Below are positions 1-64,000 of a DNA stretch of 64,000 nt, one piece after another (position 1 is the stretch's first letter; each line of letters starts with the position of its first letter). The translations under genes were made by a program, and so were the position numbers. Origin of the DNA: Achromobacter pestifer. Lineage in GTDB: Bacteria; Pseudomonadota; Gammaproteobacteria; Burkholderiales; Burkholderiaceae_B. Below the pieces are notes generated by a model. That model ran no database searches. It saw only the letters and a program-made list of their open reading frames with translations, and was not told the DNA's origin. The DNA is taken from contig NZ_CP053985.1 of assembly GCF_013267355.1 (NCBI RefSeq), positions 2,976,001-3,040,000 of the forward strand, read 5' to 3'.

Positions 1-409
1 GCAATCCGATCCCATCCTGGAGCAGGCGCGCCGTGAGCTGGAAGAATGGTTTGCCGGGCAGCGCCGTATTTTCGAGGTGCCGCTGGATCCCGTCGGCACG
101 ACTTTCCAGCACCAGGTCTGGCATGCCTTGTGCGATCTGGAGTTCGGCGTGCTGACCAGTTACGGCGCCCTGGCGCGCACCGTGGGGCGGCCCAAGGGCG
201 CCCAGGCGGTCGGCGGAGCGGTCGGACGCAATCCGATCAGCATCATTATTCCGTGTCACCGGATCATCGGCGCGGACACCTCGCTGACCGGCTTCGGCGG
301 CGGGCTGCCGCGCAAGCAGGCCTTGCTGGCGCACGAAGGCAATTTCTACCGCAGCCGCAGCGCAAGCGCGCGCCGGGTGTGCGACGGGCAGGCGGAATTG
401 CCCTGGTAG
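1..409 (+). CDS. ogt: Methylated-DNA--protein-cysteine methyltransferase, 3' part
   Basis: Repairs O6-alkylguanine by transferring the alkyl group to its own cysteine. The frame is open from base 2, so the gene begins outside the window and only about 135 codons are present. The active-site motif PCHR is visible, with the cysteine codon at 254-256, followed by the family-typical Gly-rich stretch (GFGGGL) and the K..LL.HE end. An internal Met at base 77 is not the start, because the preceding codons also match the family (an acidic, Arg-rich helix leading to VPLDP). The short tail after the conserved domain ends at the stop at 407-409. The N-terminal extent cannot be judged here. Confidence 0.93.
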
Positions 410-435
410 GCAGGCAGCCCCGCCGGGCTTGAGGC

Positions 436-1398
436 TTACTGCGAGGCGATGCTGGGCAGGATGCCGATGCGGTCCGACACCAGCGGCACGGCGTTCAAGG
501 CGCTCTGCCGGTCGGGGTAGGGGCCGATCTTGACCCGGTAGAGGTTGTTCGTCTGTTCGACCGACGCGGGCGGCGCGCCTTCGGCGCCGAGTTGCGTGTT
601 GATGCGGCTGACCAGCGATTGCGCATTGGCCGACTGGCTGAACGCGCCCACTTGCAGATAGACGCTGCCGATGCCGCCCGCGGCGGGCTGGCGCACCGGG
701 GCCGAGCCGGGGGCGGGTCCAGGCAGGGCTTCGGCGGCGAGCGCCACGGGCACGGCGGCGACCGGCGCCAGCACCGGCGACGAGCCTGTCGCTGACGACG
801 GTTCGGGCTCGGGCGCGGCGGGTGCGCCTTGCGAGGCCAGCCGCCGGATCTCGTCCTGCGGAATGGCTTCCACGACCACCTGGCCGCTGCCGGGACCGAT
901 GATGCCCAGCTTGTACGCCGCGACATAGGACAGGTCCATGATGCGGTCGCTGTGGAACGGGCCGCGGTCGTTCACCCGCACGATGATGGTCTTGCCGTTG
1001 ACCATGCTGGTGACGCGGGCGTAGCTCGGCAGCGGCAGCGTGGTGTGGGCGGCCGTCATGGCGTACATGTCGTAGGACTCGCCGATGGACGTGGAATTGC
1101 CGTGGAACTTCTTGCCGTACCACGAGGCGGTGCCGCGCTTCTTGTAGGGCTGGCCGCTGGTGTCCGGCACATAGCGCTGGCCGAACACCACATAAGGCCG
1201 GTTCGCGCCGCTGGCGTAGGGTTCGATCCTGGGCACCGCATCGGGCACCTGGTCCAGGTTCGAAGGCGGATTCGCGTCCGGCCCGTCGTCCTTGTAGTAC
1301 CCGCCGCCCTTCTTGCGTCCGCCGGTGGAGGAACAGCCGGCCACCGCAATGGCCAGCAGCAGCATCATGAACAGGCGGGTCGGGCGGGACAGGGTCAT
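436..1398 (-). CDS. rlpA: RlpA-family septal ring lytic transglycosylase lipoprotein
   Basis: Outer-membrane lipoprotein that cleaves denuded peptidoglycan strands at division sites. The 320-residue product has a lipoprotein signal with lipobox VAGC (lipidated Cys22). A double-psi beta-barrel domain follows at about residues 88-170, containing GTASWYG and VNDRGPF. A Pro/Ala-rich linker leads to a C-terminal SPOR domain (about 245-320) that binds denuded glycan. The start codon overlaps the stop of rapZ by 4 bp, so it is translated as the second gene of a rapZ-rlpA unit. All conserved regions look intact. Confidence 0.92.
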   Translation of the reverse strand: MTLSRPTRLFMMLLLAIAVAGCSSTGGRKKGGGYYKDDGPDANPPSNLDQVPDAVPRIEPYASGANRPYVVFGQRYVPDTSGQPYKKRGTASWYGKKFHGNSTSIGESYDMYAMTAAHTTLPLPSYARVTSMVNGKTIIVRVNDRGPFHSDRIMDLSYVAAYKLGIIGPGSGQVVVEAIPQDEIRRLASQGAPAAPEPEPSSATGSSPVLAPVAAVPVALAAEALPGPAPGSAPVRQPAAGGIGSVYLQVGAFSQSANAQSLVSRINTQLGAEGAPPASVEQTNNLYRVKIGPYPDRQSALNAVPLVSDRIGILPSIASQ

Positions 1399-2273
1399 GC
1401 GGATTCGTCAGGCAGTTGGGTGCGATGGCGCACCAGCAGCGGGTCGTGGTCGGCAAAGCGCAGCGCCAGCTGTTCGACCACATATACCGAACGGTGCTGG
1501 CCGCCTGTGCAGCCGATGGCGACCGTGAGGTAATTGCGGGTGTCTTGCGTGTATTGCGGCAGCCAACGGTTCAGGAAACCGGTGATGTCGTCGATCATCT
1601 GCCCCACCAGATCGAAGCCCGACAGCCAGGCGGCCACGGGTTCGTCGCGGCCGGTCAGCGGCCGCAGGTCGCGGTCGTAGTAGGGGTTGGGCAGGCAACG
1701 CACGTCGAACACCAGGTCCGCGTCGCGCGGCACGCCGCGCTTATAAGCGAAGGACTCGAAGGTCAGCACCAGCGGTGCGCGGTCGGCCTTGATCAGGTCG
1801 CGGATCCAGACGCGCAGTTGGCCGGGCGTCAGGTCCGAGGTGTCGATGACGTGTTCCTGTTCGCGCAGCGGCGCAAGCAGTTCGCGTTCCAGCGCGATGC
1901 ACTCGGTCAGCGACGGGGCCGTGCCGCCGCGCTGCAGGCGGTCGGTCAGGGGGTGGCGGCGGCGGGACTCGGAGTAGCGCTGTTCCAGCGTCGCGGTGCT
2001 GGCGTCCAGGAACACCACGCGCAGGCTGGTGCCCATGGCGCGCAGGGCAGTGACCACGTCGGGCAGTTCGGCCAGTTCGCCGGGGGAGCGGACGTCGATG
2101 GCGACCGCGACGCGCTCCATGCCGTCATCCCGGGCGTTGGCGATGAACTCGGTCAGGAACCGTACGGGCAGGTTGTCGACGCAGGTATAGCTCGCGTCCT
2201 CAAGCATGCGCAGGGCGACGGACTTGCCTGAGCCAGAGATGCCGGTGACGAGGACGACTTTCAACATGGACAT
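1395..2273 (-). CDS. rapZ: RNase adapter protein RapZ
   Basis: P-loop protein; in enterobacteria RapZ binds the sRNA GlmZ and delivers it to RNase E, tuning GlmS and amino-sugar supply. The Walker A motif GISGSGKS lies near the N terminus. The conserved C-terminal segment contains GCTGGQHRS followed by VYVVE. I chose the ATG at 2273, which gives 292 residues; a second in-frame ATG at 2267 is equally possible and neither has a strong Shine-Dalgarno. The longer frame to 2339 adds non-conserved residues. In this order of bacteria rapZ often lies near hprK and ptsN; here they are about 3.7 kb apart, separated by cytochrome genes and a MocR regulator. Confidence 0.93.
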   Translation of the reverse strand: MSMLKVVLVTGISGSGKSVALRMLEDASYTCVDNLPVRFLTEFIANARDDGMERVAVAIDVRSPGELAELPDVVTALRAMGTSLRVVFLDASTATLEQRYSESRRRHPLTDRLQRGGTAPSLTECIALERELLAPLREQEHVIDTSDLTPGQLRVWIRDLIKADRAPLVLTFESFAYKRGVPRDADLVFDVRCLPNPYYDRDLRPLTGRDEPVAAWLSGFDLVGQMIDDITGFLNRWLPQYTQDTRNYLTVAIGCTGGQHRSVYVVEQLALRFADHDPLLVRHRTQLPDESA

Positions 2274-2451
2274 GATTGTGGCACGCTTTTCGAGGACGAT
2301 GCCGGCGGGATGACATCTGATATGGCCGTAAACTGCCAATCTGCGCCTGTACCGTTTTGGCTCCCCTGGCGTAAGCTTGGGGCCGGATACTCGACAGATT
2401 CACATACGCGCCCCGCCGTCATGCGTTTCGGGGGAATGGAATTCGACCTAG

Positions 2452-3204
2452 ATGTTAGCCTTCATTTCCTTTCGTAGTATTTCACTGCCGCGTTTTTGGG
2501 CAATTTCCCTACTAGGGGCTGCTGCCGCCTTCCTGGCAGCGCCCGCGCCGGCACAGCCCGCGCCCCAGGAAACCCTGCGCCCGGACACCATGGACGCCCG
2601 CGTCGCCGCCTGTACGGCCTGCCATGGCGCGCAGGGCCGGGCCGGCGCCGACGGCTACTATCCGCGCCTGGCCGGCAAGCCCCAGGAATACCTGTACCAC
2701 CAGCTGCTCAATTTCCGCGACGACCGGCGCCAGTACCGGCCCATGACGCACCTGCTGACCGGCCTGCCCGACGACTACCTGCGCGAGATCGCCGCGTATT
2801 TCTCCTCGCAGCATGTGCCGTATCCCGCGCCGACCCGCGCCGAGGTCTCCGCCGCCACCCTGGAGGCCGGGCGCAAGCTGGCCCTGGACGGCGATGCCGC
2901 GCGCGGCCTGCCCGCCTGTGCCGCCTGTCACGGCGCCGCCCTGGGCGGCGTGCTGCCCGCCATTCCCGGCTTGCTCGGCCTGCCGCGCGACTACATCGGT
3001 GCGCAGATCGGCAGCTGGAAGAACGGCTTGCGCCGCGCGGCCGAGCCTGACTGCATGGCCGACATCTCCAACAAACTCACTCCCCAGGACATCGGCGCGC
3101 TGGCCGCGTGGCTGTCCTCGCAGCCCGTCGTGGAACCTTACGCGCCTGAAGCCGCGGGTTCGATACGCCTGCCCGCGGAATGCGGCAGCCAGGCGCAACG
3201 GTAA
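2452..3204 (+). CDS. Dihaem c-type cytochrome (cytochrome c4-like)
   Basis: Periplasmic electron carrier of 250 residues. It has a hydrophobic N-terminal signal segment ending in an Ala/Pro-rich stretch and two haem-binding CxxCH motifs: CTACH at residues 54-58 and CAACH at 156-160. The two similar halves fit the cytochrome c4 type of duplicated fold. A triheme cytochrome starts 12 bp downstream, so the two are probably co-transcribed. No dehydrogenase or oxidase catalytic gene lies beside them, so the partner enzyme is unknown. Confidence 0.85.
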   Translation: MLAFISFRSISLPRFWAISLLGAAAAFLAAPAPAQPAPQETLRPDTMDARVAACTACHGAQGRAGADGYYPRLAGKPQEYLYHQLLNFRDDRRQYRPMTHLLTGLPDDYLREIAAYFSSQHVPYPAPTRAEVSAATLEAGRKLALDGDAARGLPACAACHGAALGGVLPAIPGLLGLPRDYIGAQIGSWKNGLRRAAEPDCMADISNKLTPQDIGALAAWLSSQPVVEPYAPEAAGSIRLPAECGSQAQR

Positions 3205-3216
3205 GGGAGAGGCCGG

Positions 3217-4500
3217 ATGTCGCTCATGAAGAAAGTCCTGTCCGTCCTGTTGCTGCTCGTGATCGCCGCCGTGGGCAGCCTCTACTGGCTAGGCACGCGC
3301 GACGATGCCAGCACGGGTCCCGCCGCGGCCGCGGCCGACGCCGCAACGCTGGTCGAGCGCGGACGCTACCTTGCGCTTGCCGGCAATTGCATGGCCTGCC
3401 ACACCAGCCGGGGCGGCAAGGCGCTGGCGGGCGGCACGCCTATCCCCACGCCGTTCGGCACGGTGTACGGCCCGAACATCACGCCCGACGAGAAATCCGG
3501 CATAGGCGCGTGGACCGCGGACGATTTCTGGCAGGCGCTGCACAACGGCAAGTCCCGCGACGGCACGCTGCTGTATCCCGCTTTCCCTTACACGGAATAC
3601 ACGCGCGTGACGCGCGCCGATTCCGACGCGCTGTACGCCTATCTGCGTACCGTCGCGCCCGTGCAGCAGCCCAACCGGCCGCCCGAGATGGAATTCCCCT
3701 ATGACCAGCGGGCGCTGTTGGCCGCATGGCGCGCGCTGTACTTCAAGCCGGGCGTGCAGGAGGCCGATGCGGGGCAATCAGTGCCATGGAATCGTGGCCG
3801 CTATTTGGTCGAAGGGCTGGGGCATTGCGCCGCCTGCCATACGCCGCGCAACAGCTTGGGGGGGCTGCGTTCGGCCGACCCGTTGGCCGGCGGCGTGATC
3901 CCGGTGCTGGACTGGTACGCCCCGCCGCTTACCAACGACATGGAAACCGGCATGGGCAGATGGTCCGCCGAAGACATCGCAGCTTTGCTCAAGACCGGCA
4001 TTTCGAAGCATTCCAGCGCCAGCGGGCCCATGGCCGAGGTGGTGCTGGGCAGTACGCAGCACCTGACCGACGCGGACGCGCTGGCCATCGGCATCTACAT
4101 CAAATCCCTGCCCGCCACGGCGGCTTCAACAGAGCGCACGCGGACGGCTGTCGCGCCGGCGGCCATGGAACTGGGCGGCAAGATCTACCGCCAGCAATGC
4201 GTGCAATGCCATCAGTCCGCAGGCGAAGGCAGCGGCACGGCGTGGCCCGCGCTGGCAGGCAATCCGACCGTGACGGCGCCGTCGCCCGTCAACGCCATCC
4301 GCATGGTGCTGGACGGCGGCTACGCCCCGGCCACGGCGGCGAACCCGCGGCCGCACGGCATGCCGCCCTTCGGGCAACTGCTCAACGACAGCGACATCGC
4401 GATGCTGGTGACGTACATCCGCAATAGCTGGGGCAACGAGGCGGGCGGCGTGACCCCGCTGGAGGTCAAGCGGGCGCGCGCGGCATCGACGTTGAACTGA
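3217..4500 (+). CDS. Membrane-anchored triheme cytochrome c (dehydrogenase cytochrome subunit type)
   Basis: The 427-residue product has one N-terminal membrane segment (about 5-25) and three CxxCH motifs: CMACH at 58-62, CAACH at 204-208 and CVQCH at 328-332. This three-domain arrangement is that of the cytochrome subunit of membrane alcohol, gluconate or aldehyde dehydrogenases, which passes electrons to ubiquinone or an oxidase. In those systems a flavin, PQQ or molybdenum subunit is encoded alongside; none is present here. It forms an apparent operon with the dihaem cytochrome upstream and ends 7 bp from the convergent MocR gene. Confidence 0.85.
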   Translation: MSLMKKVLSVLLLLVIAAVGSLYWLGTRDDASTGPAAAAADAATLVERGRYLALAGNCMACHTSRGGKALAGGTPIPTPFGTVYGPNITPDEKSGIGAWTADDFWQALHNGKSRDGTLLYPAFPYTEYTRVTRADSDALYAYLRTVAPVQQPNRPPEMEFPYDQRALLAAWRALYFKPGVQEADAGQSVPWNRGRYLVEGLGHCAACHTPRNSLGGLRSADPLAGGVIPVLDWYAPPLTNDMETGMGRWSAEDIAALLKTGISKHSSASGPMAEVVLGSTQHLTDADALAIGIYIKSLPATAASTERTRTAVAPAAMELGGKIYRQQCVQCHQSAGEGSGTAWPALAGNPTVTAPSPVNAIRMVLDGGYAPATAANPRPHGMPPFGQLLNDSDIAMLVTYIRNSWGNEAGGVTPLEVKRARAASTLN

Positions 4501-4507
4501 CGCGCGG

Positions 4508-5941
4508 CTAGCGCGCCTTCAAGGCTTGCGCGCAGGCCTCGCGCGCAAGCTCGCCCAGTACGCGGATGGCGGCCTGCGCAGCGGCGTCCCAGGGGTGCCC
4601 GTAGTTCAGGCGCAGCGCGCTGCCGAACTGGCCGCTGGCCGAAAAGATCGGCCCCGGCGCCACGCTGATGCCACGCGCCAGCGCCAGGCGGTGCAGCGCC
4701 AGCGCATCCACGGCGGCCGGCAGCTCCAGCCACAGGAAGAACCCGCCTTGCGGGCGCGTTACGCGCGTGCCGGCCGGGAATTCCCGGGCGATCGCCTCGG
4801 CCATGCGCTGCTGCTGCGTCTGCAGCGTTTCGCGCAGGCGGCGCAGGTGGCGGTCGTAGCCGCCTTGCTCCAGGTACTCGGCAATCGCGCCCTGGGCGGG
4901 GCCGGATGCGGATAGCGTCGATGACAGTTTCAGGCGTTGCACGCGTTGCGTGTAGCGGCCGGCAGAGGCCCAGCCGATACGGTAGCCGGGCGCCAGGCAC
5001 TTCGAAAACGACGAGCAATGCAGCACCAGCCCCTGGCTGTCATAGGCCTTGGCGGGCACCGGCCGCGCCGCGCCGAAATACAGTTCGCCGTACACATCGT
5101 CTTCGATCAGCGGAATGCCATGGCCTGCAAGCAGCTGGACCAGCTGCCGCTTTTTTTCGTCGGGCATCAGGCTGCCCAGCGGGTTCTGGAACTGCGTCAT
5201 CAGCCAGCAGGCCCGGGGCGCATGGCGTTCGATGGCGGCCTGCATCGCGTCCAGGTCGATGCCGGTGCGCGGATGGGTCGGTATTTCCAACGCCTTCAAT
5301 CCCTGGCGTTCGAGCGCCTGCAAGGCGCCGTAGAACGTGGGCGCTTCGACCATGACGGTGTCGCCGGGTTGCGTGACCGCTTGCAGGCAGAGGTTCAGCG
5401 CTTCCAGCGCGCCGTTGGTGACAACGATGTCGCTGGCCGGCACGTTGATGCCGCCGATCAGGTAGCGCAGCGCGATCTGGCGGCGCAGGCCCGGATTGCC
5501 CGGCGCCAGGTCTTCCACCGTGTCCAGCGGATCCTGGCGCTTGAGATGGGCGGCCATGGCCTGGGCCAGCCGCGCCAGCGGGAACAATAGCGGAGAAGGG
5601 AAGGCGGAGCCCAACGGCGTCACGTCGCGGTTGCGCACCGAGCCGAGGATGTCGAAGATGCGCTCGCTGATCGCGAGTTCCGTCGATTCGCCATCCGGAC
5701 TGGAGGCGCCGGGTTCCGGCGGCAGGGAGGCGGCGGGGGCGTTGACGTAATAGCCGGAGCGGGGCTGCGCCCGGATCAGGCCGCGTGCTTCCAGCAGGTA
5801 GTAGGCCTGGAACACCGTCGACGGGCTGAGTCCGCGCGCCGCGCAGGCGTCGCGCACGGAGGGCAGCTTGTCGCCCGCGCGCAGCACGCCGTCGCGGATC
5901 GACTTGGCGATCTCTGCGGCCAGGGTTTCATACAGGCTCAA
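4508..5941 (-). CDS. MocR-type GntR/aminotransferase transcriptional regulator
   Basis: The 477-residue protein has a GntR winged helix at about 1-75 (GDKLPSVRD, then SPSTVFQAYYLLEARGLI) fused to a fold-type I aminotransferase domain that binds PLP. The putative PLP lysine is in the SFSKCLAPGYRIGW segment. MocR regulators commonly control vitamin B6, amino-acid or GABA/taurine genes, but the target here cannot be read from the sequence. It is convergent with the cytochrome pair and starts 22 bp after the hprK stop on the same strand, so it may be partly read from the ptsN-hprK promoter. Confidence 0.9.
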   Translation of the reverse strand: MSLYETLAAEIAKSIRDGVLRAGDKLPSVRDACAARGLSPSTVFQAYYLLEARGLIRAQPRSGYYVNAPAASLPPEPGASSPDGESTELAISERIFDILGSVRNRDVTPLGSAFPSPLLFPLARLAQAMAAHLKRQDPLDTVEDLAPGNPGLRRQIALRYLIGGINVPASDIVVTNGALEALNLCLQAVTQPGDTVMVEAPTFYGALQALERQGLKALEIPTHPRTGIDLDAMQAAIERHAPRACWLMTQFQNPLGSLMPDEKKRQLVQLLAGHGIPLIEDDVYGELYFGAARPVPAKAYDSQGLVLHCSSFSKCLAPGYRIGWASAGRYTQRVQRLKLSSTLSASGPAQGAIAEYLEQGGYDRHLRRLRETLQTQQQRMAEAIAREFPAGTRVTRPQGGFFLWLELPAAVDALALHRLALARGISVAPGPIFSASGQFGSALRLNYGHPWDAAAQAAIRVLGELAREACAQALKAR

Positions 5942-5963
5942 GGTGCCGCCGGCCGACGCGCGC

Positions 5964-6890
5964 CTACTTGCTGCTTTGCAGGATCGCCATGGCCTGGCGT
6001 TCCATGAATTCGCCCAGCGTGTCGATGCCGCGCAGCTTCAGGATGGTGTTGCGCACGGCGGCCTCGACCAGCACCGCCAGATTGCGGCCCGCGGCCACTT
6101 GCAGCATGACCTTGCGCACCGGCAGGCCCAGCATGTCTTGGGTGATGTCCTGCAGCGGCAGGCGTTCGAACTTGTCCTGCGCGGTGGCGCGCACCAGGTG
6201 CACGATGAGCTTGAGGCGCATCTTGCGGCGCACGGAGGTCTCGCCGAAGATGGTGCGGATGTCGAGCAGGCCCAGGCCGCGCACTTCCAGCAGGTTCTGC
6301 AGCAGCTGCGGACAGTGGCCTTCGATCATGTTGGGGGCCGTGCGCGAGAACTCCACGGCATCGTCGGCCACCAGGCCGTGTCCGCGCGAGATCAGTTCCA
6401 GCGCCAGTTCGCTCTTGCCCAGGCCGGACTCGCCGGTGATCAGCACGCCCAGTCCCAGCACGTCCAGGAACACGCCATGCACGGTGGTGGTGGGCGCCAG
6501 CTTCTTGCCCAGGTAGATGCGCAACAGGTCGATCAGCTGCGCGGCCGCCACCGGCGTGGACAAGAGCGGCACCTGATGCTGATCGCACTGGTCGATGAGG
6601 TCTTGCGGCGGGGTCAGCCCGTCGGCCAGCAGGATCGCGGGCACGCCGCCGATCAGCAGCTCGTCCATGTGGTGCATGCGGCGGCGCAGGTCGAAGCGGG
6701 TGTAGTACGCCAGCTCTTCCTGTCCGAACACTTGGATGCGGGACGGGTGGATCAGGTTCAAGTGGCCGACGAGGTCCGCCGCCGACATGCCGTCGTCGGG
6801 AATCGCGCGGTCCGCGGCGCCCTGGCCGGAAATCCAGTTAAAGGGGATTTTGTCGGCGTTGTCGTCGACGAGTTCCTGCACCGTGAGCAT
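5964..6890 (-). CDS. hprK: HPr kinase/phosphorylase
   Basis: Phosphorylates and dephosphorylates HPr at a regulatory serine. The 308-residue length is normal. An N-terminal regulatory domain (about 1-130) is followed by the kinase domain, with Walker A GESGLGKS and the family signature region around [13 protein letters not shown]. It lies 21 bp downstream of ptsN, the usual proteobacterial arrangement in which HprK and EIIA-Ntr form a regulatory, non-transporting PTS. HPr and EI genes are not in the window. Confidence 0.95.
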
Positions 6891-6911
6891 GGCAGCGCTT
6901 CCGCGTGGAGT

Positions 6912-7367
6912 TCAGAGTTGGCCGGTCGTGAGCATCTTGTGGACGACGGCCGGATCGGGCTCTGTGGCCAGGGCTTCGCGCAAGGCCTTGTTCGACATGA
7001 GCTGCGCCAGTTCGGCCAGGATGTCCAGGTGCTGCTGCGTGGCCGTTTCCGGCACCAGCAGGCAGAGCAGCATCGACACGGGCTGTCCGTCAGGCGCATC
7101 GAAGGTGATGGGCTGGGCCAGGCGGATGAAGGCCGCCAGGGCCTGCTCCAGGCCCTTCACCCGGCCGTGCGGCACCGCCACGCCCTGGCCGAGCGCGGTG
7201 GAACCCAGGCGTTCCCGGGCGAACAGGCTGTCGAACACGAGTGCGCGCGCCAGACCATGATTGTTTTCAAAGAGAAGACCGGCCTGTTCGAACGCACGTT
7301 TCTTGCTCGTTGCGAGCATATCGAGCACGACGTTGCCGGCGGGTAGGATGCGCGACAAATGATTCAT
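6912..7367 (-). CDS. ptsN: PTS IIA-like nitrogen regulatory protein (EIIA-Ntr)
   Basis: The 151-residue PTS EIIA domain of the fructose/mannitol type is phosphorylated on the His in AVPHGR and acts as a regulator (for example of K+ uptake, sensor kinases and stress) rather than in sugar uptake. Alignment by eye with enterobacterial PtsN supports the ATG at 7367, since the LSRIL segment just after it is conserved. There is no Shine-Dalgarno. A perfect TATAAT lies 7 nt before the start codon, which suggests a leaderless message. It is followed by hprK in the same direction. Confidence 0.93.
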   Translation of the reverse strand: MNHLSRILPAGNVVLDMLATSKKRAFEQAGLLFENNHGLARALVFDSLFARERLGSTALGQGVAVPHGRVKGLEQALAAFIRLAQPITFDAPDGQPVSMLLCLLVPETATQQHLDILAELAQLMSNKALREALATEPDPAVVHKMLTTGQL

Positions 7368-7379
7368 CGGGGCATTATA
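7368..7379 (-). promoter_or_regulatory. Candidate -10 element placing the transcript start at the ptsN ATG
   Basis: On the minus strand a perfect TATAAT (7379-7374) is followed by six bases and then the ptsN ATG, so initiation 7 nt after the -10 would fall on the A of the start codon. No ribosome-binding sequence lies between. The -35 is poor (TATTGC at a 17-bp spacer). The transcript start is inferred. Confidence 0.5.
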
Positions 7380-7719
7380 TGGTTATATGACGCACTGCAA
7401 TAATCGGCCCTGTGCGATGCGTCCTGGGCTCGGTCGCATCATGGGGCGGCAAGAGCGACAGCATAGACCGATAGCGGTGGATTGTGGGCATTCTTGCGCC
7501 TGGCGGCTGAGCTGGCCCTCGGGAAAGCGTCGGAAACTGGGGAAAACGGAATCGCCGGCGAGGCCGGGAATGGGGGACAAAGAAGGAAGGGGGTGCTACA
7601 GGAGGGTAGTTTGCCGATGCCCCAGCTGGACGTTGCGTCTAGCGGGACACCGGGACTTAGGCAGGATTTCTAGAATCGCTGTTTAGCTAGTCTCGCAGTG
7701 CGAGTGCTCATGAAGCGCG
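7368..7719. other. Intergenic region between ptsN and hpf
   Basis: This 352-bp stretch has no gene I can support. It holds the ptsN promoter at its left end. At 7692-7704 there is a short hairpin (6-bp arms CTCGCA/TGCGAG around one base) just beyond the hpf stop, which may help end hpf transcription but has no T-run. Open frames crossing the region resemble nothing known to me. Confidence 0.5.
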
Positions 7720-8058
7720 TTACTGCTGGGGTGGCGTAAGGTTCGCCGCTTGCCGCTTCACGGACTCCGCCGTGTGACTTCGTACCTTGTCCTTGTGCTT
7801 GATGACCTGACGGTCGACTTTGTCAGCAAGAAGGTCTATGGCTGCATAGAGGTTTTCATCGGTTGCTTCACAATGAATGTCCTTACCGCTTAGACGCATG
7901 GTGATTTCGGCTCTATGCCGCAGGGGCTCTACCGAGAGCATGACCTGGGTATCGATGACGTGATCGAAATGCCGCAGCACTCGCGCCAGTTTGTTCATGA
8001 CATATTCCCGGATGGCCGGGGTGACGTCGAGGTGACGACCGCAGATGCTCAGGTTCAT
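7720..8058 (-). CDS. hpf: Ribosome hibernation-promoting factor (short HPF/RaiA family)
   Basis: Binds the decoding centre of idle ribosomes in stationary phase. The 112 residues correspond to the single-domain short form, with the conserved start (NLSICGRHLDVTPAIREYV) and the HCEA...LYAAIDLLADKVDRQ block. A strong Shine-Dalgarno (AGAAGGAGAG) precedes the ATG at 8058. In most proteobacteria this gene follows rpoN; here the upstream same-strand gene is lptB and rpoN is missing. Confidence 0.93.
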   Translation of the reverse strand: MNLSICGRHLDVTPAIREYVMNKLARVLRHFDHVIDTQVMLSVEPLRHRAEITMRLSGKDIHCEATDENLYAAIDLLADKVDRQVIKHKDKVRSHTAESVKRQAANLTPPQQ

Positions 8059-8221
8059 AGTGTGCTCTCCTTCTAAAAGAGGAAAAAAGGGTGCGCAAAA
8101 AGCGCGGCTGATTCGTTAGGCGTTCTCCTTGATTGAGCGGGTTCGTTTAGTACTAGTGTATAGACTCGGGCCGATAAAACAAGCTGACCTAGCGCAAGTT
8201 CATGGCATTTTTATGGCTGAG

Positions 8222-8263
8222 CCCCTAGGGTGCATGCGTCTTTGCGCAGGCGGCGCCTAGGGG
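8222..8263. repeat. Inverted repeat in the vacant rpoN position
   Basis: CCCCTAGG (8222-8229) pairs with CCTAGGGG (8256-8263) around a 26-base loop that can itself fold. It lies between the lptB stop and the hpf promoter and could terminate the lpt/kds transcript, although no T-run follows on the minus strand. The remaining bases of this 222-bp gap show no coding remnant of rpoN. Confidence 0.5.
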
Positions 8264-8280
8264 TCTTCCCCAGGACCGCA

Positions 8281-9075
8281 TTACATGCGGAAATGCTCTC
8301 CCAGATAGACCCGGCGCACGGCGGGATCGCCCACGATTTCATCGGGGTGGCCGTCGGTCAGGACGCGGCCTTCGCTGATGATGTAAGCGCGGTCGCAGAT
8401 GCCCAGGGTTTCGCGTACGTTGTGGTCGGTGATCAGCACACCGATGCCGCGGCCCTTCAGGAAACGCACGATGCGCTGGATCTCGATCACGGCGATGGGG
8501 TCCACGCCGGCGAAGGGTTCGTCCAGCAGGATGAAGCGCGGGCTGGTGGCTAGCGCGCGTGCGATTTCCACGCGGCGGCGTTCGCCGCCCGACAGGGAGA
8601 TGGCGGCGTTGCTGCGGATATGGCCGATCTGCAGCTCTTCCAGCAGCGATTCCAGCTGCTCGTTGATCTTGGGCGTGGACAGCGGGCGTCCATCCGGCCC
8701 CGATTGCAGTTCCAGCACGGCGCGGATGTTCTGTTCCACCGTCAGGCGGCGGAACACGGAAGCGTCCTGGGGCAGGTAGGACAGGCCCATGTGCGCGCGC
8801 TTGTGGATCGGCATCGAGGTGATGACGGAACCGTCGATCTCGATGCGGCCCGCATCCGCGGGCACCAGGCCCACGATCATGTAGAAGCTGGTGGTCTTGC
8901 CCGCGCCGTTGGGGCCGAGCAGGCCGACCACTTCGCCGCTGACCACGGACAGGGATACGTCCTGGACCACGGTCCGGCCGTTATAGGTCTTGCGCAAACC
9001 GGTTGCGCGCAGGCTGCCCTGCTTGACGCCCGAGGGCGCGGAGGTTACCGGAGTCGGCACTGAAGGTTGGTTCAT
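8281..9075 (-). CDS. lptB: LPS export ABC transporter ATP-binding protein LptB
   Basis: ATPase of the LptB2FGC complex that extracts lipopolysaccharide from the inner membrane. The 264 residues carry Walker A GPNGAGKT, the signature LSGGERRR, Walker B ILLDEP and the switch histidine in TDHNVRE. I chose the ATG at 9075, 32 bp after the lptA stop; a longer frame to 9144 would overlap lptA. An N-terminal extension of about 22 Ser/Pro/Thr-rich residues precedes the ABC core, which is longer than in E. coli. It is the last gene of kdsD-kdsC-lptC-lptA-lptB. Confidence 0.95.
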
Positions 9076-9107
9076 CGTGGCTGCGTGTGGTGTTGCATGG
9101 GAGGCGT

Positions 9108-9737
9108 TCAACGCCCCTTCTTGGCGGCCTGCTGCTTGCGGCATTCGGCGATGGCGGCGTCCGACTTGGCGCGCGGTTCCGCCACCGAACGGACCCGACC
9201 GCCTGCTGCGGCGGAGTTGGGGCCGCCGTGGGCTTCGTAGGTGCCGGTCTTCTCGTTGTAGCGTACCCGCTCGCCGCGAATCGTGTCGAACGGTTTTCCA
9301 CAGACAAAGCGGGTCACGACCGCCTGGCCGATCAGGTCAAAGGTGCTCTTGGTGCCGTCGTATTCGGCGCGCAAGCCGGTGCCTTCGATGAGTTCGAAGG
9401 TTTCCGGGCGTTCCTGGCGGATGGTCACGATCTTGCCCTTGTTGGCGGTGGCCGTGCCGTACTGGTTGCCCTGCGCGTCTTCGTTCATTTCCAGCACATC
9501 GGACGTCAGGGTCATGAGGCCGCGCGTCATGTTGACGTTGCCCGTGAAAACGCTCTTTTTCTTCACGTCGTCGTAGTGCAGGGTGTCCGACAGGATCAGC
9601 GTGCTGGGCTCTTCAGCCGGCGTCGCTGCCTTGGGCGCCGGATCCGCGGCATGGGCCGGGGCCAGCGCCGAGGCCGTCAGCAGGATGGCGCCGAGCAAGC
9701 GGGTCGTCGGGGCAAGGAGAATCCGGAGGTCGGTCAT
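9108..9737 (-). CDS. lptA: LPS transport periplasmic protein LptA
   Basis: Periplasmic bridge protein that carries LPS between inner and outer membranes. The 209-residue product has a Sec signal peptide (about 1-30, ending in AHA) and an OstA/LptA beta-jellyroll domain with repeated strands. The C-terminal tail is Lys/Ala-rich. Its start overlaps the lptC stop by 4 bp (ATGA), which indicates coupled translation. Confidence 0.93.
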
Positions 9738-10366
9738 GGTTTTTTCTGGTCAGTGTTGTTGGCGGGAATTTCGGTCCGGCGTTGCTGCTTGCCTTCGGAT
9801 CCGGCAATTTCCACATCGGTCGATGCCGAAACCTGCAGTTGGCGCGTCTTGTTGTTGTAGTGCATGCCCGTGCCGTTCATGCGCGAACGGCCCTTGATGA
9901 CTTCCGCCGGCAGGTCGGTGTAGACCACGTCGTCGTCGGGCAGGATGATCAACTGCTGGCTGCGCACGTCCAGCAGGTCGTTATTGGCGTCGGGCTGACG
10001 GCGCACGTGGGCGTCGCCGTTCATGACGATGCGCTTGCCGCCTTGTTCCATCACGGCGGTCTTGGAGATAGCCACGGTGATGGGGTTGTCCTCGCGCTGG
10101 CCCACGGCGCGCGGCGAGGTTACATGATAGGAGTCGTCATCCGGGAAATGTTCCGCGTATACGCCTTCGAGCCGGTTGATGGGCTTGCCGTTCGGGTCGG
10201 TGCGCAGCATGACGAAGTCGCGCGACCAGGCGTCCATTTCGTGGGTGATGCGGCGCGGTGGATCCGTCTGGATGGCCCGCTGCGCGTAGTCCGCCGCCCA
10301 CCACGAGCTGGCGACCAGCACCAGCAGCAGGAACAGCGCGATCAGGGAGGGAAAACGTTCTTTCAT
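9734..10366 (-). CDS. lptC: LPS export system protein LptC
   Basis: Bitopic inner-membrane protein that receives LPS from LptFG and hands it to LptA. From the ATG at 10366 it has 210 residues: one transmembrane helix at about 8-28 followed by a periplasmic LptC jellyroll domain. The frame stays open to 10624 but that part overlaps kdsC and is not conserved, so 10366 is chosen. It follows kdsC by 40 bp and overlaps lptA by 4 bp. Confidence 0.93.
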   Translation of the reverse strand: MKERFPSLIALFLLLVLVASSWWAADYAQRAIQTDPPRRITHEMDAWSRDFVMLRTDPNGKPINRLEGVYAEHFPDDDSYHVTSPRAVGQREDNPITVAISKTAVMEQGGKRIVMNGDAHVRRQPDANNDLLDVRSQQLIILPDDDVVYTDLPAEVIKGRSRMNGTGMHYNNKTRQLQVSASTDVEIAGSEGKQQRRTEIPANNTDQKKP

Positions 10367-10406
10367 CGGGTCTGCAGCAAGGGCGTATGGGTTGTCCTGG
10401 CGGTCA

Positions 10407-11015
10407 TTATTGGATGGCGCCCGGGCCGAGCAGGCCCGGCGCCGCCAGGAAGGCGCCGAGGCGTCCCTGGGCCGCCAGCAGCAGGTCGCAGCATTCGCGC
10501 ACGGCGCCGTTGCCGCCAGTGTGCGTGGAGACCCAGTGGGCGGCCTGGCTGACGTAGCCCGGCGCGTTCGGCACGCTGGCCGCGAAGCCGGCGCGCTGCA
10601 GGGCCGGCAAGTCGATGACGTCATCGCCCATGTAGCCGGCCTGGTTCAGTTGGACACCGCAGCGCTGCGCAAGTTCGGCCAGGGCGCCGCCTTTGTCGCG
10701 GACGCCCTGGATGACCTCGGCGATGCCCAGTTCGGCGGCACGGCGCGCCACGATGGGGCCGGAGCGTCCGGTCATCAAAGCAACCTTCAGGCCGCCTTCC
10801 ATCAGCAGGCGCAGTCCGTGGCCGTCCAGCGCATTGAAGCGCTTTTGCAGCTCGCCGTTTTCGCCGTAATAGAGGCTGCCGTCGGTCAGCACGCCGTCCA
10901 CGTCGAACACCATCAGGCGTACCGCGGCGGCGCGTTCGCGCACGCCTGCGGGGATGCGGGCCAGGACCAGCGCTTCGGCCGGATGCGTCATGGGTACAGA
11001 AGGAGTCATAGTCAT
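10407..11015 (-). CDS. kdsC: 3-deoxy-D-manno-octulosonate 8-phosphate phosphatase
   Basis: Hydrolyses Kdo-8-phosphate to Kdo for LPS core synthesis. It is a 202-residue HAD enzyme of the capless C0 type: the nucleophile motif is in VFDVDGVLTDG and the late motif with the acidic pair is in MGDDVIDLP. The start at 11015 overlaps the kdsD stop by 4 bp; an internal ATG 8 codons later is an alternative start. Confidence 0.95.
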   Translation of the reverse strand: MTMTPSVPMTHPAEALVLARIPAGVRERAAAVRLMVFDVDGVLTDGSLYYGENGELQKRFNALDGHGLRLLMEGGLKVALMTGRSGPIVARRAAELGIAEVIQGVRDKGGALAELAQRCGVQLNQAGYMGDDVIDLPALQRAGFAASVPNAPGYVSQAAHWVSTHTGGNGAVRECCDLLLAAQGRLGAFLAAPGLLGPGAIQ

Positions 11016-12001
11016 ACCACTTTGGCGGCCATCAGGTCATGCATGTGCAGGGCGCCGAGCAGAACGCCGTCGCTGTCCAGCACGAGCATGTGGTTGAGCC
11101 GTTGTTTGTCCATTTGCTGGGCGGCCTCGACGGCCAGCGCGTCGGGGGTGATGCTGCGCGGCGAACGCGTCATGCCGGATTCGACGGTCAGGCTGCGGAT
11201 GTCGCCTTGGCGGGCGATCAGGCGGCGCAGGTCGCCGTCGGTGAAGATGCCTACGGGGCGGCGCTGGGCGTCGGTCACGACGGTCATGCCCATGCCTTTG
11301 GCGGACATGACCTCCAGCGCCTGCGATACCGGGGTGCCGGCCATGACGATGGGCAGGGCGTCGCCCTGGCGCATGACGTCGCGCACGTGGGTCAGCAGGC
11401 GGCGGCCGAGCGCGCCGCCCGGGTGCGAGCGGGCGAAATCCTGCGGGCCGAAGCCGCGGGCCTCCAGGCAGGCGACGGCCAGGGCGTCGCCCAGGGCCAG
11501 CGCGGCGGTGGTGCTGGCCGTGGGCGCCAGATTCAGCGGGCAGGCTTCCTGGGCCACGCTGGCGTCCAGGTGGACGTCGGCCAGCTGGGCCAATTCGGAC
11601 TGCGGGTTGCCGGTAATGGCGATCAGCTTGGCGCCCATGCGGCGGGCGACGGGAAGAATCGTCAGCAGTTCCTGGCCGGAGCCGGAATAGGAAATTGCGA
11701 TGAGGACGTCATCCTGGGTGATCATGCCCAGATCGCCATGGACAGCCTCGGCGGCGTGCACGAAAAAGGCCGGCGTGCCGGTCGAGGCCAGGGTCGCCGC
11801 GATCTTGCGGGCGACGTGGCCGGTCTTGCCGATGCCGCTGACGACCACACGCCCGCGGCAGGCCAGCAGCATCGCGACGGTCTGCGTGAAGCTGTCGTCC
11901 AGCCGGGCCGACAGGTCCATCAGGCCCTGGCATTCGATCTGCAGCGTTCTGCGCGCAGATGCCAGCGCGGTCTCGGACGATGTTGTGGGATGGTCAGTCA
12001 T
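11012..12001 (-). CDS. kdsD: Arabinose-5-phosphate isomerase
   Basis: Converts ribulose-5-phosphate to arabinose-5-phosphate, the first committed step to Kdo. The 329 residues comprise a SIS sugar isomerase domain (about 40-175; GIGKTGHVARKIAATL and SYSGSGQE) and two C-terminal CBS domains. It heads the envelope operon kdsDC-lptCAB and is divergent from purT across about 100 bp. Confidence 0.95.
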   Translation of the reverse strand: MTDHPTTSSETALASARRTLQIECQGLMDLSARLDDSFTQTVAMLLACRGRVVVSGIGKTGHVARKIAATLASTGTPAFFVHAAEAVHGDLGMITQDDVLIAISYSGSGQELLTILPVARRMGAKLIAITGNPQSELAQLADVHLDASVAQEACPLNLAPTASTTAALALGDALAVACLEARGFGPQDFARSHPGGALGRRLLTHVRDVMRQGDALPIVMAGTPVSQALEVMSAKGMGMTVVTDAQRRPVGIFTDGDLRRLIARQGDIRSLTVESGMTRSPRSITPDALAVEAAQQMDKQRLNHMLVLDSDGVLLGALHMHDLMAAKVV

Positions 12002-12104
12002 ACGTGGATTTTAATATCAGTATGCGGGTTTGCCCCCGGAAAGGGCGTATGGCATGCTGGCGGGTCATTTCAACGGCTTTCCAACTTTTTTCCAGGCCCG
12101 CTCC

Positions 12105-13322
12105 ATGTCCAGCATTTCCAGCCCCGTTCTTGGCACGCCCCTGTCCCCCTTGGCCACCCGCGTCATGCTGCTCGGGTCCGGCGAATTGGGCAAAGAGGTC
12201 ATCATTGCCCTGCAGCGGCTGGGCGTGGAAGTCATTGCCGTGGATCGGTATGCCGATGCCCCGGGCCATCAGGTGGCGCATCGGGCGCATGTGGTCTCGA
12301 TGACGGACCCGCAGGCCCTGCGCAAGGTCATCGAACAGGAACGGCCCCACGTTATTGTCCCCGAAATCGAAGCCATTGCCACCAATTTGCTGGTGGAATT
12401 GGAAGAGGCGGGCGTGGCCCGGGTGACGCCGACCGCGCGCGCGGCCCAGTTGACCATGAACCGCGAGGGCATCCGCCGGCTGGCTGCCGAGACCCTGGGG
12501 CTGCCGACCTCGCCCTATCGCTTTGTCGACACCGAAGCAGAACTGCGCGCGGCCATCGACGGCGGCATCGGCTATCCCTGCGTCATCAAGCCGGTCATGT
12601 CCTCCTCGGGCAAGGGCCAGTCCGTGATCAAGAGCGCCGACGACGTCGAGTCCGCCTGGCGCTACGCCCAGGAGGGCGGCCGGGTGGGCGGCGGGCGCGC
12701 CATCGTCGAGGGCTTCATCCGCTTCGACTACGAAATCACCCTGCTGACCGTGCGCGCCCGCGGCGCCGACGGCCAGGTCGAAACCCGCTACTGCGAACCC
12801 ATCGGCCACAAGCAGGTCGATGGCGACTACGTGGAAAGCTGGCAGCCGCACCCGATGTCTCCCGCCGCGCTGCAGCGTTCCCGGGACATCGCGCTCGCGG
12901 TCACGTCCAACCTGGGCGGCCTGGGTATCTTCGGCGTGGAGCTGTTCGTGGCCGGCGACCAGGTCTGGTTCTCGGAAGTCAGCCCGCGTCCGCACGACAC
13001 CGGCATGGTCACCATGATCACCCAGGTCCAGAACGAATTCGAACTGCACGCCCGGGCGTTCCTGGGGCTGCCGGTGGACACCAGCCTGCGCCAGCCCGGC
13101 GCCAGCAGCGTCATCTACGGCGGCGTCGAGGCCGCCGCGGTCTCGTTCCACAACGTGGCCGAAGCGCTGGCCGAACCCGGTACCGACATCCGCCTCTTCG
13201 GCAAGCCCGAATCCTTCGTCAAGCGCCGCATGGGCGTGGGCCTGGCCGTGGCCGACGACGTGGCGGCGGCCCGGGCCAAGGCCAAGCGGGTTTCGGCGGC
13301 GGTGTCCGTCAAGGCCGGCTGA
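12105..13322 (+). CDS. purT: Formate-dependent phosphoribosylglycinamide formyltransferase
   Basis: Makes formyl-GAR from GAR, formate and ATP in de novo purine synthesis. The 405-residue ATP-grasp protein has the N-terminal nucleotide-binding start ([11 protein letters not shown]), the ATP-grasp core with [12 protein letters not shown], and the [15 protein letters not shown] metal/ATP segment. The ATG at 12105 is chosen over one at 12030 because homology starts just after it. It stands alone and is followed by a strong palindrome. Confidence 0.95.
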
Positions 13323-13354
13323 GTCCGCTTTTCCCTTCCGCTTTTCCCCTCTTT

Positions 13355-13388
13355 AAGCGGCCACCAGCCCATGGGCTGGTGGCCGCTT
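13355..13388 (+). terminator. 34-bp perfect palindrome after purT
   Basis: A perfect inverted repeat with 17-bp arms centred on ATG/CAT begins 33 bp after the purT stop. It has AA on its left and TT on its right but no long T-run, so it is a probable rather than classical terminator. Confidence 0.6.
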
Positions 13389-13519
13389 GCGTTCGTCCAG
13401 ACCCATTCCAACGGCCCGGCCACGCCTGTCGTCGCTGTCCCGGCACCTTGTCTTGAGATCTTCCCCCTGCTGCCGGTGTGGTTTGCGCTTTCGCATGGTT
13501 TGTTCGATAATTTCGGAAA

Positions 13520-13537
13520 TTTCAGAATTTTCTGAAA
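13520..13537. promoter_or_regulatory. Palindromic operator candidate upstream of the GbsR/MarR regulator
   Basis: TTTCAGAA and TTCTGAAA form perfect 8-bp arms around TT, inside an AT-rich patch in otherwise GC-rich DNA. A related TTTCGGAA half lies immediately to the left (13511-13518). It is 63 bp before the regulator start, a suitable place for autoregulation. Confidence 0.5.
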
Positions 13538-13600
13538 GCGGTGTAACTGATATTTATCACTCCGGGGCTGCGGCCCTGACCCTGCCGGCGTAGCTCGATC

Positions 13601-14146
13601 ATGGCCCTGTCCCCCCAAAACGAACGCTTCGTCCTGCATTTCGGCGAAATGGGCAGCCGATGGGGGGTGAACCGCACGGTCGGCCAGATCTACGCCCTGC
13701 TGTTCCTCTCGCCCAAGCCGTTGAATGCCGATGACATCGCCGAGACCCTAGGCTTCTCGCGCTCCAACGTCAGCCTGGGGCTGAAGGAGCTGCAGTCCTG
13801 GCGCCTGGTCAAGCTCATGCATCAAGTCGGCGACCGCCGCGACTACTTCGAAACTCCCAAGGACGTCTGGGAGATCTTCCGCATCCTGATGGAAGAAAAA
13901 CGCAAGCGCGAAATCGATCCCACGCTGACCTTGCTGCGGGACACCCTGCTGGAACCCCCCTCGGGTCCCGATGAGGCCTACGCGCAACAACGCATGAACG
14001 AAATGCTGGAGCTCATCGAACTGTCTACCGGATGGTTCGATGAGGTTCAACGACTGCCGCCAGAAACCCTGCAGAACCTGATGAAGCTCGGCTCGAAAGT
14101 GCAGAAGGTGCTGGGTTTCGCCGGCAAATTGCGGGGCAAGGGCTGA
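13601..14146 (+). CDS. GbsR/MarR-family transcriptional regulator
   Basis: The 181-residue winged-helix protein has the DNA-binding domain at about 20-90 (LNADDIAETLGFSRSNVSLGLKEL is the recognition region) and a helical C-terminal dimerisation part. The GbsR branch of the MarR superfamily is associated with osmoprotectant or respiratory genes. It lies 127 bp upstream of cydA on the same strand, so it probably controls the cytochrome bd operon. I see no cysteine or obvious redox ligand in it. Confidence 0.85.
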   Translation: MALSPQNERFVLHFGEMGSRWGVNRTVGQIYALLFLSPKPLNADDIAETLGFSRSNVSLGLKELQSWRLVKLMHQVGDRRDYFETPKDVWEIFRILMEEKRKREIDPTLTLLRDTLLEPPSGPDEAYAQQRMNEMLELIELSTGWFDEVQRLPPETLQNLMKLGSKVQKVLGFAGKLRGKG

Positions 14147-14273
14147 CCTTGATCCGCCCCGATTTTTCAGGAAACCTCTATGAAGTTGTATGCAACGCTC
14201 GTAACATGGCGCGAGAGACGGCCTGGGAACCATGCCGGTTGCCGCGGCACCTCAACTGCTTGGGAGCGACCCA

Positions 14274-15848
14274 ATGATTGATCTCGACGTCGTAAATCTG
14301 TCGCGATTCCAGTTCGCCGCGACCGCGCTCTACCACTTCCTCTTCGTCCCCCTCACGCTTGGCCTGTCGTTCATCCTGGCCATCATGGAAAGCGTGTACG
14401 TCATGACCGGCCGCCCCATCTGGAAGCGGATGACCATGTTCTGGGGCACGCTCTTCGGCATCAACTTCGCATTGGGCGTCGCGACCGGCGTCGTCATGGA
14501 GTTCCAGTTCGGCATGAACTGGTCCTACTACAGCCATTACGTGGGCGACATCTTCGGCGCGCCGCTGGCGCTCGAAGGGCTGATGGCCTTCTTCCTGGAA
14601 GCCACCTTCGTCGGTCTGTTCTTCTTTGGCTGGAACCGCATGTCCAAGGTCAGCCACCTGGTGGTGACCTGGCTGGTGGCGTTCGGCACCAACTTCTCGG
14701 CGCTGTGGATCCTGATCGCCAACGGCTGGATGCAGAATCCGGTCGGTTCGATCTTCAACCCCGACACCATGCGCATGGAGATGACCGACTTCGCCGCGGT
14801 GGTCTTCAATCCCGTGGCCCAGGCCAAGTTCGTGCACACGGTCAGCGCGGGCTACGTCGCGGGCGCCATGTTCGTCATGTCGATCAGCGCCTGGTACCTG
14901 CTGAAGGGCCGCCACATCGATCTGGCCAAGCGCTCGATGGCGGTTGCCGCCAGCTTCGGCCTGGCCTCGGCGCTGTCGGTCGTGGTGCTGGGAGACGAAA
15001 GCGGCTACCTCACCACCGAACACCAGAAGATGAAGATCGCGGCCATCGAGTCCATGTGGCACACCGAGCCGGCCCCCGCGTCCTTCAACCTGATCGCCAT
15101 CCCCAACCAGGCCGAGCGCAAGAACGACTTCGCGATCGAGATCCCCTACGTCATGGGCATCATCGGCACGCGCTCGCTCACCACGCCGCTGCTGGGCATC
15201 GACGACCTGATCCGGCGCGCGGAAAACCGTATCCGCGACGGCATGGTGGCCTATGACGCCTTGCAGAAGATCCGCGCCAATCCCAAGGACGTGGATGCGC
15301 GCATGGTCTTCGACAAGACCTGGCCCGACCTGGGCTACGCGCTTCTGGTCAAGCGCTACCAGCCCGACATGAGCAAGGTCACCGAGGACGACATCAAGAA
15401 AGCCGCCGTCGATACCGTGCCCAACGTCGCGCCGCTGTTCTGGGCGTTCCGCATCATGGTGGCGGTGGGCATGTACCTGATCCTGTTCTTCGGCGTGGCC
15501 TTCTGGCTGGCTTCGCGCGGACGGCTGGACAGCCGGCGCGGCCTGCTCAAGGTGGCGCTGTGGAGCCTGCCGTTGCCCTGGGTCGCCATCGAAAGCGGCT
15601 GGTTCGTGGCCGAGTACGGCCGCCAGCCCTGGGTGATCGAAGGCGTGCTGCCGACCTACTACGCGGCTTCAGGCCTGACCATCGTCGACCTGGCCATCAG
15701 CCTGACGATATTCCTGGTGCTGTACACGGTGCTGCTGATCATCGGCGTGAAGGTGATGCTGCACGCCGTGAGGAAGGGACCGAAATCCGATGGGCCGGCG
15801 CTTGGCACCGCCGCCGCCGATCCTGTGCGCGCAGCCGTGCGGGCCTGA
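14274..15848 (+). CDS. cydA: Cytochrome bd ubiquinol oxidase subunit I
   Basis: Haem-bearing subunit of the high-affinity quinol oxidase in the cytoplasmic membrane. The 524 residues contain the N-terminal haem histidine (His21, matching His19 of E. coli), multiple membrane helices, and the conserved GRQPW motif with VIEGVLPT. The length matches the long Q-loop type. I chose the ATG at 14274, after a GGGAG element, rather than the ATG at 14232, because the RxQFA start is conserved. It begins the cydABXDC operon. Confidence 0.97.
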   Translation: MIDLDVVNLSRFQFAATALYHFLFVPLTLGLSFILAIMESVYVMTGRPIWKRMTMFWGTLFGINFALGVATGVVMEFQFGMNWSYYSHYVGDIFGAPLALEGLMAFFLEATFVGLFFFGWNRMSKVSHLVVTWLVAFGTNFSALWILIANGWMQNPVGSIFNPDTMRMEMTDFAAVVFNPVAQAKFVHTVSAGYVAGAMFVMSISAWYLLKGRHIDLAKRSMAVAASFGLASALSVVVLGDESGYLTTEHQKMKIAAIESMWHTEPAPASFNLIAIPNQAERKNDFAIEIPYVMGIIGTRSLTTPLLGIDDLIRRAENRIRDGMVAYDALQKIRANPKDVDARMVFDKTWPDLGYALLVKRYQPDMSKVTEDDIKKAAVDTVPNVAPLFWAFRIMVAVGMYLILFFGVAFWLASRGRLDSRRGLLKVALWSLPLPWVAIESGWFVAEYGRQPWVIEGVLPTYYAASGLTIVDLAISLTIFLVLYTVLLIIGVKVMLHAVRKGPKSDGPALGTAAADPVRAAVRA

Positions 15849-15861
15849 GGGAGAGACAGCG

Positions 15862-17016
15862 ATGGATACTCTTATTCCTTTTGACTACGGCACCCTGCGC
15901 GTGGTCTGGTGGGTGCTGCTGGGCGCCTTGCTCATCGGTTTCGCCGTCATGGACGGCTTTGACCTGGGCGTGGCCGCGCTGCTGCCGGTGGTCGCCAAGA
16001 CCGACATCGAGCGCCGGGTGGTGATCAACGTGGTGGGGCCGGTCTGGGAAGGCAACCAGGTCTGGCTCATCACGGCGGGCGGCGCCATTTTTGCCGCCTG
16101 GCCCTTGCTGTACGCGGCATCGTTCTCAGGCTTCTACCTGGCGATGATGCTGGTGCTGATCGCGCTGATCCTGCGGCCGGTGGGTTTCAAGTACCGCAGC
16201 AAGATGGAGGGCACGAGCTGGCGCAACCGCTGGGACGGCGTGCTCTGTTTTTCGGGCGTGGTGGCGTCGCTGGTGTTCGGCGTGGCCATGGGCAATATCG
16301 TCCTGGGCGTGCCATTCACCTTCGATCCGGTGACCTTGCGCCCCATCTATCAAGGGCATTTCTACCAGCTGTTCATGCCGTTCGCGCTGCTGGCCGGCGT
16401 GCTCAGCGTGGTGATGCTGGCGATGCATGGCGCCGTGCTGCTGGCCTGGCGCACCGAAGACCCGATCTCGTCGCGGGCCCGCAACTGGGGCAGGCTGTGC
16501 GCCTTGCTGACCGCGGCGCTGTTCGCGGCCGGCGGCTTCTGGGTGGCGGGCGGCGTCGGCGGCCATGTCATCACCAGCGCGGTGGACATGGCAGGCCCGT
16601 CCGATCCGATGCTCAAGACGGTGGCGGTGCAGAACGGCGCCTGGATGGCCAATTACGCGAAGTGGCCGCTGATGTGGATCGCGCCCGCGCTGGGCGTGGG
16701 CGGCGCCGTGCTGGTGGCATTGCTGCTGACCGTGCGCGCCAACGTGCTGGCGTTCCTGGCGTCCGCGCTTTCGATCGCCGGCGTGATCCTGACGGTGGGC
16801 TTTTCGCTGTTCCCCTTCATCATGCCGTCGTCGTCGAATCCGAAGGCCGGCCTGACCATCTGGGACGGCTCGTCCAGCCACTTGACGCTGTGGATCATGG
16901 TGATTGCGGTTGCCATCTTCCTGCCCCTCATCACGCTCTACACATCCTGGGTCTACCGCGTCATGCGCGGCAAGGTCACCGAGGAATCGGTGAGCGACAC
17001 GCCCAACTCATACTGA
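15862..17016 (+). CDS. cydB: Cytochrome bd ubiquinol oxidase subunit II
   Basis: Membrane partner of CydA. The 384 residues form about eight or nine hydrophobic helices, with the conserved start (RVVWWVLLG, then FAVMDGFDLG) and WEGNQVW. The ATG at 15862 follows a GGGAGAGA ribosome-binding site; a frame reaching back into cydA is spurious. It is 13 bp after cydA and 16 bp before cydX. Confidence 0.97.
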   Translation: MDTLIPFDYGTLRVVWWVLLGALLIGFAVMDGFDLGVAALLPVVAKTDIERRVVINVVGPVWEGNQVWLITAGGAIFAAWPLLYAASFSGFYLAMMLVLIALILRPVGFKYRSKMEGTSWRNRWDGVLCFSGVVASLVFGVAMGNIVLGVPFTFDPVTLRPIYQGHFYQLFMPFALLAGVLSVVMLAMHGAVLLAWRTEDPISSRARNWGRLCALLTAALFAAGGFWVAGGVGGHVITSAVDMAGPSDPMLKTVAVQNGAWMANYAKWPLMWIAPALGVGGAVLVALLLTVRANVLAFLASALSIAGVILTVGFSLFPFIMPSSSNPKAGLTIWDGSSSHLTLWIMVIAVAIFLPLITLYTSWVYRVMRGKVTEESVSDTPNSY

Positions 17017-17032
17017 AAAAGGAGCCTCCACC

Positions 17033-17158
17033 ATGTGGTATTTCTCGTGGATACTCGGTCTGGGCCTGGCGTGCGCCTTCGCCATCCTCAACGCAATGTG
17101 GTTTGAGCTGCGCGAGGGTCATACCCATGATCCGCGCGCTAGCCGCAACGACGAGTGA
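17033..17158 (+). CDS. cydX: Cytochrome bd small subunit CydX
   Basis: A 41-residue single-helix protein that stabilises the haem site of the CydAB complex. Its N terminus begins MWYFSWILG, matching the CydX/YbgT start MWYF-WILG, and continues with a hydrophobic helix and a charged His/Asp/Arg tail. A strong AAGGAG lies 9 nt before the ATG. The stop overlaps the GTG start of cydD by 4 bp (GTGA), so translation is coupled to the maturation transporter. Confidence 0.95.
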   Translation: MWYFSWILGLGLACAFAILNAMWFELREGHTHDPRASRNDE

Positions 17159-18930
17159 GCGGCGGTACTAGCAGCCTCGAGCACGATCCCTCGGCAACCC
17201 TGAACAAACCGCCGCGCGCCCAGTCGCGGTGGTTGATGGCGCTCGCCAAGGCGGCCAGGCTGCCGCTGATGCTGGCGGGCGCCGCGCCCCTCGTGAGCGG
17301 CGCCTTGCTGGTGGTGCAGGCCTGGCTGCTGGCCAGCGTGCTCGACGCGGCCATCGTCAGGCAGGCGCCCCGGCAGGAACTGCTGGGCGACATCGTGGCC
17401 ATAGCCGGACTCATGCTGCTGCGCGCCTGCATCACCTGGGCAGGCGAGCGCGCGGGCGCGGATGCGGCCGAGCGCATCAAGCGCCACGTGCGGCTATCGC
17501 TCTTCAGGCGCCTGGTGCAGAAGGGGCCGTACTGGAGCCGGGGGCAGGCGTCGGGTGAACTGGCGAGCGCGGTGGTGGACCAGGTCGAAGCCCTGGACGG
17601 GTTCTTCGCCAAGTACCTGCCCGCCATGGCCGCGGCCGCCATGCTGCCCGTGGCGTTTTCCGTGGTGCTGTTGCCGATGGACGTGATCGCGGGGCTGGTC
17701 CTGCTGATCACGGCGCCCTTGATTCCCTTGTTCATGGCCCTGGTGGGCTGGGGCGCCCAGGGTGCCAGCCGCCGGCATCTGCGCGCCTTCGCCCGCCTGT
17801 CGGGGTTCTTTGCCGACCGGCTGCGCGGCCTGTCCACGCTGAAGCTCTACGGCCGCGCCCAGGCCGAAGCCGAGTCCGTCGTGGCGGCCAGCGACGCGCT
17901 GCGCCAGCGCACGATGTCGGTGCTGCGCATCGCCTTTCTTTCGTCGGCGGTGCTGGAGTTTTTCGCGGCGCTGGGCGTGGCCGGGGTGGCGGTCTATATC
18001 GGTCTGACCTACCTTGGATTCCTGGACTTGCGCTGGTCGCCGCTGACCCTGCAGGCGGGACTGTTCTGTCTGCTGATGGCGCCGGAAGTCTACGCGCCGC
18101 TGCGCCAGTTCGCGGCGCACTACCACGACCGCGCGGCTGCGCTGGCGGCGGTTTCGCAGATCTCACTGCTGTTCGATGGCTTGCCGCAGGAAGGCGAGGG
18201 CCTGGCTGGCGACGCGTCTGGCCCACACACTCTTGCAGAGACCGCCGCAGGCCCAGGACGCCGTGGCTCAGGCGCAGCCCTTGCCATCGCAGATTTGAAT
18301 CTGGACGCGCCGGGCCGCAGCCAGGCGGTGCTTACGCAAGCCTGTCTGACGCTGGCGCCGGGCGAGCATGCCGCGCTGATGGGCCCCAGCGGCATCGGAA
18401 AATCCTCTCTGGTCGAGGCGATTGCGCGTCTGCGTCCGTTCCTGGGCGACATCCGCATCGACGGCCTGCCCTTGGCCGATTGGGACGAGGCGGCGCTGCG
18501 CCAGCGCGTGGCGCTGATAGGACAGAAGCCACAGCTGCTGACGGGTTCCATCGCCGACAGCATCCGCCTGGGCCGCCCCGACGCTTCCGATGCCGAGGTG
18601 CAGGCCGCTGCGCGCCGCGCCTGTGTGCTGGAGTTTGCGCAGGCCTTGCCGCAAGGGCTGGCGACGCAACTTGGCGGCCGCGGGCATGGCCTGTCCGGCG
18701 GCCAGGCGCAGCGCGTCGCGCTGGCGCGTCTGTTCTTGCGCGATCCGGGCTTGATCCTGCTGGATGAACCCACGGCGCATCTGGACGAGGCCACGCAGGC
18801 TCGCGTGCTGGACGAGATCCTGGAATTCTCCGCTGGCCGCACCTTGCTGCTGGCGACGCACGCGCCCGCGGTGGCGGCCCGGCTGGGCCGGACCCTGCGA
18901 GTGGCTGGCGGGAAAGTGGAAGACACATGA
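17155..18930 (+). CDS. cydD: Heterodimeric ABC transporter CydD (cytochrome bd assembly)
   Basis: Half of the CydDC exporter, which is needed for cytochrome bd maturation (thiol and haem homeostasis in the periplasm). The 591 residues comprise six membrane helices (about 30-320) and a C-terminal ATPase with Walker A GPSGIGKS, signature LSGGQAQR and Walker B LILLDEP. The start is GTG at 17155, overlapping cydX. A stretch at about residues 350-380 between the membrane and ATPase parts looks variable. Confidence 0.93.
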   Translation: MSGGTSSLEHDPSATLNKPPRAQSRWLMALAKAARLPLMLAGAAPLVSGALLVVQAWLLASVLDAAIVRQAPRQELLGDIVAIAGLMLLRACITWAGERAGADAAERIKRHVRLSLFRRLVQKGPYWSRGQASGELASAVVDQVEALDGFFAKYLPAMAAAAMLPVAFSVVLLPMDVIAGLVLLITAPLIPLFMALVGWGAQGASRRHLRAFARLSGFFADRLRGLSTLKLYGRAQAEAESVVAASDALRQRTMSVLRIAFLSSAVLEFFAALGVAGVAVYIGLTYLGFLDLRWSPLTLQAGLFCLLMAPEVYAPLRQFAAHYHDRAAALAAVSQISLLFDGLPQEGEGLAGDASGPHTLAETAAGPGRRGSGAALAIADLNLDAPGRSQAVLTQACLTLAPGEHAALMGPSGIGKSSLVEAIARLRPFLGDIRIDGLPLADWDEAALRQRVALIGQKPQLLTGSIADSIRLGRPDASDAEVQAAARRACVLEFAQALPQGLATQLGGRGHGLSGGQAQRVALARLFLRDPGLILLDEPTAHLDEATQARVLDEILEFSAGRTLLLATHAPAVAARLGRTLRVAGGKVEDT

Positions 18931-20630
18931 AGAATCTGTTGTTGCTCCTGCCGCTGTATGCGCGCCGTAAAAGCGGGCTTTTGCTCGCATTGTTCTGTGC
19001 GCTGGCCACCGTGGCCGCCGGCGTGGGCCTGCTGGGCGTGTCGGGCTGGTTCCTGACCGGCGCGGCCCTGGCGGGGGCGGGCGGCGCGTTCAATCTGTTT
19101 GCGCCCTCGGCGCTGGTGCGCGGCTTGTCGTTCCTGCGTATCGTCGCGCGCTATGCCGACCGTGTGGTGGGCCATTCGGCCACGCTGCGCCTGTTGGCGG
19201 ACCTGCGCGCGAAAGTCTTCTCGGCGCTGATCCGGCTCACGCCGCGGCAACTGGCGCGCTATCGCGATGGCGACCTGGTGGCGCGCATGACGGGCGACGT
19301 CGATGCCCTCGATACGGTCTTCCTGTTCGTGCTGGCGCCCTTGATCACCGCCGTCCTGGCGGGCGCGGTGCTGACCGCGGTGCTGGGATCATGGGTGCCT
19401 GCCGCCGCGCTGGCGCTGGCCCTGGCTTTGCTGATCGCTTGCGTGCTGGTGCCCCTGTGGCTGCTGCGCGCCGCGCGCAAGCCGGGCGCGGCGGCCCAGG
19501 AAAGCGCGGCGGGCTTGCGGGCCGCGACGCTGGACGCGGTGGACGGACACGCGGACATGGTGGCCCTGCATGCGCAGGCGCAGACGGCTGAGCATTTCGA
19601 GCGCCTGTGCGCAGCCAGCGCGCTGGCGCGCCGCAGCCAGGCGCGGGTGGCGGCCCGGGGGCAGTTCTTCCTGCAGGCCGCGGCTGGCGCATCGGTGCTG
19701 GCCTTGCTCTGGTTCGGCCTGGACACACTGGAGGCGGGGCGGATCGAAGGTCCGGCGCTGGCGGGCCTGCTGCTGGCGGTCATCGGAATTTTCGAGGTGG
19801 CCGGCCCCATCATGCGAGGGGCGTCGCGCATGGGTTCGGCGATATCGGCGGCGGCGCGCATCCGCGAGGTGACGCAATGCGAGCCGGACATGCAGGACCC
19901 GTCAGCACCGCGCGCGCTGCCCGATAGCGGCGCGCTGGAATTGGATGGCGTGCGCTTTGCCTATCCCGCGCGCGTGCAGGGTGCGAGTCCGCTAGTGCTT
20001 GATGGCGTCAGCCTGCGTGTAGAGCCGGGCGAGCGGGTCGCCATCGTCGGCCCCAGCGGCGCGGGCAAGTCGACCTTGCTGCACCTGCTTTTGCGCCTGG
20101 AGGATCCGCAGGCGGGTCAGGTGCGTTTTGGCGGCTGCGATGCCCGGGACTGTGCGCAGGCCGATTGGCACCGGCGCATCGCGCTGCTGTCGCAAGACGC
20201 TCCGGTATTCCTGGGGACCCTGCGCACCAACCTGCTCATCGGCGATCCCGCGGCGGACGACGCCGCCTTGTGGCGTGCGCTGGATGCGGCGAGGCTGGGC
20301 GACTTCGTGCGCGGCCTGCCCGATGGCCTGGATACCTGGGCGGGCGAGACGGGGTCGCAGCTGTCGGCGGGACAAGCGCGGCGCCTGTGCCTGGCGCGGG
20401 CGCTGTTGTCGCCGGCCGCGGTCATCGTGCTGGACGAGCCGACCGCGGGACTGGATGCCGAGGTCGAAGCGGCGTTCTACACCGACCTGACAGGCGCCGT
20501 GCGGGGACGCACCGTGGTGCTCGCCACCCACGCGGCCTTGCCCTCCGGGTCGGTCGATCGCCGCTACGTATTGCAGGGCGGCCGGCTACAGCAATGTGAA
20601 TTGTCATCGGGGACGGCAACCCTGGCTTAA
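18927..20630 (+). CDS. cydC: Heterodimeric ABC transporter CydC (cytochrome bd assembly)
   Basis: Second half of the CydDC exporter, 567 residues. It has six membrane helices and an ATPase domain with Walker A GPSGAGKS and Walker B VIVLDEP; the signature is LSAGQAR, a variant of LSGGQ. Asymmetry between the two ATP sites is common in such heterodimers. It overlaps cydD by 4 bp (ATGA) and ends the operon; apt follows 54 bp later. Confidence 0.93.
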   Translation: MKNLLLLLPLYARRKSGLLLALFCALATVAAGVGLLGVSGWFLTGAALAGAGGAFNLFAPSALVRGLSFLRIVARYADRVVGHSATLRLLADLRAKVFSALIRLTPRQLARYRDGDLVARMTGDVDALDTVFLFVLAPLITAVLAGAVLTAVLGSWVPAAALALALALLIACVLVPLWLLRAARKPGAAAQESAAGLRAATLDAVDGHADMVALHAQAQTAEHFERLCAASALARRSQARVAARGQFFLQAAAGASVLALLWFGLDTLEAGRIEGPALAGLLLAVIGIFEVAGPIMRGASRMGSAISAAARIREVTQCEPDMQDPSAPRALPDSGALELDGVRFAYPARVQGASPLVLDGVSLRVEPGERVAIVGPSGAGKSTLLHLLLRLEDPQAGQVRFGGCDARDCAQADWHRRIALLSQDAPVFLGTLRTNLLIGDPAADDAALWRALDAARLGDFVRGLPDGLDTWAGETGSQLSAGQARRLCLARALLSPAAVIVLDEPTAGLDAEVEAAFYTDLTGAVRGRTVVLATHAALPSGSVDRRYVLQGGRLQQCELSSGTATLA

Positions 20631-20684
20631 GCGCGGTTGCGAGGTTATAGTTCGCCTTGCTTCAATTCTTCAGGGCCGTCTTCC

Positions 20685-21239
20685 ATGCAGACCGACAACG
20701 CCGAGTACATCCGGCGCACCATCCGCAGCGTTCCAGACTGGCCCCAACCCGGTGTCATATTCCGCGACATCACGCCCGTGCTGCAGGATCCGCGCGCGTT
20801 CCGGGTGCTTATCGATCTTTTCGTCTACCGCTACATGCGCCAGCGCCTGGACCTGGTGGCTGGCGTGGACGCGCGCGGCTTCATCGTGGGCAGCGTGCTG
20901 GCCTACGAACTCAACCTGGGTTTCGTACCCGTGCGCAAGAAAGGCAAGCTGCCGTTCCGCACCGTGGCCGAGGAATACTCGCTCGAGTACGGCAACGCGT
21001 CGGTCGAGATGCACACGGACTCCGTGCGCACCGGCCAGCGCGTCCTGCTGGTGGACGACCTGATCGCCACGGGCGGCACCATGCTGGCCGCCATCAAGTT
21101 GCTGCAGCGCCTGGGCGCCAACGTGGTCGAGGCGGCCGCCATCATCGATCTGCCCGACCTGGGCGGTTCAGCCAAGGTCGCCGCCACCGGCACGCCGCTC
21201 TACACCGTCTGTCAGTACAGCGCCGACAGCGCTGCGTAG
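20685..21239 (+). CDS. apt: Adenine phosphoribosyltransferase
   Basis: Purine salvage enzyme making AMP from adenine and PRPP. The 184-residue product has the PRPP-binding motif [13 protein letters not shown] and the adenine-site region DARGFIVGS. The ATG at 20685 is used rather than one at 20637, since the family starts with the [17 protein letters not shown] region. It is convergent with the LysR gene 3 bp away. Confidence 0.95.
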
Positions 21240-21242
21240 AGG

Positions 21243-22133
21243 TTACGCGTCCGACAAACGCGGCTGGATAAAGTCCAGGAACGCCTTGGTCTTCGCCGGC
21301 AACATGCGCGAAGGCAACAGGGCAAAGAGCGGCAGGGGAGTCAGGCTCCATTCCGGCAGCACCCGCACCAGGCCAGCCTGTTTGATGGCGCGTTCCATCG
21401 CGTCGAAGACCAACACCGGCGTGATGCCCAGGCCTTGTCCGGCCAACCGTCCGAGCATGCCGATATTGTTGGCAGACAGACGGCCCGATACCTGCACGCG
21501 CTCCACCTTGTCGCCCGAATGCAGCATCCAGAAGGATGAATCCTCGCGCATGGTGGGGCGCAGGCATTCGTGGTGGCTGAGGTCCGCCGGCACCCGCGGT
21601 TCGCCGTGGCGGGCCAGGTACTCGGGCGAGGCATACAACTGGTGGGCCATCAGCACGATCTTGCGGGAGATCAGGCTGGAATCCGGCTGCTGCCCGAAAC
21701 GCAGGATCAGGTCGAACGGATTGCTGATGGGATCGATCGGCCGCATGCTCAGGTCGAAGTCGCATTCGATGTCCGGATGCTGCTCGCGGAATTCTCTGAT
21801 GACCGCGGGCAGGAACAGCTGCGCCAGGCTGGTCGGCAGCGAGATGCGCAGGCGCCCCTTGGGCTGCACCGCCATGTCCAGCAGCTGGTCGTGCGCAATA
21901 CGCGCTTCTTCCACGATATGCCGGCAGCGCTCGAAATAGATGGCGCCGGCCTCGGTCAGGTCAATCTTGCGCGTACTGCGGTTGAGCAGCCGCATGCCGA
22001 TGCTGCGCTCCAGCTCACTGACGCGGCGCGAGAGCGTGGACGTCGGAATATTCAAGGCTTCGGCCGCGTGGCTGAAGTTCTTGCGCTTGGCGACTTCGAC
22101 AAACAAAGCGATGTCGTTAAGCTGGATATCCAT
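21243..22133 (-). CDS. LysR-family transcriptional regulator
   Basis: The 296-residue LysR protein has an N-terminal winged helix at about 1-60 (FSHAAEALNIPTSTLSRRVSELE) and a C-terminal substrate-binding domain. The ATG at 22133 (MDIQLND) is chosen; an upstream ATG at 22151 lacks conservation. It is divergent from the DUF4148 gene across 383 bp. It strongly resembles the other LysR protein at 55145-56035 (same length, same MDIQLND start), so the two are paralogues. The ligand is unknown. Confidence 0.92.
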   Translation of the reverse strand: MDIQLNDIALFVEVAKRKNFSHAAEALNIPTSTLSRRVSELERSIGMRLLNRSTRKIDLTEAGAIYFERCRHIVEEARIAHDQLLDMAVQPKGRLRISLPTSLAQLFLPAVIREFREQHPDIECDFDLSMRPIDPISNPFDLILRFGQQPDSSLISRKIVLMAHQLYASPEYLARHGEPRVPADLSHHECLRPTMREDSSFWMLHSGDKVERVQVSGRLSANNIGMLGRLAGQGLGITPVLVFDAMERAIKQAGLVRVLPEWSLTPLPLFALLPSRMLPAKTKAFLDFIQPRLSDA

Positions 22134-22152
22134 GGGGCCCTCGAAGTTCAAA

Positions 22153-22188
22153 ATTCCATTTCTGGCAGATTTGTATGATAAATGGAAT
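22153..22188. promoter_or_regulatory. Inverted repeat beside the LysR start (autoregulatory site candidate)
   Basis: Perfect 9-bp arms ATTCCATTT (22153-22161) and AAATGGAAT (22180-22188) are separated by 18 bp. The site begins 19 bp upstream of the LysR start codon, which fits negative autoregulation by a LysR dimer or tetramer. Confidence 0.5.
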
Positions 22189-22358
22189 CATTGTCCCGCC
22201 AGTAGAAATGTCTATTTCCCCGGGCTGAACGGTGCCTCCATCGGGTCACCGGCACATCTTGCGTTACCCAGCTTGCTTGCGGCTGAACGCCGGCAAGGCT
22301 TGCCGTTGCTTGATCGCGCGATTCAATGTGCAGAAAATGCGCAAATTCTGGCGTTGGC

Positions 22359-22407
22359 AACCCTTAATTGTCCCATCCATGCAAATATGTTCACCAAAAT
22401 AAGGGTT
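22359..22407. promoter_or_regulatory. Widely spaced inverted repeat upstream of the DUF4148 gene
   Basis: Perfect 8-bp arms AACCCTTA (22359-22366) and TAAGGGTT (22400-22407) are separated by 33 bp. Centre-to-centre spacing is 41 bp, about four helical turns. The site lies 110 bp before the DUF4148 start. Confidence 0.45.
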
Positions 22408-22516
22408 TTTACTAAGTCGCAATCGCCAGATACTTCGTCCCAGCAATCAAATTGTCATATCGCACCTGCCAGCCTGGCAGAAGACGATGTGCAAGGTTTA
22501 GGATGGAGTCATCTCA

Positions 22517-22900
22517 ATGAAAGCCCTAGCTACCGCACTCATGGTTACCGCAACGCTGGTGGGTATGTCCGCCGCTCACGCCGATGGCAAGACGCGTGAA
22601 CAGGTCCAGCAGGAACTGCAAGCTGCCAAGACCGCCGGCCAGGTCACGTTTGGTGAACTGGACTACCCGCCTGCCACCGTGGAGCGCACCAGCCTGTCGC
22701 GTGAACAAGTCCAGCAGGAACTGCAAAGCGCCAAGGCTGCCGGCCAGGTCACCTCCGCCGAACTGGACTACCCGCCCAAGGCTGCCGTGTCGCAGACCGC
22801 CGGCAAGACCCGCGAACAAGTGCGCCAGGAACTGGCCGAGGCCAAGGCCCGCGGCGAGTACAGCTTTGGCGAACTGGACTATCCGCCCCAAGGCCGTTAA
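22517..22900 (+). CDS. Secreted DUF4148 protein with three tandem repeats
   Basis: The 127-residue product has a Sec signal peptide (about 1-23, ending AHA). The rest is three copies of a roughly 35-residue unit: K/S-x-REQV-Q-ELxxAKxxGxxxxxELDYPP. This is the DUF4148 family common in Burkholderiales; its function is not established. An AGGATGGAG element precedes the ATG. A good terminator follows. The adjacent divergent LysR gene is the obvious candidate regulator. Confidence 0.85.
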   Translation: MKALATALMVTATLVGMSAAHADGKTREQVQQELQAAKTAGQVTFGELDYPPATVERTSLSREQVQQELQSAKAAGQVTSAELDYPPKAAVSQTAGKTREQVRQELAEAKARGEYSFGELDYPPQGR

Positions 22901-22922
22901 GCCGTTCCGCAAGCAAGGAAAC

Positions 22923-22950
22923 GCCCCTACGGACGCCGAGGGGCTTTTTT
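22923..22950 (+). terminator. Rho-independent terminator after the DUF4148 gene
   Basis: Arms GCCCCT (22923-22928) and AGGGGC (22939-22944) with a 10-base loop are followed directly by six T residues. Confidence 0.85.
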
Positions 22951-23331
22951 CTGCGCGGGAGGCATGGCCCTGATGGCCAATAGTGTCGCGTTTGCGCATC
23001 AAAATTGTCCGGACCACCCAACAACTCTTGTTGGTCTTTCAGGCCTGGCAGGAGAATAACCAAAGCCCGCCGGATGTTTTGCGAGCCTTGATTCGCATTT
23101 GATATCAATACGTTAATGCAGGTTTCCAAAGAGAGTAGCTAGTAAGAAGGCCGTCATTATCCCAACCATGGAAAGTAGTTCTTCGAAATCCGGGTTACTT
23201 CGAATTGGCGCAAGCTGGACACTGACTCCAGTGCATGCGCCGCTAACTTGTTCGCAGCGGCACGCAGATTCCCGGCCCTGTGCGCGGTGGGTTTGCGGTT
23301 TGCCTTTCATCTCGCCATTTTGGGGACTTAT
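22951..23331. other. Long porin upstream region
   Basis: No gene is evident in these 381 bp. They contain a perfect 7-bp inverted repeat, CCAACAA-CTC-TTGTTGG (23018-23034), and the palindrome TTGATATCAA (23099-23108), followed by the porin leader. The region is long enough for regulator sites or a small RNA, but I cannot show one. Confidence 0.5.
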
Positions 23332-24444
23332 ATGAAGAAGACGCTATTGGCTGTCGCGCTGCTGGCTGGTTTTGCCGGCGCTGCGCAAGCCGCAGACTCC
23401 GTGACGCTGTACGGCTTGATCGACGCCGGTATTGGCTACGAGAAGGTCAAGTTCGACGGCAATTCGCAAAGCCGCTTCGGCGGCGTGCAGGGCGTGAGCA
23501 GCGGCTCGCGTTTCGGCCTGCGCGGCACTGAAGATCTGGGCGACGGCCTGCGCGCCGTGTTCACCCTGGAAGGCGGCTTCGGCCCCATGAACGGCAAGTC
23601 GCTGCAGAACGGCCGCCTGTTCGGGCGCCAGGCCACCGTGGGCCTGGACAGCGATTCCTGGGGCCGCCTGGAATTTGGCCGCCAGACCAACCTGGCTTCC
23701 AAGTACTTCGGTTCGATCGACCCGTTCTCGATCAGCTACAACACCGCCAACATGGGTACCACGTTCGGCAGCGCCAACACGATGCGCCTGGACAACATGG
23801 TCCTGTACCAGACCCCCAGCATGGGCGGCTTCAAGGTGGGCGTGGGCTACTCGTTCAGCGCCGATGACACGGTCAGCGACAGCTCGCAGACCGGCTTCCA
23901 GACCGGCAACAACAACCGCGTGCTGACCGCGGGCGTGCAGTACGTCAACGGCCCGCTGAACCTGGCGGCGGCGTATGACCGCTTCAACCCGTCCAACGGC
24001 CAGACCGGCGGCAAGTCCGAAGCGCGCATCCAGGAGTACATCCTGGGTGGTTCGTATGACTTCGAAGTCGTGAAGGTTGCGGCGGCATTCGGCCAGACCC
24101 GCGACGGCTGGTTCGTCGGCCAGAACATGGGCACCACGCCCGATGGCATGCAGAACCTGGGCTCGTTCAAGCTGGCTGACGGCTTCCGCGCCAATTCGTA
24201 CATGATCGGCGCCACCGTGCCGCTGGGCCGCCACTCGGTCTTCGGTTCGTGGCAGCGTGCGACCGCCAGCAACGACAAGCTGACGGGCGACGACGCGACG
24301 TTCAACGTCTACAGCCTGGGCTACACCTACGACTTCACCAAGCGCACCAACCTGTACGCGTACGCCTCCTACGGCGACAACTACGCGTTCCAGCGCGATG
24401 CGACCGACACGGCTGTCGCCGTGGGTGTGCGTCACCGTTTCTAA
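23332..24444 (+). CDS. Gram-negative outer-membrane general porin
   Basis: The 370-residue trimeric beta-barrel porin has a signal peptide ending AQA at about residue 22. The first strand is SVTLYGLIDAG and the C terminus ends in RHRF, the aromatic terminal residue needed for barrel assembly. Internal motifs such as SRFGLRGTEDLGDGL and GRLFGRQATVGL are typical of Bordetella and Burkholderiales porins. The ATG at 23332 is chosen because the signal peptide begins MKKTLLAV. It stands alone with its own terminator. Confidence 0.95.
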   Translation: MKKTLLAVALLAGFAGAAQAADSVTLYGLIDAGIGYEKVKFDGNSQSRFGGVQGVSSGSRFGLRGTEDLGDGLRAVFTLEGGFGPMNGKSLQNGRLFGRQATVGLDSDSWGRLEFGRQTNLASKYFGSIDPFSISYNTANMGTTFGSANTMRLDNMVLYQTPSMGGFKVGVGYSFSADDTVSDSSQTGFQTGNNNRVLTAGVQYVNGPLNLAAAYDRFNPSNGQTGGKSEARIQEYILGGSYDFEVVKVAAAFGQTRDGWFVGQNMGTTPDGMQNLGSFKLADGFRANSYMIGATVPLGRHSVFGSWQRATASNDKLTGDDATFNVYSLGYTYDFTKRTNLYAYASYGDNYAFQRDATDTAVAVGVRHRF

Positions 24445-24559
24445 GCGCTAGGACGTCCGGCAGACCTTGCTGAATGCGCGGCCCATCTCCGTGGGCCGCC
24501 GAGTGACAGCGAACCCCCCCTACTGGTTGCCGCCGGACGTTTCTAGAGCAGGGAAGGGA

Positions 24560-24588
24560 AGGGCCTCCGCAAGGAGGCCCTCTCGTTT
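24560..24588 (+). terminator. Rho-independent terminator after the porin gene
   Basis: Nine-bp arms AGGGCCTCC and GGAGGCCCT around a GCAA tetraloop are followed by CTCGTTTT. Confidence 0.85.
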
Positions 24589-24603
24589 TCAGGTCTTTTG
24601 CCG

Positions 24604-24676
24604 CCGGGCCGCCCCAAGGCAAAAGGGCCCCCTCGGGGGGCAGCAAGCCCGCGTAGCGGGTGAGGCGTGGGGGCGT
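24604..24676. repeat. GC-rich intergenic repeat element between porin and ilvA
   Basis: This block contains nested hairpins: C and G runs around TC near 24628-24641, and CCCGC-GTA-GCGGG at about 24648-24660. The outer ends are complementary (GCCCC... with ...GGGGC). It looks like the dispersed palindromic element frequent between genes in Achromobacter, Bordetella and relatives. It sits just beyond the ilvA stop and probably ends that transcript. No second copy lies in this window. Confidence 0.55.
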
Positions 24677-24682
24677 TTTCCT

Positions 24683-26191
24683 TTAGAGGAACAGTTTGTA
24701 GGCTGGGTTGTCGGTTTCGTTCCAGTGGGGATAGCCCAGCTCCGCAACGAAGCTGCGGAACTGTTTCTTATCCGCGGGAGGAACCTGGATGCCGATCAGG
24801 ATGCGGCCGTAGTCGGCGCCCTGGTTGCGATAGTGGAACAGGCTGATGTTCCAGTCCGGATTCATGGCGTTCAGGAAGCGCATCAGCGCGCCGGGGCGTT
24901 CCGGGAACTCGAAGCGGTACAGCAGTTCGTTGCGCGCCAGCGCCGAGCGTCCGCCCACCATATGGCGCAAGTGGGTCTTGGCCATTTCGTCGTGGGTCAG
25001 GTCCAGCGTGTCAAAGCCATGGCGGCGGAAGTTCGCGGCGATCTTGTCGGGCTCGGACGCCGAGGACACCTGGATGCCGACGAAGACGTGCGCGCGGTCC
25101 GCGTCGGAGATGCGGTAGTTGAACTCGGTCACGCTGCGCTCGCCCACCAGCTCACAGAAGCGGCGGAAGCTGCCGCGCTGCTCGGGCATGGTGACGGCGA
25201 ACACGGCTTCGCGCATTTCACCGACCTCGGCGCGTTCGGCGACGAAGCGCAGGCGGTCGAAGTTCATGTTGGCGCCGCAGGCGATCGCCACCAGCGTCTT
25301 GCCCTTCAGGTGGTGTTCGGCCGCGTACTGCTTGGCGCCCGCGACCGCCATCGCGCCGGCCGGTTCCAGCACGCTGCGCGTGTCCTGGAACACGTCCTTG
25401 ATAGCCGCGCAGATTGCGTCGGTGTTGACCACCACGAAGTCGTCCACATACTGGCGAGTGAGCTTGAAGGTTTCCGCGCCCACCATCTTGACCGCCGTGC
25501 CGTCCGAGAACAGTCCCACGTCGGTGAGCTGCACACGGCGTCCCGCGCGCACGCTGCGCAGCATGGCATCGGAATCTTCCGTCTGCACGCCGATGATCTT
25601 GATCTCCGGGCGCAGTTGCTTGATGTAGGTGGCCACGCCGGCGATCAGCCCGCCGCCGCCGATGGCGACGAAGATGGCGTCGATCGGACCTGGATGCTGG
25701 CGCAGGATCTCCATGCCCACGGTGCCCTGGCCGGCGATGACGTCGGGATCATCGAACGGATGGACGAAGGTCAGCTTCTCTTTCTTCTCCAGGATCTGCG
25801 CATGCGCGTAGGCGTCGGAAAAGCTCTCGCCGGCCAGCACCACTTCGCCGCCCAGGCGGCGCACCGCGTCGATCTTTACCTGCGGGCTGGTGGTGGGCAT
25901 GACGATGACCGCGCGGCAGCCCAGCCGGCTGGCCGCCAGCGCGACGCCTTGGGCGTGGTTGCCGGCCGAGGCCGCGATGACGCCGCGGTTGCGCGCGGCC
26001 GGGCTCAGGTTGGCCATCTTGTTGTACGCCCCGCGCAGCTTGAAACTGAACACCGCCTGCGTATCCTCGCGCTTGAGCAGCACCGTGTTCGAGATCCGCT
26101 GCGACAGCAGCGGCGCCCTTTCCAGCGGCGATTCGACCGCGACGTCGTAAACCTTGGAAGTCAGGATGCGTTTCAGGTAGTCAGTGGACAT
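24683..26191 (-). CDS. ilvA: Threonine ammonia-lyase (biosynthetic)
   Basis: PLP enzyme converting threonine to 2-oxobutanoate, the first step of isoleucine synthesis. The 502-residue length fits the biosynthetic form: a catalytic fold-type II domain with the PLP lysine in FSFKLRGAYNK and the glycine loop VAIGGGG, then two C-terminal ACT-like domains (about 330-500) for feedback inhibition. It stands alone, divergent from the yqaA-type gene. Confidence 0.95.
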   Translation of the reverse strand: MSTDYLKRILTSKVYDVAVESPLERAPLLSQRISNTVLLKREDTQAVFSFKLRGAYNKMANLSPAARNRGVIAASAGNHAQGVALAASRLGCRAVIVMPTTSPQVKIDAVRRLGGEVVLAGESFSDAYAHAQILEKKEKLTFVHPFDDPDVIAGQGTVGMEILRQHPGPIDAIFVAIGGGGLIAGVATYIKQLRPEIKIIGVQTEDSDAMLRSVRAGRRVQLTDVGLFSDGTAVKMVGAETFKLTRQYVDDFVVVNTDAICAAIKDVFQDTRSVLEPAGAMAVAGAKQYAAEHHLKGKTLVAIACGANMNFDRLRFVAERAEVGEMREAVFAVTMPEQRGSFRRFCELVGERSVTEFNYRISDADRAHVFVGIQVSSASEPDKIAANFRRHGFDTLDLTHDEMAKTHLRHMVGGRSALARNELLYRFEFPERPGALMRFLNAMNPDWNISLFHYRNQGADYGRILIGIQVPPADKKQFRSFVAELGYPHWNETDNPAYKLFL

Positions 26192-26266
26192 GGGACAGCG
26201 GCTGGCGGCAAGAAGTAGGGAAGTGGGGCAGATTATGCACCCGTGCGCGGCTACACTCGCCCCACT

Positions 26267-26803
26267 ATGGAAGAAAGTCTGTTATCCGCTGTGCATTGGA
26301 TGCTGGGCATGCTGGCGCTGCCCTCGGTCGGCCTGTCCGCGATCTTCACGGTCTCGCTGGTGTCCGCGACCCTGCTGCCCATGGGGTCCGAGCCGGCCGT
26401 GTTCGGCTACATCAAGCTGGCGCCGGACATGTTCTGGCCGGCCATCCTGGTGGCGACCTTGGGCAACACGGTGGGCGGCGCCATCAGCTACGCCATGGGC
26501 CTGGGGGCCGAACGCGCGGTGCAGCGCTGGAAGGAACACCATCCCCATCCGCATCCCGATGCGACCGAAGGCGGACGCATGCGCGGGCGCTGGAACGAGC
26601 GGGCCCACGACTGGATCCACCGCATGGGGCCGCCGGCCCTGTTGCTGTCCTGGCTGCCTGCCGTGGGCGATCCGCTGTGCGCGGTGGCGGGGTGGCTGCG
26701 GCTGTCGTTCTGGCCCTGCGTCGTCTACATGGCCATCGGCAAATTCCTGCGCTATCTGGTCATGACGGCCGGCCTGCTGTGGTTTTTTCCCGGCCAGGTC
26801 TAG
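26267..26803 (+). CDS. YqaA-family (DedA-like) inner-membrane protein
   Basis: The 178-residue protein has several hydrophobic helices and the PMGSEPAVFGYIK and GNTVGGAISYAMG segments of the YqaA/SNARE-associated family. A His-rich cytoplasmic loop (EHHPHPHPDA) lies in the middle. Relatives are implicated in lipid or envelope homeostasis, but its specific role is unknown. The ATG at 26267 is preferred to one at 26243 by homology. Confidence 0.85.
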   Translation: MEESLLSAVHWMLGMLALPSVGLSAIFTVSLVSATLLPMGSEPAVFGYIKLAPDMFWPAILVATLGNTVGGAISYAMGLGAERAVQRWKEHHPHPHPDATEGGRMRGRWNERAHDWIHRMGPPALLLSWLPAVGDPLCAVAGWLRLSFWPCVVYMAIGKFLRYLVMTAGLLWFFPGQV

Positions 26804-26935
26804 CGCCAAGATCGCAATTAATTGGGGACGCATAATCCCCACCATTTCCGGGTTTCGAGCGTGTCCCTAGGGGTATTGGGGGACAGACTCAGCCCATGGC
26901 ATAAAATAGGTTTTTAAGGGCCCCCTCTTGCAGCC

Positions 26936-29900
26936 ATGAACGCCCCACTCGCTAGCCACATCTTGAACGGGGCGATGCCGCCCGCAGCACCCGCGCGCTT
27001 GCGCGAAATTCCGTACAACTACACGTCGTTTTCCGACCGCGAGATTGTCGGCCGGTTGTTGGGCGACGACGCCTGGAGCCTGCTGAGCGACCTGCGCGGC
27101 GAGCGCCGCACTGGCCGTTCCGCGCGCATGCTGTACGAAGTGCTGGGCGACATCTGGGTGGTGCGCCGCAATCCCTATCTGCAGGACGACCTGCTCGACA
27201 ATCCCAAGCGCCGCAAGCAGCTCATCGAAGCCCTGCATCACCGCCTGGGCGAGATCGACCGCCGCCGCGAACCGGACGTGCCCGCCGAGGCTGGCCACGA
27301 TCCGCACCGTGACGAAAAGGTGGTCGGCCTGCTGGCGCGGGCGCGTTCGGCCATCGCCGCGTTCGAAGGCGAGTTCGACCAGACCGCCATGATGCGCAAG
27401 CAGGCGCAGAAAGTGCTGGGCCGCATCACCGCGCGCGACAACATCAAGTTCGACGGCCTGTCGCGCGTCTCGCACGTGACCGACGCTACCGACTGGCGCG
27501 TGGAATACCCCTTCGTGGTGCTGACGCCGGACTCGGAAGACGAGATCGCGGCGCTGGTCACCGCCTGTATCGAGCTGGGGCTGACCATCATTCCGCGAGG
27601 CGGCGGCACCGGCTATACCGGCGGCGCCATTCCGCTGACCTGGAAGTCGGCGGTGATCAACACCGAGAAATTCGACAAGCTGGGCAAGGTCGAGTCCTGT
27701 CTGCTGCCCGGGCTGACCGAGCCCGTGGCGGTCATCCATGCCGGCGCCGGCGTGGTGACCAAGCGCGTCTCCGAGGCCGCCGAGGCCGCGGGCTTCGTGT
27801 TCGCCGTCGACCCGACCTCGGCCGAGGCCTCCTGTGTGGGCGGCAACATCGCCATGAACGCGGGCGGCAAGAAGGCCGTGCTGTGGGGCACCGCGCTGGA
27901 CAACCTGGCCTGGTGGCGCATGGTCGACCCGAACGGCAACTGGCTGGAAGTCAGCCGCCTGGAACACAACATGGGCAAGATCCATGATGTGGAAGTGGCG
28001 CGCTTCGAGCTCAAGTGGTTCGACGGCCGCGGCAAGCCGGGCGAGCGTCTGCTGAAGACCGAAACCCTGGAAATCCACGGCCGCGTGTTCCGCAAGGAAG
28101 GCCTGGGCAAGGACGTTACCGACAAGTTCCTGGCCGGCCTGCCCGGCATCCAGAAGGAAGGCTGCGACGGCCTGATCACGTCGGCGCGCTGGGTGCTGCA
28201 CCGCATGCCGCGCCACACGCGCACCGTCTGTATGGAGTTCTTCGGCCAGGCGCGCGACGCGATTCCGTCGATTGTCGAGGTCAAGGGCTACCTGGACGGC
28301 GAAGGCCGCGCCCGCGGCGCCATCCTGGCCGGTCTTGAGCACCTGGACGAGCGCTATCTGCGCGCGGTGGGCTACGCCACCAAGAGCAAGCGCGGCGTGC
28401 TGCCCAAGATGGTCCTGATCGGCGACATCGTCGGCGACGACGAAGACGCCGTGGCCGCGGCGTCCAGCGAAGTGGTGCGCCTGGCCAATACCCGCCATGG
28501 CGAAGGCTTCGTGGCCGTCAGCCCCGAGGCGCGCAAGAAGTTCTGGCTGGACCGTTCGCGCACCGCCGCCATCGCGCGCCACACCAACGCCTTCAAGATC
28601 AACGAAGACGTGGTGATCCCGCTGCCGCGCATGGGCGAATACACGGATCACATCGAACGCATCAACATCGAGCTCTCGACCCGCAACAAGCTCAAGCTGC
28701 TGGGCGAGTTGGACGCCTATCTGTGCACGCCGCTGCCGGTCGGCAAGATCGACGACACCGACATCGATACCACCCGCGCCGAAATGCTGGCCGAGCGCAC
28801 CCGCCAGGCGCTGGAGCTGGTGGCCGCCGTCAGGCAGCGTTGGCAGTGGCTGCTGGACAACCTAGACCTGCCGTTGTTGCAGGCGCTGCCCGAGCTGCAT
28901 GGCCTGGGCCTGGGCGAATTGCAGCCGGCCTTGTCGGACCGTCTCGCGGCGAAGCCGGGCGCGTGCGTCTTCGACGTGGTGCAGGATCGCACCATCCGCC
29001 TGTCCTGGAAGACCGAAGTGCTGGCCGGCTTGCAGCGCACGTTCTCGGGTGCGGCCTACAAGAAGATCATCGACGAGATGATCGCCATCCATGGCCGCGT
29101 GCTCAAGAGCCGTGTGTTCGTGGCGCTGCACATGCACGCCGGCGACGGCAACGTGCACACCAACATCCCGGTCAACTCGGACGACTACGAGATGCTGCAG
29201 GAGGCCCACCAGGCCGTCGAGCGCATCATGCAGATCGCCCGCGACCTGGATGGCGTGATCTCGGGCGAACACGGCATCGGCCTGACCAAGTATGAATTCC
29301 TGACCGAGGCCGAACTGGCGCCGTTCCAGGACTACAAGCGCCGCGTCGATCCCAACGGCCACTTCAACGCCGGCAAGCTCATGCCCGGCGCGGACCTGCG
29401 CCACGCCTGGACGCCCAGCTTCAACTTGATGGGCCACGAGTCGCTCATCATGCAGCAAAGCGACATCGGCGCGATCTCCGAATCCATCAAGGACTGCCTG
29501 CGCTGCGGCAAGTGCAAACCGGTGTGCGCCACCCACGTGCCGCGCGCCAACCTGCTGTATTCGCCGCGCAACAAGATCCTGGCCACCTCGCTGCTGGTGG
29601 AGGCCTTCCTGTACGAAGAACAGACCCGGCGCGGCGTCAGCCTCAAGCACTGGGAAGAGTTCGAGGACGTGGCCGACCATTGCACGGTCTGCCACAAGTG
29701 CTACAACCCCTGTCCGGTCGACATCGACTTTGGCGACGTGTCGATGAACATGCGCGCCGTGCTGCGCCGCATGGGCCGCAAGTCGTTCAATCCGGGCACG
29801 GCCAGCGCCATGTTCTTCCTGAACGCCAAGGATCCGGCCACCATCAACGCCACCCGCAAGGCGATGGTGGGCGTGGGCTACAAGGTCCAGCGCGCCGCGC

Positions 29901-30895
29901 ACGATTTGCTGTCGGGCCTGGTGAAGAAACAGACCGCCGCGCCTCCGGCCACGGTGGGCAAGCCGCCGCTGCGCGAGCAGGTGATCCACTTCGTGAACAA
30001 GAAGATGCCCGGCGGGCTGCCCAAGCAGGCGGCGCGCAAGCTGTTGGACATCGAGGACGCGGACTACGTGCCCATCATCCGCGATCCCAAGGCCACCACG
30101 GCCGACACGGAAGCGGTGTTCTACTTCCCGGGCTGCGGCTCGGAGCGCCTGTTCTCGCAGGTGGGCCTGGCCACGCAGGCCATGCTGTGGCACGCCGGCG
30201 TGCAAACCGTGCTGCCGCCGGGCTACCTGTGCTGCGGCTATCCCCAGCGCGGCAACGGCATGACGGACAAGGCCGAGCAGATCATCACCGACAACCGGGT
30301 GCTGTTCCACCGCGTCGCCAACACGCTGAACTACCTGGACATCAAGACGGTGGTGGTCAGCTGTGGCACCTGCTACGACCAGCTGGCGGGCTACGAGTTC
30401 GACAAGATCTTCCCCGGCTGCCGCCTGATCGACATCCACGAATACCTGCTGGAAAAGGGCATCAAGCTGGAAGGGGCCAAGGGTGTGCGCTACATGTACC
30501 ACGACCCCTGCCACACGCCCATGAAGCTGCAGGAGCCCATGAAGACCGTGCGCGCCCTGGTCGGCGACGACGCCATCAAGAGCGATCGTTGCTGCGGCGA
30601 ATCGGGCACGCTGGCCGTCAGCCGTCCCGACATCTCCACGCAGGTGCGCTTCCGCAAGCAGGAAGAGCTGCTCAAGGGCGATGCCGCGCTGCGCAGCGAC
30701 GGTTTCACCGGCGACGTGAAGGTGCTGACTTCCTGCCCGTCGTGCCTGCAAGGCCTGTCGCGCTATGAAGGCGACACCGGCATGGACGCGGACTACATCG
30801 TGGTCGAGATGGCGCGTCATATCCTGGGCGAAGGCTGGATGGAAGAGTACGTGCGCCGCGCCAACGCGGGCGGCATCGAGCGGGTGCTGGTCTAG
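26936..30895 (+). CDS. FAD-linked oxidase / 4Fe-4S / CCG-domain fusion (DUF3683; D-lactate or glycolate dehydrogenase-like)
   Basis: A 1319-residue fusion. Order: an N-terminal DUF3683-type region (about 1-140); an FAD-binding domain of the PCMH type (about 180-400, with [11 protein letters not shown] near 220); an FAD-oxidase C-terminal domain (to about 820, with [10 protein letters not shown] and SGEHGIG); two 4Fe-4S motifs, [11 protein letters not shown] near 853 and [12 protein letters not shown] near 915; then two CCG cysteine-rich domains (CCGYPQRG near 1098, CCGESG near 1218). This joins in one chain what GlcD and GlcF do separately. D-lactate or glycolate is a plausible substrate but is inferred. 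It is a single gene ended by a strong terminator. Confidence 0.9.
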
Positions 30896-30924
30896 GCTGG
30901 CAGTCCACGCAAGATACCCGCAAG

Positions 30925-30961
30925 AAAAAACCGCGGCCATTGCTGGCCGCGGTTTTTTTTT
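30925..30961. terminator. Strong bidirectional terminator
   Basis: Six A residues, 9-bp arms CCGCGGCCA and TGGCCGCGG around TTGC, then nine T residues. It serves both the large oxidoreductase gene and, on the other strand, the convergent Bug gene. Confidence 0.93.
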
Positions 30962-30986
30962 CAGCTGTGGCAAGGCGCCGGAAGGA

Positions 30987-31955
30987 CTACTCCAGCTTGA
31001 TGCCGGCCTTCTTGATCACGTCCGCCCAGGCGGCGCGTTCCTGTTCGGCGTAGGCCTTGAACTCCTGCGAGGACAGCGGCATCGGGATGACGCCCATGTC
31101 CAGGATCTTCTGCGACACGGCGGGCGACTTCAGCGTGGCCTCCAGGTCAGCAGCCAGCTTCTTGACGACGGGCTCCGGCAGGCCGGCCGGGCCGACCAGG
31201 CCTTGCCAGGCATAGGCGGTGAAGTTCGGCACGCCTTGCTCGGCCATGGTGGGCACATCCGGCAGCGCGGCGACGCGTTCCGGGGTGGCCGCGGCCAACA
31301 CGCGCAGCTTGCCGGCCTTGACGTTGGGCAGGCCCGAGGCCAGGTCGATGAACATCAGGTCCACCTGTCCGCCCAGCAGATCCTGGACGGCGGGAGCTGC
31401 GCCCTTGTAGGGTACGTGCAGCACGTTGGCGTTGGTGCGCTGCTTGAACAGTTCCAGCGCCAGGTGATGCGGCGAGCCCGCGCCGGCGGAGGCCGCCGAC
31501 AACTTGCCCGGCTCTTTCTTGGCGGCCTGGATCACGTCGTCCACCGTCTTGAACGGCGAGTTGACGTTCACGGCCAGCAGCAGCGGGAACTTGGCGATGC
31601 CGCCGATGTAGGTGAACTTGGACGGATCGTAGGACAGCTTGGCGTACAGCGACGGATTGAAGGCCAGCGTGCCCGAGTCGGCCGTGCCGACCATGTAGCC
31701 GTTGGCCTCTGCCTGAGCGATGGCGGTGGCGCCGATGATGGTGGCCGCGCCGGGCCGGTTCTCGACGACGATGGTCTGGCCCAGCGGCTTTTCCAGGCCG
31801 CTTGCCACCGTGCGCGCCACGACGTCGGTGCCGCCGCCGGCCGGGTAAGGCACGATCCAGCGGATCGGCTGGGCGGGCCAGGACTGGGCGGCGGCCGTGC
31901 CGGCGGCCAGGGACAGGGCGGCTAGCGCCAACAGGCGTTTCGCGTGCTTATGCAT
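30987..31955 (-). CDS. Bug-family tripartite tricarboxylate transporter substrate-binding protein
   Basis: The 322-residue periplasmic binding protein has a signal peptide (about 1-23, ending AAA) and the Bug fold motifs WPAQPIRWIVPYPAGGGTD and VVENRPGAA. Such proteins bind carboxylates or related small molecules; many Bordetella and Achromobacter copies are orphans without TctAB membrane subunits, as here. The ligand is unknown. Confidence 0.92.
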   Translation of the reverse strand: MHKHAKRLLALAALSLAAGTAAAQSWPAQPIRWIVPYPAGGGTDVVARTVASGLEKPLGQTIVVENRPGAATIIGATAIAQAEANGYMVGTADSGTLAFNPSLYAKLSYDPSKFTYIGGIAKFPLLLAVNVNSPFKTVDDVIQAAKKEPGKLSAASAGAGSPHHLALELFKQRTNANVLHVPYKGAAPAVQDLLGGQVDLMFIDLASGLPNVKAGKLRVLAAATPERVAALPDVPTMAEQGVPNFTAYAWQGLVGPAGLPEPVVKKLAADLEATLKSPAVSQKILDMGVIPMPLSSQEFKAYAEQERAAWADVIKKAGIKLE

Positions 31956-32083
31956 GGGGTGTCTCCAAGTGCGGAATTGAGTATGGGCCGGCGCCGCAGG
32001 GTGTGCGGGGGCCTGTTATGCGCCGTTATTATGCCTTGCGTCCCCGGCAATCGGCAGATGTTTTGTGCCCTGTTTTCAGCGGC

Positions 32084-32803
32084 TTATTGCGGATCGGGGT
32101 AGCTGCGGACGCCGAAGATCGCCGAGCCGATGCGCACCTCGGTGGAGCCTTCCTCGATCGCCAGCTCGAAGTCCCCGCTCATGCCCATGGACAGGCGTTC
32201 CAGCGATACGCCCGGCAGGTTCTCCTGGCGCAGGCGGTCGCGCAATTCGCGCAGGGCGCGGAAGCAGGCGCGCACTTCGGCGGGGTCCGGCGAATTCACG
32301 GCCAGCGTCATCAGGCCCTGCACGCGCAGCGTCGGGAAGTCGGCGGCGATGCGGCGCAGGAAGGCGGACACGTCGGCGGGATCCATGCCGTACTTGCTCG
32401 GTTCGGACGAGGTCTTGACCTGTACCAGCACGTCCAGGGTCCGGCCTTCGTTCGCCAGGCGGCGGTGCAGGGCTTCGGCCAGTTCCACCCGGTCCAGCGA
32501 CTGGACTTCGGCCGCGTCGCGCGCCGCGTCGCGGGCCTTGTTGGTCTGCAGGTGGCCGATCAGCACCCATTGCAGGCCCAGGCCGTCCAGCGCCGCGGTT
32601 TTCTGGCGGATCTCCTGCGTCTTGTTCTCGCCGTAGCGGGTCAGTCCCAGCGCCATGGCCTCGCGGATGGTGTCCACGCCGAAGGTCTTGCTGACGGGCA
32701 GCAGCGTCACGCTGTCCGGACTGCGGCCGGCGCGCGCGCAGGCGTCGGCGATGCGTTGCTGGATCTGGGCAAGGCGCCCGGCCATGGTGTCTACGGCGGT
32801 CAT
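32084..32803 (-). CDS. yggS: YggS-family pyridoxal phosphate homeostasis protein
   Basis: The 239-residue single-domain PLP-binding TIM-barrel protein has the PLP lysine at about residue 39 (LLPVSKTF). It has no known catalytic activity; the family affects vitamin B6 and amino/keto acid balance. The start MTAVDTMAGRL is chosen over longer frames. It is divergent from an aminotransferase gene across 199 bp. Confidence 0.93.
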   Translation of the reverse strand: MTAVDTMAGRLAQIQQRIADACARAGRSPDSVTLLPVSKTFGVDTIREAMALGLTRYGENKTQEIRQKTAALDGLGLQWVLIGHLQTNKARDAARDAAEVQSLDRVELAEALHRRLANEGRTLDVLVQVKTSSEPSKYGMDPADVSAFLRRIAADFPTLRVQGLMTLAVNSPDPAEVRACFRALRELRDRLRQENLPGVSLERLSMGMSGDFELAIEEGSTEVRIGSAIFGVRSYPDPQ

Positions 32804-33002
32804 TCAGCTCTCTGGTAGGAACGGGATGTCCCATAGTGTAGGACTGCGCCGGATCGTTTCGCCACAACGCCCGCGTGCGTCGTTGACCCTGTCTGATCGG
32901 CAGGCTTAGAATTTGAAGATATTTGTTTATATTTCAATGTTCTATGCCATCCGGCGCCGCCCCAGCGGGCGTCACGGTTCCCCACCTTTCCAGTCTCCCG
33001 CC

Positions 33003-34244
33003 ATGTCTACCGCAGCGCCTGAATACGCTTTCGCCACGCCTTTCCTGAATCCTCCCGCTTCCCCCATCCGATCGCTCATGCCGTATGCAATGCGGCCGGG
33101 CACCATTTCACTGGCGGGCGGCTATCCCGCGCAGGAACTGTTCGATGTGGAAGGCCTGTCGATCGCGTCGACCCAGGTCATGGCCCGCCTGGGCGCCTGT
33201 CTGCAATATTCCAACATCGACGGCCAGGCCAGCCTGCGCCACGAGCTGGCACGCCTGTCCGCCGAGCGCGGCCTGATCTGCAACGCCGATACCGAGCTGG
33301 TCGTGACCGGCGGCTCGCAACAGGCGCTGGCCCTGCTGACCCGCGTCATGCTGCAGCCGGGGGATCACGCCATCATCGAATCGCCCGCTTTCCCGAATTC
33401 CGTGCAGGCGCTGCGTTACACCGGCGCAACGGTGCATACGGTGCAGTCGGGTCCCGAAGGCATTGACGTGGACGCGCTGGATGAACTGGCCGGCCGCATC
33501 AAGCCCAAGATGGTCTGCGTGGTTGCATCGTTCTCCAATCCCTGCGGCGCGACCCTGACGCGCGAGCGCCGCCTGCGGCTCCTGGAACTGGCGGTCAAGC
33601 ACCGCTTTTTGATCGTCGAGGATGATCCCTACAGCGAGCTGCGTTTCGCTGGCGAGGCGGTGCCGCCCATCGCCGCGCTGGCCGAGGGCGAAGCCCGCCA
33701 CTGGGCCGTGTACCTGGCCAGCATGTCCAAGACCATGGCGCCCGCGCTGCGCATCGGCTGGCTGGTGGCGCCGCCAGAGGTCCGCCGCCGCTGCGTCAGC
33801 GCCAAGGCGGCCGACGACATGGCTTCGTCCGCCTGGATCCAGGAAGTCGTGGCCCAGTACCTGGCCAACGGCCGCTATGGCGAACACGTGCCGCGCATCC
33901 GCGCGGCCTACGGCCTGCGCTGCGACGCCATGGCGGAGTCGCTGGCCCGCGAACTCAATGGCCGCGTCACCTTCAGCAAGCCCGAGGGCGGCATGTTCTT
34001 CTGGGCCCGCCTGACCGGCGAGATCGACGCCACGCGCCTGTTGCCCTATGCCATCGAGCACGAGGTCGTCTACGTGCCGGGCAAGGCGTTCTACGCGGAC
34101 GCGGCGCAGGCCGACCTGCACGCCATGCGCATGTCGTTCGCCACCATGAATGAAAGCCAGATCGCCCAGGGCATGGTGCGGCTGGGCCGCGCGCTGGACG
34201 CCTGCGAGGCCAACGAACCCGTCTCGATTTCGCTGGCCGCCTGA
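33003..34244 (+). CDS. PLP-dependent aminotransferase (fold type I; LysN/2-aminoadipate-like)
   Basis: The 413-residue class I aminotransferase has the PLP-contacting segments VTGGSQQALAL, ASFSNPCG and EDDPYSELRF, and the Schiff-base lysine in SMSKTMAPALRIGWL. No N-terminal winged helix is present, so it is an enzyme rather than a MocR regulator. The ATG at 33003 is chosen over 32913 because the upstream residues are not family-like. The substrate (2-aminoadipate, or aromatic or branched amino acids) is not determined by sequence. Confidence 0.88.
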   Translation: MSTAAPEYAFATPFLNPPASPIRSLMPYAMRPGTISLAGGYPAQELFDVEGLSIASTQVMARLGACLQYSNIDGQASLRHELARLSAERGLICNADTELVVTGGSQQALALLTRVMLQPGDHAIIESPAFPNSVQALRYTGATVHTVQSGPEGIDVDALDELAGRIKPKMVCVVASFSNPCGATLTRERRLRLLELAVKHRFLIVEDDPYSELRFAGEAVPPIAALAEGEARHWAVYLASMSKTMAPALRIGWLVAPPEVRRRCVSAKAADDMASSAWIQEVVAQYLANGRYGEHVPRIRAAYGLRCDAMAESLARELNGRVTFSKPEGGMFFWARLTGEIDATRLLPYAIEHEVVYVPGKAFYADAAQADLHAMRMSFATMNESQIAQGMVRLGRALDACEANEPVSISLAA

Positions 34245-34340
34245 TGCCGGCTTGACGGCGCGCAGCCGCCGCCGTCGCGCCAGTTGCTATGCTTTCTTGC
34301 CTGTCCGTCCCGGCGCTCGTGCACCGGGACGCGCATACCT

Positions 34341-34359
34341 AAATAAGCGCTCGTTATTT
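34341..34359. promoter_or_regulatory. Operator-like palindrome upstream of the amino-acid binding protein
   Basis: AAATAA (34341-34346) and TTATTT (34354-34359) flank GCGCTCG, giving a 19-bp partial dyad that resembles operators bound by TetR-family repressors. It lies 79 bp before the start codon. No TetR gene is adjacent. Confidence 0.4.
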
Positions 34360-34438
34360 GGTTTGGGCGCTTCATGTCTATAAGCTTCTTGCCTCGGCGC
34401 GTCCCCCGCGCCCGCAAAGCAGAACAGGAAACGAGGTC

Positions 34439-35455
34439 ATGAACATTGCAAAAGGGTTGATCGGCGCGGCGTTGCTGGCGGCAGCGGCGCAGGGCGCGCA
34501 AGCGGCCACGCTGGATGTGGTGCGCCAGCGCGGCGCGGTGGCTTGCGGCACGACCACGGGTTTCGCGGGTTTCTCCGCGCCCGACGCGCAGGGCAAGTGG
34601 CAGGGGCTGGACGTGGACCTGTGCCGCGCCATTGCCGCCGCGGTTTTCGGCGACGCCAGCAAGATCAAGGTGGTGCCGCTGAATTCGCAGCAGCGCTTCA
34701 CCGCCCTGCAATCCGGCGAGGTGGACGTGCTGACGCGCAACACCACCGTGACGCAGCAGCGCGACACCGCGCTGGGCATCATCCACGCCGGCATCAACTT
34801 CTATGATGGCCAGGGCTTCCTGGTGCCCAAGTCCCTGGGCGTGAAGAGCGCCAAGGAGATCAACGGCGCCACCATCTGCCTGCAGACCGGCACCTCCAAC
34901 GAAAACACGCTGGCTGATTGGGCGCGCGCCAACAACGTGAGCTACAAGCCGGTCGTGATCGAGACCTTCAACGAGGTGGTCAACGCCTTCGCCGCGGGCC
35001 GTTGCGACGTCTTCAGCACCGACGCCTCGGGTCTGGCCTCGATCCGCATCTCCAAGCTGCAGAACCCCGACGACTACGTGGTGCTGCCGGAAATCATCTC
35101 CAAGGAACCCTTGGGTCCGTTCGTGCGCCAGGGCGATGATGCCTGGCTGAACATCGTGCGCTGGTCGCTGTCGGCCATGATCGAGGCCGAGGAATACGGC
35201 GTGTCGTCCGCCAACGTGGACGAACAGGCCAAGGGCGCCAACCCCAACATCAAGCGCATCCTGGGCGTCACGCCCGGCAGCGGCGCCAACCTGGGGCTGG
35301 ACGAGAAGTGGGCCTACAACATCGTCAAGCAGGTGGGCAACTACGGCGAGAGCTTCGAGCGTAACGTCGGCCAGGGCAGCCCCCTGAAGATCAAGCGCGG
35401 CCTGAATGCGCAATGGACGCAGGGTGGCCTGATGTACGCGTTGCCGATACGGTGA
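34439..35455 (+). CDS. Periplasmic amino-acid ABC transporter substrate-binding protein
   Basis: The 338-residue solute-binding protein of the general L-amino-acid (AapJ) type has a signal peptide ending AQA (about 1-22), the start of the mature domain (LDVVRQRGAVACGTTTGFAGFS) and [14 protein letters not shown]. An AGGAAACGAGG ribosome-binding region precedes the ATG at 34439. No permease or ATPase gene accompanies it, so its membrane partners must be encoded elsewhere. Confidence 0.9.
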   Translation: MNIAKGLIGAALLAAAAQGAQAATLDVVRQRGAVACGTTTGFAGFSAPDAQGKWQGLDVDLCRAIAAAVFGDASKIKVVPLNSQQRFTALQSGEVDVLTRNTTVTQQRDTALGIIHAGINFYDGQGFLVPKSLGVKSAKEINGATICLQTGTSNENTLADWARANNVSYKPVVIETFNEVVNAFAAGRCDVFSTDASGLASIRISKLQNPDDYVVLPEIISKEPLGPFVRQGDDAWLNIVRWSLSAMIEAEEYGVSSANVDEQAKGANPNIKRILGVTPGSGANLGLDEKWAYNIVKQVGNYGESFERNVGQGSPLKIKRGLNAQWTQGGLMYALPIR

Positions 35456-35512
35456 TGCTGACGGGTCTCGCGCGCCGGGCTATCGATTGCCGGCCCGCGG
35501 AATCCCGAGGCG

Positions 35513-35998
35513 TCAGCCGCGCCGGTAAAGTTCGGCGATCTTCACGAACGCGGCGCGCAATTCCCGCGTGCCGCCCTGGAAGATCATCGGCCGGCCGCGG
35601 TGCGTGAACACCACCAGCCGCTTGGAAAACAGCATCGGCACGAAGCGCGCATAGCGCACGTCTTCCCAGGCGACTTCGCGGCGTGTGAACCAGGTCTGGC
35701 GCAGGCCGCGTTCGTCGATGGTGGTGATGGACGTCTGCATATGCCAGGACACGAACAGCAGCCCCAGGAAGCACAGCGCCACCACGGCGGCCAGCAAGGT
35801 GTCGAAGGGTTGCGAGGGGGCGCGGATGGCAGTGGTGACCACCTGCACGCCCAGCACCGCCAGGATGACCCAGGTCAGGATGCGCACCCAGTCGGGCCAG
35901 GCCTGGCCCGACAAGGGCAGGGGACCGATGGTCCGCAGCAGCGCCGCGTGTTCCTCGGCCGAGGGCGTACTGGCGGAAGCGTTCATGCGGTCCGTCAT
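35513..35998 (-). CDS. Hypothetical membrane protein with a PH-like C-terminal domain
   Basis: The 161-residue protein has two adjacent hydrophobic helices (about 40-85) followed by a soluble part (FDERGLRQTWFTRREVAWEDVRY style) resembling the bacterial PH/YcxB-like domain. I do not recognise a specific function. The ATG at 35998 overlaps the HMG-CoA lyase stop by 4 bp; an ATG 4 codons later is an alternative. The two genes are probably translated together. Confidence 0.75.
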   Translation of the reverse strand: MTDRMNASASTPSAEEHAALLRTIGPLPLSGQAWPDWVRILTWVILAVLGVQVVTTAIRAPSQPFDTLLAAVVALCFLGLLFVSWHMQTSITTIDERGLRQTWFTRREVAWEDVRYARFVPMLFSKRLVVFTHRGRPMIFQGGTRELRAAFVKIAELYRRG

Positions 35999-36903
35999 GC
36001 CGCCCGTTTGGCGGCGATGGCGTTGCCGGCCCGGCTCGAACCCTTGCGGTTCAGGTGGGCCGACATCCATTGGCCGATGTCGACCACGGCGTCGAAGTCC
36101 ACGCCGGTGTCGATGTCCAGGCCGCGCAGCATGTACAGCACGTCTTCGGTGGCGACGTTGCCGGTGGCGCCCTTGGCATAGGGGCAGCCGCCCAGGCCGG
36201 CCACCGAGGTATGGAAAATCGAGATGCCGGTTTCCAGCGCCGCCAGGATATTGGCCAGCGCCTGCCCGTAGGTGTCGTGGAAGTGGCCCGAGATGCGCGC
36301 CGGGTCGGCCACGCGCGTTACCGCCGTCATCACTTCGCGCACGCGCTTGGGCGTGCCGACGCCGATGGTGTCGGCCACGTCGATCTCGTCGACCTGCATC
36401 GCCAGGTAGCGCTGCACCACGTCAACCACCGCTTCCACCGGCACTTCGCCCTGGTAGGGACAGCCCAGCGCGCAGCTGATGCTGCCGCGCACACGGATGC
36501 CCGCTGCGCGCGCAGCCTGCACCACGGGTTCGAAGCGCGCGATCGATTCGGCGATGGAACAGTTGATGTTCTTTTGCGAGAAGGCTTCGCTGGCCGCGCC
36601 GAAGATCACGATCTCGTCGGCGCCTGCGGCCAATGCCCCTTCGAAACCCTTCATGTTGGGCGTCAGCACGGAATAGATCGTGCCGGGGCGGCGCTCGATG
36701 CGGGCCATGACTTCCGCGCCGTCGGCCATTTGCGGCACCCACTTGGGCGACACGAACGAGGCGGCTTCCACATTGGGGAAGCCTGCGGCCGCCAGGCGGT
36801 TGACCAGTTCCACCTTGATGTCGGTGGGCACGAATTCCTTTTCGTTCTGCAGGCCATCGCGGGGCGACACCTCGACGATCTTCACGCGGGAGGGCAAAGC
36901 CAT
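35995..36903 (-). CDS. mvaB: Hydroxymethylglutaryl-CoA lyase
   Basis: Splits HMG-CoA into acetyl-CoA and acetoacetate in leucine degradation. The 302-residue TIM-barrel enzyme has SPRDGLQNE at the N terminus, the metal-binding HFHDTYGQA segment, and the catalytic cysteine in GLGGCPYAKGATGN. Other leucine-catabolism genes are not adjacent. It is followed by a small membrane protein gene with a 4-bp overlap. Confidence 0.93.
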   Translation of the reverse strand: MALPSRVKIVEVSPRDGLQNEKEFVPTDIKVELVNRLAAAGFPNVEAASFVSPKWVPQMADGAEVMARIERRPGTIYSVLTPNMKGFEGALAAGADEIVIFGAASEAFSQKNINCSIAESIARFEPVVQAARAAGIRVRGSISCALGCPYQGEVPVEAVVDVVQRYLAMQVDEIDVADTIGVGTPKRVREVMTAVTRVADPARISGHFHDTYGQALANILAALETGISIFHTSVAGLGGCPYAKGATGNVATEDVLYMLRGLDIDTGVDFDAVVDIGQWMSAHLNRKGSSRAGNAIAAKRAA

Positions 36904-37018
36904 GTCTATTCCTGTCTCGGGATGGGGTAAGCGGCGCGGCAGGGCGGCGGCGCTATCTACACAATATTAGCGCCATAGCGCCGACCCTGTTTTGCGGGGC
37001 GGTCCAAGGGGAACAACC

Positions 37019-38131
37019 CTATTTCATGCGCTGGTAACGGCCATCGTCCAGCCGGACGATACGGCCTTGCAGCTCCAGTTCGACCAACTGCGTCTGCAGG
37101 TCGGCGGTGTTCATTTCGCAGCGGGCCTGGATCGCGTCCAGGTGCAGCGGATCGTAGCCCAGCGCGTCGAGCACGGGGTGGTCAGGCAAGGTTTCCACGG
37201 CAGGGGGCTGGGCGCGCGCGGCCGGCGTCGGATCGCCGCCGAGCTCATCGGTGATGTCGCGGGCGGTTTCCACGAGCTTGGCCCCCTGGCGGATCAGCGC
37301 GTGGCAGCCGCGCGAAAGCGGCGAATGGATGGATCCGGGAATGGCGAAGACCTCGCGCCCGCCTTCGGCGGCCAGCCTGGCCGTGATCAGCGATCCGCTC
37401 TGGCGGGCGGCTTCCACCACCAGCACGCCGCGCGCCAGCCCCGCCACGATGCGGTTGCGCTTGGGGAAATGCTGCGGCAGCGCGCCCGTGCCCAGCGGCA
37501 GTTCCGACACCAGCGCGCCGTGCGCCGCGATGCGGTGCGCCAGGTCGCGATGCTTGGCGGGGTAGATGCGGTCTATGCCGGTGCCCATGACCGCCACCGT
37601 GCCGGCGCCTTCGGGGCCGGCGTCCAGCGCGCCTTCATGGGCCGCGCCGTCGATGCCTAGCGCCAGTCCGCTGACCACGCGCCAGCCGTGCGCGGCCAGA
37701 TGCCGGGCAAAGGCGCGGGCGTTTTCCTGGCCGCCGGGTGTGGCATTGCGCGCGCCCACCACCGCCAGCGAGGGACCCTGTAGAAAGGCCGGGTCGCCGG
37801 CCACATAGAGCAGGATGGGCGGGTCGGCGATGGTGAGCAGGCTTTGCGGATAGGTGGGATCGGCCAGCGTCAGGATATGCCGGCCGGGCGCGGCCACCCA
37901 TTCCAGCGCGCTGTCGACCTGCGCTGCCATCTCCGCCGGCATCGGGGCGGCCAGTTGCCGCGCCAGCGCCTCGGGCAAGTGGCGCGACAGCGCCGTGGCC
38001 CGTTGCGCATAGATCTGTTCCGGCAGGCCGAGCGCGCCCAGCAGTGTGCAGGCGGTGGCGGAGCCTATGTTCGGTTCCAGGGACAGGCGCAACCAGGCGG
38101 CCAGTTCGGAGGGGGATTGCGTGAGCGGCAT
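37019..38131 (-). CDS. dprA: DNA processing protein DprA
   Basis: Loads RecA on incoming single-stranded DNA in transformation. The 370-residue protein has a SAM-like N terminus, a Rossmann core with GARNATPGGQENAR, SGLALGIDGAAH and SGSLITARLA, and a C-terminal winged helix of the DML1 type. The ATG at 38131 is chosen over 38293, whose extra 54 residues are low-complexity Pro/Arg. It is divergent from def. Confidence 0.93.
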   Translation of the reverse strand: MPLTQSPSELAAWLRLSLEPNIGSATACTLLGALGLPEQIYAQRATALSRHLPEALARQLAAPMPAEMAAQVDSALEWVAAPGRHILTLADPTYPQSLLTIADPPILLYVAGDPAFLQGPSLAVVGARNATPGGQENARAFARHLAAHGWRVVSGLALGIDGAAHEGALDAGPEGAGTVAVMGTGIDRIYPAKHRDLAHRIAAHGALVSELPLGTGALPQHFPKRNRIVAGLARGVLVVEAARQSGSLITARLAAEGGREVFAIPGSIHSPLSRGCHALIRQGAKLVETARDITDELGGDPTPAARAQPPAVETLPDHPVLDALGYDPLHLDAIQARCEMNTADLQTQLVELELQGRIVRLDDGRYQRMK

Positions 38132-38347
38132 GAGGCGGGCGCGTAAGGGCGTCGGTGGTGCGAGAGTGTCGCATGCGGGGCGCGCGGTCGCGGGCCGGGG
38201 CGGACTGATTTGCCGCGCGGCGCGGCCAGGAAACCCCGGGGCACATGGCAATCCGGCCAATCCCGGGATTAGCCGAAAACTATTAGAAATCAAGAGTCTA
38301 ATGAATTAAACTCTTATGTAAACCTGACTACTGGCATTTCCCCCGCA

Positions 38348-38860
38348 ATGGCTTTACTTCCTATTCTTCGCTACCCGGACCCGCGCTTGCACAAAAAGGC
38401 CAAGCCGGTCGCCGAGGTCGACGACCGCATCCGCCAACTGGTGCGCGACATGGCCGAGACCATGTACGACGCGCCGGGCGTAGGCTTGGCCGCGACCCAG
38501 GTCGACGTGCATGAGCGCGTCGTCGTGATCGACGTGTCCGAGGAAAGCAACCAGCTGCTGGTCCTGATCAATCCCGAGATCACCTGGCACAGCGACGACT
38601 ACAAGATCTACGAAGAGGGTTGCCTGTCCGTGCCTGGCGTCTATGACGATGTCGAGCGCGCCTCCCGCATCCGCTGCAAGGCGTTGGACATCGACGGCAA
38701 GCCCTTCGAGTTCGAAGCCGACGGCCTGCTGGCCGTGTGCGTGCAGCACGAGCTCGACCATCTGGAAGGCAAGGTGTTCGTGGAATACCTGTCCAGCCTG
38801 AAGCAGAACCGCATCAAGACCAGGCTCAAGAAAGCCGAGCGCGAAGCGCTCCGCGCCTAA
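38348..38860 (+). CDS. def: Peptide deformylase
   Basis: Metalloenzyme that removes the formyl group from nascent proteins. The 170 residues carry all three motifs: GVGLAATQ (44-51), EGCLSVP with the metal Cys92, and HELDH (134-138) with the catalytic glutamate. It is upstream of fmt in the usual def-fmt pair. The 216-bp gap to dprA is AT-rich near the start and contains AAGAGT/ACTCTT arms (38292-38315) and AATCCCGGGATT (38259-38270). Confidence 0.97.
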
Positions 38861-38889
38861 AGTCTTTTTCCACTCCCTGGTCTTCTCCC

Positions 38890-39831
38890 ATGCGCCTAGT
38901 TTTTGCCGGCACGCCGGAATTCGCCCGTATCGCCTTTGACGCCCTGCGCGCCGCCGGCCATGAGATCCCGCTGGTCATGACCCAGCCCGACCGCCCGGCC
39001 GGGCGCGGGCTGAAGTTGACGCCCAGCCCGGTCAAGCAGGCGGCGTTGGACGCCGGCATCGAGGTCGCCCAGCCGCGCAGCCTGCGCCTGGACGGCCGCT
39101 ATCCCGAAGAAGCCAGCGAGGCCCAGGCCCTGTTGCAACGCGTGGCGCCCGACGTGATGGTGGTGGCGGCCTACGGCCTGATCCTGCCGCAGTGGGTGCT
39201 GGACCTGCCGCGCCTGGGCTGCCTGAACATCCATGCCAGCCTGCTGCCGCGCTGGCGCGGCGCCGCGCCCATCCAGCGCGCCATCGAAGCCGGCGACGCG
39301 CAGACCGGCGTGACCATCATGCAGATGGACCAGGGACTGGATACCGGCGACATGCTGCTGGAACGCGTGGTGCCCATAGGCGGCGACACGACCGCAGCCG
39401 AGCTGCACGATGCGCTGGCGCTGGCGGGCGGGGAAGCCATCGTCGCTGCCTTGGCGGCCCTGGCCCAGGGTGGCCTGACGCCGCGCAAGCAGCCGGAGGC
39501 GGGCGTGACCTATGCCGCCAAGCTCGACAAGGCCGAGGGCGCGCTCGACTGCACCCAGCCTGCCGAACTGCTGGCGCGCCGCGTGCGCGCCTTCAATCCC
39601 GTGCCGGGCGCCAGCATCCGCCTGCCCGGCCTGGCAGACCCGGTGAAGGTCTGGCGCGCGCAGGCGCTGGATGAGGCCGCCACGGCCGCGCCCGGCAGCG
39701 TGCTGCGCGCCGAGGCTGCCGGCATCGATATCGCCACTGGCAGCGGCGTGCTACGCCTGTTGGAACTGCAGAAAGCGGGCGGCAAGCGCCAGCCCGTGGA
39801 TGTGTTCGTGCGGGGCTGGCAGCCGGCCTGA
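38890..39831 (+). CDS. fmt: Methionyl-tRNA formyltransferase
   Basis: Formylates initiator Met-tRNA. The 313-residue protein has an N-terminal formyltransferase domain with [23 protein letters not shown] and the catalytic Asp in [12 protein letters not shown], and a C-terminal OB-like domain. The start at 38890 lies 29 bp after def. A frame reaching back into def is spurious. It ends in a GC-rich hairpin shared with the convergent gene. Confidence 0.97.
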
Positions 39832-39836
39832 ACCCG

Positions 39837-39856
39837 CCGGGGCCAGGCGGCCCCGG
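39837..39856. terminator. Hairpin between convergent fmt and flavoprotein genes
   Basis: Perfect 8-bp arms CCGGGGCC and GGCCCCGG around AGGC are followed by GATCTTTC. It is positioned to stop transcripts from both sides. Confidence 0.65.
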
Positions 39857-39865
39857 GATCTTTCA

Positions 39866-40492
39866 TCAATACAAAGTGCTGGCCACGCGGGCAGGCAGTT
39901 CGCGGTCATAGGTGACGCCGTCGAAGGTGCCCGCCGTCAGGTCCGACAAGATACGGCCCACGCTGGGCAGCGCGGTGCGCGGCACCTGTGCCGCCGGATC
40001 CCATAGCTTGGCGCGCAGCAAGGCGCGCGAACACTGGAAGTACACGGTGTGCACGTCCACCACCAGCACCGAGCGCGGCAGCTTGCCGTCCATCTCGAAG
40101 CGCGCCAGCAGCGCAGGGTCCACGCTGATGCGTGCCGCGCCGTTGACCCGCAGGGTCTCGCCCACCCCTGGCACCAGGAACAGCAGCGCGACCCGCGGAT
40201 CGGCCAGGATGTTGCGCAGGCTGTCGATGCGGTTGTTGCCGCGGCGGTCCGGCAGCAGCAGCGTCTTGTCGTCCTCCACCACCACGAAGCCGGCGGGATC
40301 GCCGCGCGGCGAAGCGTCCAAGCCATCGGGGCCCGCGGTGGCCAGCACCGCGAAAGGCGCCGCCTCGATGAAGGCGCGGTAGTGCGGATGCACGTGATCC
40401 ACTTCCTTCTTGATGGAGGCTTCGCCGGATGCGCCATACAGCGCCTGCAAGGCGTCTGCGTCGGTGACCAGATGGGCGGGATCGATGTGCAT
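39866..40492 (-). CDS. Pyridoxamine 5'-phosphate oxidase-family flavoprotein
   Basis: The 208-residue protein has a split-barrel FMN-binding domain of the PNPOx-like type. The segment ATAGPDGLDASPRGDPAGFV, followed by the RRGNNRIDSLRNILADPRVALLFLVPG block, marks the MSMEG_1061-like subgroup. Its substrate is unknown. It lies 17 bp downstream of the HAD phosphatase gene on the same strand. Confidence 0.85.
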   Translation of the reverse strand: MHIDPAHLVTDADALQALYGASGEASIKKEVDHVHPHYRAFIEAAPFAVLATAGPDGLDASPRGDPAGFVVVEDDKTLLLPDRRGNNRIDSLRNILADPRVALLFLVPGVGETLRVNGAARISVDPALLARFEMDGKLPRSVLVVDVHTVYFQCSRALLRAKLWDPAAQVPRTALPSVGRILSDLTAGTFDGVTYDRELPARVASTLY

Positions 40493-40509
40493 GGCTTCGG
40501 GTTCCAGGT

Positions 40510-41136
40510 TCAGGCCAGCGCGGCTGGCAAGTCGGCAACGGTCAGGAACAGCTCGTCGGGGCCGCGTTCGCGCAGTGCCTCGACATGGTTATAACCCCAG
40601 GCGACGGAACCGATGCGCACGCCGGCCTTGCGGGCGGCGTCGATGTCGCGCATTTCGTCGCCCACCAGCAGGAAGCGCTCGGGGGCGGTGCCGTGCTGTT
40701 TGAGCAAGCGGTCGATCTTGGCGGATTTGCCGAACAGGTCGGTGCCGCATTCGTAATCGTCGAACAGGGCGGCGGTTTCCGCGCCCAGCACGCGCTGCAC
40801 GTTCTCGATGGAGTTCGAGCTGACCACCGCCAGGCGCAGCCCGCTCGTCTTCAGGCGCGCCAGCGCATCGGGGATGCCGTCGAACAGGTGCACGCTGGGA
40901 TCGATCTCCTGCATCAGCGTGCGCACGTGCGCCATGATGGCCGGCAGCTTCCACAGCGGAATGCCGAGGAATTTGAGAATCTCGGCGGCGTCGCGGTGCC
41001 GCAGCTGGTCGCGTTCGGAAGCGTCGATCTTGCGGAAGCCGTATTTGTCGGCCACCGTGTTCAGGATGGAGTTGAACCATGGCATGGTGTCGGCCAGGGT
41101 GCCATCGAAATCAAAAGCGGCGATGTCGTATTTCAA
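40510..41136 (-). CDS. HAD-family hydrolase (phosphoglycolate phosphatase-like)
   Basis: The 208-residue HAD phosphatase has a helical cap: nucleophile motif FDFDGTLADTM, motif II VVSSN, and the late acidic motif VGDEMRDIDAARKAGV. These match Gph-like enzymes, but the true substrate is not evident. It is part of a probable operon with the flavoprotein gene downstream; the SnoaL-like gene at 41188 is 51 bp upstream. Confidence 0.87.
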   Translation of the reverse strand: MKYDIAAFDFDGTLADTMPWFNSILNTVADKYGFRKIDASERDQLRHRDAAEILKFLGIPLWKLPAIMAHVRTLMQEIDPSVHLFDGIPDALARLKTSGLRLAVVSSNSIENVQRVLGAETAALFDDYECGTDLFGKSAKIDRLLKQHGTAPERFLLVGDEMRDIDAARKAGVRIGSVAWGYNHVEALRERGPDELFLTVADLPAALA

Positions 41137-41187
41137 GTCGCGGATCTCTAGAGCCTGTTGATACGGAAAGATGGCTTGCGCGGGCCC

Positions 41188-41754
41188 TTAGATGCCGTTC
41201 GGGTGCAGCAGATAGTGCACGACGGGAGCCAGGCCTTCGAGCGGCGGCGCGCCGGCCACGACGCGGGCGGCGCTGGTCCAGGGATAGTCCAGCCCCAGCA
41301 GCCAGCCGAACACCGCTTCGGTGTCGTGCGCGGGCAGCGTTACCATGGTTTCGATGGTGATGACGAGATTGCTGGCGCGATAGGGCTCCGGCTGGAACTC
41401 CCAGTCATAGCGGCCACAGCCCACGCGGACGTTGCCCGTGGCCTTTTCCGTCATGCCCACGATCCAGTCGCACTGGTAGGCGGGCAGGCGCGCGCCTGCC
41501 TCGGGCCGCGCCAGGTAGAAGGTGTAGACGTTTTCGTAGGTCTGGCCGAACTTGCGCACCAGCGTGTCGGCAATGGCGGCCAGGCCGTGCGACTCGGGCG
41601 GAAAGGCGATGGCCTGCGTGCGCAAGGCCATCTTCAGCACCGCGTCCGGCGCGAACGCGCGCGCCATGTAGTGCGGGCGGTTCTCGTCCTTGGCGTGAAA
41701 GTAGTCGCGCAGTACGGACTCGGTGCTGGCGGGAGTCAACGCATGGGTGGGCAT
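41188..41754 (-). CDS. SnoaL/NTF2-like hypothetical protein
   Basis: The 188-residue protein has a cone-like NTF2 fold pattern at its N terminus (VLRDYFHAKDENRPHYMARAFAPDAVL), which resembles polyketide-cyclase/SnoaL proteins. I do not recognise a specific function. The ATG at 41754 is chosen; the longer frame overlaps the LOG gene. It follows the LOG gene by 37 bp on the same strand. Confidence 0.75.
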   Translation of the reverse strand: MPTHALTPASTESVLRDYFHAKDENRPHYMARAFAPDAVLKMALRTQAIAFPPESHGLAAIADTLVRKFGQTYENVYTFYLARPEAGARLPAYQCDWIVGMTEKATGNVRVGCGRYDWEFQPEPYRASNLVITIETMVTLPAHDTEAVFGWLLGLDYPWTSAARVVAGAPPLEGLAPVVHYLLHPNGI

Positions 41755-41791
41755 TGCGGGGCTTCCGTGGTGGTCTGGTGGAGGGATGACG

Positions 41792-42379
41792 TCAGGCCTT
41801 GATCTGTTCGAACCACTTCGAGACATTGGGCGGTTCGTACATGGCGTAGCGGTCCAGCAGCAAAGCAGGGTCCTCTTCCACCACCAGCATGTCGCGATGC
41901 TGGGGGCGGATGAATTCTTCCTCGACCGCATGGTCCACGAACTGGACCAGCGCGTCGTAGTAGCCGGCGATGTTCAGCAGGCCGCAGGGCTTCTGGTGCA
42001 TGTTCAATTGCGCCCAGGTCCAGACCTCGAAGAACTCTTCCAGCGTGCCCGCGCCGCCTGGCAGCGCGATGAAGCCGTCGGCCTTTTCCATCATCATGGC
42101 CTTGCGCTCGTGCATGTTCTGCACCAGATGCAGTTCGGTCAGGCCGCGGTGTGCCTGCTCCTTCTTCATCAGCAGTTCCGGGATCACGCCGATCACGCGG
42201 CCGCCGCCGGCCAGTACTTCATTGGCCACCACGCCCATGATGCCCACGACCGAACCGCCGTACACCAGTCCAAGATCGCGCCGCACCAGTTCGCGAGCCA
42301 GCACGCGAGCCTGTTCCACGTAATCCGGTCGGGCGCCGGGGTTCGAGCCGCAATACACGCAAATGTTCTTCAGAGTCAT
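41792..42379 (-). CDS. LOG-family (TIGR00730) nucleotide-processing protein
   Basis: The 195-residue Rossmann-fold protein has the PGGxGTxxE signature (PGGAGTLEE). The family includes cytokinin-activating phosphoribohydrolases and is often misnamed lysine decarboxylase. The ATG at 42379 gives the typical start (KNICVYCGSNPG). The physiological substrate is probably a nucleoside monophosphate, by family. Confidence 0.92.
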   Translation of the reverse strand: MTLKNICVYCGSNPGARPDYVEQARVLARELVRRDLGLVYGGSVVGIMGVVANEVLAGGGRVIGVIPELLMKKEQAHRGLTELHLVQNMHERKAMMMEKADGFIALPGGAGTLEEFFEVWTWAQLNMHQKPCGLLNIAGYYDALVQFVDHAVEEEFIRPQHRDMLVVEEDPALLLDRYAMYEPPNVSKWFEQIKA

Positions 42380-42473
42380 AGATCTTCGGGTGATGCCTGT
42401 TCCCGTTACAGATTGCGTCACGGGATTCCGGGAAGCCCATAGTTTACGCAACAAGCGCCTGGGCGCCCGGCCG

Positions 42474-42884
42474 CTACGCGCGGGGTGCGGAAACGCCGCG
42501 CCTGGATTGGCTCGCGTCGTGGCGGCGCGCCGCCGCGTCCAGCGCCGCATGATGGGTCTCGGCCCAGCGGTCCAGCGCGATCAAGGCCACGTTCAGGGAC
42601 TGACCCAGTTCGCTCAGCCGGTAGCTCACGTGCGGCGGCACGGTGCCCAGGTCTTCGCGCAGCACCAGGCCGTGGCGTTCCAGCTCCCTGAGCGTCTGCG
42701 TCATGACCTTTTGCGAGATCCCGTCCAGCCGGCGCAGCAGCTCGTTGTTGCGCAGGGGGCCGTGTTCCAGCGCGGGCAGGATCAGCGGAACCCACTTGCC
42801 TGCGATCAGTTCCAGGGCGCGGCGCGACGGGCACGAGGCGTCGAACACGTCGCCTGCGGGCGACAGCGTGGTCATTTTTTTCAT
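42474..42884 (-). CDS. HxlR-family transcriptional regulator
   Basis: The 136-residue winged-helix protein has the HxlR signature: CPSRRALELIAGKWVPLIL, GPLRNNELLRRLDGISQKVMTQTLRELE and the wing DLGTVPPHVSYRLSELG. A cysteine near residue 18 (DASCPS) matches the redox-reactive position in several HxlR proteins. It is divergent from a SugE-type exporter gene with an inverted repeat between them that includes its own start codon. Confidence 0.9.
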   Translation of the reverse strand: MKKMTTLSPAGDVFDASCPSRRALELIAGKWVPLILPALEHGPLRNNELLRRLDGISQKVMTQTLRELERHGLVLREDLGTVPPHVSYRLSELGQSLNVALIALDRWAETHHAALDAAARRHDASQSRRGVSAPRA

Positions 42885-42922
42885 AGTTACCTAAAGGTGC
42901 GTACTTGTCTCTGGGTAACTAT
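42883..42922. promoter_or_regulatory. Inverted repeat operator candidate between hxlR-like and sugE-like genes
   Basis: Perfect 9-bp arms ATAGTTACC (42883-42891) and GGTAACTAT (42914-42922) are separated by 22 bp, centre-to-centre 31 bp or about three helical turns. The left arm covers the first two bases of the regulator start codon. The right arm lies 43 bp before the exporter start. Confidence 0.6.
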
Positions 42923-42965
42923 AGCCTCTACGCTAGCCGTTCCCTAGTCCTGGCAGGAGGCCGAG

Positions 42966-43283
42966 ATGGCCTGGTTGATTCTGGTCGCCGCGAGCGCGGT
43001 CGAAATCGTGATGGCGCTGGCCTTGAAGTACGCGGACGGCTGGACGCGCTTGTGGCCCAGCGTGATCGGCATCGCCGCCGCGCTGGGCAGCGTTTTCCTG
43101 TTGACGCTGGCGATGAAGCAGCTGCCCGCGGGCACGGCGTATGCCATCTGGACCGGCATCGGGTCCGTGGGCATTACCGTGCTGGGGATCATGCTGTTCG
43201 GGGATTCGCCGTCCGCCGCGCGCCTGCTGTGCATTGCGCTGATCGTGGGTGGGGTGGCGGGGCTCAAGCTGTTGGAAGCCTGA
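42966..43283 (+). CDS. sugE: SMR-family transporter (SugE/Gdx-like)
   Basis: The 105-residue inner-membrane protein has four helices. The essential Glu13 of the family is present (ASAVEIVMALALKY), and GTAYAIWTGIGSVGITVLG matches the SugE/Gdx branch, which exports guanidinium or quaternary ammonium compounds. A GGAGG lies 4-5 nt before the ATG. It is probably controlled by the divergent HxlR regulator. The symbol is by similarity; the substrate is not proven. Confidence 0.88.
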   Translation: MAWLILVAASAVEIVMALALKYADGWTRLWPSVIGIAAALGSVFLLTLAMKQLPAGTAYAIWTGIGSVGITVLGIMLFGDSPSAARLLCIALIVGGVAGLKLLEA

Positions 43284-43287
43284 GCCG

Positions 43288-43311
43288 CGCGCGCGGCAGG
43301 CGCCGCGCGCG
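43288..43311. terminator. GC hairpin between convergent sugE-like and rimO genes
   Basis: Ten-bp arms of alternating GC close on AGGC within the 37-bp gap between two convergent genes. No T-run follows, so termination is only likely. Confidence 0.45.
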
Positions 43312-43320
43312 GGACCGGGC

Positions 43321-44754
43321 TCAGATCGCGTCGGCCCAGAGGTCGTATTCGTCGGAATCGGTGACGCGGGCGCGCACCAGGTCGCCCGCCTTCAGCGGCT
43401 TGTCGGAACTGACGTAGACACAGCCGTCGATCTCGGGCGCATCGGCGCTGCTGCGGCCCACGGCGCCGTCTTCGTCCACTTCGTCGATCAGCACGTCGAT
43501 CTCGCGGCCCACCTTCCTGGCCAGGCGGGCGGCGGAGATCGATTGCTGCAGTTCCATGAAGCGTTCCCAGCGCTCTTGCTTGACCTCGTCCGGCACCGGA
43601 TTGTCCAGCAGGTTGGCAGGCGCTCCTTCCACCGGCGAATACTGGAAACAGCCCACGCGGTCCAGCTGCGCTTCCTGCATCCAGTCCAGCAGGTACTGGA
43701 AGTCTTCCTCGGTTTCGCCGGGGAAGCCGACGATGAAGGTCGAGCGTATCGTCAGGTCCGGGCAGATCTCGCGCCAGCGCTTGATGCGGGCCAGGGTCTT
43801 GTCCTCGAAGGCGGGGCGCTTCATGGCCTTCAGGATGCGCGGGCTGGCGTGCTGGAACGGGATGTCCAGGTAGGGCAGGATCTTGCCTTCGGCCATCAGC
43901 GGAATGACTTCGTCCACGTGCGGGTACGGATACACGTAGTGCAGGCGCGTCCACACGCCCATTTCGGACAAGGCCATACAGAGCTCGGTCATGCGGGTCT
44001 TCACCGGGCGGCCGTTCCAGAAGCCGCTGCGGTACTTCACGTCCACGCCATAGGCGCTGGTGTCCTGCGAGATCACCAGCAATTCCTTCACGCCCGCCTT
44101 GACCAGGCGCTCGGCCTCGCTCAGCACGTCGCCCACCGGTCGGCTGACCAGGTCGCCGCGCATCGACGGGATGATGCAGAAGCTGCAGCGGTGATTACAG
44201 CCTTCCGAGATCTTCAGATAGGCGTAGTGGCGCGGCGTGAGCTTGATGCCTTGCGGCGGCACCAGGTCCAGGTAGGGGTTGTGGTCCTTCTTGGGCGGTG
44301 CGGCCTGGTGCACTGCGCGCACCACCTCTTCGTATTGCTGCGGGCCGGTCACGGCCAGCACGCTGGGGTGCACGTCGCGGATCACCGATTCCTCGACGCC
44401 CATGCAGCCGGTCACGATGACCTTGCCGTTCTCGGCGAGGGCTTCGCCGATGGCCTCCAGCGATTCCGCCTTGGCGCTGTCGATGAAGCCACAGGTATTG
44501 ACGACGACCACGTCCGCGTCGTTGTACTCGGGCGTGACTTCGTACCCTTCGGTGCGCAGTTGGGTCAGGATGCGTTCGGAGTCGACCAGGGCTTTGGGAC
44601 AGCCCAGGGAGACGAACCCCACGCGCGGGGTTCGGCCGTCGGCGTTGGCGGCGGCGATGGTGTCGGCCAGGGTGGAGGCGGCCGCCGCGTTCGCGTCAGC
44701 GCTGTTGGCCTTGCCGGGGCCCTTGCCAGGCCGGGAGGTTTCGAGGATTTCCAA
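43321..44754 (-). CDS. rimO: Ribosomal protein S12 methylthiotransferase RimO
   Basis: Radical-SAM enzyme that adds a methylthio group to the conserved aspartate of ribosomal protein S12. The 477 residues have an N-terminal MTTase domain with [14 protein letters not shown], the radical-SAM motif CNHRCSFC and a C-terminal TRAM domain. It is about 35 residues longer than E. coli RimO because of an Ala/Asp-rich N-terminal extension before the conserved part; a later start is possible but no better site was seen. Confidence 0.93.
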
Positions 44755-44837
44755 TGTCGTTCACCAAAAAATCGCGCGGCGAGCGTGTCGCGCGGCGGAT
44801 GTGTTGTTCGTGTCGGGGGAGGCCGGGGCGGCAGGCC

Positions 44838-45095
44838 TCAAGATTCAGCGTGTTCGTTGGCGCGCCAGGGGGGCAGTTCTCGCAAGGTCTCGGGGTGCAG
44901 CATGGCTACCTGCAGCAGGGTCTTCGCCGCGCCCGAGGGGGTGCGCCGTCCTTGCTCCCAATCTTGCAGCGTGCGTACGCTCACGCCCAGCAGTTCAGCG
45001 AAATCCGTTTGCGGCAGGCCCACGCGGTTGCGTGCTTCGCTGATATGCGACGCCTGCCACGATGCGCCGCGCGCCGTCGGGGCAGCATTCTTCAT
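44838..45095 (-). CDS. XRE-family HTH regulator (HigA/NadS-like, orphan)
   Basis: The 85-residue protein is mainly a Cro/CI helix-turn-helix (about 30-75: GLPQTDFAELLGVSVRTLQDWEQGRRTPSGAAKTLL). It resembles antitoxins of the HigA or NadS type, but no toxin gene is on either side: RimO lies downstream and a 161-bp gap then a histidine kinase lie upstream. A palindrome overlapping a TATAAT upstream suggests autoregulation. Confidence 0.82.
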   Translation of the reverse strand: MKNAAPTARGASWQASHISEARNRVGLPQTDFAELLGVSVRTLQDWEQGRRTPSGAAKTLLQVAMLHPETLRELPPWRANEHAES

Positions 45096-45182
45096 GGCTC
45101 TTCAAAAGTCGGGTGGCGCCTGCTTAGGGCGTCCCTGGGGGTCAGGCCTTCGTACCATGATGGCGAAGAAGGCGAATTTTTG

Positions 45183-45201
45183 ATTATACGGCATTGCCGT
45201 A
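45183..45201 (-). promoter_or_regulatory. Promoter -10 overlapped by a perfect palindrome, upstream of the XRE gene
   Basis: On the minus strand TATAAT (45188-45183) overlaps TACGGCA-A-TGCCGTA (45201-45187), a dyad with 7-bp arms. A repressor bound there would block RNA polymerase. The site is about 88-106 bp upstream of the XRE start. A consensus -35 at 17 bp is not visible. Confidence 0.55.
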
Positions 45202-45256
45202 GGTCAAGTGGGGGCGCGCTCGTCCGATGTAGCCGCGGCATCGCAGGGGCACCGTT

Positions 45257-46684
45257 TTACCGGGTTGCGACGGCCATCGGTCGAATTGCTGCGTCCCCAT
45301 TTGCCTGGCCGATCGAGGGGCGGCACGCCATCGAGAACCCGAAAGTATTGACGCCACCCTCGCTGCGTACGAACACGTCGCCCTGGTGGATCGAGGCGAT
45401 GGCCTTCACGATGGCCAGGCCCAGCCCGTGATGCCTGTCGCTGTGGCTGCGCGCGGTTTCCACTCTGAAAAAGCGCTCGAACAGACGCGGCAGAACCTGT
45501 GGCGCGATGGGAGCGCCCTGATTGGTGACGGAAACGTAGGCGAGTCCATCCTTTTCCTCCAGTTCCACGCGGATCCCGGTTTGCGCGGCGGTGTAGCAGG
45601 CCGCGTTTTCCAGCAGGTTTGCCAGCGCCCGATGGAACAATCGGCGGTCCGCGCAGGCGTGGGCGTCGCCTTCAAGGGCGACGGTCAGTTCTTTTTCCAC
45701 GAACAGCGGCTCAAGATATTCCATGGTCTTGGCCGCCTCATCCCGCAACGACACGTCGCCCATGTCCATGGCCATCCGGCCGACCTGCGCATGTGACAGG
45801 AACAGCATGTCGTTGACGATGGAGGTCATCCGTTCAAGTTCCTCCATGTTGGACTGCAGCAGCTCCTTGAATTCGTGTTCGTCCTTGCACACCGCCAGTC
45901 CGAGTTGTGTCTGGCCGATCAGGTTGGTCAGTGGCGTGCGCAGTTCATGCGCGACGTCGGCATTGAAGCTCTCGAGCTGGCGCCAGGCCACTTCCTGCCG
46001 CTCCAGCACGCCATTGAAGGAAATGGCCAGGTCCTTGATCTCCGCCGGAAGCTGCTCGATGCCCAGCCGCTGCCCGGTACTTCCCGGCGCCAGACCTTGC
46101 GCCTGTCCGCCCAAGCGCCTGACAGGCAAAAGTCCCAGCCGCGCGATGCCGTAGCCCAGGAAAGCCACCAACAAGGCGCCTGCGATCGATATCGCGATCA
46201 AGACGTTGGTGAAGTCGTCCAGCGTCTTCATGTAGGGTGTCGAATCCAGCGCGACGACCAAGCGCACGGCCGGGCGGCTGCCTGCGGGGGGAATGGTCGT
46301 GACGAGCACGTTCAGCGGACAGCAGCCGCTATTGCCCGGCAAGATAGAAAATCCGTCCGGCACCTGGCTCCATGTCACGCCGTCGGGCGCCGCGCCGCCA
46401 TAGCTGTAGAAGGGATCGTCGCTTACGATCCAGTGCTGCGCGTCGGGCCCGTCGTCCGGCGCCATGGCGCTGAGCTTGGAGACAACCTTATGCCATGTCT
46501 CCGGAGATTGCCGCGACATCACCAGCGGATCCAGGAACGAGTGGCGCAGCTCGAGTTCGTTGTGCATCTGCTGCTGCAGGGAGAGCCTGAGCGACTCCTG
46601 CAGCAGGACGGCGCATACCGAGACGATCAGCGCCACCGACAGGGCGAACATCAGCGCCAAGCGCGTCGATATGGAGGAAATCAT
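45257..46684 (-). CDS. Sensor histidine kinase (CusS-like heavy-metal sensor family)
   Basis: The 475-residue membrane kinase has TM1 at about 8-30, a periplasmic sensor (about 31-155) with an adjacent Cys121-Cys122 pair, TM2 at about 160-182, HAMP, the H-box [13 protein letters not shown] (His246), and an ATPase domain with N, G1 (NQGAPIAP) and G2 (HGLGLAIV) boxes. The family profile is that of copper/silver sensors, but the linked pump is a drug-type RND. Its start overlaps the regulator stop by 4 bp (TCAT on the plus strand). Confidence 0.9.
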
Positions 46685-47379
46685 GGCTGCTCGGCGGCGG
46701 ATTCGTTGCGGCTTTCGAGCAGATAACCCATGCCTCTGACGGTATGCAGCAGCTTCTTCTCGTAGGGAGCGTCAACCTTGAGGCGCAAGCGCCGCATGGC
46801 CACTTCGACCACATTGGCGTCGCTGTCGAAATTCATGTCCCAGACCTGTTCCGCGATCATCAGCTTGGACAGGATCTCGCCCTGGTGCCGCACCAGCAGG
46901 CTGAGCAGCGCGAACTCCTTGGCGGTCAGGTCCAGCCGCTGCCCGGCGCGGGTGGCGCGCCGCGCCATCATGTCGACCTGCAGGTCGTCCGCCTGCAGCA
47001 GGGTCGACTCGCCGCCCGCGCCACTCCGGCGCCGCAGCAGGGCCTGGATCCGCGCCACCAGCTCGGTGAAGGAGAACGGCTTGGGTAAATAATCGTCCGC
47101 GCCCTGGCGCAGACCTTTGACCCGTTCATCCACGGAACCGCGGGCAGACAGCATCAGCACCGGCGTCTGCTTGCGCGCGCGCAGCAGCCCCAGGACCGCA
47201 TAGCCGTCCTGGCCAGGCAGCATGACGTCCAGGATGATGCCGTCGTAGTCATGCTCCAGGGCCAGGAACAGGCCTTCCGCTCCATCGCCGGACACGTCCA
47301 CGGTATAGCCCAGGCCGGTCAGCCCGCGCTTGATGTACGAGGCCGTCTTCGGCTCGTCTTCCACTACCAGCAGGCGCAT
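46681..47379 (-). CDS. OmpR-family response regulator (CusR-like)
   Basis: The 232-residue regulator has a receiver domain (phospho-acceptor Asp51 in [10 protein letters not shown], acidic pocket VEDE) and a C-terminal winged helix (about 130-225). OmpR-family regulators bind direct repeats head to tail, normally at about 11-bp spacing. Upstream of this gene and of three neighbouring units I find exactly such 11-bp repeats of GTCAG type, so I infer it is the activator of all four. The ATG at 47379 is chosen by homology (MRLLVVEDE). Confidence 0.92.
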
Positions 47380-47482
47380 TTTTTCCCCTCGCTGCTTCTT
47401 TGCAATTGTCCATGGCGGCAGCCGCCTGTGCCGGGGCCTGCATGGTCTTCCGCCGATCCGCCCAGAGCGGATGCGCCGCGAC

Positions 47483-47526
47483 ACTGTAGACCGCCGCCGC
47501 CGTCGCCAACGTGACCCGAAACTGAC
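47483..47526 (-). promoter_or_regulatory. Predicted response-regulator promoter of the two-component operon
   Basis: Reading on the minus strand: GTCAG (47526-47522), N6, GTCAC (47515-47511), N6, GACGG (47504-47500), exactly 11 bp, then TACAGT (47488-47483) as the -10. The third unit is the weakest. The arrangement is the same as at the three other promoters of the cluster and predicts autoregulation. Confidence 0.6.
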
Positions 47527-47547
47527 GCCATTGTCAGGAACCGCTCC

Positions 47548-47613
47548 GTCAGCCAGGAGACATATTCGCGTCAGGAAAGGGTCACGCTGAGGTCAGCGGC
47601 CCCTGGCTAGAGT
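47548..47613 (+). promoter_or_regulatory. Five-unit 11-bp direct-repeat array and -10 of the glycosyltransferase gene
   Basis: Units start at 47548 (GTCAG), 47559 (GACAT), 47570 (GTCAG), 47581 (GTCAC) and 47592 (GTCAG), each 11 bp apart. After the last unit come exactly 11 bp and TAGAGT (47608-47613). The repeat replaces a normal -35, as in PhoB-type activation. The glycosyltransferase ATG is 62 nt further on. Confidence 0.7.
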
Positions 47614-47675
47614 GCACCGCATGAACACTTTGCGGCGCCCCTGCCTCGCTGGGGCGGCCGCCGCGCCGGACACTC

Positions 47676-48791
47676 ATGAAGATCCTCTACACCAACTACC
47701 ACAAGGGCGACGGCGGCGGCCACACCACTTATCTCGCCACGCTTATCCGCCACCTTGGGGTTCATCATAATGTGACCTTGGCCGTGCCGGCATCCAGCCG
47801 GCTGTATAGCGAAACGGACGTGGCGGACTTGAGCCGGAATGTGGCCGTGGAATATTCCAGCCGCATCTGGAACACTCCCGCGGTGGTCTCGCACCTGGTG
47901 AACATCATGGCGGCGGATAGATTCGACATCGTGCACGTGAATGGTTCCCTGGATCACCGCAGCGTGATGCTCGCCAGGATGAGGCTGCGCGGGCCTCGGC
48001 CCCCAGTGGTCTACACCAAGCACGACAATCACGAAATCTCCGGACTGGGGCCCTTGCTGCGCGCCCACATGGCGACCGACCACGTCATCGCGGTCTGCGA
48101 CGACTCGGCGCGCAAGCTGCTGGCCTCGCCCTATGCCCGTTGCCCGATCAGCACGGTCAAGAATGGCGTGGATACGGGGCGCTACCAGCCTTACCCAGCG
48201 TTGGAATGCGAGGCCTTGCGGCGCGCCTGGCCGGTCGATACCGAGGATCGCCTCATCATCGGCAGCAACGCCGGCACCGCCAACTACAAGAACTGGCTGC
48301 ACATGGTCGAGGGGGTCTCGTTGCTGCCGCCGCAACTGCGGCGGCAGGTGCTGGTGGCGATAGCCGGACTGCCGCCCAGCATCGAGCAGCAGGCCCGGAT
48401 CATGGAGCTGGGCATGGCCGGCCAAGTCTATTACGCTGGCCTCTTGTCCGATGTTCGGCCTTTCGTGGCCGCGTTCGACCTGGGTTTCGTCCTGTCCACC
48501 CGCATCGAGACCATATCCTTCGCATGCCGGGAAATGATGGCAATGGGCAAACCTGTCATGGTGAGCCGCTATGCGGGATTGCCTGAAAACATCGACCATG
48601 GCGTCGATGGCTGGGTCGTGGAGCCATCCTCGCCTGGCGGCATCGCGCAATGCCTCGCCCGGATCATCCCGCAAAGGCAACAGCTCCGGGCCATGGGCCG
48701 GGAAGCGCGCGCCAAGAGCGTGGCCAAATTCGGCGTCGAGAGATTCGTCGGGCAGACGCTGGCCGTGTACGACGAGCTGCTGGCTGCCTAG
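47676..48791 (+). CDS. Family 4 glycosyltransferase
   Basis: The 371-residue GT-B enzyme has an N-terminal acceptor domain (GDGGGHTTYLATLIRHL, VHVNGS) and a C-terminal nucleotide-sugar domain with the GT4 acidic/glycine segment (EMMAMGKPVMVSRYAGLPE). Such enzymes transfer sugars to lipids or polysaccharides. No polysaccharide cluster surrounds it; it sits between a two-component system and an efflux operon and shares their promoter repeats. Its acceptor is unknown. A role in envelope modification under the same stress is inferred. Confidence 0.88.
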   Translation: MKILYTNYHKGDGGGHTTYLATLIRHLGVHHNVTLAVPASSRLYSETDVADLSRNVAVEYSSRIWNTPAVVSHLVNIMAADRFDIVHVNGSLDHRSVMLARMRLRGPRPPVVYTKHDNHEISGLGPLLRAHMATDHVIAVCDDSARKLLASPYARCPISTVKNGVDTGRYQPYPALECEALRRAWPVDTEDRLIIGSNAGTANYKNWLHMVEGVSLLPPQLRRQVLVAIAGLPPSIEQQARIMELGMAGQVYYAGLLSDVRPFVAAFDLGFVLSTRIETISFACREMMAMGKPVMVSRYAGLPENIDHGVDGWVVEPSSPGGIAQCLARIIPQRQQLRAMGREARAKSVAKFGVERFVGQTLAVYDELLAA

Positions 48792-48840
48792 ATCCGGCGC
48801 GAGCCCGGACGAACCTTCGCCTGGCCCACCTTCAGCCCGC

Positions 48841-50199
48841 CTACCCGCCTTGCATGCCGCTCGCCACTCCCAGCGTCCGGTAGATGTCCACCCAGCGTAG
48901 CGCCACATCTATCGTGGCGCTTGAAAGCGTGCGTTCGATGTCATAGGCGCTGCGCTGCGCATCCAGGACTTCGAGCAGCGACACCATGCCTTCCTCGTAT
49001 TGCCTGCGCGCCAGATCCGACGCCGTTTGGGCGGCTGCCGCGGCGGCGTCCAGCCGCGCCTGGCGCAGCATGGATTGCCCGTAGGCGTGGATGCTGGTCT
49101 GGCTCTCCCTGAACGCCGACCGTAAAGCGGACTCATAAGCCAGGCGGCTCTGCGCCAATCTGGCGTCCGCGCTTTCCACTCGGGCCCGGATTGCGCCGAA
49201 ATCGAACAGCGGCTGCAGGAGCTGCAGACTGAGGGACCATCCTGGACTGCCGACGCCCCGCTCGAAGCCTCCGAGCGCGCCCAGGGTCAACTGCGGAAAC
49301 CTCGCGGCCCGTTCCGCCGCCAGCTCTCCCCCCGCGGCAGCCATGCGCCGCTCGGCGGCCCGGACATCCGGCCGCCAGCGCAACGTCTCGGCGGGCATGG
49401 CCAACAGGGCGTTTGCCGCTACCCGTTGCGGCACCCGCGGTTGTTCCGATCCAAGTTCCAGCAGGCGATCGATCGTCGCGACGTCGGTCGCCAGCAGGTA
49501 GGCCAGTGCATAGCGGGCGCTGGTGATCTGCTGCTGCGCCACCGGGATTTCAGCCAGGGTGGATTCGTGCTCCGCCAGCATGCGCTCGGCGTCGAGCCGG
49601 TTCGCCATTCCCATGCGTCGTCGCGCCTCGACAAGCTGGCTGGTGCGTCCGAGCACCTCGCCCGTTCTTTGCGCCAGTTGCGCCTGCCGCTGCGCCAGGC
49701 GCAACTGGAGGTAGACGACGGCGACCTCCGCCATCAAGCTCAGCCGTAGGGCTTCGTAGTCATGCACGGTGGCCTGCGCCAGGGCCCCGGCGGCATCGCG
49801 CTGAGCCCGCAGCCGTCCGAACAGGTCGATCTCCCAGGCCAGGTCCGCGCCATACCAGGAGGCGGGCTCTAGGCCAGAGGCGCGTTGCGCACTGGCTCCC
49901 GCGCCCAGTGCCGGGAACAGCGCAGCGCCGGCCAGCCGGCGCTGCGCGCGTTGTTCCCGGATACGTTCAGCCGCCACCGCCAGGTCGAGATTCGACGCCA
50001 GCACCTGTTCAAGCAGGTGGTTCAGCGCCGCATCCTCGAAGCCGTCCCACCAGCGCAGCGGCATACCGGCCTGCGCCAGCAGTACATCCGCGGGTTGGCC
50101 CAGGTCTTGGGCGGATGGCTCGGGAGCCACGGCCGAGCAGCCGGCCAGGAACGCCGCCAGGACGATGGCGGTGCCTGCTTTCACGTGTCTCTTCCTCAT
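48841..50199 (-). CDS. RND efflux outer-membrane lipoprotein (NodT/OprM family)
   Basis: Outer-membrane channel of the tripartite pump. From the ATG at 50199 it has 452 residues: a lipoprotein signal with lipobox LAGC (about Cys20), then two OEP repeat domains of beta-strands and long helices. The ATG overlaps the stop of the RND pump gene by 4 bp. The longer upstream frame lies inside the pump gene and is spurious. It is the last gene of the operon and is convergent with the glycosyltransferase. Confidence 0.93.
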   Translation of the reverse strand: MRKRHVKAGTAIVLAAFLAGCSAVAPEPSAQDLGQPADVLLAQAGMPLRWWDGFEDAALNHLLEQVLASNLDLAVAAERIREQRAQRRLAGAALFPALGAGASAQRASGLEPASWYGADLAWEIDLFGRLRAQRDAAGALAQATVHDYEALRLSLMAEVAVVYLQLRLAQRQAQLAQRTGEVLGRTSQLVEARRRMGMANRLDAERMLAEHESTLAEIPVAQQQITSARYALAYLLATDVATIDRLLELGSEQPRVPQRVAANALLAMPAETLRWRPDVRAAERRMAAAGGELAAERAARFPQLTLGALGGFERGVGSPGWSLSLQLLQPLFDFGAIRARVESADARLAQSRLAYESALRSAFRESQTSIHAYGQSMLRQARLDAAAAAAQTASDLARRQYEEGMVSLLEVLDAQRSAYDIERTLSSATIDVALRWVDIYRTLGVASGMQGG

Positions 50200-53100
50200 G
50201 CTTGGCGGCTCTTTGTCAACGCTTGCGGTGCCGATGGAACTGGCCCCTTGTCCCGCAGGAATAGGCGGTTCAATGCCAGGAATACCACCGGCGTGGTCAG
50301 CAGGGTCAGCAGCTGGCTGATGGCCAATCCGCCCACAATGGCGACGCCCAGCGGCTCGCGCAGCTCCGCGCCGGTGCCGAACGCCAGCATCAGTGGCACC
50401 GCGCCCAGTGCAGCCGCCAGGGTCGTCATCATGATCGGACGGAACCGCACCAGGCAGGCTTCGCGCATGGCTTGCCGCGCTGGCAGGCCGCGCTCGCGCT
50501 GTGCCTGCAAGGCGAAGTCGACCAGCAGGATGCCGTTCTTCTTGACGATGCCGATCAGCAGGATCAGGCCGATCAGCGCCATTACCGAGAAATCCAGTCC
50601 CCACAGCCACAGGAACAGGATGGCGCCGAGCCCGGCCGACGGCAGCGTGGAAAGTATCGCCAGGGGATGCACGAAGCTCTCGTAAAGTACGCCCAGGATG
50701 ATGTAGACAGCCAGCAGCGCCGCCAGGATCAGCCATGGCTGGCTGGCGAGCGAGTCCTGGAAAGCCTGGGCCGCACCCTGGAAGGTACCGGTCACGCTCG
50801 CGGGCATGTCCAGCGTCTCGCGGATCTGTTCCAGCCGCTGCACCGCCTCGCCTAGCGCGACGCCGGGCGCCAGGTTGAAAGACAGGTTGGCGGCGGGCAG
50901 CAGCGAATCGTGCACGATCACAGCGGGCCCCCTTGTTGGCTCTTCGATTTGCGCGAAGCTCAGTAACGGGACCATCTCCCCGGTCAGGGGCGAGCGCAGT
51001 TGGAAGTACGCCAGGCTTTCAGCCGTACCGCGCTGGTGGCGGTCGATCTCCAGCACCACGTAATATTGATTGGCCTCGGTCTGGATCTGGTTGACCTGAC
51101 GCTGGCCGAACGCGTCGTACAGCGCATTGTCCACGTCGCTGGCGCTGAATCCATAGCGCGCCGCGACCGTCCGGTCCAGCGTCAGCCGCGTGATTTGCGC
51201 GTCCCACTGCAAATCGTGCGAGGCATCGCGGAAGATCGGGTCGCGCTGCATCGCGCTGGTCAGCTTCTCCGCCCACTCGGCCAGTCTTGCGCTGTCTTGC
51301 GCGCGCATTACGTAGAGATATTGGGCCCGCGGCTGGCCCGCGCCGATGTTGATGTCCTGGGCGGCGCGCAGGAATACCTGTATGCCGGGGATCTGCGCCA
51401 ACTGCGGCCGTAGCCGGTCGATGATTTCGCTGGCGCTGGCGTCGCGGTCGCCCGGGTCGTTCAGTACCAGCCAGATGCGACCGTTGCCTAGCGTGGCGGC
51501 GCCGCCGACCGCGTGGTTGAGGCCCACGATGTCCGGATCGGCCTGGACGATGGCTTCTATCTGCTTGTGCTTTTGCACCATGTTTTCGTATGAAATATCG
51601 GAAGCCGCGCGCGTCACGCCCACGATGAACCCGGTGTCCTGCAGCGGGAAGAAGCCTTTCGGAATCGCCATGAAGCTGGCGACGCTGGCAAGTACGGTCA
51701 GCAGGAACGCCAGCAGCGTAATGCGCTGGTGCGCCAGCACCCAGTCCAGCGCATGCGTGTAGAGCCCGAGCAAGCGGCTTGGCCGGCCGGGCGAGGCTCC
51801 GTGATGCTGAGGTTTCATGAAAAGGCTGGCCAGCGTGGGGGCGAGCGTCAGGCAGACGATCAAGGAAATCATGATCGCGGCCGTCGCGGTCAGCGCGAAC
51901 TCGCTGAACAGGCGGCCGACTATCCCCTCCATGAACAGCAGCGGGGTGAAGGCCGCCACCAACGATACGCTGATGGACATGACGGTAAAGCCAATTTCCT
52001 GGGTTCCTTTCAAGGCGGCCTCCCGCATGCCGGCGCCGGCTTCGAGATGGCGGTGGATGTTCTCGATGACCACGATGGCGTCGTCCACGATGAAGCCCAC
52101 TGCCACCACGATCGCCACCAGAGTCAGATTGTTCAGGCTGAACCCGACCAAGGACATCAGCGCGAAAGTCGCGACCAGCGACACCCCCAGCACCGCCGCC
52201 ACGATCAGCGTGGCCGAAGTCTGCCGCAGGAACACCGCCATGACGCCAATCACCAGGACGATGGCGATGGCCAAGGCCAGCTGTACCTCGTGCAGGGACG
52301 AGCGTATGGTGCGGGTGCGGTCGTTGTAGACCGCCACCGCCACGTCCGCCGGCAGCGCCGCCTGCAGGGCGGGCAGCGCCCGGGTGATCCGGTCTGCCGT
52401 GGCAACGATGTTGGCGCCGGGCTGGCGCCGGATGAGCAATACCACGCCGGGTTTGCCATCAGGCCAGACGGCGGTGTAGTCATCCTCGGCGCCGTGCTCT
52501 ACCGTGGCCACGTCCCGCAGCAACACCGGCTCGCCCTCGCGGTAGCCGATGACCAGCGCGCCGTAGTCCGCGGCATCGAACAACTGATCGTTCACGTCCA
52601 GCGTCGCGACCCGGTCGGCACTGAACAACGCGCCCTTGGGCAAGTTCACGCTGCTGCGTTGTATCGCCTCGCGCACGTCTTGCAAGGTGCTGCGCGTCGC
52701 CGCCAAGGCTTCCGGATTGGCGCGTATCCGTATCGCCGGCCGGCGCAGCCCGGTCAGCGATATCTGGCCCACGCCCTCCACCTGGCTCAATTGGCGCGCC
52801 AGCACCGTCTCGACCTGGTCGCTCAGTTCGGTCAGCGACAGGGTCTCGGAGGTGGCGCTGAGGATGAGGACCGGGCTGTCGGCCGGATTCACCTTGCGCC
52901 AGGTCGGCAGGTTGGGAAGGTCGGCCGGCAGCCGGCCCGCCGCGGTATTGATAGCCGCCTGAATTTCCTGGGCAGCCACATCGATGTCCTTGTCCAGCGA
53001 AAACTGCAACGTCAGTGTGGTGGCTCCGATGGAACTGGACGACGTCATTTCGGTCACGCCCGGAATTGCGCTGAACTGCACTTCCAGCGGCGTGGCCACC

Positions 53101-53294
53101 GACGACGCCATGGTCTGGGCGCTGGCTCCCGGCAGCCGCGCCTCGACCTGGATCGTGGGGAAGTCCACTTCGGGCAACGGCGCGACGGGCAGCCGCAGAT
53201 AGGCGAGAGCGCCCAGCAGCACCGTGGCGAGTGTCAGCAGCACGGTACCCACGGGGTGCGCGATGCACCACGCATAGAGGCTAGCGCGTTGCAT
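50196..53294 (-). CDS. RND efflux pump inner-membrane transporter (HAE-1, MdtB/MdtC-like)
   Basis: The 1032-residue proton-driven exporter has 12 membrane helices and two large periplasmic loops. TM4 contains the paired acidic residues for proton relay in VGFIVDDAIVVIENI. The overall pattern fits the multidrug (HAE-1) branch near MdtB/MdtC rather than the CusA metal branch; the Met clusters and the DExxE-type TM4 motif of metal pumps are not seen. The ATG at 53294 (MQRASLYAWCI) overlaps the adaptor gene by 14 bp. Only one transporter gene is present, unlike MdtBC. Confidence 0.93.
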   Translation of the reverse strand: MQRASLYAWCIAHPVGTVLLTLATVLLGALAYLRLPVAPLPEVDFPTIQVEARLPGASAQTMASSVATPLEVQFSAIPGVTEMTSSSSIGATTLTLQFSLDKDIDVAAQEIQAAINTAAGRLPADLPNLPTWRKVNPADSPVLILSATSETLSLTELSDQVETVLARQLSQVEGVGQISLTGLRRPAIRIRANPEALAATRSTLQDVREAIQRSSVNLPKGALFSADRVATLDVNDQLFDAADYGALVIGYREGEPVLLRDVATVEHGAEDDYTAVWPDGKPGVVLLIRRQPGANIVATADRITRALPALQAALPADVAVAVYNDRTRTIRSSLHEVQLALAIAIVLVIGVMAVFLRQTSATLIVAAVLGVSLVATFALMSLVGFSLNNLTLVAIVVAVGFIVDDAIVVIENIHRHLEAGAGMREAALKGTQEIGFTVMSISVSLVAAFTPLLFMEGIVGRLFSEFALTATAAIMISLIVCLTLAPTLASLFMKPQHHGASPGRPSRLLGLYTHALDWVLAHQRITLLAFLLTVLASVASFMAIPKGFFPLQDTGFIVGVTRAASDISYENMVQKHKQIEAIVQADPDIVGLNHAVGGAATLGNGRIWLVLNDPGDRDASASEIIDRLRPQLAQIPGIQVFLRAAQDINIGAGQPRAQYLYVMRAQDSARLAEWAEKLTSAMQRDPIFRDASHDLQWDAQITRLTLDRTVAARYGFSASDVDNALYDAFGQRQVNQIQTEANQYYVVLEIDRHQRGTAESLAYFQLRSPLTGEMVPLLSFAQIEEPTRGPAVIVHDSLLPAANLSFNLAPGVALGEAVQRLEQIRETLDMPASVTGTFQGAAQAFQDSLASQPWLILAALLAVYIILGVLYESFVHPLAILSTLPSAGLGAILFLWLWGLDFSVMALIGLILLIGIVKKNGILLVDFALQAQRERGLPARQAMREACLVRFRPIMMTTLAAALGAVPLMLAFGTGAELREPLGVAIVGGLAISQLLTLLTTPVVFLALNRLFLRDKGPVPSAPQALTKSRQA

Positions 53295-54489
53295 CGCCGC
53301 CCGCCTTTGATTTGCCCGCGGCCGCCATGCGGGATTCGCCGGCCGCGCTATCCACTGCTTCCGCGCGCACCCGCGCCCCGGGGTAGAGCCGCGAGGCGCC
53401 ATCCACCACGACGGACGCGCCCTGGTCCACGCCCGCGACCGCCGTCCACGCATCGGTGCCGTACAGCACCTGCACGGGAACCGGATGCGTCGTGGCGTCG
53501 TCGACGCGCCAGACGAACCTGCCGTCCTCGCCACGCTGCACTGCCCTGGTCGGGACCACCTGTACGTCGTTCATGACCTGCAGCGCCACCGTTGCCACAA
53601 CCGACTGCCCCGGCCAGAGCCGCGCCTGTGGATTGTCGAACAGCGCCTTCAGGCGCACGGTGCCGCTGACCGTGGAGACCTGGTTGTCCACCAGGGCCAG
53701 CCGCCCCTGCGCCAGCAGTTCGCCGCCATCGCTGGCGTAGGCCTGCACCGGCACCGGGGATGCGCCAGCAAGCGCCTCGCGGATGCGCGGGAGCAGGGCC
53801 TGGGGCAGGGAAATCTCCACCGAAATCGGATCCATCTGGACAATCGTGAACAGCACCTGCGCTTCGGCCGAACGCAATACATTGCCCGCATGCAGCATCT
53901 GGATACCAACCCGCCCGTTCAATGGCGAACGGATTTCCGTGTGCGAAAGGAGGACTTGCTGGGTTTGCACCGCAGCCTCCAGATTGCGCGCGGAGGCGTC
54001 CAGCTCGCTCACGCGAGCCGCCTGCTGTTCGAGCACCTGGGCGGATACCGCTTCCTCTTTGCGCAGGCTGCGATAGCGCGCCAGGTCCAGCCGCGCCACC
54101 CGCAATTGCGCGGCCGCCATGGCGTGCTGCGCACGCGCCTGCGCCAGCGCAGACACAATCAACCGGTCGTCGATGCGGGCCAGGACGTCTCCCGCCTTCA
54201 CCGTCATGCCTTCCTGTGCCACGATTTGGTTCAGCACGCCGTCAACCTGGCTGCGCACATCGACGCTGCGCAGCGAACGGACGTCGCCCGGCGATCTGTG
54301 CAGCATCGGCATCTCCGCGCGCTGCTCCACCATGGCGGTTCGCACGGGGATCAGCGGCCGCTCGGTCAGTGCGACCGCGCCGGTGTCCGCCTGCCACCAC
54401 AGGTAGGCGGCGAAGGCGGCCCCTGCGGCCAGTGCAGATGCCGACGCGATCGCGCGCCGCCGCGTGAAGAATCTCGATGAGTACGCCAT
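53281..54489 (-). CDS. RND efflux periplasmic adaptor (membrane fusion protein)
   Basis: The 402-residue adaptor joins the inner-membrane pump to the outer-membrane channel. It has an N-terminal signal-anchor helix (about 12-32), a lipoyl/barrel-sandwich domain (LRSVDVRSQVDGVLNQIVAQEGMTV), a coiled-coil hairpin (about 130-190) and beta-barrel domains, typical of MdtA. A Lys/Gly-rich tail follows. The ATG at 54489 is chosen by homology. It heads the three-gene pump operon, about 102 nt after the predicted -10. Confidence 0.92.
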   Translation of the reverse strand: MAYSSRFFTRRRAIASASALAAGAAFAAYLWWQADTGAVALTERPLIPVRTAMVEQRAEMPMLHRSPGDVRSLRSVDVRSQVDGVLNQIVAQEGMTVKAGDVLARIDDRLIVSALAQARAQHAMAAAQLRVARLDLARYRSLRKEEAVSAQVLEQQAARVSELDASARNLEAAVQTQQVLLSHTEIRSPLNGRVGIQMLHAGNVLRSAEAQVLFTIVQMDPISVEISLPQALLPRIREALAGASPVPVQAYASDGGELLAQGRLALVDNQVSTVSGTVRLKALFDNPQARLWPGQSVVATVALQVMNDVQVVPTRAVQRGEDGRFVWRVDDATTHPVPVQVLYGTDAWTAVAGVDQGASVVVDGASRLYPGARVRAEAVDSAAGESRMAAAGKSKAGGDATR

Positions 54490-54591
54490 GACTGTCAGGC
54501 TCCCGCAGGAAAGGTGGAGTTGCCGGCACGCGACTGCCTCCCGCACAAGGCGCGGCTGGAGCGGCGCTGCATCCAATGCCGGCATGAGAGC

Positions 54592-54646
54592 ACTCTATAG
54601 ATCCCGCACTGTCCCGGCGCTGACGCCTTGCTGACATGGAGATAAC
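54592..54646 (-). promoter_or_regulatory. Predicted response-regulator promoter of the RND efflux operon
   Basis: On the minus strand four units are phased at 11 bp: GTTAT (54646-54642), GTCAG (54635-54631), GTCAG (54624-54620) and GACAG (54613-54609). Then come exactly 11 bp and TAGAGT (54597-54592), the same hexamer and spacing as at the glycosyltransferase promoter. The adaptor ATG lies 102 nt beyond. Confidence 0.68.
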
Positions 54647-54693
54647 CGAAATGGCCCGTCGAAAATGACGTGGCCGCGCCGCCTGACAACGAC

Positions 54694-54737
54694 GTTATTT
54701 GCGGGTCATGCTCAGGTCAGCTGTGGTTGCGCAGAAT
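54694..54737 (+). promoter_or_regulatory. Predicted response-regulator promoter of the small secreted protein gene
   Basis: Units GTTAT (54694), GTCAT (54705) and GTCAG (54716) are phased at 11 bp. Exactly 11 bp after the last unit lies CAGAAT (54732-54737). The 21 bp at 54703-54723 match 18 of 21 positions of the glycosyltransferase promoter (47579-47599). The ATG is 64 nt beyond the hexamer. Confidence 0.66.
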
Positions 54738-54801
54738 GGCTTCAAGGCTTCAGCGAAGCCGATTCAATTCCGCAACTTTCCGCTTACCGGAGACTTTCAC
54801 C

Positions 54802-55086
54802 ATGCGCATCAAGACCTTTTCTCTTGCTTCGGCGGCCGCCATCGTCATTGGAATCTTTTCCAGCAGCGCGACGGCCTCTGAAGAAACCCAAGTCCCGCCG
54901 CCCAAACCCAGCGAACTGACCCGCGCGGACCGTGTCGCGGACTTGCAGGCATGGCGAGCATCCGGCTTGGACGAGCTTTCTCGTGGGGAAAGCTCGCCTG
55001 ACATCTATGGCGCGGAGTATCGCGAGCGCTACGCCACTTACTTGCGCCTGCGCGCCGAGGCCCGCCAGCAATCCGCTCCAGGCTAA
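54802..55086 (+). CDS. Small secreted protein (DUF4148-like)
   Basis: The 94-residue product has a signal peptide (about 1-25, ending ATA) and a short Pro-rich stretch. A single helical unit follows (LTRADRVADLQAWRASGLDELSRGE, then a Tyr/Arg-rich end), resembling DUF4148 proteins. A GGAG lies 9 nt before the ATG. The longer frame from 54670 would run across the predicted promoter and is rejected. It shares promoter architecture with the efflux pump and glycosyltransferase, so it may be a periplasmic stress or accessory protein. Function unknown. Confidence 0.8.
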   Translation: MRIKTFSLASAAAIVIGIFSSSATASEETQVPPPKPSELTRADRVADLQAWRASGLDELSRGESSPDIYGAEYRERYATYLRLRAEARQQSAPG

Positions 55087-55144
55087 CGTTGGATTGCCCA
55101 GGGCAAGCTGGAGCCTCCGTTCGAGGAGCTGGGTTTCGGAAACG

Positions 55145-56035
55145 CTAGGCCTTTTTGAGCCGCGGTTCGAAAAAATCCAGGAATGCGCGGATCTTCGCGG
55201 GCAGCCGACGTGACTGAACCAGCGCAATCAAGGGAACGATTCCGAAATCCCATTCGGGCAATACGCGTACCAGGCCTGCTTCGTGCAGCTGCGGCTCGAC
55301 GGCCTTCAGAACGGGGACAGGCGCTATGCCCAGCCCCGCCGCCGCAAACCGGGCAAGCAGGCCGAAGTTGTTCGCGCACAGCTTTCCGTTCACCCCAATC
55401 GATTCCGTGACCGTGCCTCGATTGAGGATCCAGGTCGAGTCGTACCGGCTCATCCCGAAGCGCAGGCATTCATGGCGCCGCAAGTCGCTGACGGCGATGG
55501 GTGCGCCACGGGCGGATACGTAGCTCTGCGCCGCAAAAAGAAAGCAATTGAATTCGGCGACCCGCCGTCCGATGAGGCTCGAATCCGGCTGTTCACCCAG
55601 CCGGAAAACGATATCGAACGGATTCTCGATCGGATCGACCGGTCTGGTGCTGAGGTCGATTTCGCATTCGATAGTGGGGTATTTGTAGCGAAACTCGCTG
55701 GCGACGGTGGGCAGGATCAATTGGCCGATTCCCGCCGGCATCGAAACGCGCAGCCTGCCCGCAGGGACTTCGTGCATATCCGTCAGATGCCGATGCGCGG
55801 AATATATTCCTTCGACAATCGGCTTGCAGCGGTCGAGATATGCCTGTCCGAAATCGGTGAGCGTCAGCCGGCGGGTGGTGCGCCGAAACAGCGGCGCCCC
55901 TAGCTGCCGTTCCAGGTAGGCGAGCCGGCGCGACAAGGTCGAGCTAGGGATGCCGAATGCTTCGGATGCCTTGGAAAAATTCCCGGCATCCGCGATGTGC
56001 ACGAATGCGGCGAGATCATTGAGTTGTATGTCCAT
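55145..56035 (-). CDS. LysR-family transcriptional regulator (second paralogue)
   Basis: The 296-residue LysR protein has its HTH at about 1-60 (FSKASEAFGIPSSTLSRRLAYLE) and a substrate-binding domain. It closely resembles the LysR protein at 21243-22133 (same length, same MDIQLND start, matching blocks such as LPEW and the C-terminal F-F/I-PRL). I chose the ATG at 56035 to match that paralogue; one at 56044 is possible. It is convergent with the small secreted gene and 58 bp from it. The ligand is unknown. Confidence 0.9.
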   Translation of the reverse strand: MDIQLNDLAAFVHIADAGNFSKASEAFGIPSSTLSRRLAYLERQLGAPLFRRTTRRLTLTDFGQAYLDRCKPIVEGIYSAHRHLTDMHEVPAGRLRVSMPAGIGQLILPTVASEFRYKYPTIECEIDLSTRPVDPIENPFDIVFRLGEQPDSSLIGRRVAEFNCFLFAAQSYVSARGAPIAVSDLRRHECLRFGMSRYDSTWILNRGTVTESIGVNGKLCANNFGLLARFAAAGLGIAPVPVLKAVEPQLHEAGLVRVLPEWDFGIVPLIALVQSRRLPAKIRAFLDFFEPRLKKA

Positions 56036-56144
56036 GTGTACCATCCTCCCCGCGAGAGATGATCTTTTTCGGACATAGTAGTGCGAGTTTCGGCGCCAAA
56101 AATGAAAGACACCGTTCCATCTTCGTCGGTAATTGCTGCCGCGC

Positions 56145-56315
56145 TTACCGCGAATGCTTGCTGCTCCAGTACACATCCGACACGCCCAGCTGCAGATTCA
56201 CGTAGCGGGCCAACACGAACATCAGATCCGCGAGCCGGTTGAGGTACTGTCGCACCGTCGGGTTAATGCCGTCGGTGCAGGGCAGTGCGCCGCTGCTTAT
56301 TGAGCGGAATGCCGC
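56145..56315 (-). pseudogene. 3' remnant of a PduO-type cob(I)alamin adenosyltransferase gene
   Basis: On the minus strand, in frame with and directly after the lysE stop, about 56 codons are open to a TAA at 56147-56145. The last 46 or so contain INPTVRQYLNRLADLMFVLARYVN, the C-terminal helix signature of PduO/CobO-type ATP:cobalamin adenosyltransferases. The N-terminal two thirds, including the ATP-binding residues, is absent. I read it as a deletion remnant. The frame has no start codon of its own. Confidence 0.72.
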
Positions 56316-56319
56316 TCAA
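56300..56319. repeat. Hairpin spanning the lysE stop codon
   Basis: Perfect 8-bp arms TTGAGCGG (56300-56307) and CCGCTCAA (56312-56319) flank AATG. The right arm contains the lysE stop (56318-56316 on the minus strand). No T-run follows, so termination is uncertain. It also marks the junction with the adenosyltransferase remnant. Confidence 0.5.
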
Positions 56320-56948
56320 GGCGCGCTGCGCCGATACAGCGCCAGCGTCCCGGCCAGCCCGATCAGCAGCCCCCCGCAGACGCGGTTCAGCCAGCGCAGG
56401 CCGGCGCCCTGGAAGGCGCGCACCATTTGCGCGCCCAGCGCCGCATAGGCCAGCATCACGGCGATGTTCATCAGCGCCATGACGCCGGCCAGCACGGCGT
56501 ACTGCGCCAGCAGGGGCGCGGCCGGATTGATGAACTGGGGCAGGAAGGCGGACATGAACAGCAGCGCCTTGGGGTTGGTCAGCGCCACGGCGAAGCTGCG
56601 CAGGCCCAGCGCCAGGCCGGCCGGACGCCGGGCGTCCGGCTGGGCGGCGGGCATGACCAGCGCGGCGTCCGAGCGCAGCATTTTCCAGCCCAGGTAGGCC
56701 AGATAGGCCGCGCCCACCCATTTGATGAGCTGGAATGCGATTTCGGAGGCCGCCAGCACCACGCCCAGGCCCGAGGCCACCGCGGCGATCAGGACCAGGT
56801 CGGCCAGCACCGCGCCGGCCATGCCCCAGCAGGCGGCGCGCACGCCGTGGCGCGAACCGTTGTTCATGGCGAGCAGGACGGTGGGGCCTGGCGTGATGAT
56901 GGTGACGGCCGAGGCCAGGATGAAGAGCAGCAGGGTGGCAAGGGTCAT
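56316..56948 (-). CDS. LysE-family amino-acid exporter
   Basis: The 210-residue inner-membrane translocator has about six helices and the family N terminus (ITPGPTVLLAMNNGSRHG). The RhtB/LysE family exports amino acids such as homoserine, threonine or lysine; the substrate is not readable here. It is divergent from rsmB and followed directly by the adenosyltransferase remnant. Confidence 0.9.
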   Translation of the reverse strand: MTLATLLLFILASAVTIITPGPTVLLAMNNGSRHGVRAACWGMAGAVLADLVLIAAVASGLGVVLAASEIAFQLIKWVGAAYLAYLGWKMLRSDAALVMPAAQPDARRPAGLALGLRSFAVALTNPKALLFMSAFLPQFINPAAPLLAQYAVLAGVMALMNIAVMLAYAALGAQMVRAFQGAGLRWLNRVCGGLLIGLAGTLALYRRSAP

Positions 56949-57040
56949 GAGGGGCTCCGTGGCTGGGGCCAGTGTGCCGTGGCGGCCGCGGTTCGTCCAG
57001 GTCCGGCTACCATAGCGGTCTTATCTCCTGAATTTGCACC

Positions 57041-58378
57041 ATGTCCACGCGTTCCGACTCCCCCAATCTGGCCCCTCCGCTGTCCTCCGTCCTGCTTTCC
57101 AGCGCGGAGGTGGTCGAGGGCGTGCTGGACGGCCGCTCCCTGACCGACGCGCTGGCCGACGTGGAATCGTCCCTGCGGCCCGCCACGCAGGCCGTGTCGT
57201 TCCATGCGATGCGCTATCTGGGCTGGGCCGACGCCGTGGGCCGCGAGATGGTGCAGCGCTATCCCAGCGTGCTGTTTGAATCCCTGTTGCTGGTCTCGCT
57301 GACCCTGCTGAAGGAAGAGGGCGATGCCGCGGCGGCCCTGCCGGGCATGCCGGTCTACGCGGCGCACACGGTGGTGGACCAGGCGGTGACGGCCGCGTCC
57401 CGCAGCCGCGCCCTGGCCTCCTTCAAGGGCATGCTCAACGCCTGCCTGCGCCGCTTCCTGCGGGAACGCGCGGCGCTCGAAGCCGCGGTCGCCAACAGTC
57501 CCGAAGCCCAATGGAACCATCCCGGCTGGTGGGTCAAGCAGCTGAGCGTGGCCTATCCGCAGGAATGGCGCGAGATCCTGGCCGCGGCCAACCTGCCCGC
57601 GCCGCTGACCCTGCGCGTCAACCGCCGCCGCGCCAGCCGCGAGCAGGTGCTGGCCGCCTTCCAGGCCGCCGGCCTCGCGGCCGAGCCCGTGGGCCAGTCC
57701 GGCCTGGTGCTGGCCACGCCCAAGCCGGTCACGCAATTGCCCGGCTTCGCCGAGGGGTGGTGGTCGGTGCAGGACGCCGGCGCGCAATTGGCGGCCGAGC
57801 TGCTGGCGCCCGCCGACGGCATGCGGGTGCTGGACGCCTGCTCGGCCCCGGGCGGCAAGACCGCCCATCTGCTGGAGCTGGCCGATATCGACCTGCTGGC
57901 CCTGGATGCCGACGCCGGCCGGCTGGCCCGCGTCGGGCAGAACCTGGACCGGCTGGGCCTGGCAAGCGATCGTGTCCAGTTGCAAGCGGCTGATGCCGCG
58001 GATCTGGATGCCTGGTGGGACGGCAAGCCATTCGACGCCGTGCTGGCCGACGTGCCCTGCACGGCCTCGGGCATCGTGCGCCGCCACCCCGACATCCGCT
58101 GGCTGCGGCGCGAGAACGACGTGCGCCGCACGGCCACCCTGCAGGCCAGCATCCTGGACGCGCTCTGGCGCACCGTGGCGCCCGGCGGCCGGCTGCTCTA
58201 CGTGACCTGCTCGATTTTCCCGATCGAGGGTACGCGCCAGGCGCTGGAGTTCATGCAGCGCCACCCCGACGCGCAGCGCCTGGAGGCGCCCGGGCAATTG
58301 CTGCCTGTTGCGGTCGATGCAACACCTGCGGCCCAGCACGATGGGTTTTTCTACGCCCTGTTTGCCAAGCAGTCCTGA
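57041..58378 (+). CDS. rsmB: 16S rRNA (cytosine-967-C5)-methyltransferase RsmB
   Basis: Methylates C967 of 16S rRNA. The 445 residues comprise an N-terminal NusB-like domain (about 15-155) and a SAM-dependent methyltransferase domain with ACSAPGGKTAHLLE, the VPCTASGIVRRHPDI motif IV cysteine and the catalytic cysteine in VTCSIFPIEG. It leads into the DUF4390-plrS-plrR-trkA run, 40 bp upstream of the next gene. Confidence 0.95.
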   Translation: MSTRSDSPNLAPPLSSVLLSSAEVVEGVLDGRSLTDALADVESSLRPATQAVSFHAMRYLGWADAVGREMVQRYPSVLFESLLLVSLTLLKEEGDAAAALPGMPVYAAHTVVDQAVTAASRSRALASFKGMLNACLRRFLRERAALEAAVANSPEAQWNHPGWWVKQLSVAYPQEWREILAAANLPAPLTLRVNRRRASREQVLAAFQAAGLAAEPVGQSGLVLATPKPVTQLPGFAEGWWSVQDAGAQLAAELLAPADGMRVLDACSAPGGKTAHLLELADIDLLALDADAGRLARVGQNLDRLGLASDRVQLQAADAADLDAWWDGKPFDAVLADVPCTASGIVRRHPDIRWLRRENDVRRTATLQASILDALWRTVAPGGRLLYVTCSIFPIEGTRQALEFMQRHPDAQRLEAPGQLLPVAVDATPAAQHDGFFYALFAKQS

Positions 58379-58418
58379 ATCGCCAAGAATAGGGGGCATG
58401 ACGTAGTTCTGGTGCCGT

Positions 58419-59009
58419 ATGTCCATTATTCCGCGCTTATTTCTCGGGTTGTTGCTCGTATCTGCCTTGCTTTCCTTCGTGCCGGGCGGGCAGGCGCATG
58501 GGGCCGAACCCAAGGTCTCCGAAGTTCGCCCGGCGGTGCGCGACGGCAAGCTGGAAATCGACGCGGACATCGAGTTCGAACTGAACCAGCAACTGCGGGA
58601 CGCGGCCCAGCGCGGGGTTCCGCTCTACTTCACAGCTGATCTCAATATCAACCGTGAGCGCTGGTGGTGGTTCGACAAATCCCTGGTCGACACCTCCCGC
58701 ACCTGGCGCATCATCTACAACGCCCTGACCCGGCAATGGCGGGTCGGCGTGGGTGAGCTGAGCTTCCCGGTCGCCTCCCTGGACGACGCCATGGGCGTCA
58801 TCCGCCACATCCGCAACTGGCCGGTGGGTGACGCCGACGAGTTCGACGCGGGCGTGCTTTACGGCGGCCAGTTGCGCTTGCGCCTGGATACTTCGCTGTT
58901 GCCGCGGCCCTTCCAGGTCAACGCCTTGAACAGCAGTTCGTGGGTGCAGGCGACGCCCTGGCTGGACTTCACCTTCGTGCTCAGCGACAAGGAGAAAGAC
59001 CCATCATGA
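58419..59009 (+). CDS. DUF4390 secreted or membrane-anchored protein
   Basis: The 196-residue product has an N-terminal signal/anchor helix (about 5-28) and the DUF4390 core (LEIDADIEFELNQQLRDAAQRGVPLYF, then WWWFDKSL and WRVGVGELSFPVASLDDAM). The function is not established. It is regularly found just upstream of NtrY-like kinases in Burkholderiales, and here its TGA overlaps the kinase ATG by 4 bp, so it may assist or modulate sensing. Confidence 0.88.
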   Translation: MSIIPRLFLGLLLVSALLSFVPGGQAHGAEPKVSEVRPAVRDGKLEIDADIEFELNQQLRDAAQRGVPLYFTADLNINRERWWWFDKSLVDTSRTWRIIYNALTRQWRVGVGELSFPVASLDDAMGVIRHIRNWPVGDADEFDAGVLYGGQLRLRLDTSLLPRPFQVNALNSSSWVQATPWLDFTFVLSDKEKDPS

Positions 59010-61321
59010 GGCTTTTGCTTCGGCTGGCCCTGATGGTTGGCGCCGCGAGCGGCCTGGCATTGCTGGGCCTGCTGGCGTGGTCCACCGGCAATGCCTCGCG
59101 CTTTGCGCGCTACTACGACACGCTGCTGGTGCTGAACGGCATTTTCGCGCTGGCGCTCTTTGTCTGGGTGGTGGCGCTGACCGTGCGGCTGGCCCGCCAG
59201 ATCCGGCGGCGCCAGTTCGGCGCGAGGCTCACGGCCCGGTTTTCCCTGGCCTTCGCCCTGATCGGCGTGGTGCCCGGCGCCCTGATCTACACCGTGTCGG
59301 TGCAGTTCATGTCGCGCTCGATCGAATCCTGGTTCAACGTGCGGGTGGACACGGCGCTGGAAGCGGGCCTGAACCTGGGCCGCGCCGCGCTGGACTCGCT
59401 GCTGGCCGATCTGGACGCCCGCGCGCGCTCCATGGCCGTGGAGCTGAACCGCAACTCCGATAGCGGCGTAACGCTGGCCTTGACGCGGCTGCGCGAGGCC
59501 AATGGCGTGCAGGAAGCCATGGTCTTCACCGGCAGCGGGCGCATGGTCGCGTTCTCCACCAGCCAGTACGGCCAGTTGCTGCCGGCGATGCCGCCATCCA
59601 CGGTCATGAACCAGCTGCGGCTGGCGCGCGGCTATTCCGCCGCCGAAGCCGATGACCCTGTCACGCCTGGCGCCGAGGGCGGCTTGCATCTGCGGGTGGT
59701 GATCCCGCTGACGGGTCCCGACCGCTACGACAATCTGCTGGGACCGGCGTCCGAGCCGCGCTGGCTGCAGCTGTTGCAGCCCGTGCCCGAGCAGATCGCC
59801 CACAACGCCAATCTGGTGCAGCAGGGCTTTCGCGACTACCAGGAGCTGGCGCTGTCGCGGCTGGGCCTGCGCAAGCTGTACGGCATCACTCTGACGCTGG
59901 CCCTGCTGCTGGCGGCCTTCGGCGCCATCGCGGTGGCGCTGTCGCTGTCCAAGCGGCTGGTGCGCCCGCTGCTCAGCCTGGCGGGCGGCACCCAGGCCGT
60001 GGGCGTGGGCGACTACCGGCCCCTGCCCGAACCGCCGGAGCGCGACGAAGTCGGCCAGCTCACGCGCTCGTTCAACGCCATGACGCGCCAGCTCGACGAG
60101 GCCCGCCGCATGGTCGAGAGCAACCGGCAGCAGCTGGAACGCTCCAACGTCTACCTGGAAAGCGTGTTGTCGAACCTGTCCTCCGGGGTGTTGGTGTTCG
60201 ACGAATCGTTCCGCGTCACGACCGTCAACCAGGGCGCCCAGACCATCCTGGGCGCGGATTTGCGCTCGGTGATCGGCCGTCCGCTGGAGACGGTGGGCGG
60301 CATGCTGGAGTTCGCCAACATCGTCCGGCAGGCGTTTTCCGCCCATGCCGCGGTGGGTTCCGAGCGCCAGCACTGGCAGCAGCAATTCGAAATCGCTCCG
60401 GGCCAGGGCGAGGGGCCCGCGGGAGCGCAGCCCTTGACCCTGCTGGCGCGCGGCACGCATCTGCGCGTGGACGGGCGCGGCAACGGCTATCTGGTGGTGT
60501 TCGACGACATCACCGAGGTGATCTCGGCCAACCGGACCGTGGCCTGGGGCGAGGTCGCGCGCCGCCTGGCGCACGAGATCAAGAACCCGCTGACGCCGAT
60601 CCAGCTGTCGGCCGAGCGCCTGGCCATGAAGCTGGAGGGCAAGCTGCCCCCCGCCGAGGCGCAGATCGTGGAAAGGTCCACCAATACCATCGTCAACCAG
60701 GTGGCGTCGCTCAAGCAGATGGTGGACGACTTCCGCGAATACGCCCGCACGCCGCCGGCCGTGATGCAGCGCATCGATTTCAACGCCCTGGTGGCGGACG
60801 TGCTGTCGCTGTATGGCTGGGAGCCCGAAGGCGGCTCGCCGCGCCTGGCCGAGAAGGCCTTGAACCTGGACGTGACGCTGGCGCCGGACCTGCCTCTCAT
60901 CGAGGGGGATCCCACCCAGTTGCGCCAGGTGATCCACAACCTGATGTCCAATGCCCGCGACGCCATCGCCGAGCAGGGTGGACTAGGGCGGGTCAGCGTG
61001 ACCACGCAGCTCATGCGCAGCGAGCAGCCCGACCGGGCGGCCCATCAGGCGCTCAGATTCACGGTCGCCGACACCGGGCCGGGCTTTCCGCCCCAGGTCA
61101 TGCAGCGCGCGTTCGAGCCCTACGTCACCACCAAGTCCCACGGGACTGGGTTAGGATTGGCAATCGTACGCAAGATCGTGGAAGAACACGGCGGGCGTAT
61201 CGACCTTGCCAACCGCAAGGAAGGAGGCGCGCGGATCTCGATCTTGTTGACCCGGCTGGCTTCCGAGGCCGATACAATAGACGCGACCGCGCAAGCAAAG
61301 GATAATGCGGCTACGCAATAG
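59006..61321 (+). CDS. plrS: NtrY-like sensor histidine kinase (PlrS type)
   Basis: The 771-residue kinase has TM helices at about 5-25, 38-60 and 72-95, a periplasmic region (about 95-290), another TM (about 293-318), HAMP, a PAS domain (about 385-470), the H-box VARRLAHEIKNPLTPIQL, and an ATPase domain ending with GTGLGLAIV. The arrangement is NtrY-like. In Bordetella the homologous locus beside trkAH is plrSR, required for lower-airway persistence and growth under host CO2/O2 conditions. The symbol is by family and synteny. Confidence 0.88.
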   Translation: MRLLLRLALMVGAASGLALLGLLAWSTGNASRFARYYDTLLVLNGIFALALFVWVVALTVRLARQIRRRQFGARLTARFSLAFALIGVVPGALIYTVSVQFMSRSIESWFNVRVDTALEAGLNLGRAALDSLLADLDARARSMAVELNRNSDSGVTLALTRLREANGVQEAMVFTGSGRMVAFSTSQYGQLLPAMPPSTVMNQLRLARGYSAAEADDPVTPGAEGGLHLRVVIPLTGPDRYDNLLGPASEPRWLQLLQPVPEQIAHNANLVQQGFRDYQELALSRLGLRKLYGITLTLALLLAAFGAIAVALSLSKRLVRPLLSLAGGTQAVGVGDYRPLPEPPERDEVGQLTRSFNAMTRQLDEARRMVESNRQQLERSNVYLESVLSNLSSGVLVFDESFRVTTVNQGAQTILGADLRSVIGRPLETVGGMLEFANIVRQAFSAHAAVGSERQHWQQQFEIAPGQGEGPAGAQPLTLLARGTHLRVDGRGNGYLVVFDDITEVISANRTVAWGEVARRLAHEIKNPLTPIQLSAERLAMKLEGKLPPAEAQIVERSTNTIVNQVASLKQMVDDFREYARTPPAVMQRIDFNALVADVLSLYGWEPEGGSPRLAEKALNLDVTLAPDLPLIEGDPTQLRQVIHNLMSNARDAIAEQGGLGRVSVTTQLMRSEQPDRAAHQALRFTVADTGPGFPPQVMQRAFEPYVTTKSHGTGLGLAIVRKIVEEHGGRIDLANRKEGGARISILLTRLASEADTIDATAQAKDNAATQ

Positions 61322-61332
61322 GTGGATGCTTT

Positions 61333-62025
61333 ATGGCCAGAATTCTGGTGGTTGACGACGAAGTCGGTATACGCGAGCTTTTGTCGGAAATCCTATACGA
61401 CGAAGGACACACGGTCGAGTTGGCTGAAAACGCGGCGCAAGCGCGCGCGGCACGCTTGCGCATGCGCCCCGATCTGGTGTTGCTGGACATCTGGATGCCC
61501 GACACCGATGGCGTCAGCCTGCTCAAGGAGTGGGGCTCGCAAGGCCTGCTGGACATGCCCGTGATCATGATGAGCGGCCACGCCACCATCGACACGGCGG
61601 TCGAGGCCACGCGCATCGGCGCCATGGATTTCCTCGAAAAGCCGATCACGCTGCAGCGTCTGCTGAAGACCGTCGCAGCCGGCCTGGCCCGCGGCCGCGC
61701 GCCGCACCCGGCGCCCGCCGCCGCGCATCCGGCCGCGTCCAACGCCGCCGTGGCGCTGGAAGACGAACTGGACCCCCCGGTCCTGGCCGCCGCGCCCGCC
61801 AACGAAGTCCCGGTCACCTCCAACGGCCAGTTGGGCAGCATCTCGCTGGACCAGCCGCTGCGCGAGGCCCGCGACGAATTCGAGCGCATCTACTTTGAAT
61901 ACCACCTGGTCCGCGAAAGCCACAGCATGACCCGCGTGTCGGAACGCACGGGGCTGGAACGCACCCACCTGTACCGCAAGCTCAAGCAATTGGGCATCGA
62001 GTCCGCCCGCAAGCGGAGCTCATGA
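61333..62025 (+). CDS. plrR: NtrX-like response regulator lacking the AAA+ domain (PlrR type)
   Basis: The 230-residue regulator has a receiver domain (phospho-acceptor Asp52 in LLDIWMPDTDG, MMSGH, EKPI), an Ala/Pro-rich linker (about 120-165) and a C-terminal Fis-type HTH (SMTRVSERTGLERTHLYRKLKQLGI). Normal NtrX proteins have about 450 residues with a central sigma-54 AAA+ ATPase; that domain is wholly absent, with no frameshift or remnant. It must act without sigma-54. It overlaps trkA by 4 bp. Confidence 0.9.
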   Translation: MARILVVDDEVGIRELLSEILYDEGHTVELAENAAQARAARLRMRPDLVLLDIWMPDTDGVSLLKEWGSQGLLDMPVIMMSGHATIDTAVEATRIGAMDFLEKPITLQRLLKTVAAGLARGRAPHPAPAAAHPAASNAAVALEDELDPPVLAAAPANEVPVTSNGQLGSISLDQPLREARDEFERIYFEYHLVRESHSMTRVSERTGLERTHLYRKLKQLGIESARKRSS

Positions 62026-63401
62026 AGATCCTGATCATGGGCGCTGGTCGCGTAGGCACCAGCGTGGCCGAGAACCTGGTGTCCGAAGAGAACGACATCA
62101 CGGTGATCGATTCGGATCCTGTCCAGCTCCAATACCTGCAAGAACACTTCGACCTGCGCGTCGTCCATGGCGACGGCTCGCAGGTATCGGTGCTGGAGGC
62201 CGCCGGCGCCGCCGACACCGACCTGCTGATCGCCTGTGCGGCCTTGGATTCGGCCAATATGGTGGCCTGCAAGATCGCGCGCCAGCTGTTCAACATTCCC
62301 CGCCGCATCGCCCGCATCCGCTCGGTCGAGTTCGCCGAACACCCGGAACTCATGAGCGAAGAGGGCTTCTGCATCGACGCCCTGATCAGCCCCGAGCGCA
62401 GCGTCACCACCTATCTGCACAGCCTGATCGAGTTCCCCGAAGCCCTGCAGGTGGTGGAATTCGCCGAAGGCCGGGTCAGCGTCGTGACCGTGCGGGTCGG
62501 GGCGGGCAGCCCGATGGCCCATTCCCCGGTCGACAAGCTGCGCGACGTCTGGCCCGACGTGAAGGCGCGCGTCATCGACGTGCTGCGCGGCGGCCGGCCG
62601 CTGCGGGCCGGCAGCGGCACCGTCATCGCCCCGGGCGACGAGGTGGTGCTGGTGGTGGACTCGCGCGACGCGCGCCGCGCGGTGCGGCAGCTGCGCGAGG
62701 CCGAGCGCGCCGTGCGCCGCGTGATGATCGCGGGCGGCGGCAATATCGGCCTGCGCCTGGCGCGCCAGCTGGCCGAGGAAAAATACAGCGTCCGCATCAT
62801 CGAGCGCGACCAGAAGCGCTGCGAATACCTGGCGACCCAGTTGCCCGACAGCGTGCTGGTCCTGCACGGCAGCGGCACCGACGAAGCGCTGCTGGAACGC
62901 GAGAACATCGAGGACATGGACACGTGGCTGGCGCTGACCAGCGACGACGAGGACAACATCATGTCCTCGCTGCTGGCCAAGCGTCTGGGCGCCCGCAAGG
63001 TGATCGCGCTGATCAACCGCCAGGCCTACGGTGAACTGATGCAGGGCAGCCATATCGACATCGCCGTGTCGCCGTCCCAGGCCACCATGAGCGAGCTGCT
63101 GCGCCACGTGCGCCGCGGCGACGTGGCCGCCGTGCACCGGCTGCGCCAGGGCGTGGCGGAAGCGCTGGAGGCCATCGCCCACGGCGACCGCTCCACCTCC
63201 AAGGTGGTGGGCCGCGCGGTCGGGCAAATCAGCCTGCCCAAGGGCGCCAGCATCGGCGCCCTGGTGCGGGAAGACGAAATCATCCTGCCGGACGCCGATA
63301 CCGTGATCGAATCCGACGACCACGTCATTGTCTTCGTGCCCTCGCGCCGGCAGATGCCGCGCGTGGAAAAGCTGTTCCAAGTCTCGGCGTCCTTCTTCTG
63401 A
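62022..63401 (+). CDS. trkA: Trk potassium uptake regulatory protein TrkA
   Basis: The 459-residue cytoplasmic gating protein of the TrkH K+ channel has two RCK units, each with a Rossmann NAD-binding site (GAGRVGTSVAENL at about 7-19; GGGNIGLRLARQL near 240) and a TrkA-C domain. It starts within plrR (ATGA overlap), so K+ uptake genes are translationally coupled to the two-component system. trkH follows 51 bp later. Confidence 0.95.
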   Translation: MKILIMGAGRVGTSVAENLVSEENDITVIDSDPVQLQYLQEHFDLRVVHGDGSQVSVLEAAGAADTDLLIACAALDSANMVACKIARQLFNIPRRIARIRSVEFAEHPELMSEEGFCIDALISPERSVTTYLHSLIEFPEALQVVEFAEGRVSVVTVRVGAGSPMAHSPVDKLRDVWPDVKARVIDVLRGGRPLRAGSGTVIAPGDEVVLVVDSRDARRAVRQLREAERAVRRVMIAGGGNIGLRLARQLAEEKYSVRIIERDQKRCEYLATQLPDSVLVLHGSGTDEALLERENIEDMDTWLALTSDDEDNIMSSLLAKRLGARKVIALINRQAYGELMQGSHIDIAVSPSQATMSELLRHVRRGDVAAVHRLRQGVAEALEAIAHGDRSTSKVVGRAVGQISLPKGASIGALVREDEIILPDADTVIESDDHVIVFVPSRRQMPRVEKLFQVSASFF

Positions 63402-63452
63402 TGCGCGCCGCCTCCCTCCTTCTGCGCGGGCCGCGCGCGGCCGGATAGCTCC

Positions 63453-64000
63453 ATGAAGCGCGTCCTGGGCACCCTCTACATCCTGGGTCTGACGATGGTG
63501 ATGTTCGCTCTCACCATGTTGATCCCGCTGATCGTCGCCTACGTGGGCGGCGACGGCGCGCGCGAGGCCTTCCTGGACGGCTTCCTGATTTCGGTGGGCA
63601 TAGGCGGCGGCCTGGCCGCGGTGACGCGCCGCGCCCGTTGCGAGTTGCGCGCGCGCGATGGCTTCGTGCTGGTGTCGGCCGTGTGGGCGGGCCTGCCCCT
63701 GCTGGCCGCGATCCCGCTGCTGCTCTACTTCCACGGCGCCGGGCTGCCGCTGTCGTTCACCAGCGCCTATTTCGAGGCCATGTCGGGCCTGACCACCACC
63801 GGCGCCACGGTCCTGACCAACCTGGACACGCTGCCCGCGTCGATCAACCTGTGGCGGGCCACGCTGATCTGGATCGGCGGCATGGGCATCCTGGTGCTGG
63901 CTGTGGCCATCCTGCCCTTGCTCGGGGTGGGCGGGCACCAGGTGGTGCGGGCGGAAACGCCTGGACCCATGAAGGACGAACGGCTCACGCCCCGCATCGC
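63453..64000 (+). CDS. trkH: Trk potassium transporter membrane subunit TrkH, 5' part
   Basis: About 182 codons are present before the window ends. The start MKRVLGTLYILGLTMVMF fits TrkH, and the first pore-loop selectivity region is visible in FEAMSGLTTTGATV, followed by the WIGGMGILVLAVAILPLLG helix. It works with TrkA to import K+ using the membrane potential. The ATG at 63453 follows a weak ribosome-binding region. Confidence 0.93.
   Translation, partial: MKRVLGTLYILGLTMVMFALTMLIPLIVAYVGGDGAREAFLDGFLISVGIGGGLAAVTRRARCELRARDGFVLVSAVWAGLPLLAAIPLLLYFHGAGLPLSFTSAYFEAMSGLTTTGATVLTNLDTLPASINLWRATLIWIGGMGILVLAVAILPLLGVGGHQVVRAETPGPMKDERLTPRI

What the first reader, a model, noticed from the sequence alone, without database searches (positions are those of the whole stretch)
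54592..54737. The same 11-bp repeat/-10 architecture 7 kb away drives the RND pump operon and a small secreted protein
In the divergent region, the leftward pump promoter has GTTAT, GTCAG, GTCAG, GACAG at 11-bp steps, 11 bp, TAGAGT. The rightward promoter has GTTAT, GTCAT, GTCAG, 11 bp, CAGAAT. The 21-bp stretch at 54703-54723 matches 18 of 21 bases of 47579-47599. With the two arrays near 47.5 kb, four promoters share identical spacing from last repeat to -10. This defines a candidate regulon: kinase/regulator, GT4 glycosyltransferase, HAE-1 efflux pump, DUF4148-like secreted protein. I know of no described system with this composition.
Basis: partly seen in the sequence, partly recalled or inferred. 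Interest (0 to 1): 0.88.

Follow-up and report, generated by a model that had tools for sequence, protein, structure and literature searches.

The report
Local CusR-type two-component efflux regulon
Four bacterial gene promoters share a precisely spaced set of short DNA repeats that very probably let one sensor-regulator pair switch on itself, a drug-type efflux pump, a sugar-transfer enzyme and a small exported protein together; the wiring is of a known kind, but I found no description of this regulator group and gene set.

Summary
All four promoters (regulator, GT4 glycosyltransferase, RND pump operon, DUF4148 protein) carry three or more half-sites at 11-bp steps, the last one 11 bp before the -10. 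A weight matrix trained only on sites around regulator orthologues outside Achromobacter picks exactly these four places in the window (27-32 bits; next best -0.8). A genome-wide profile finds only these four convincingly in 7.18 Mb. The sites track one clade of CusR/HprR/AgrR-type response regulators: all 15 chromosomal orthologues with at least 70% identity have one in their own promoter. The regulon is well supported by sequence.

The architecture is not new: it is the CusR-family operator, seen in the E. coli cusC promoter and studied for AgrR. Klebsiella crrAB already has a similar gene set. What looks new is a regulator clade with TGTCAG half-sites (more distant relatives use TGTAAT/TGTCAT) and a drug-type pump, a GT4 enzyme and a DUF4148 protein as targets. 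Signal, binding and sign of regulation are untested.

The parts
54592..54647 (-). Operator/promoter of the RND pump operon: four direct half-sites (GTTAT, GTCAG, GTCAG, GACAG) at 11-bp steps, 11 bp, -10 TAGAGT
   Evidence: conserved in A. anxifer and A. pestifer
54682..54737 (+). Operator/promoter of the DUF4148 gene: inverted half-site CTGACA, then GTTAT, GTCAT, GTCAG, 11 bp, -10 CAGAAT
   Evidence: conserved in A. pestifer; in A. anxifer an array of this kind lies with a DUF4148 gene on another contig
47483..47538 (-). Operator/promoter of the response regulator-kinase operon (autoregulation): inverted CTGACA, then GTCAG, GTCAC, GACGG, 11 bp, -10 TACAGT
47548..47613 (+). Operator/promoter of the GT4 gene: five direct half-sites (GTCAG, GACAT, GTCAG, GTCAC, GTCAG), 11 bp, -10 TAGAGT
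46681..47379 (-). Response regulator, OmpR family, CusR/CzcR/CopR/SilR subfamily (TIGR01387 294 bits, cut-off 279), 232 aa; D51 in the usual phospho-acceptor place (by eye)
45257..46684 (-). Sensor histidine kinase, heavy-metal-type subfamily (TIGR01386 377 bits, cut-off 293); periplasmic part differs from that of two metal-type paralogues of the genome
47676..48791 (+). GT4-family glycosyltransferase, 371 aa
53281..54489 (-). Periplasmic adaptor of the pump (RND_mfp; nearest equivalog MdtA/MuxA, below its cut-off)
50196..53534 (-). RND permease ORF, HAE-1 type, MdtB/MdtC-like; the listed ORF starts upstream, the ACR_tran domain begins at residue 88
48841..50736 (-). Outer-membrane factor ORF (NodT/OEP); the listed ORF starts upstream, the NodT match begins at residue 212
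54802..55086 (+). Small protein, DUF4148 (31.1 bits, cut-off 27), 94 aa; N-terminus reads as a signal peptide by eye

Best explanation
The four arrays are operators of the adjacent CusR-type response regulator. The kinase senses an envelope or chemical stress of unknown nature and controls the regulator's phosphorylation. [quoted passage not shown] the half-site nearest the promoter stands about where a -35 element would be, so the regulator replaces the -35 and recruits RNA polymerase (class-II activation). It activates its own operon (positive autoregulation), the GT4 gene, the MdtABC-like drug-type RND pump operon and the DUF4148 protein. Shown here: the arrays, their conservation, their restriction in this genome to these four promoters, and their tracking with one clade of regulators. 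Inferred: binding, phosphorylation, activation rather than repression, and the stimulus.
For: (1) A matrix from 33 sites outside Achromobacter finds exactly the four window sites at 27.2-32.5 bits; next best -0.8. (2) Genome-wide profile R1 (trained with the window sites): the four sites at E 6.5e-8 to 2.4e-5, the other 12 listed matches E 0.17 or worse. Profile R2, trained without Achromobacter: 3 of 4 at E<=0.01 in the own genome, the fourth at E 0.012 in a 164-kb search. (3) Own-promoter sites: 15 of 15 regulators with >=70% identity score 30.9-54.6 (7 of these 15 sites, among them the four of Achromobacter, were not in training); of 55 regulators with <=66% identity, 11 exceed 10 bits, all 11 with TGTAAT/TGTCAT instead of TGTCAG in the palindrome. 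(4) The 21 close regulators (these 15 and 6 on plasmids), each with a site, form one clade, support 100/99. (5) Half-site columns identical across species 54 of 60, spacer columns 47 of 92 (three species, two for DUF4148). (6) A. anxifer shows no DUF4148 gene at the locus and its rightward array is decayed; a DUF4148 gene (66% over residues 22-83) on another contig has an array of 36.1 bits. (7) GT4 homologues of two Bordetella-like genomes have sites although not next to the regulator: 29.6 bits on another contig, 17.3 bits about 24 kb away. (8) For AgrR, mutating the inverted repeat nearly abolished activation and mutating the promoter-proximal direct repeat largely affected it.
Against: No expression, binding or footprint data. 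R2 also matches 31 of the 253 family genomes without a close orthologue; of the 17 of these that I looked at, 10 lie at RND outer-membrane-factor genes, 5 at other CusR-type regulators and 2 at neither (flanking ORFs of one of the two read like copper genes by eye), so the motif is not private to this regulator. One of the 15 orthologue-bearing genomes (G057) was missed by R2 at E<=0.01, though a site is there. AgrR was reported active unphosphorylated, so the phosphorylation step is uncertain. Seeds were chosen partly by -10 match and promoter position, which inflates matrix scores. Many of the 55 distant regulators are near-copies from one genus, so they are fewer independent cases than 55. 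The treekit output warns that a long branch joins the clade to its sister group.
Confidence: 0.86

Rival explanations
1. The arrays are read by another CusR-type paralogue of the same genome (three others with 61-64% identity) or by several of them together.
For: The architecture is shared across the family. In Pseudomonas, CusR, CopR and CzcR act on one palindrome (PMC11195947, passages). R2 matches sites of other CusR-type systems.
Against: The paralogue at 3.54 Mb has its own array with GTAAT half-sites (seen; same array in two relatives). No strict GTCAG array stands at any of the 55 more distant regulator loci. The arrays track the close orthologue in other genera.
Confidence: 0.08
2. The arrays are boxes of PhoB or another OmpR-family regulator that binds 11-bp TGTCA direct repeats, and the neighbourhood is coincidental.
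For: Pho boxes are tandem 11-bp CTGTCA repeats with a similar distance to the -10 (recalled, no call).
Against: Only four convincing sites in the genome, all next to this one system. Two of the four carry the CusR-type inverted half-site, and the sites stand at this regulator's own promoter in other genera. PhoB distribution itself was not examined.
Confidence: 0.03
3. The regulator binds the sites but represses some of the units, so the four are not a co-induced set.
For: CopR can block CusR activation at a shared palindrome. The divergent regulator and GT4 arrays are close together and could interfere.
Against: All four sites have the same upstream distance to the -10, which is also that of E. 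coli cusC; AgrR is described as a type-II activator at most promoters studied.
Confidence: 0.06

Closest known systems
AgrR of Cupriavidus metallidurans and its AgrR box (PMC7380067; abstract, passages and part 1 of 2 of the Discussion seen)
   Same: OmpR-family regulator with a 6-4-6 inverted repeat and in-phase direct half-site repeats; type-II activator; autoregulation
   Different: Half-site ATKACA/TGTMAT, silver-resistance setting; here TGTCAG, and up to five direct half-sites
E. coli CusR at cusC, and the HprR/CusR box at hiuH
   Same: The cusC promoter has TGACA-N4-TGTCA, then GTCAC and ATCAG at 11-bp steps and TAAAGT 11 bp on (22.0 bits with the matrix). The HprR/CusR box CATTACAAAATTGTAATG is in print (PMC9302797, passages)
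   Different: The pump there is a copper/silver RND (annotation); here a drug-type one. The regulator here is below the cut-offs of the CusR and HprR equivalogs. The hprR-hiuH region scores only 2.3 bits
Klebsiella pneumoniae crrAB region (PMC6026146, passages)
   Same: Two-component system with neighbouring glycosyltransferase, acridine/RND-type pump and small protein gene (crrC), raised together
   Different: Colistin setting; the passages seen do not call crrC a DUF4148 protein; homology of the parts was not tested here
IrlR2-IrlS2-BPSS1996 of Burkholderia pseudomallei (PMC7549894, passages)
   Same: Heavy-metal-type two-component system next to a DUF4148 gene
   Different: DUF4148 downstream, possibly in one operon; no arrays, pump or glycosyltransferase in the passages seen

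Membership tests
CusR/CzcR/CopR/SilR-type response regulators (TIGR01387) | Receiver plus Trans_reg_C domains and subfamily score above cut-off | tested here: met
   294.4 bits against 279.2; domains
CusR equivalog (NF007346) | Score above 420 bits | tested here: not met
   267.7 bits
HprR equivalog (NF008567) | Score above 353 bits | tested here: not met
   260.4 bits
CusR/AgrR-type operator | Palindromic TGACA-N4-TGTCA-like core with in-phase direct half-sites | tested here: met
   Met at the regulator and DUF4148 promoters (with GTTAT as the second palindrome half at DUF4148); the GT4 and pump promoters lack the inverted half-site and share only phase and distance
CusR/AgrR-type operator | Bound by the cognate regulator | not testable with these tools
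   No binding data
HAE-1 (drug-type) RND permease | ACR_tran domain; nearer to drug than to metal RND models | tested here: met
   ACR_tran 956 bits; RND_permease_2 1217 bits (cut-off 1250, so just below), metal model TIGR00914 333 bits (cut-off 701)
DUF4148 (PF13663) | Score above the gathering cut-off | tested here: met
   31.1 bits against 27
crrAB-type locus | Homology of regulator, kinase, glycosyltransferase and small protein to the crr genes | not tested
   crr sequences were not fetched; likeness rests on gene content only

The most novel reading that the evidence does not exclude
A clade of CusR-type two-component systems has changed both its half-site (TGTAAT/TGTCAT to TGTCAG, alongside DNA-binding-domain differences such as S171-K172 for P-R) and its job: from metal export to a portable envelope/electrophile stress regulon. 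Target genes carry the operator with them or acquire it anew, as with DUF4148 in A. anxifer, GT4 in Bordetella-like genomes, and aldo/keto reductase, cupin and flavodoxin genes on enterobacterial plasmids.
Probability: 0.35. Interest if true: 0.6.

Novelty: new variant of a known kind. Interest (0 to 1): 0.45.

Why it matters
If true, a two-component system of an opportunistic genus, for which I found no description, co-controls a drug-type efflux pump with a sugar-transfer enzyme and a small exported protein, a combination that resembles the crrAB region. It also gives a comparative case of how a paralogous regulator family changes DNA specificity and targets while keeping operator geometry, and a searchable motif for members of this clade in Bordetella-like genomes and on enterobacterial plasmids.

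Tried and rejected
Simple genome pattern GTCAG-N6-GTCAG with one mismatch was too loose (347 hits against 266 for the reversed pattern); replaced by profiles. The GT4 gene was a poor guide to the locus: of the 80 named loci it brought in, only A. anxifer and A. pestifer show regulator, kinase, GT4 and pump together (some loci are short). A cysteine or metal ligand shared by the kinases was sought by eye: the four Achromobacter kinases share a CC pair, the six enterobacterial ones a single Cys there, the Bordetella-like ones do not all have one, so no signal is claimed. E192 as the residue that sets the last base of the half-site was considered and rejected: the clade has E and 14 distant regulators D, but the own paralogue in L195 has E too and a GTAAT-type array. 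A literature link of the plasmid version to hypochlorite response gave no paper (five terms). PhoB was judged unlikely from the distribution of sites. The DUF4148 fold and the GT4 acceptor were not pursued.

Searches of print behind 'no description found': (open-licence library only; subscription papers are mostly missing).

Full report
1. What is there. The window lies in a genome of 7,177,303 bases in two contigs; its nearest named relatives by the GT4 gene are Achromobacter anxifer and A. pestifer. Leftward from 47.4 kb run a response regulator and its kinase; rightward a GT4 glycosyltransferase; leftward from 54.5 kb an adaptor, an RND permease and an outer-membrane factor; rightward a 94-aa DUF4148 protein. 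The regulator and kinase belong to the heavy-metal-type subfamilies TIGR01387 and TIGR01386, but the regulator is below the CusR and HprR equivalog cut-offs. The pump is drug-type: metal RND model 333 bits against a cut-off of 701.

2. The observation. In a grid of 81 step/distance settings the window has four hits at step 11/distance 11 and three in the other 80 settings; the Markov mean at (11,11) is 0.005 with a maximum of 1 in 200.

3. Relatives. A. pestifer has the whole locus and A. anxifer all but DUF4148. The alignments keep half-sites better than spacers: 54 of 60 against 47 of 92 columns; -10 columns 23 of 24 (three species, two for DUF4148). Regulator orthologues (E <= 1e-98) were found in 15 of 268 genomes of the family, and 74.8-75.4% identical ones in 17 plasmid records of the listing (six of these fetched). 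Arrays of the same geometry stand at the regulator's operon, at DUF4148 genes, at LysR genes and at an alcohol-dehydrogenase-type gene in Bordetella-like genomes, and at cupin, flavodoxin and aldo/keto-reductase genes on the plasmids.

4. Matrix and profile tests. From I kept 40 seeds by promoter position and -10; other listed matches (inside genes, off-register or poor in -10) were left out by hand, as were the window's own. Seven of the 40 are from A. anxifer and A. pestifer. The matrix from the other 33 finds the four window sites at 32.5, 31.4, 30.0 and 27.2 bits; the next is -0.8. Profile R1 (41 sites: the 4 window sites and 37 of the 40 seeds) finds the four in the whole genome at E 6.5e-8 to 2.4e-5; the 12 other matches up to E 10 have E 0.17-7.0 and cover 27-39 of 56 positions. 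Profile R2 (28 sites, none from Achromobacter; two sites that forced gaps were dropped) finds 3 of 4 at E<=0.01 in the own genome, under the stricter filters of a large search, and the fourth at E 0.012, over positions 22-56, in a smaller search.

5. Whose operator? Scoring the 400 bp before 70 regulator genes: all 15 with >=70% identity score 30.9-54.6 (7 of these 15 sites were not in training); of the 55 with <=66%, 11 exceed 10 bits, and those 11 have TGTAAT or TGTCAT in the palindrome in the same geometry. Many of the 55 are near-copies from one genus. With strict GTCAG arrays, 3 of 59 regulator loci match, all close orthologues; the fourth orthologue has a GTCAT/GTCAC/GACGG array. The 21 close regulators form one clade, 100/99, with a warning about a long branch. 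In the family scan, R2 matches 14 of the 15 orthologue genomes and 31 of the 253 others. Of these 31 I looked at 17: 10 lie at other RND outer-membrane-factor genes, 5 at CusR-type regulators and 2 at neither; flanking ORFs of one of the two read like copper genes by eye. That is expected if the geometry belongs to the whole family.

6. Natural experiments. In A. anxifer no DUF4148 gene was found at the locus and the rightward array is degraded. A DUF4148 gene (66% over residues 22-83) lies on another contig with an array of 36.1 bits; whether it moved or is a separate copy is not shown. A second site there (22.2 bits) precedes a gene that reads like DoxX by eye. In two Bordetella-like genomes GT4 homologues have sites away from the regulator: 29.6 bits on another contig, and 17.3 bits, with a one-base shorter palindrome, about 24 kb away. 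Of 107 GT4 loci with enough upstream sequence (two more had too little), 7 exceed 10 bits: the window locus, A. anxifer, A. pestifer (two overlapping loci), two Achromobacter paralogues with GTAAT half-sites, and Bordetella genomosp. 1. So GT4 is a target in few lineages.

7. What is known. The E. coli cusC promoter scores 22.0 with the matrix from non-Achromobacter sites and shows the whole geometry; hprR-hiuH scores 2.3. AgrR binds a 6-4-6 inverted repeat, at some operators with in-phase direct half-sites, and is described as a type-II activator (PMC7380067; abstract, passages and part 1 of 2 of the Discussion). P. putida CopR footprints extend over several TGACA-like half-sites (PMC12428095, one passage). 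CusR, CopR and CzcR can share a palindrome (PMC11195947, passages). The crr region of Klebsiella unites a two-component system, glycosyltransferase, pump and small protein (PMC6026146, passages). IrlR2-IrlS2 lies beside a DUF4148 gene (PMC7549894, passages). Two passages of PMC10920338 say that CusR-box binding turns on both divergent E. coli operons; PMC13037405 (passage) only cites the DUF4148 paper.

8. Mechanism. Best reading: class-II activation by the adjacent regulator with positive autoregulation; steps shown and inferred are separated above. Between the clade and 14 other regulators of the family taken for comparison, differences in the DNA-binding domain include S171-K172 against P-R and E192 against D (21 of 21 and 14 of 14) and V191 against I (13 of 14). 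E192 alone cannot set the half-site, since the own paralogue in L195 has E with a GTAAT-type array. The signal is unknown; oxidoreductases and efflux among clade targets hint at electrophile or oxidant stress, which is inference only.

9. Verdict. Real, conserved and well assigned; of a known kind. Interest moderate: a clade-specific half-site and an unusual target set.

Noticed in passing
L195 (own genome C2 3532000-3551000): A second regulator-kinase/GT4 module (62% and 51% identity), with a GTAAT-type array oriented towards the GT4 gene.
   Followed up: partly
L247 (own genome C2 4736000-4754000): A third CusR-type regulator (about 60%) with kinase and a DUF4148 gene (46%) beside a distant RND system; the architecture scan found no array in this stretch.
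   Followed up: partly
L111, L112, L197-L199, L201: Enterobacterial plasmids carry a 75% identical regulator with cupin, alpha/beta hydrolase and, in most, aldo/keto reductase, carboxymuconolactone decarboxylase-like and flavodoxin genes; operators of the same kind stand in the cluster. Looks like a mobile chemical-stress module.
   Followed up: partly
L252:5119-5174 (minus): Additional operator-like site (22.2 bits) in A. anxifer before a gene that reads like DoxX.
   Followed up: no
L253:6898-6953 (minus) and 7063-7118 (plus): Two further divergent sites (40.3 and 22.7 bits) in an orthologue-bearing Bordetella-like genome; one precedes an unidentified membrane-like ORF.
   Followed up: no
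L248, L251: Sister regulator group lies next to a different outer-membrane-factor/adaptor/RND operon whose promoter has a related array (CTGTCC or CTGACA ... TGTCAG ... GACAG).
   Followed up: partly
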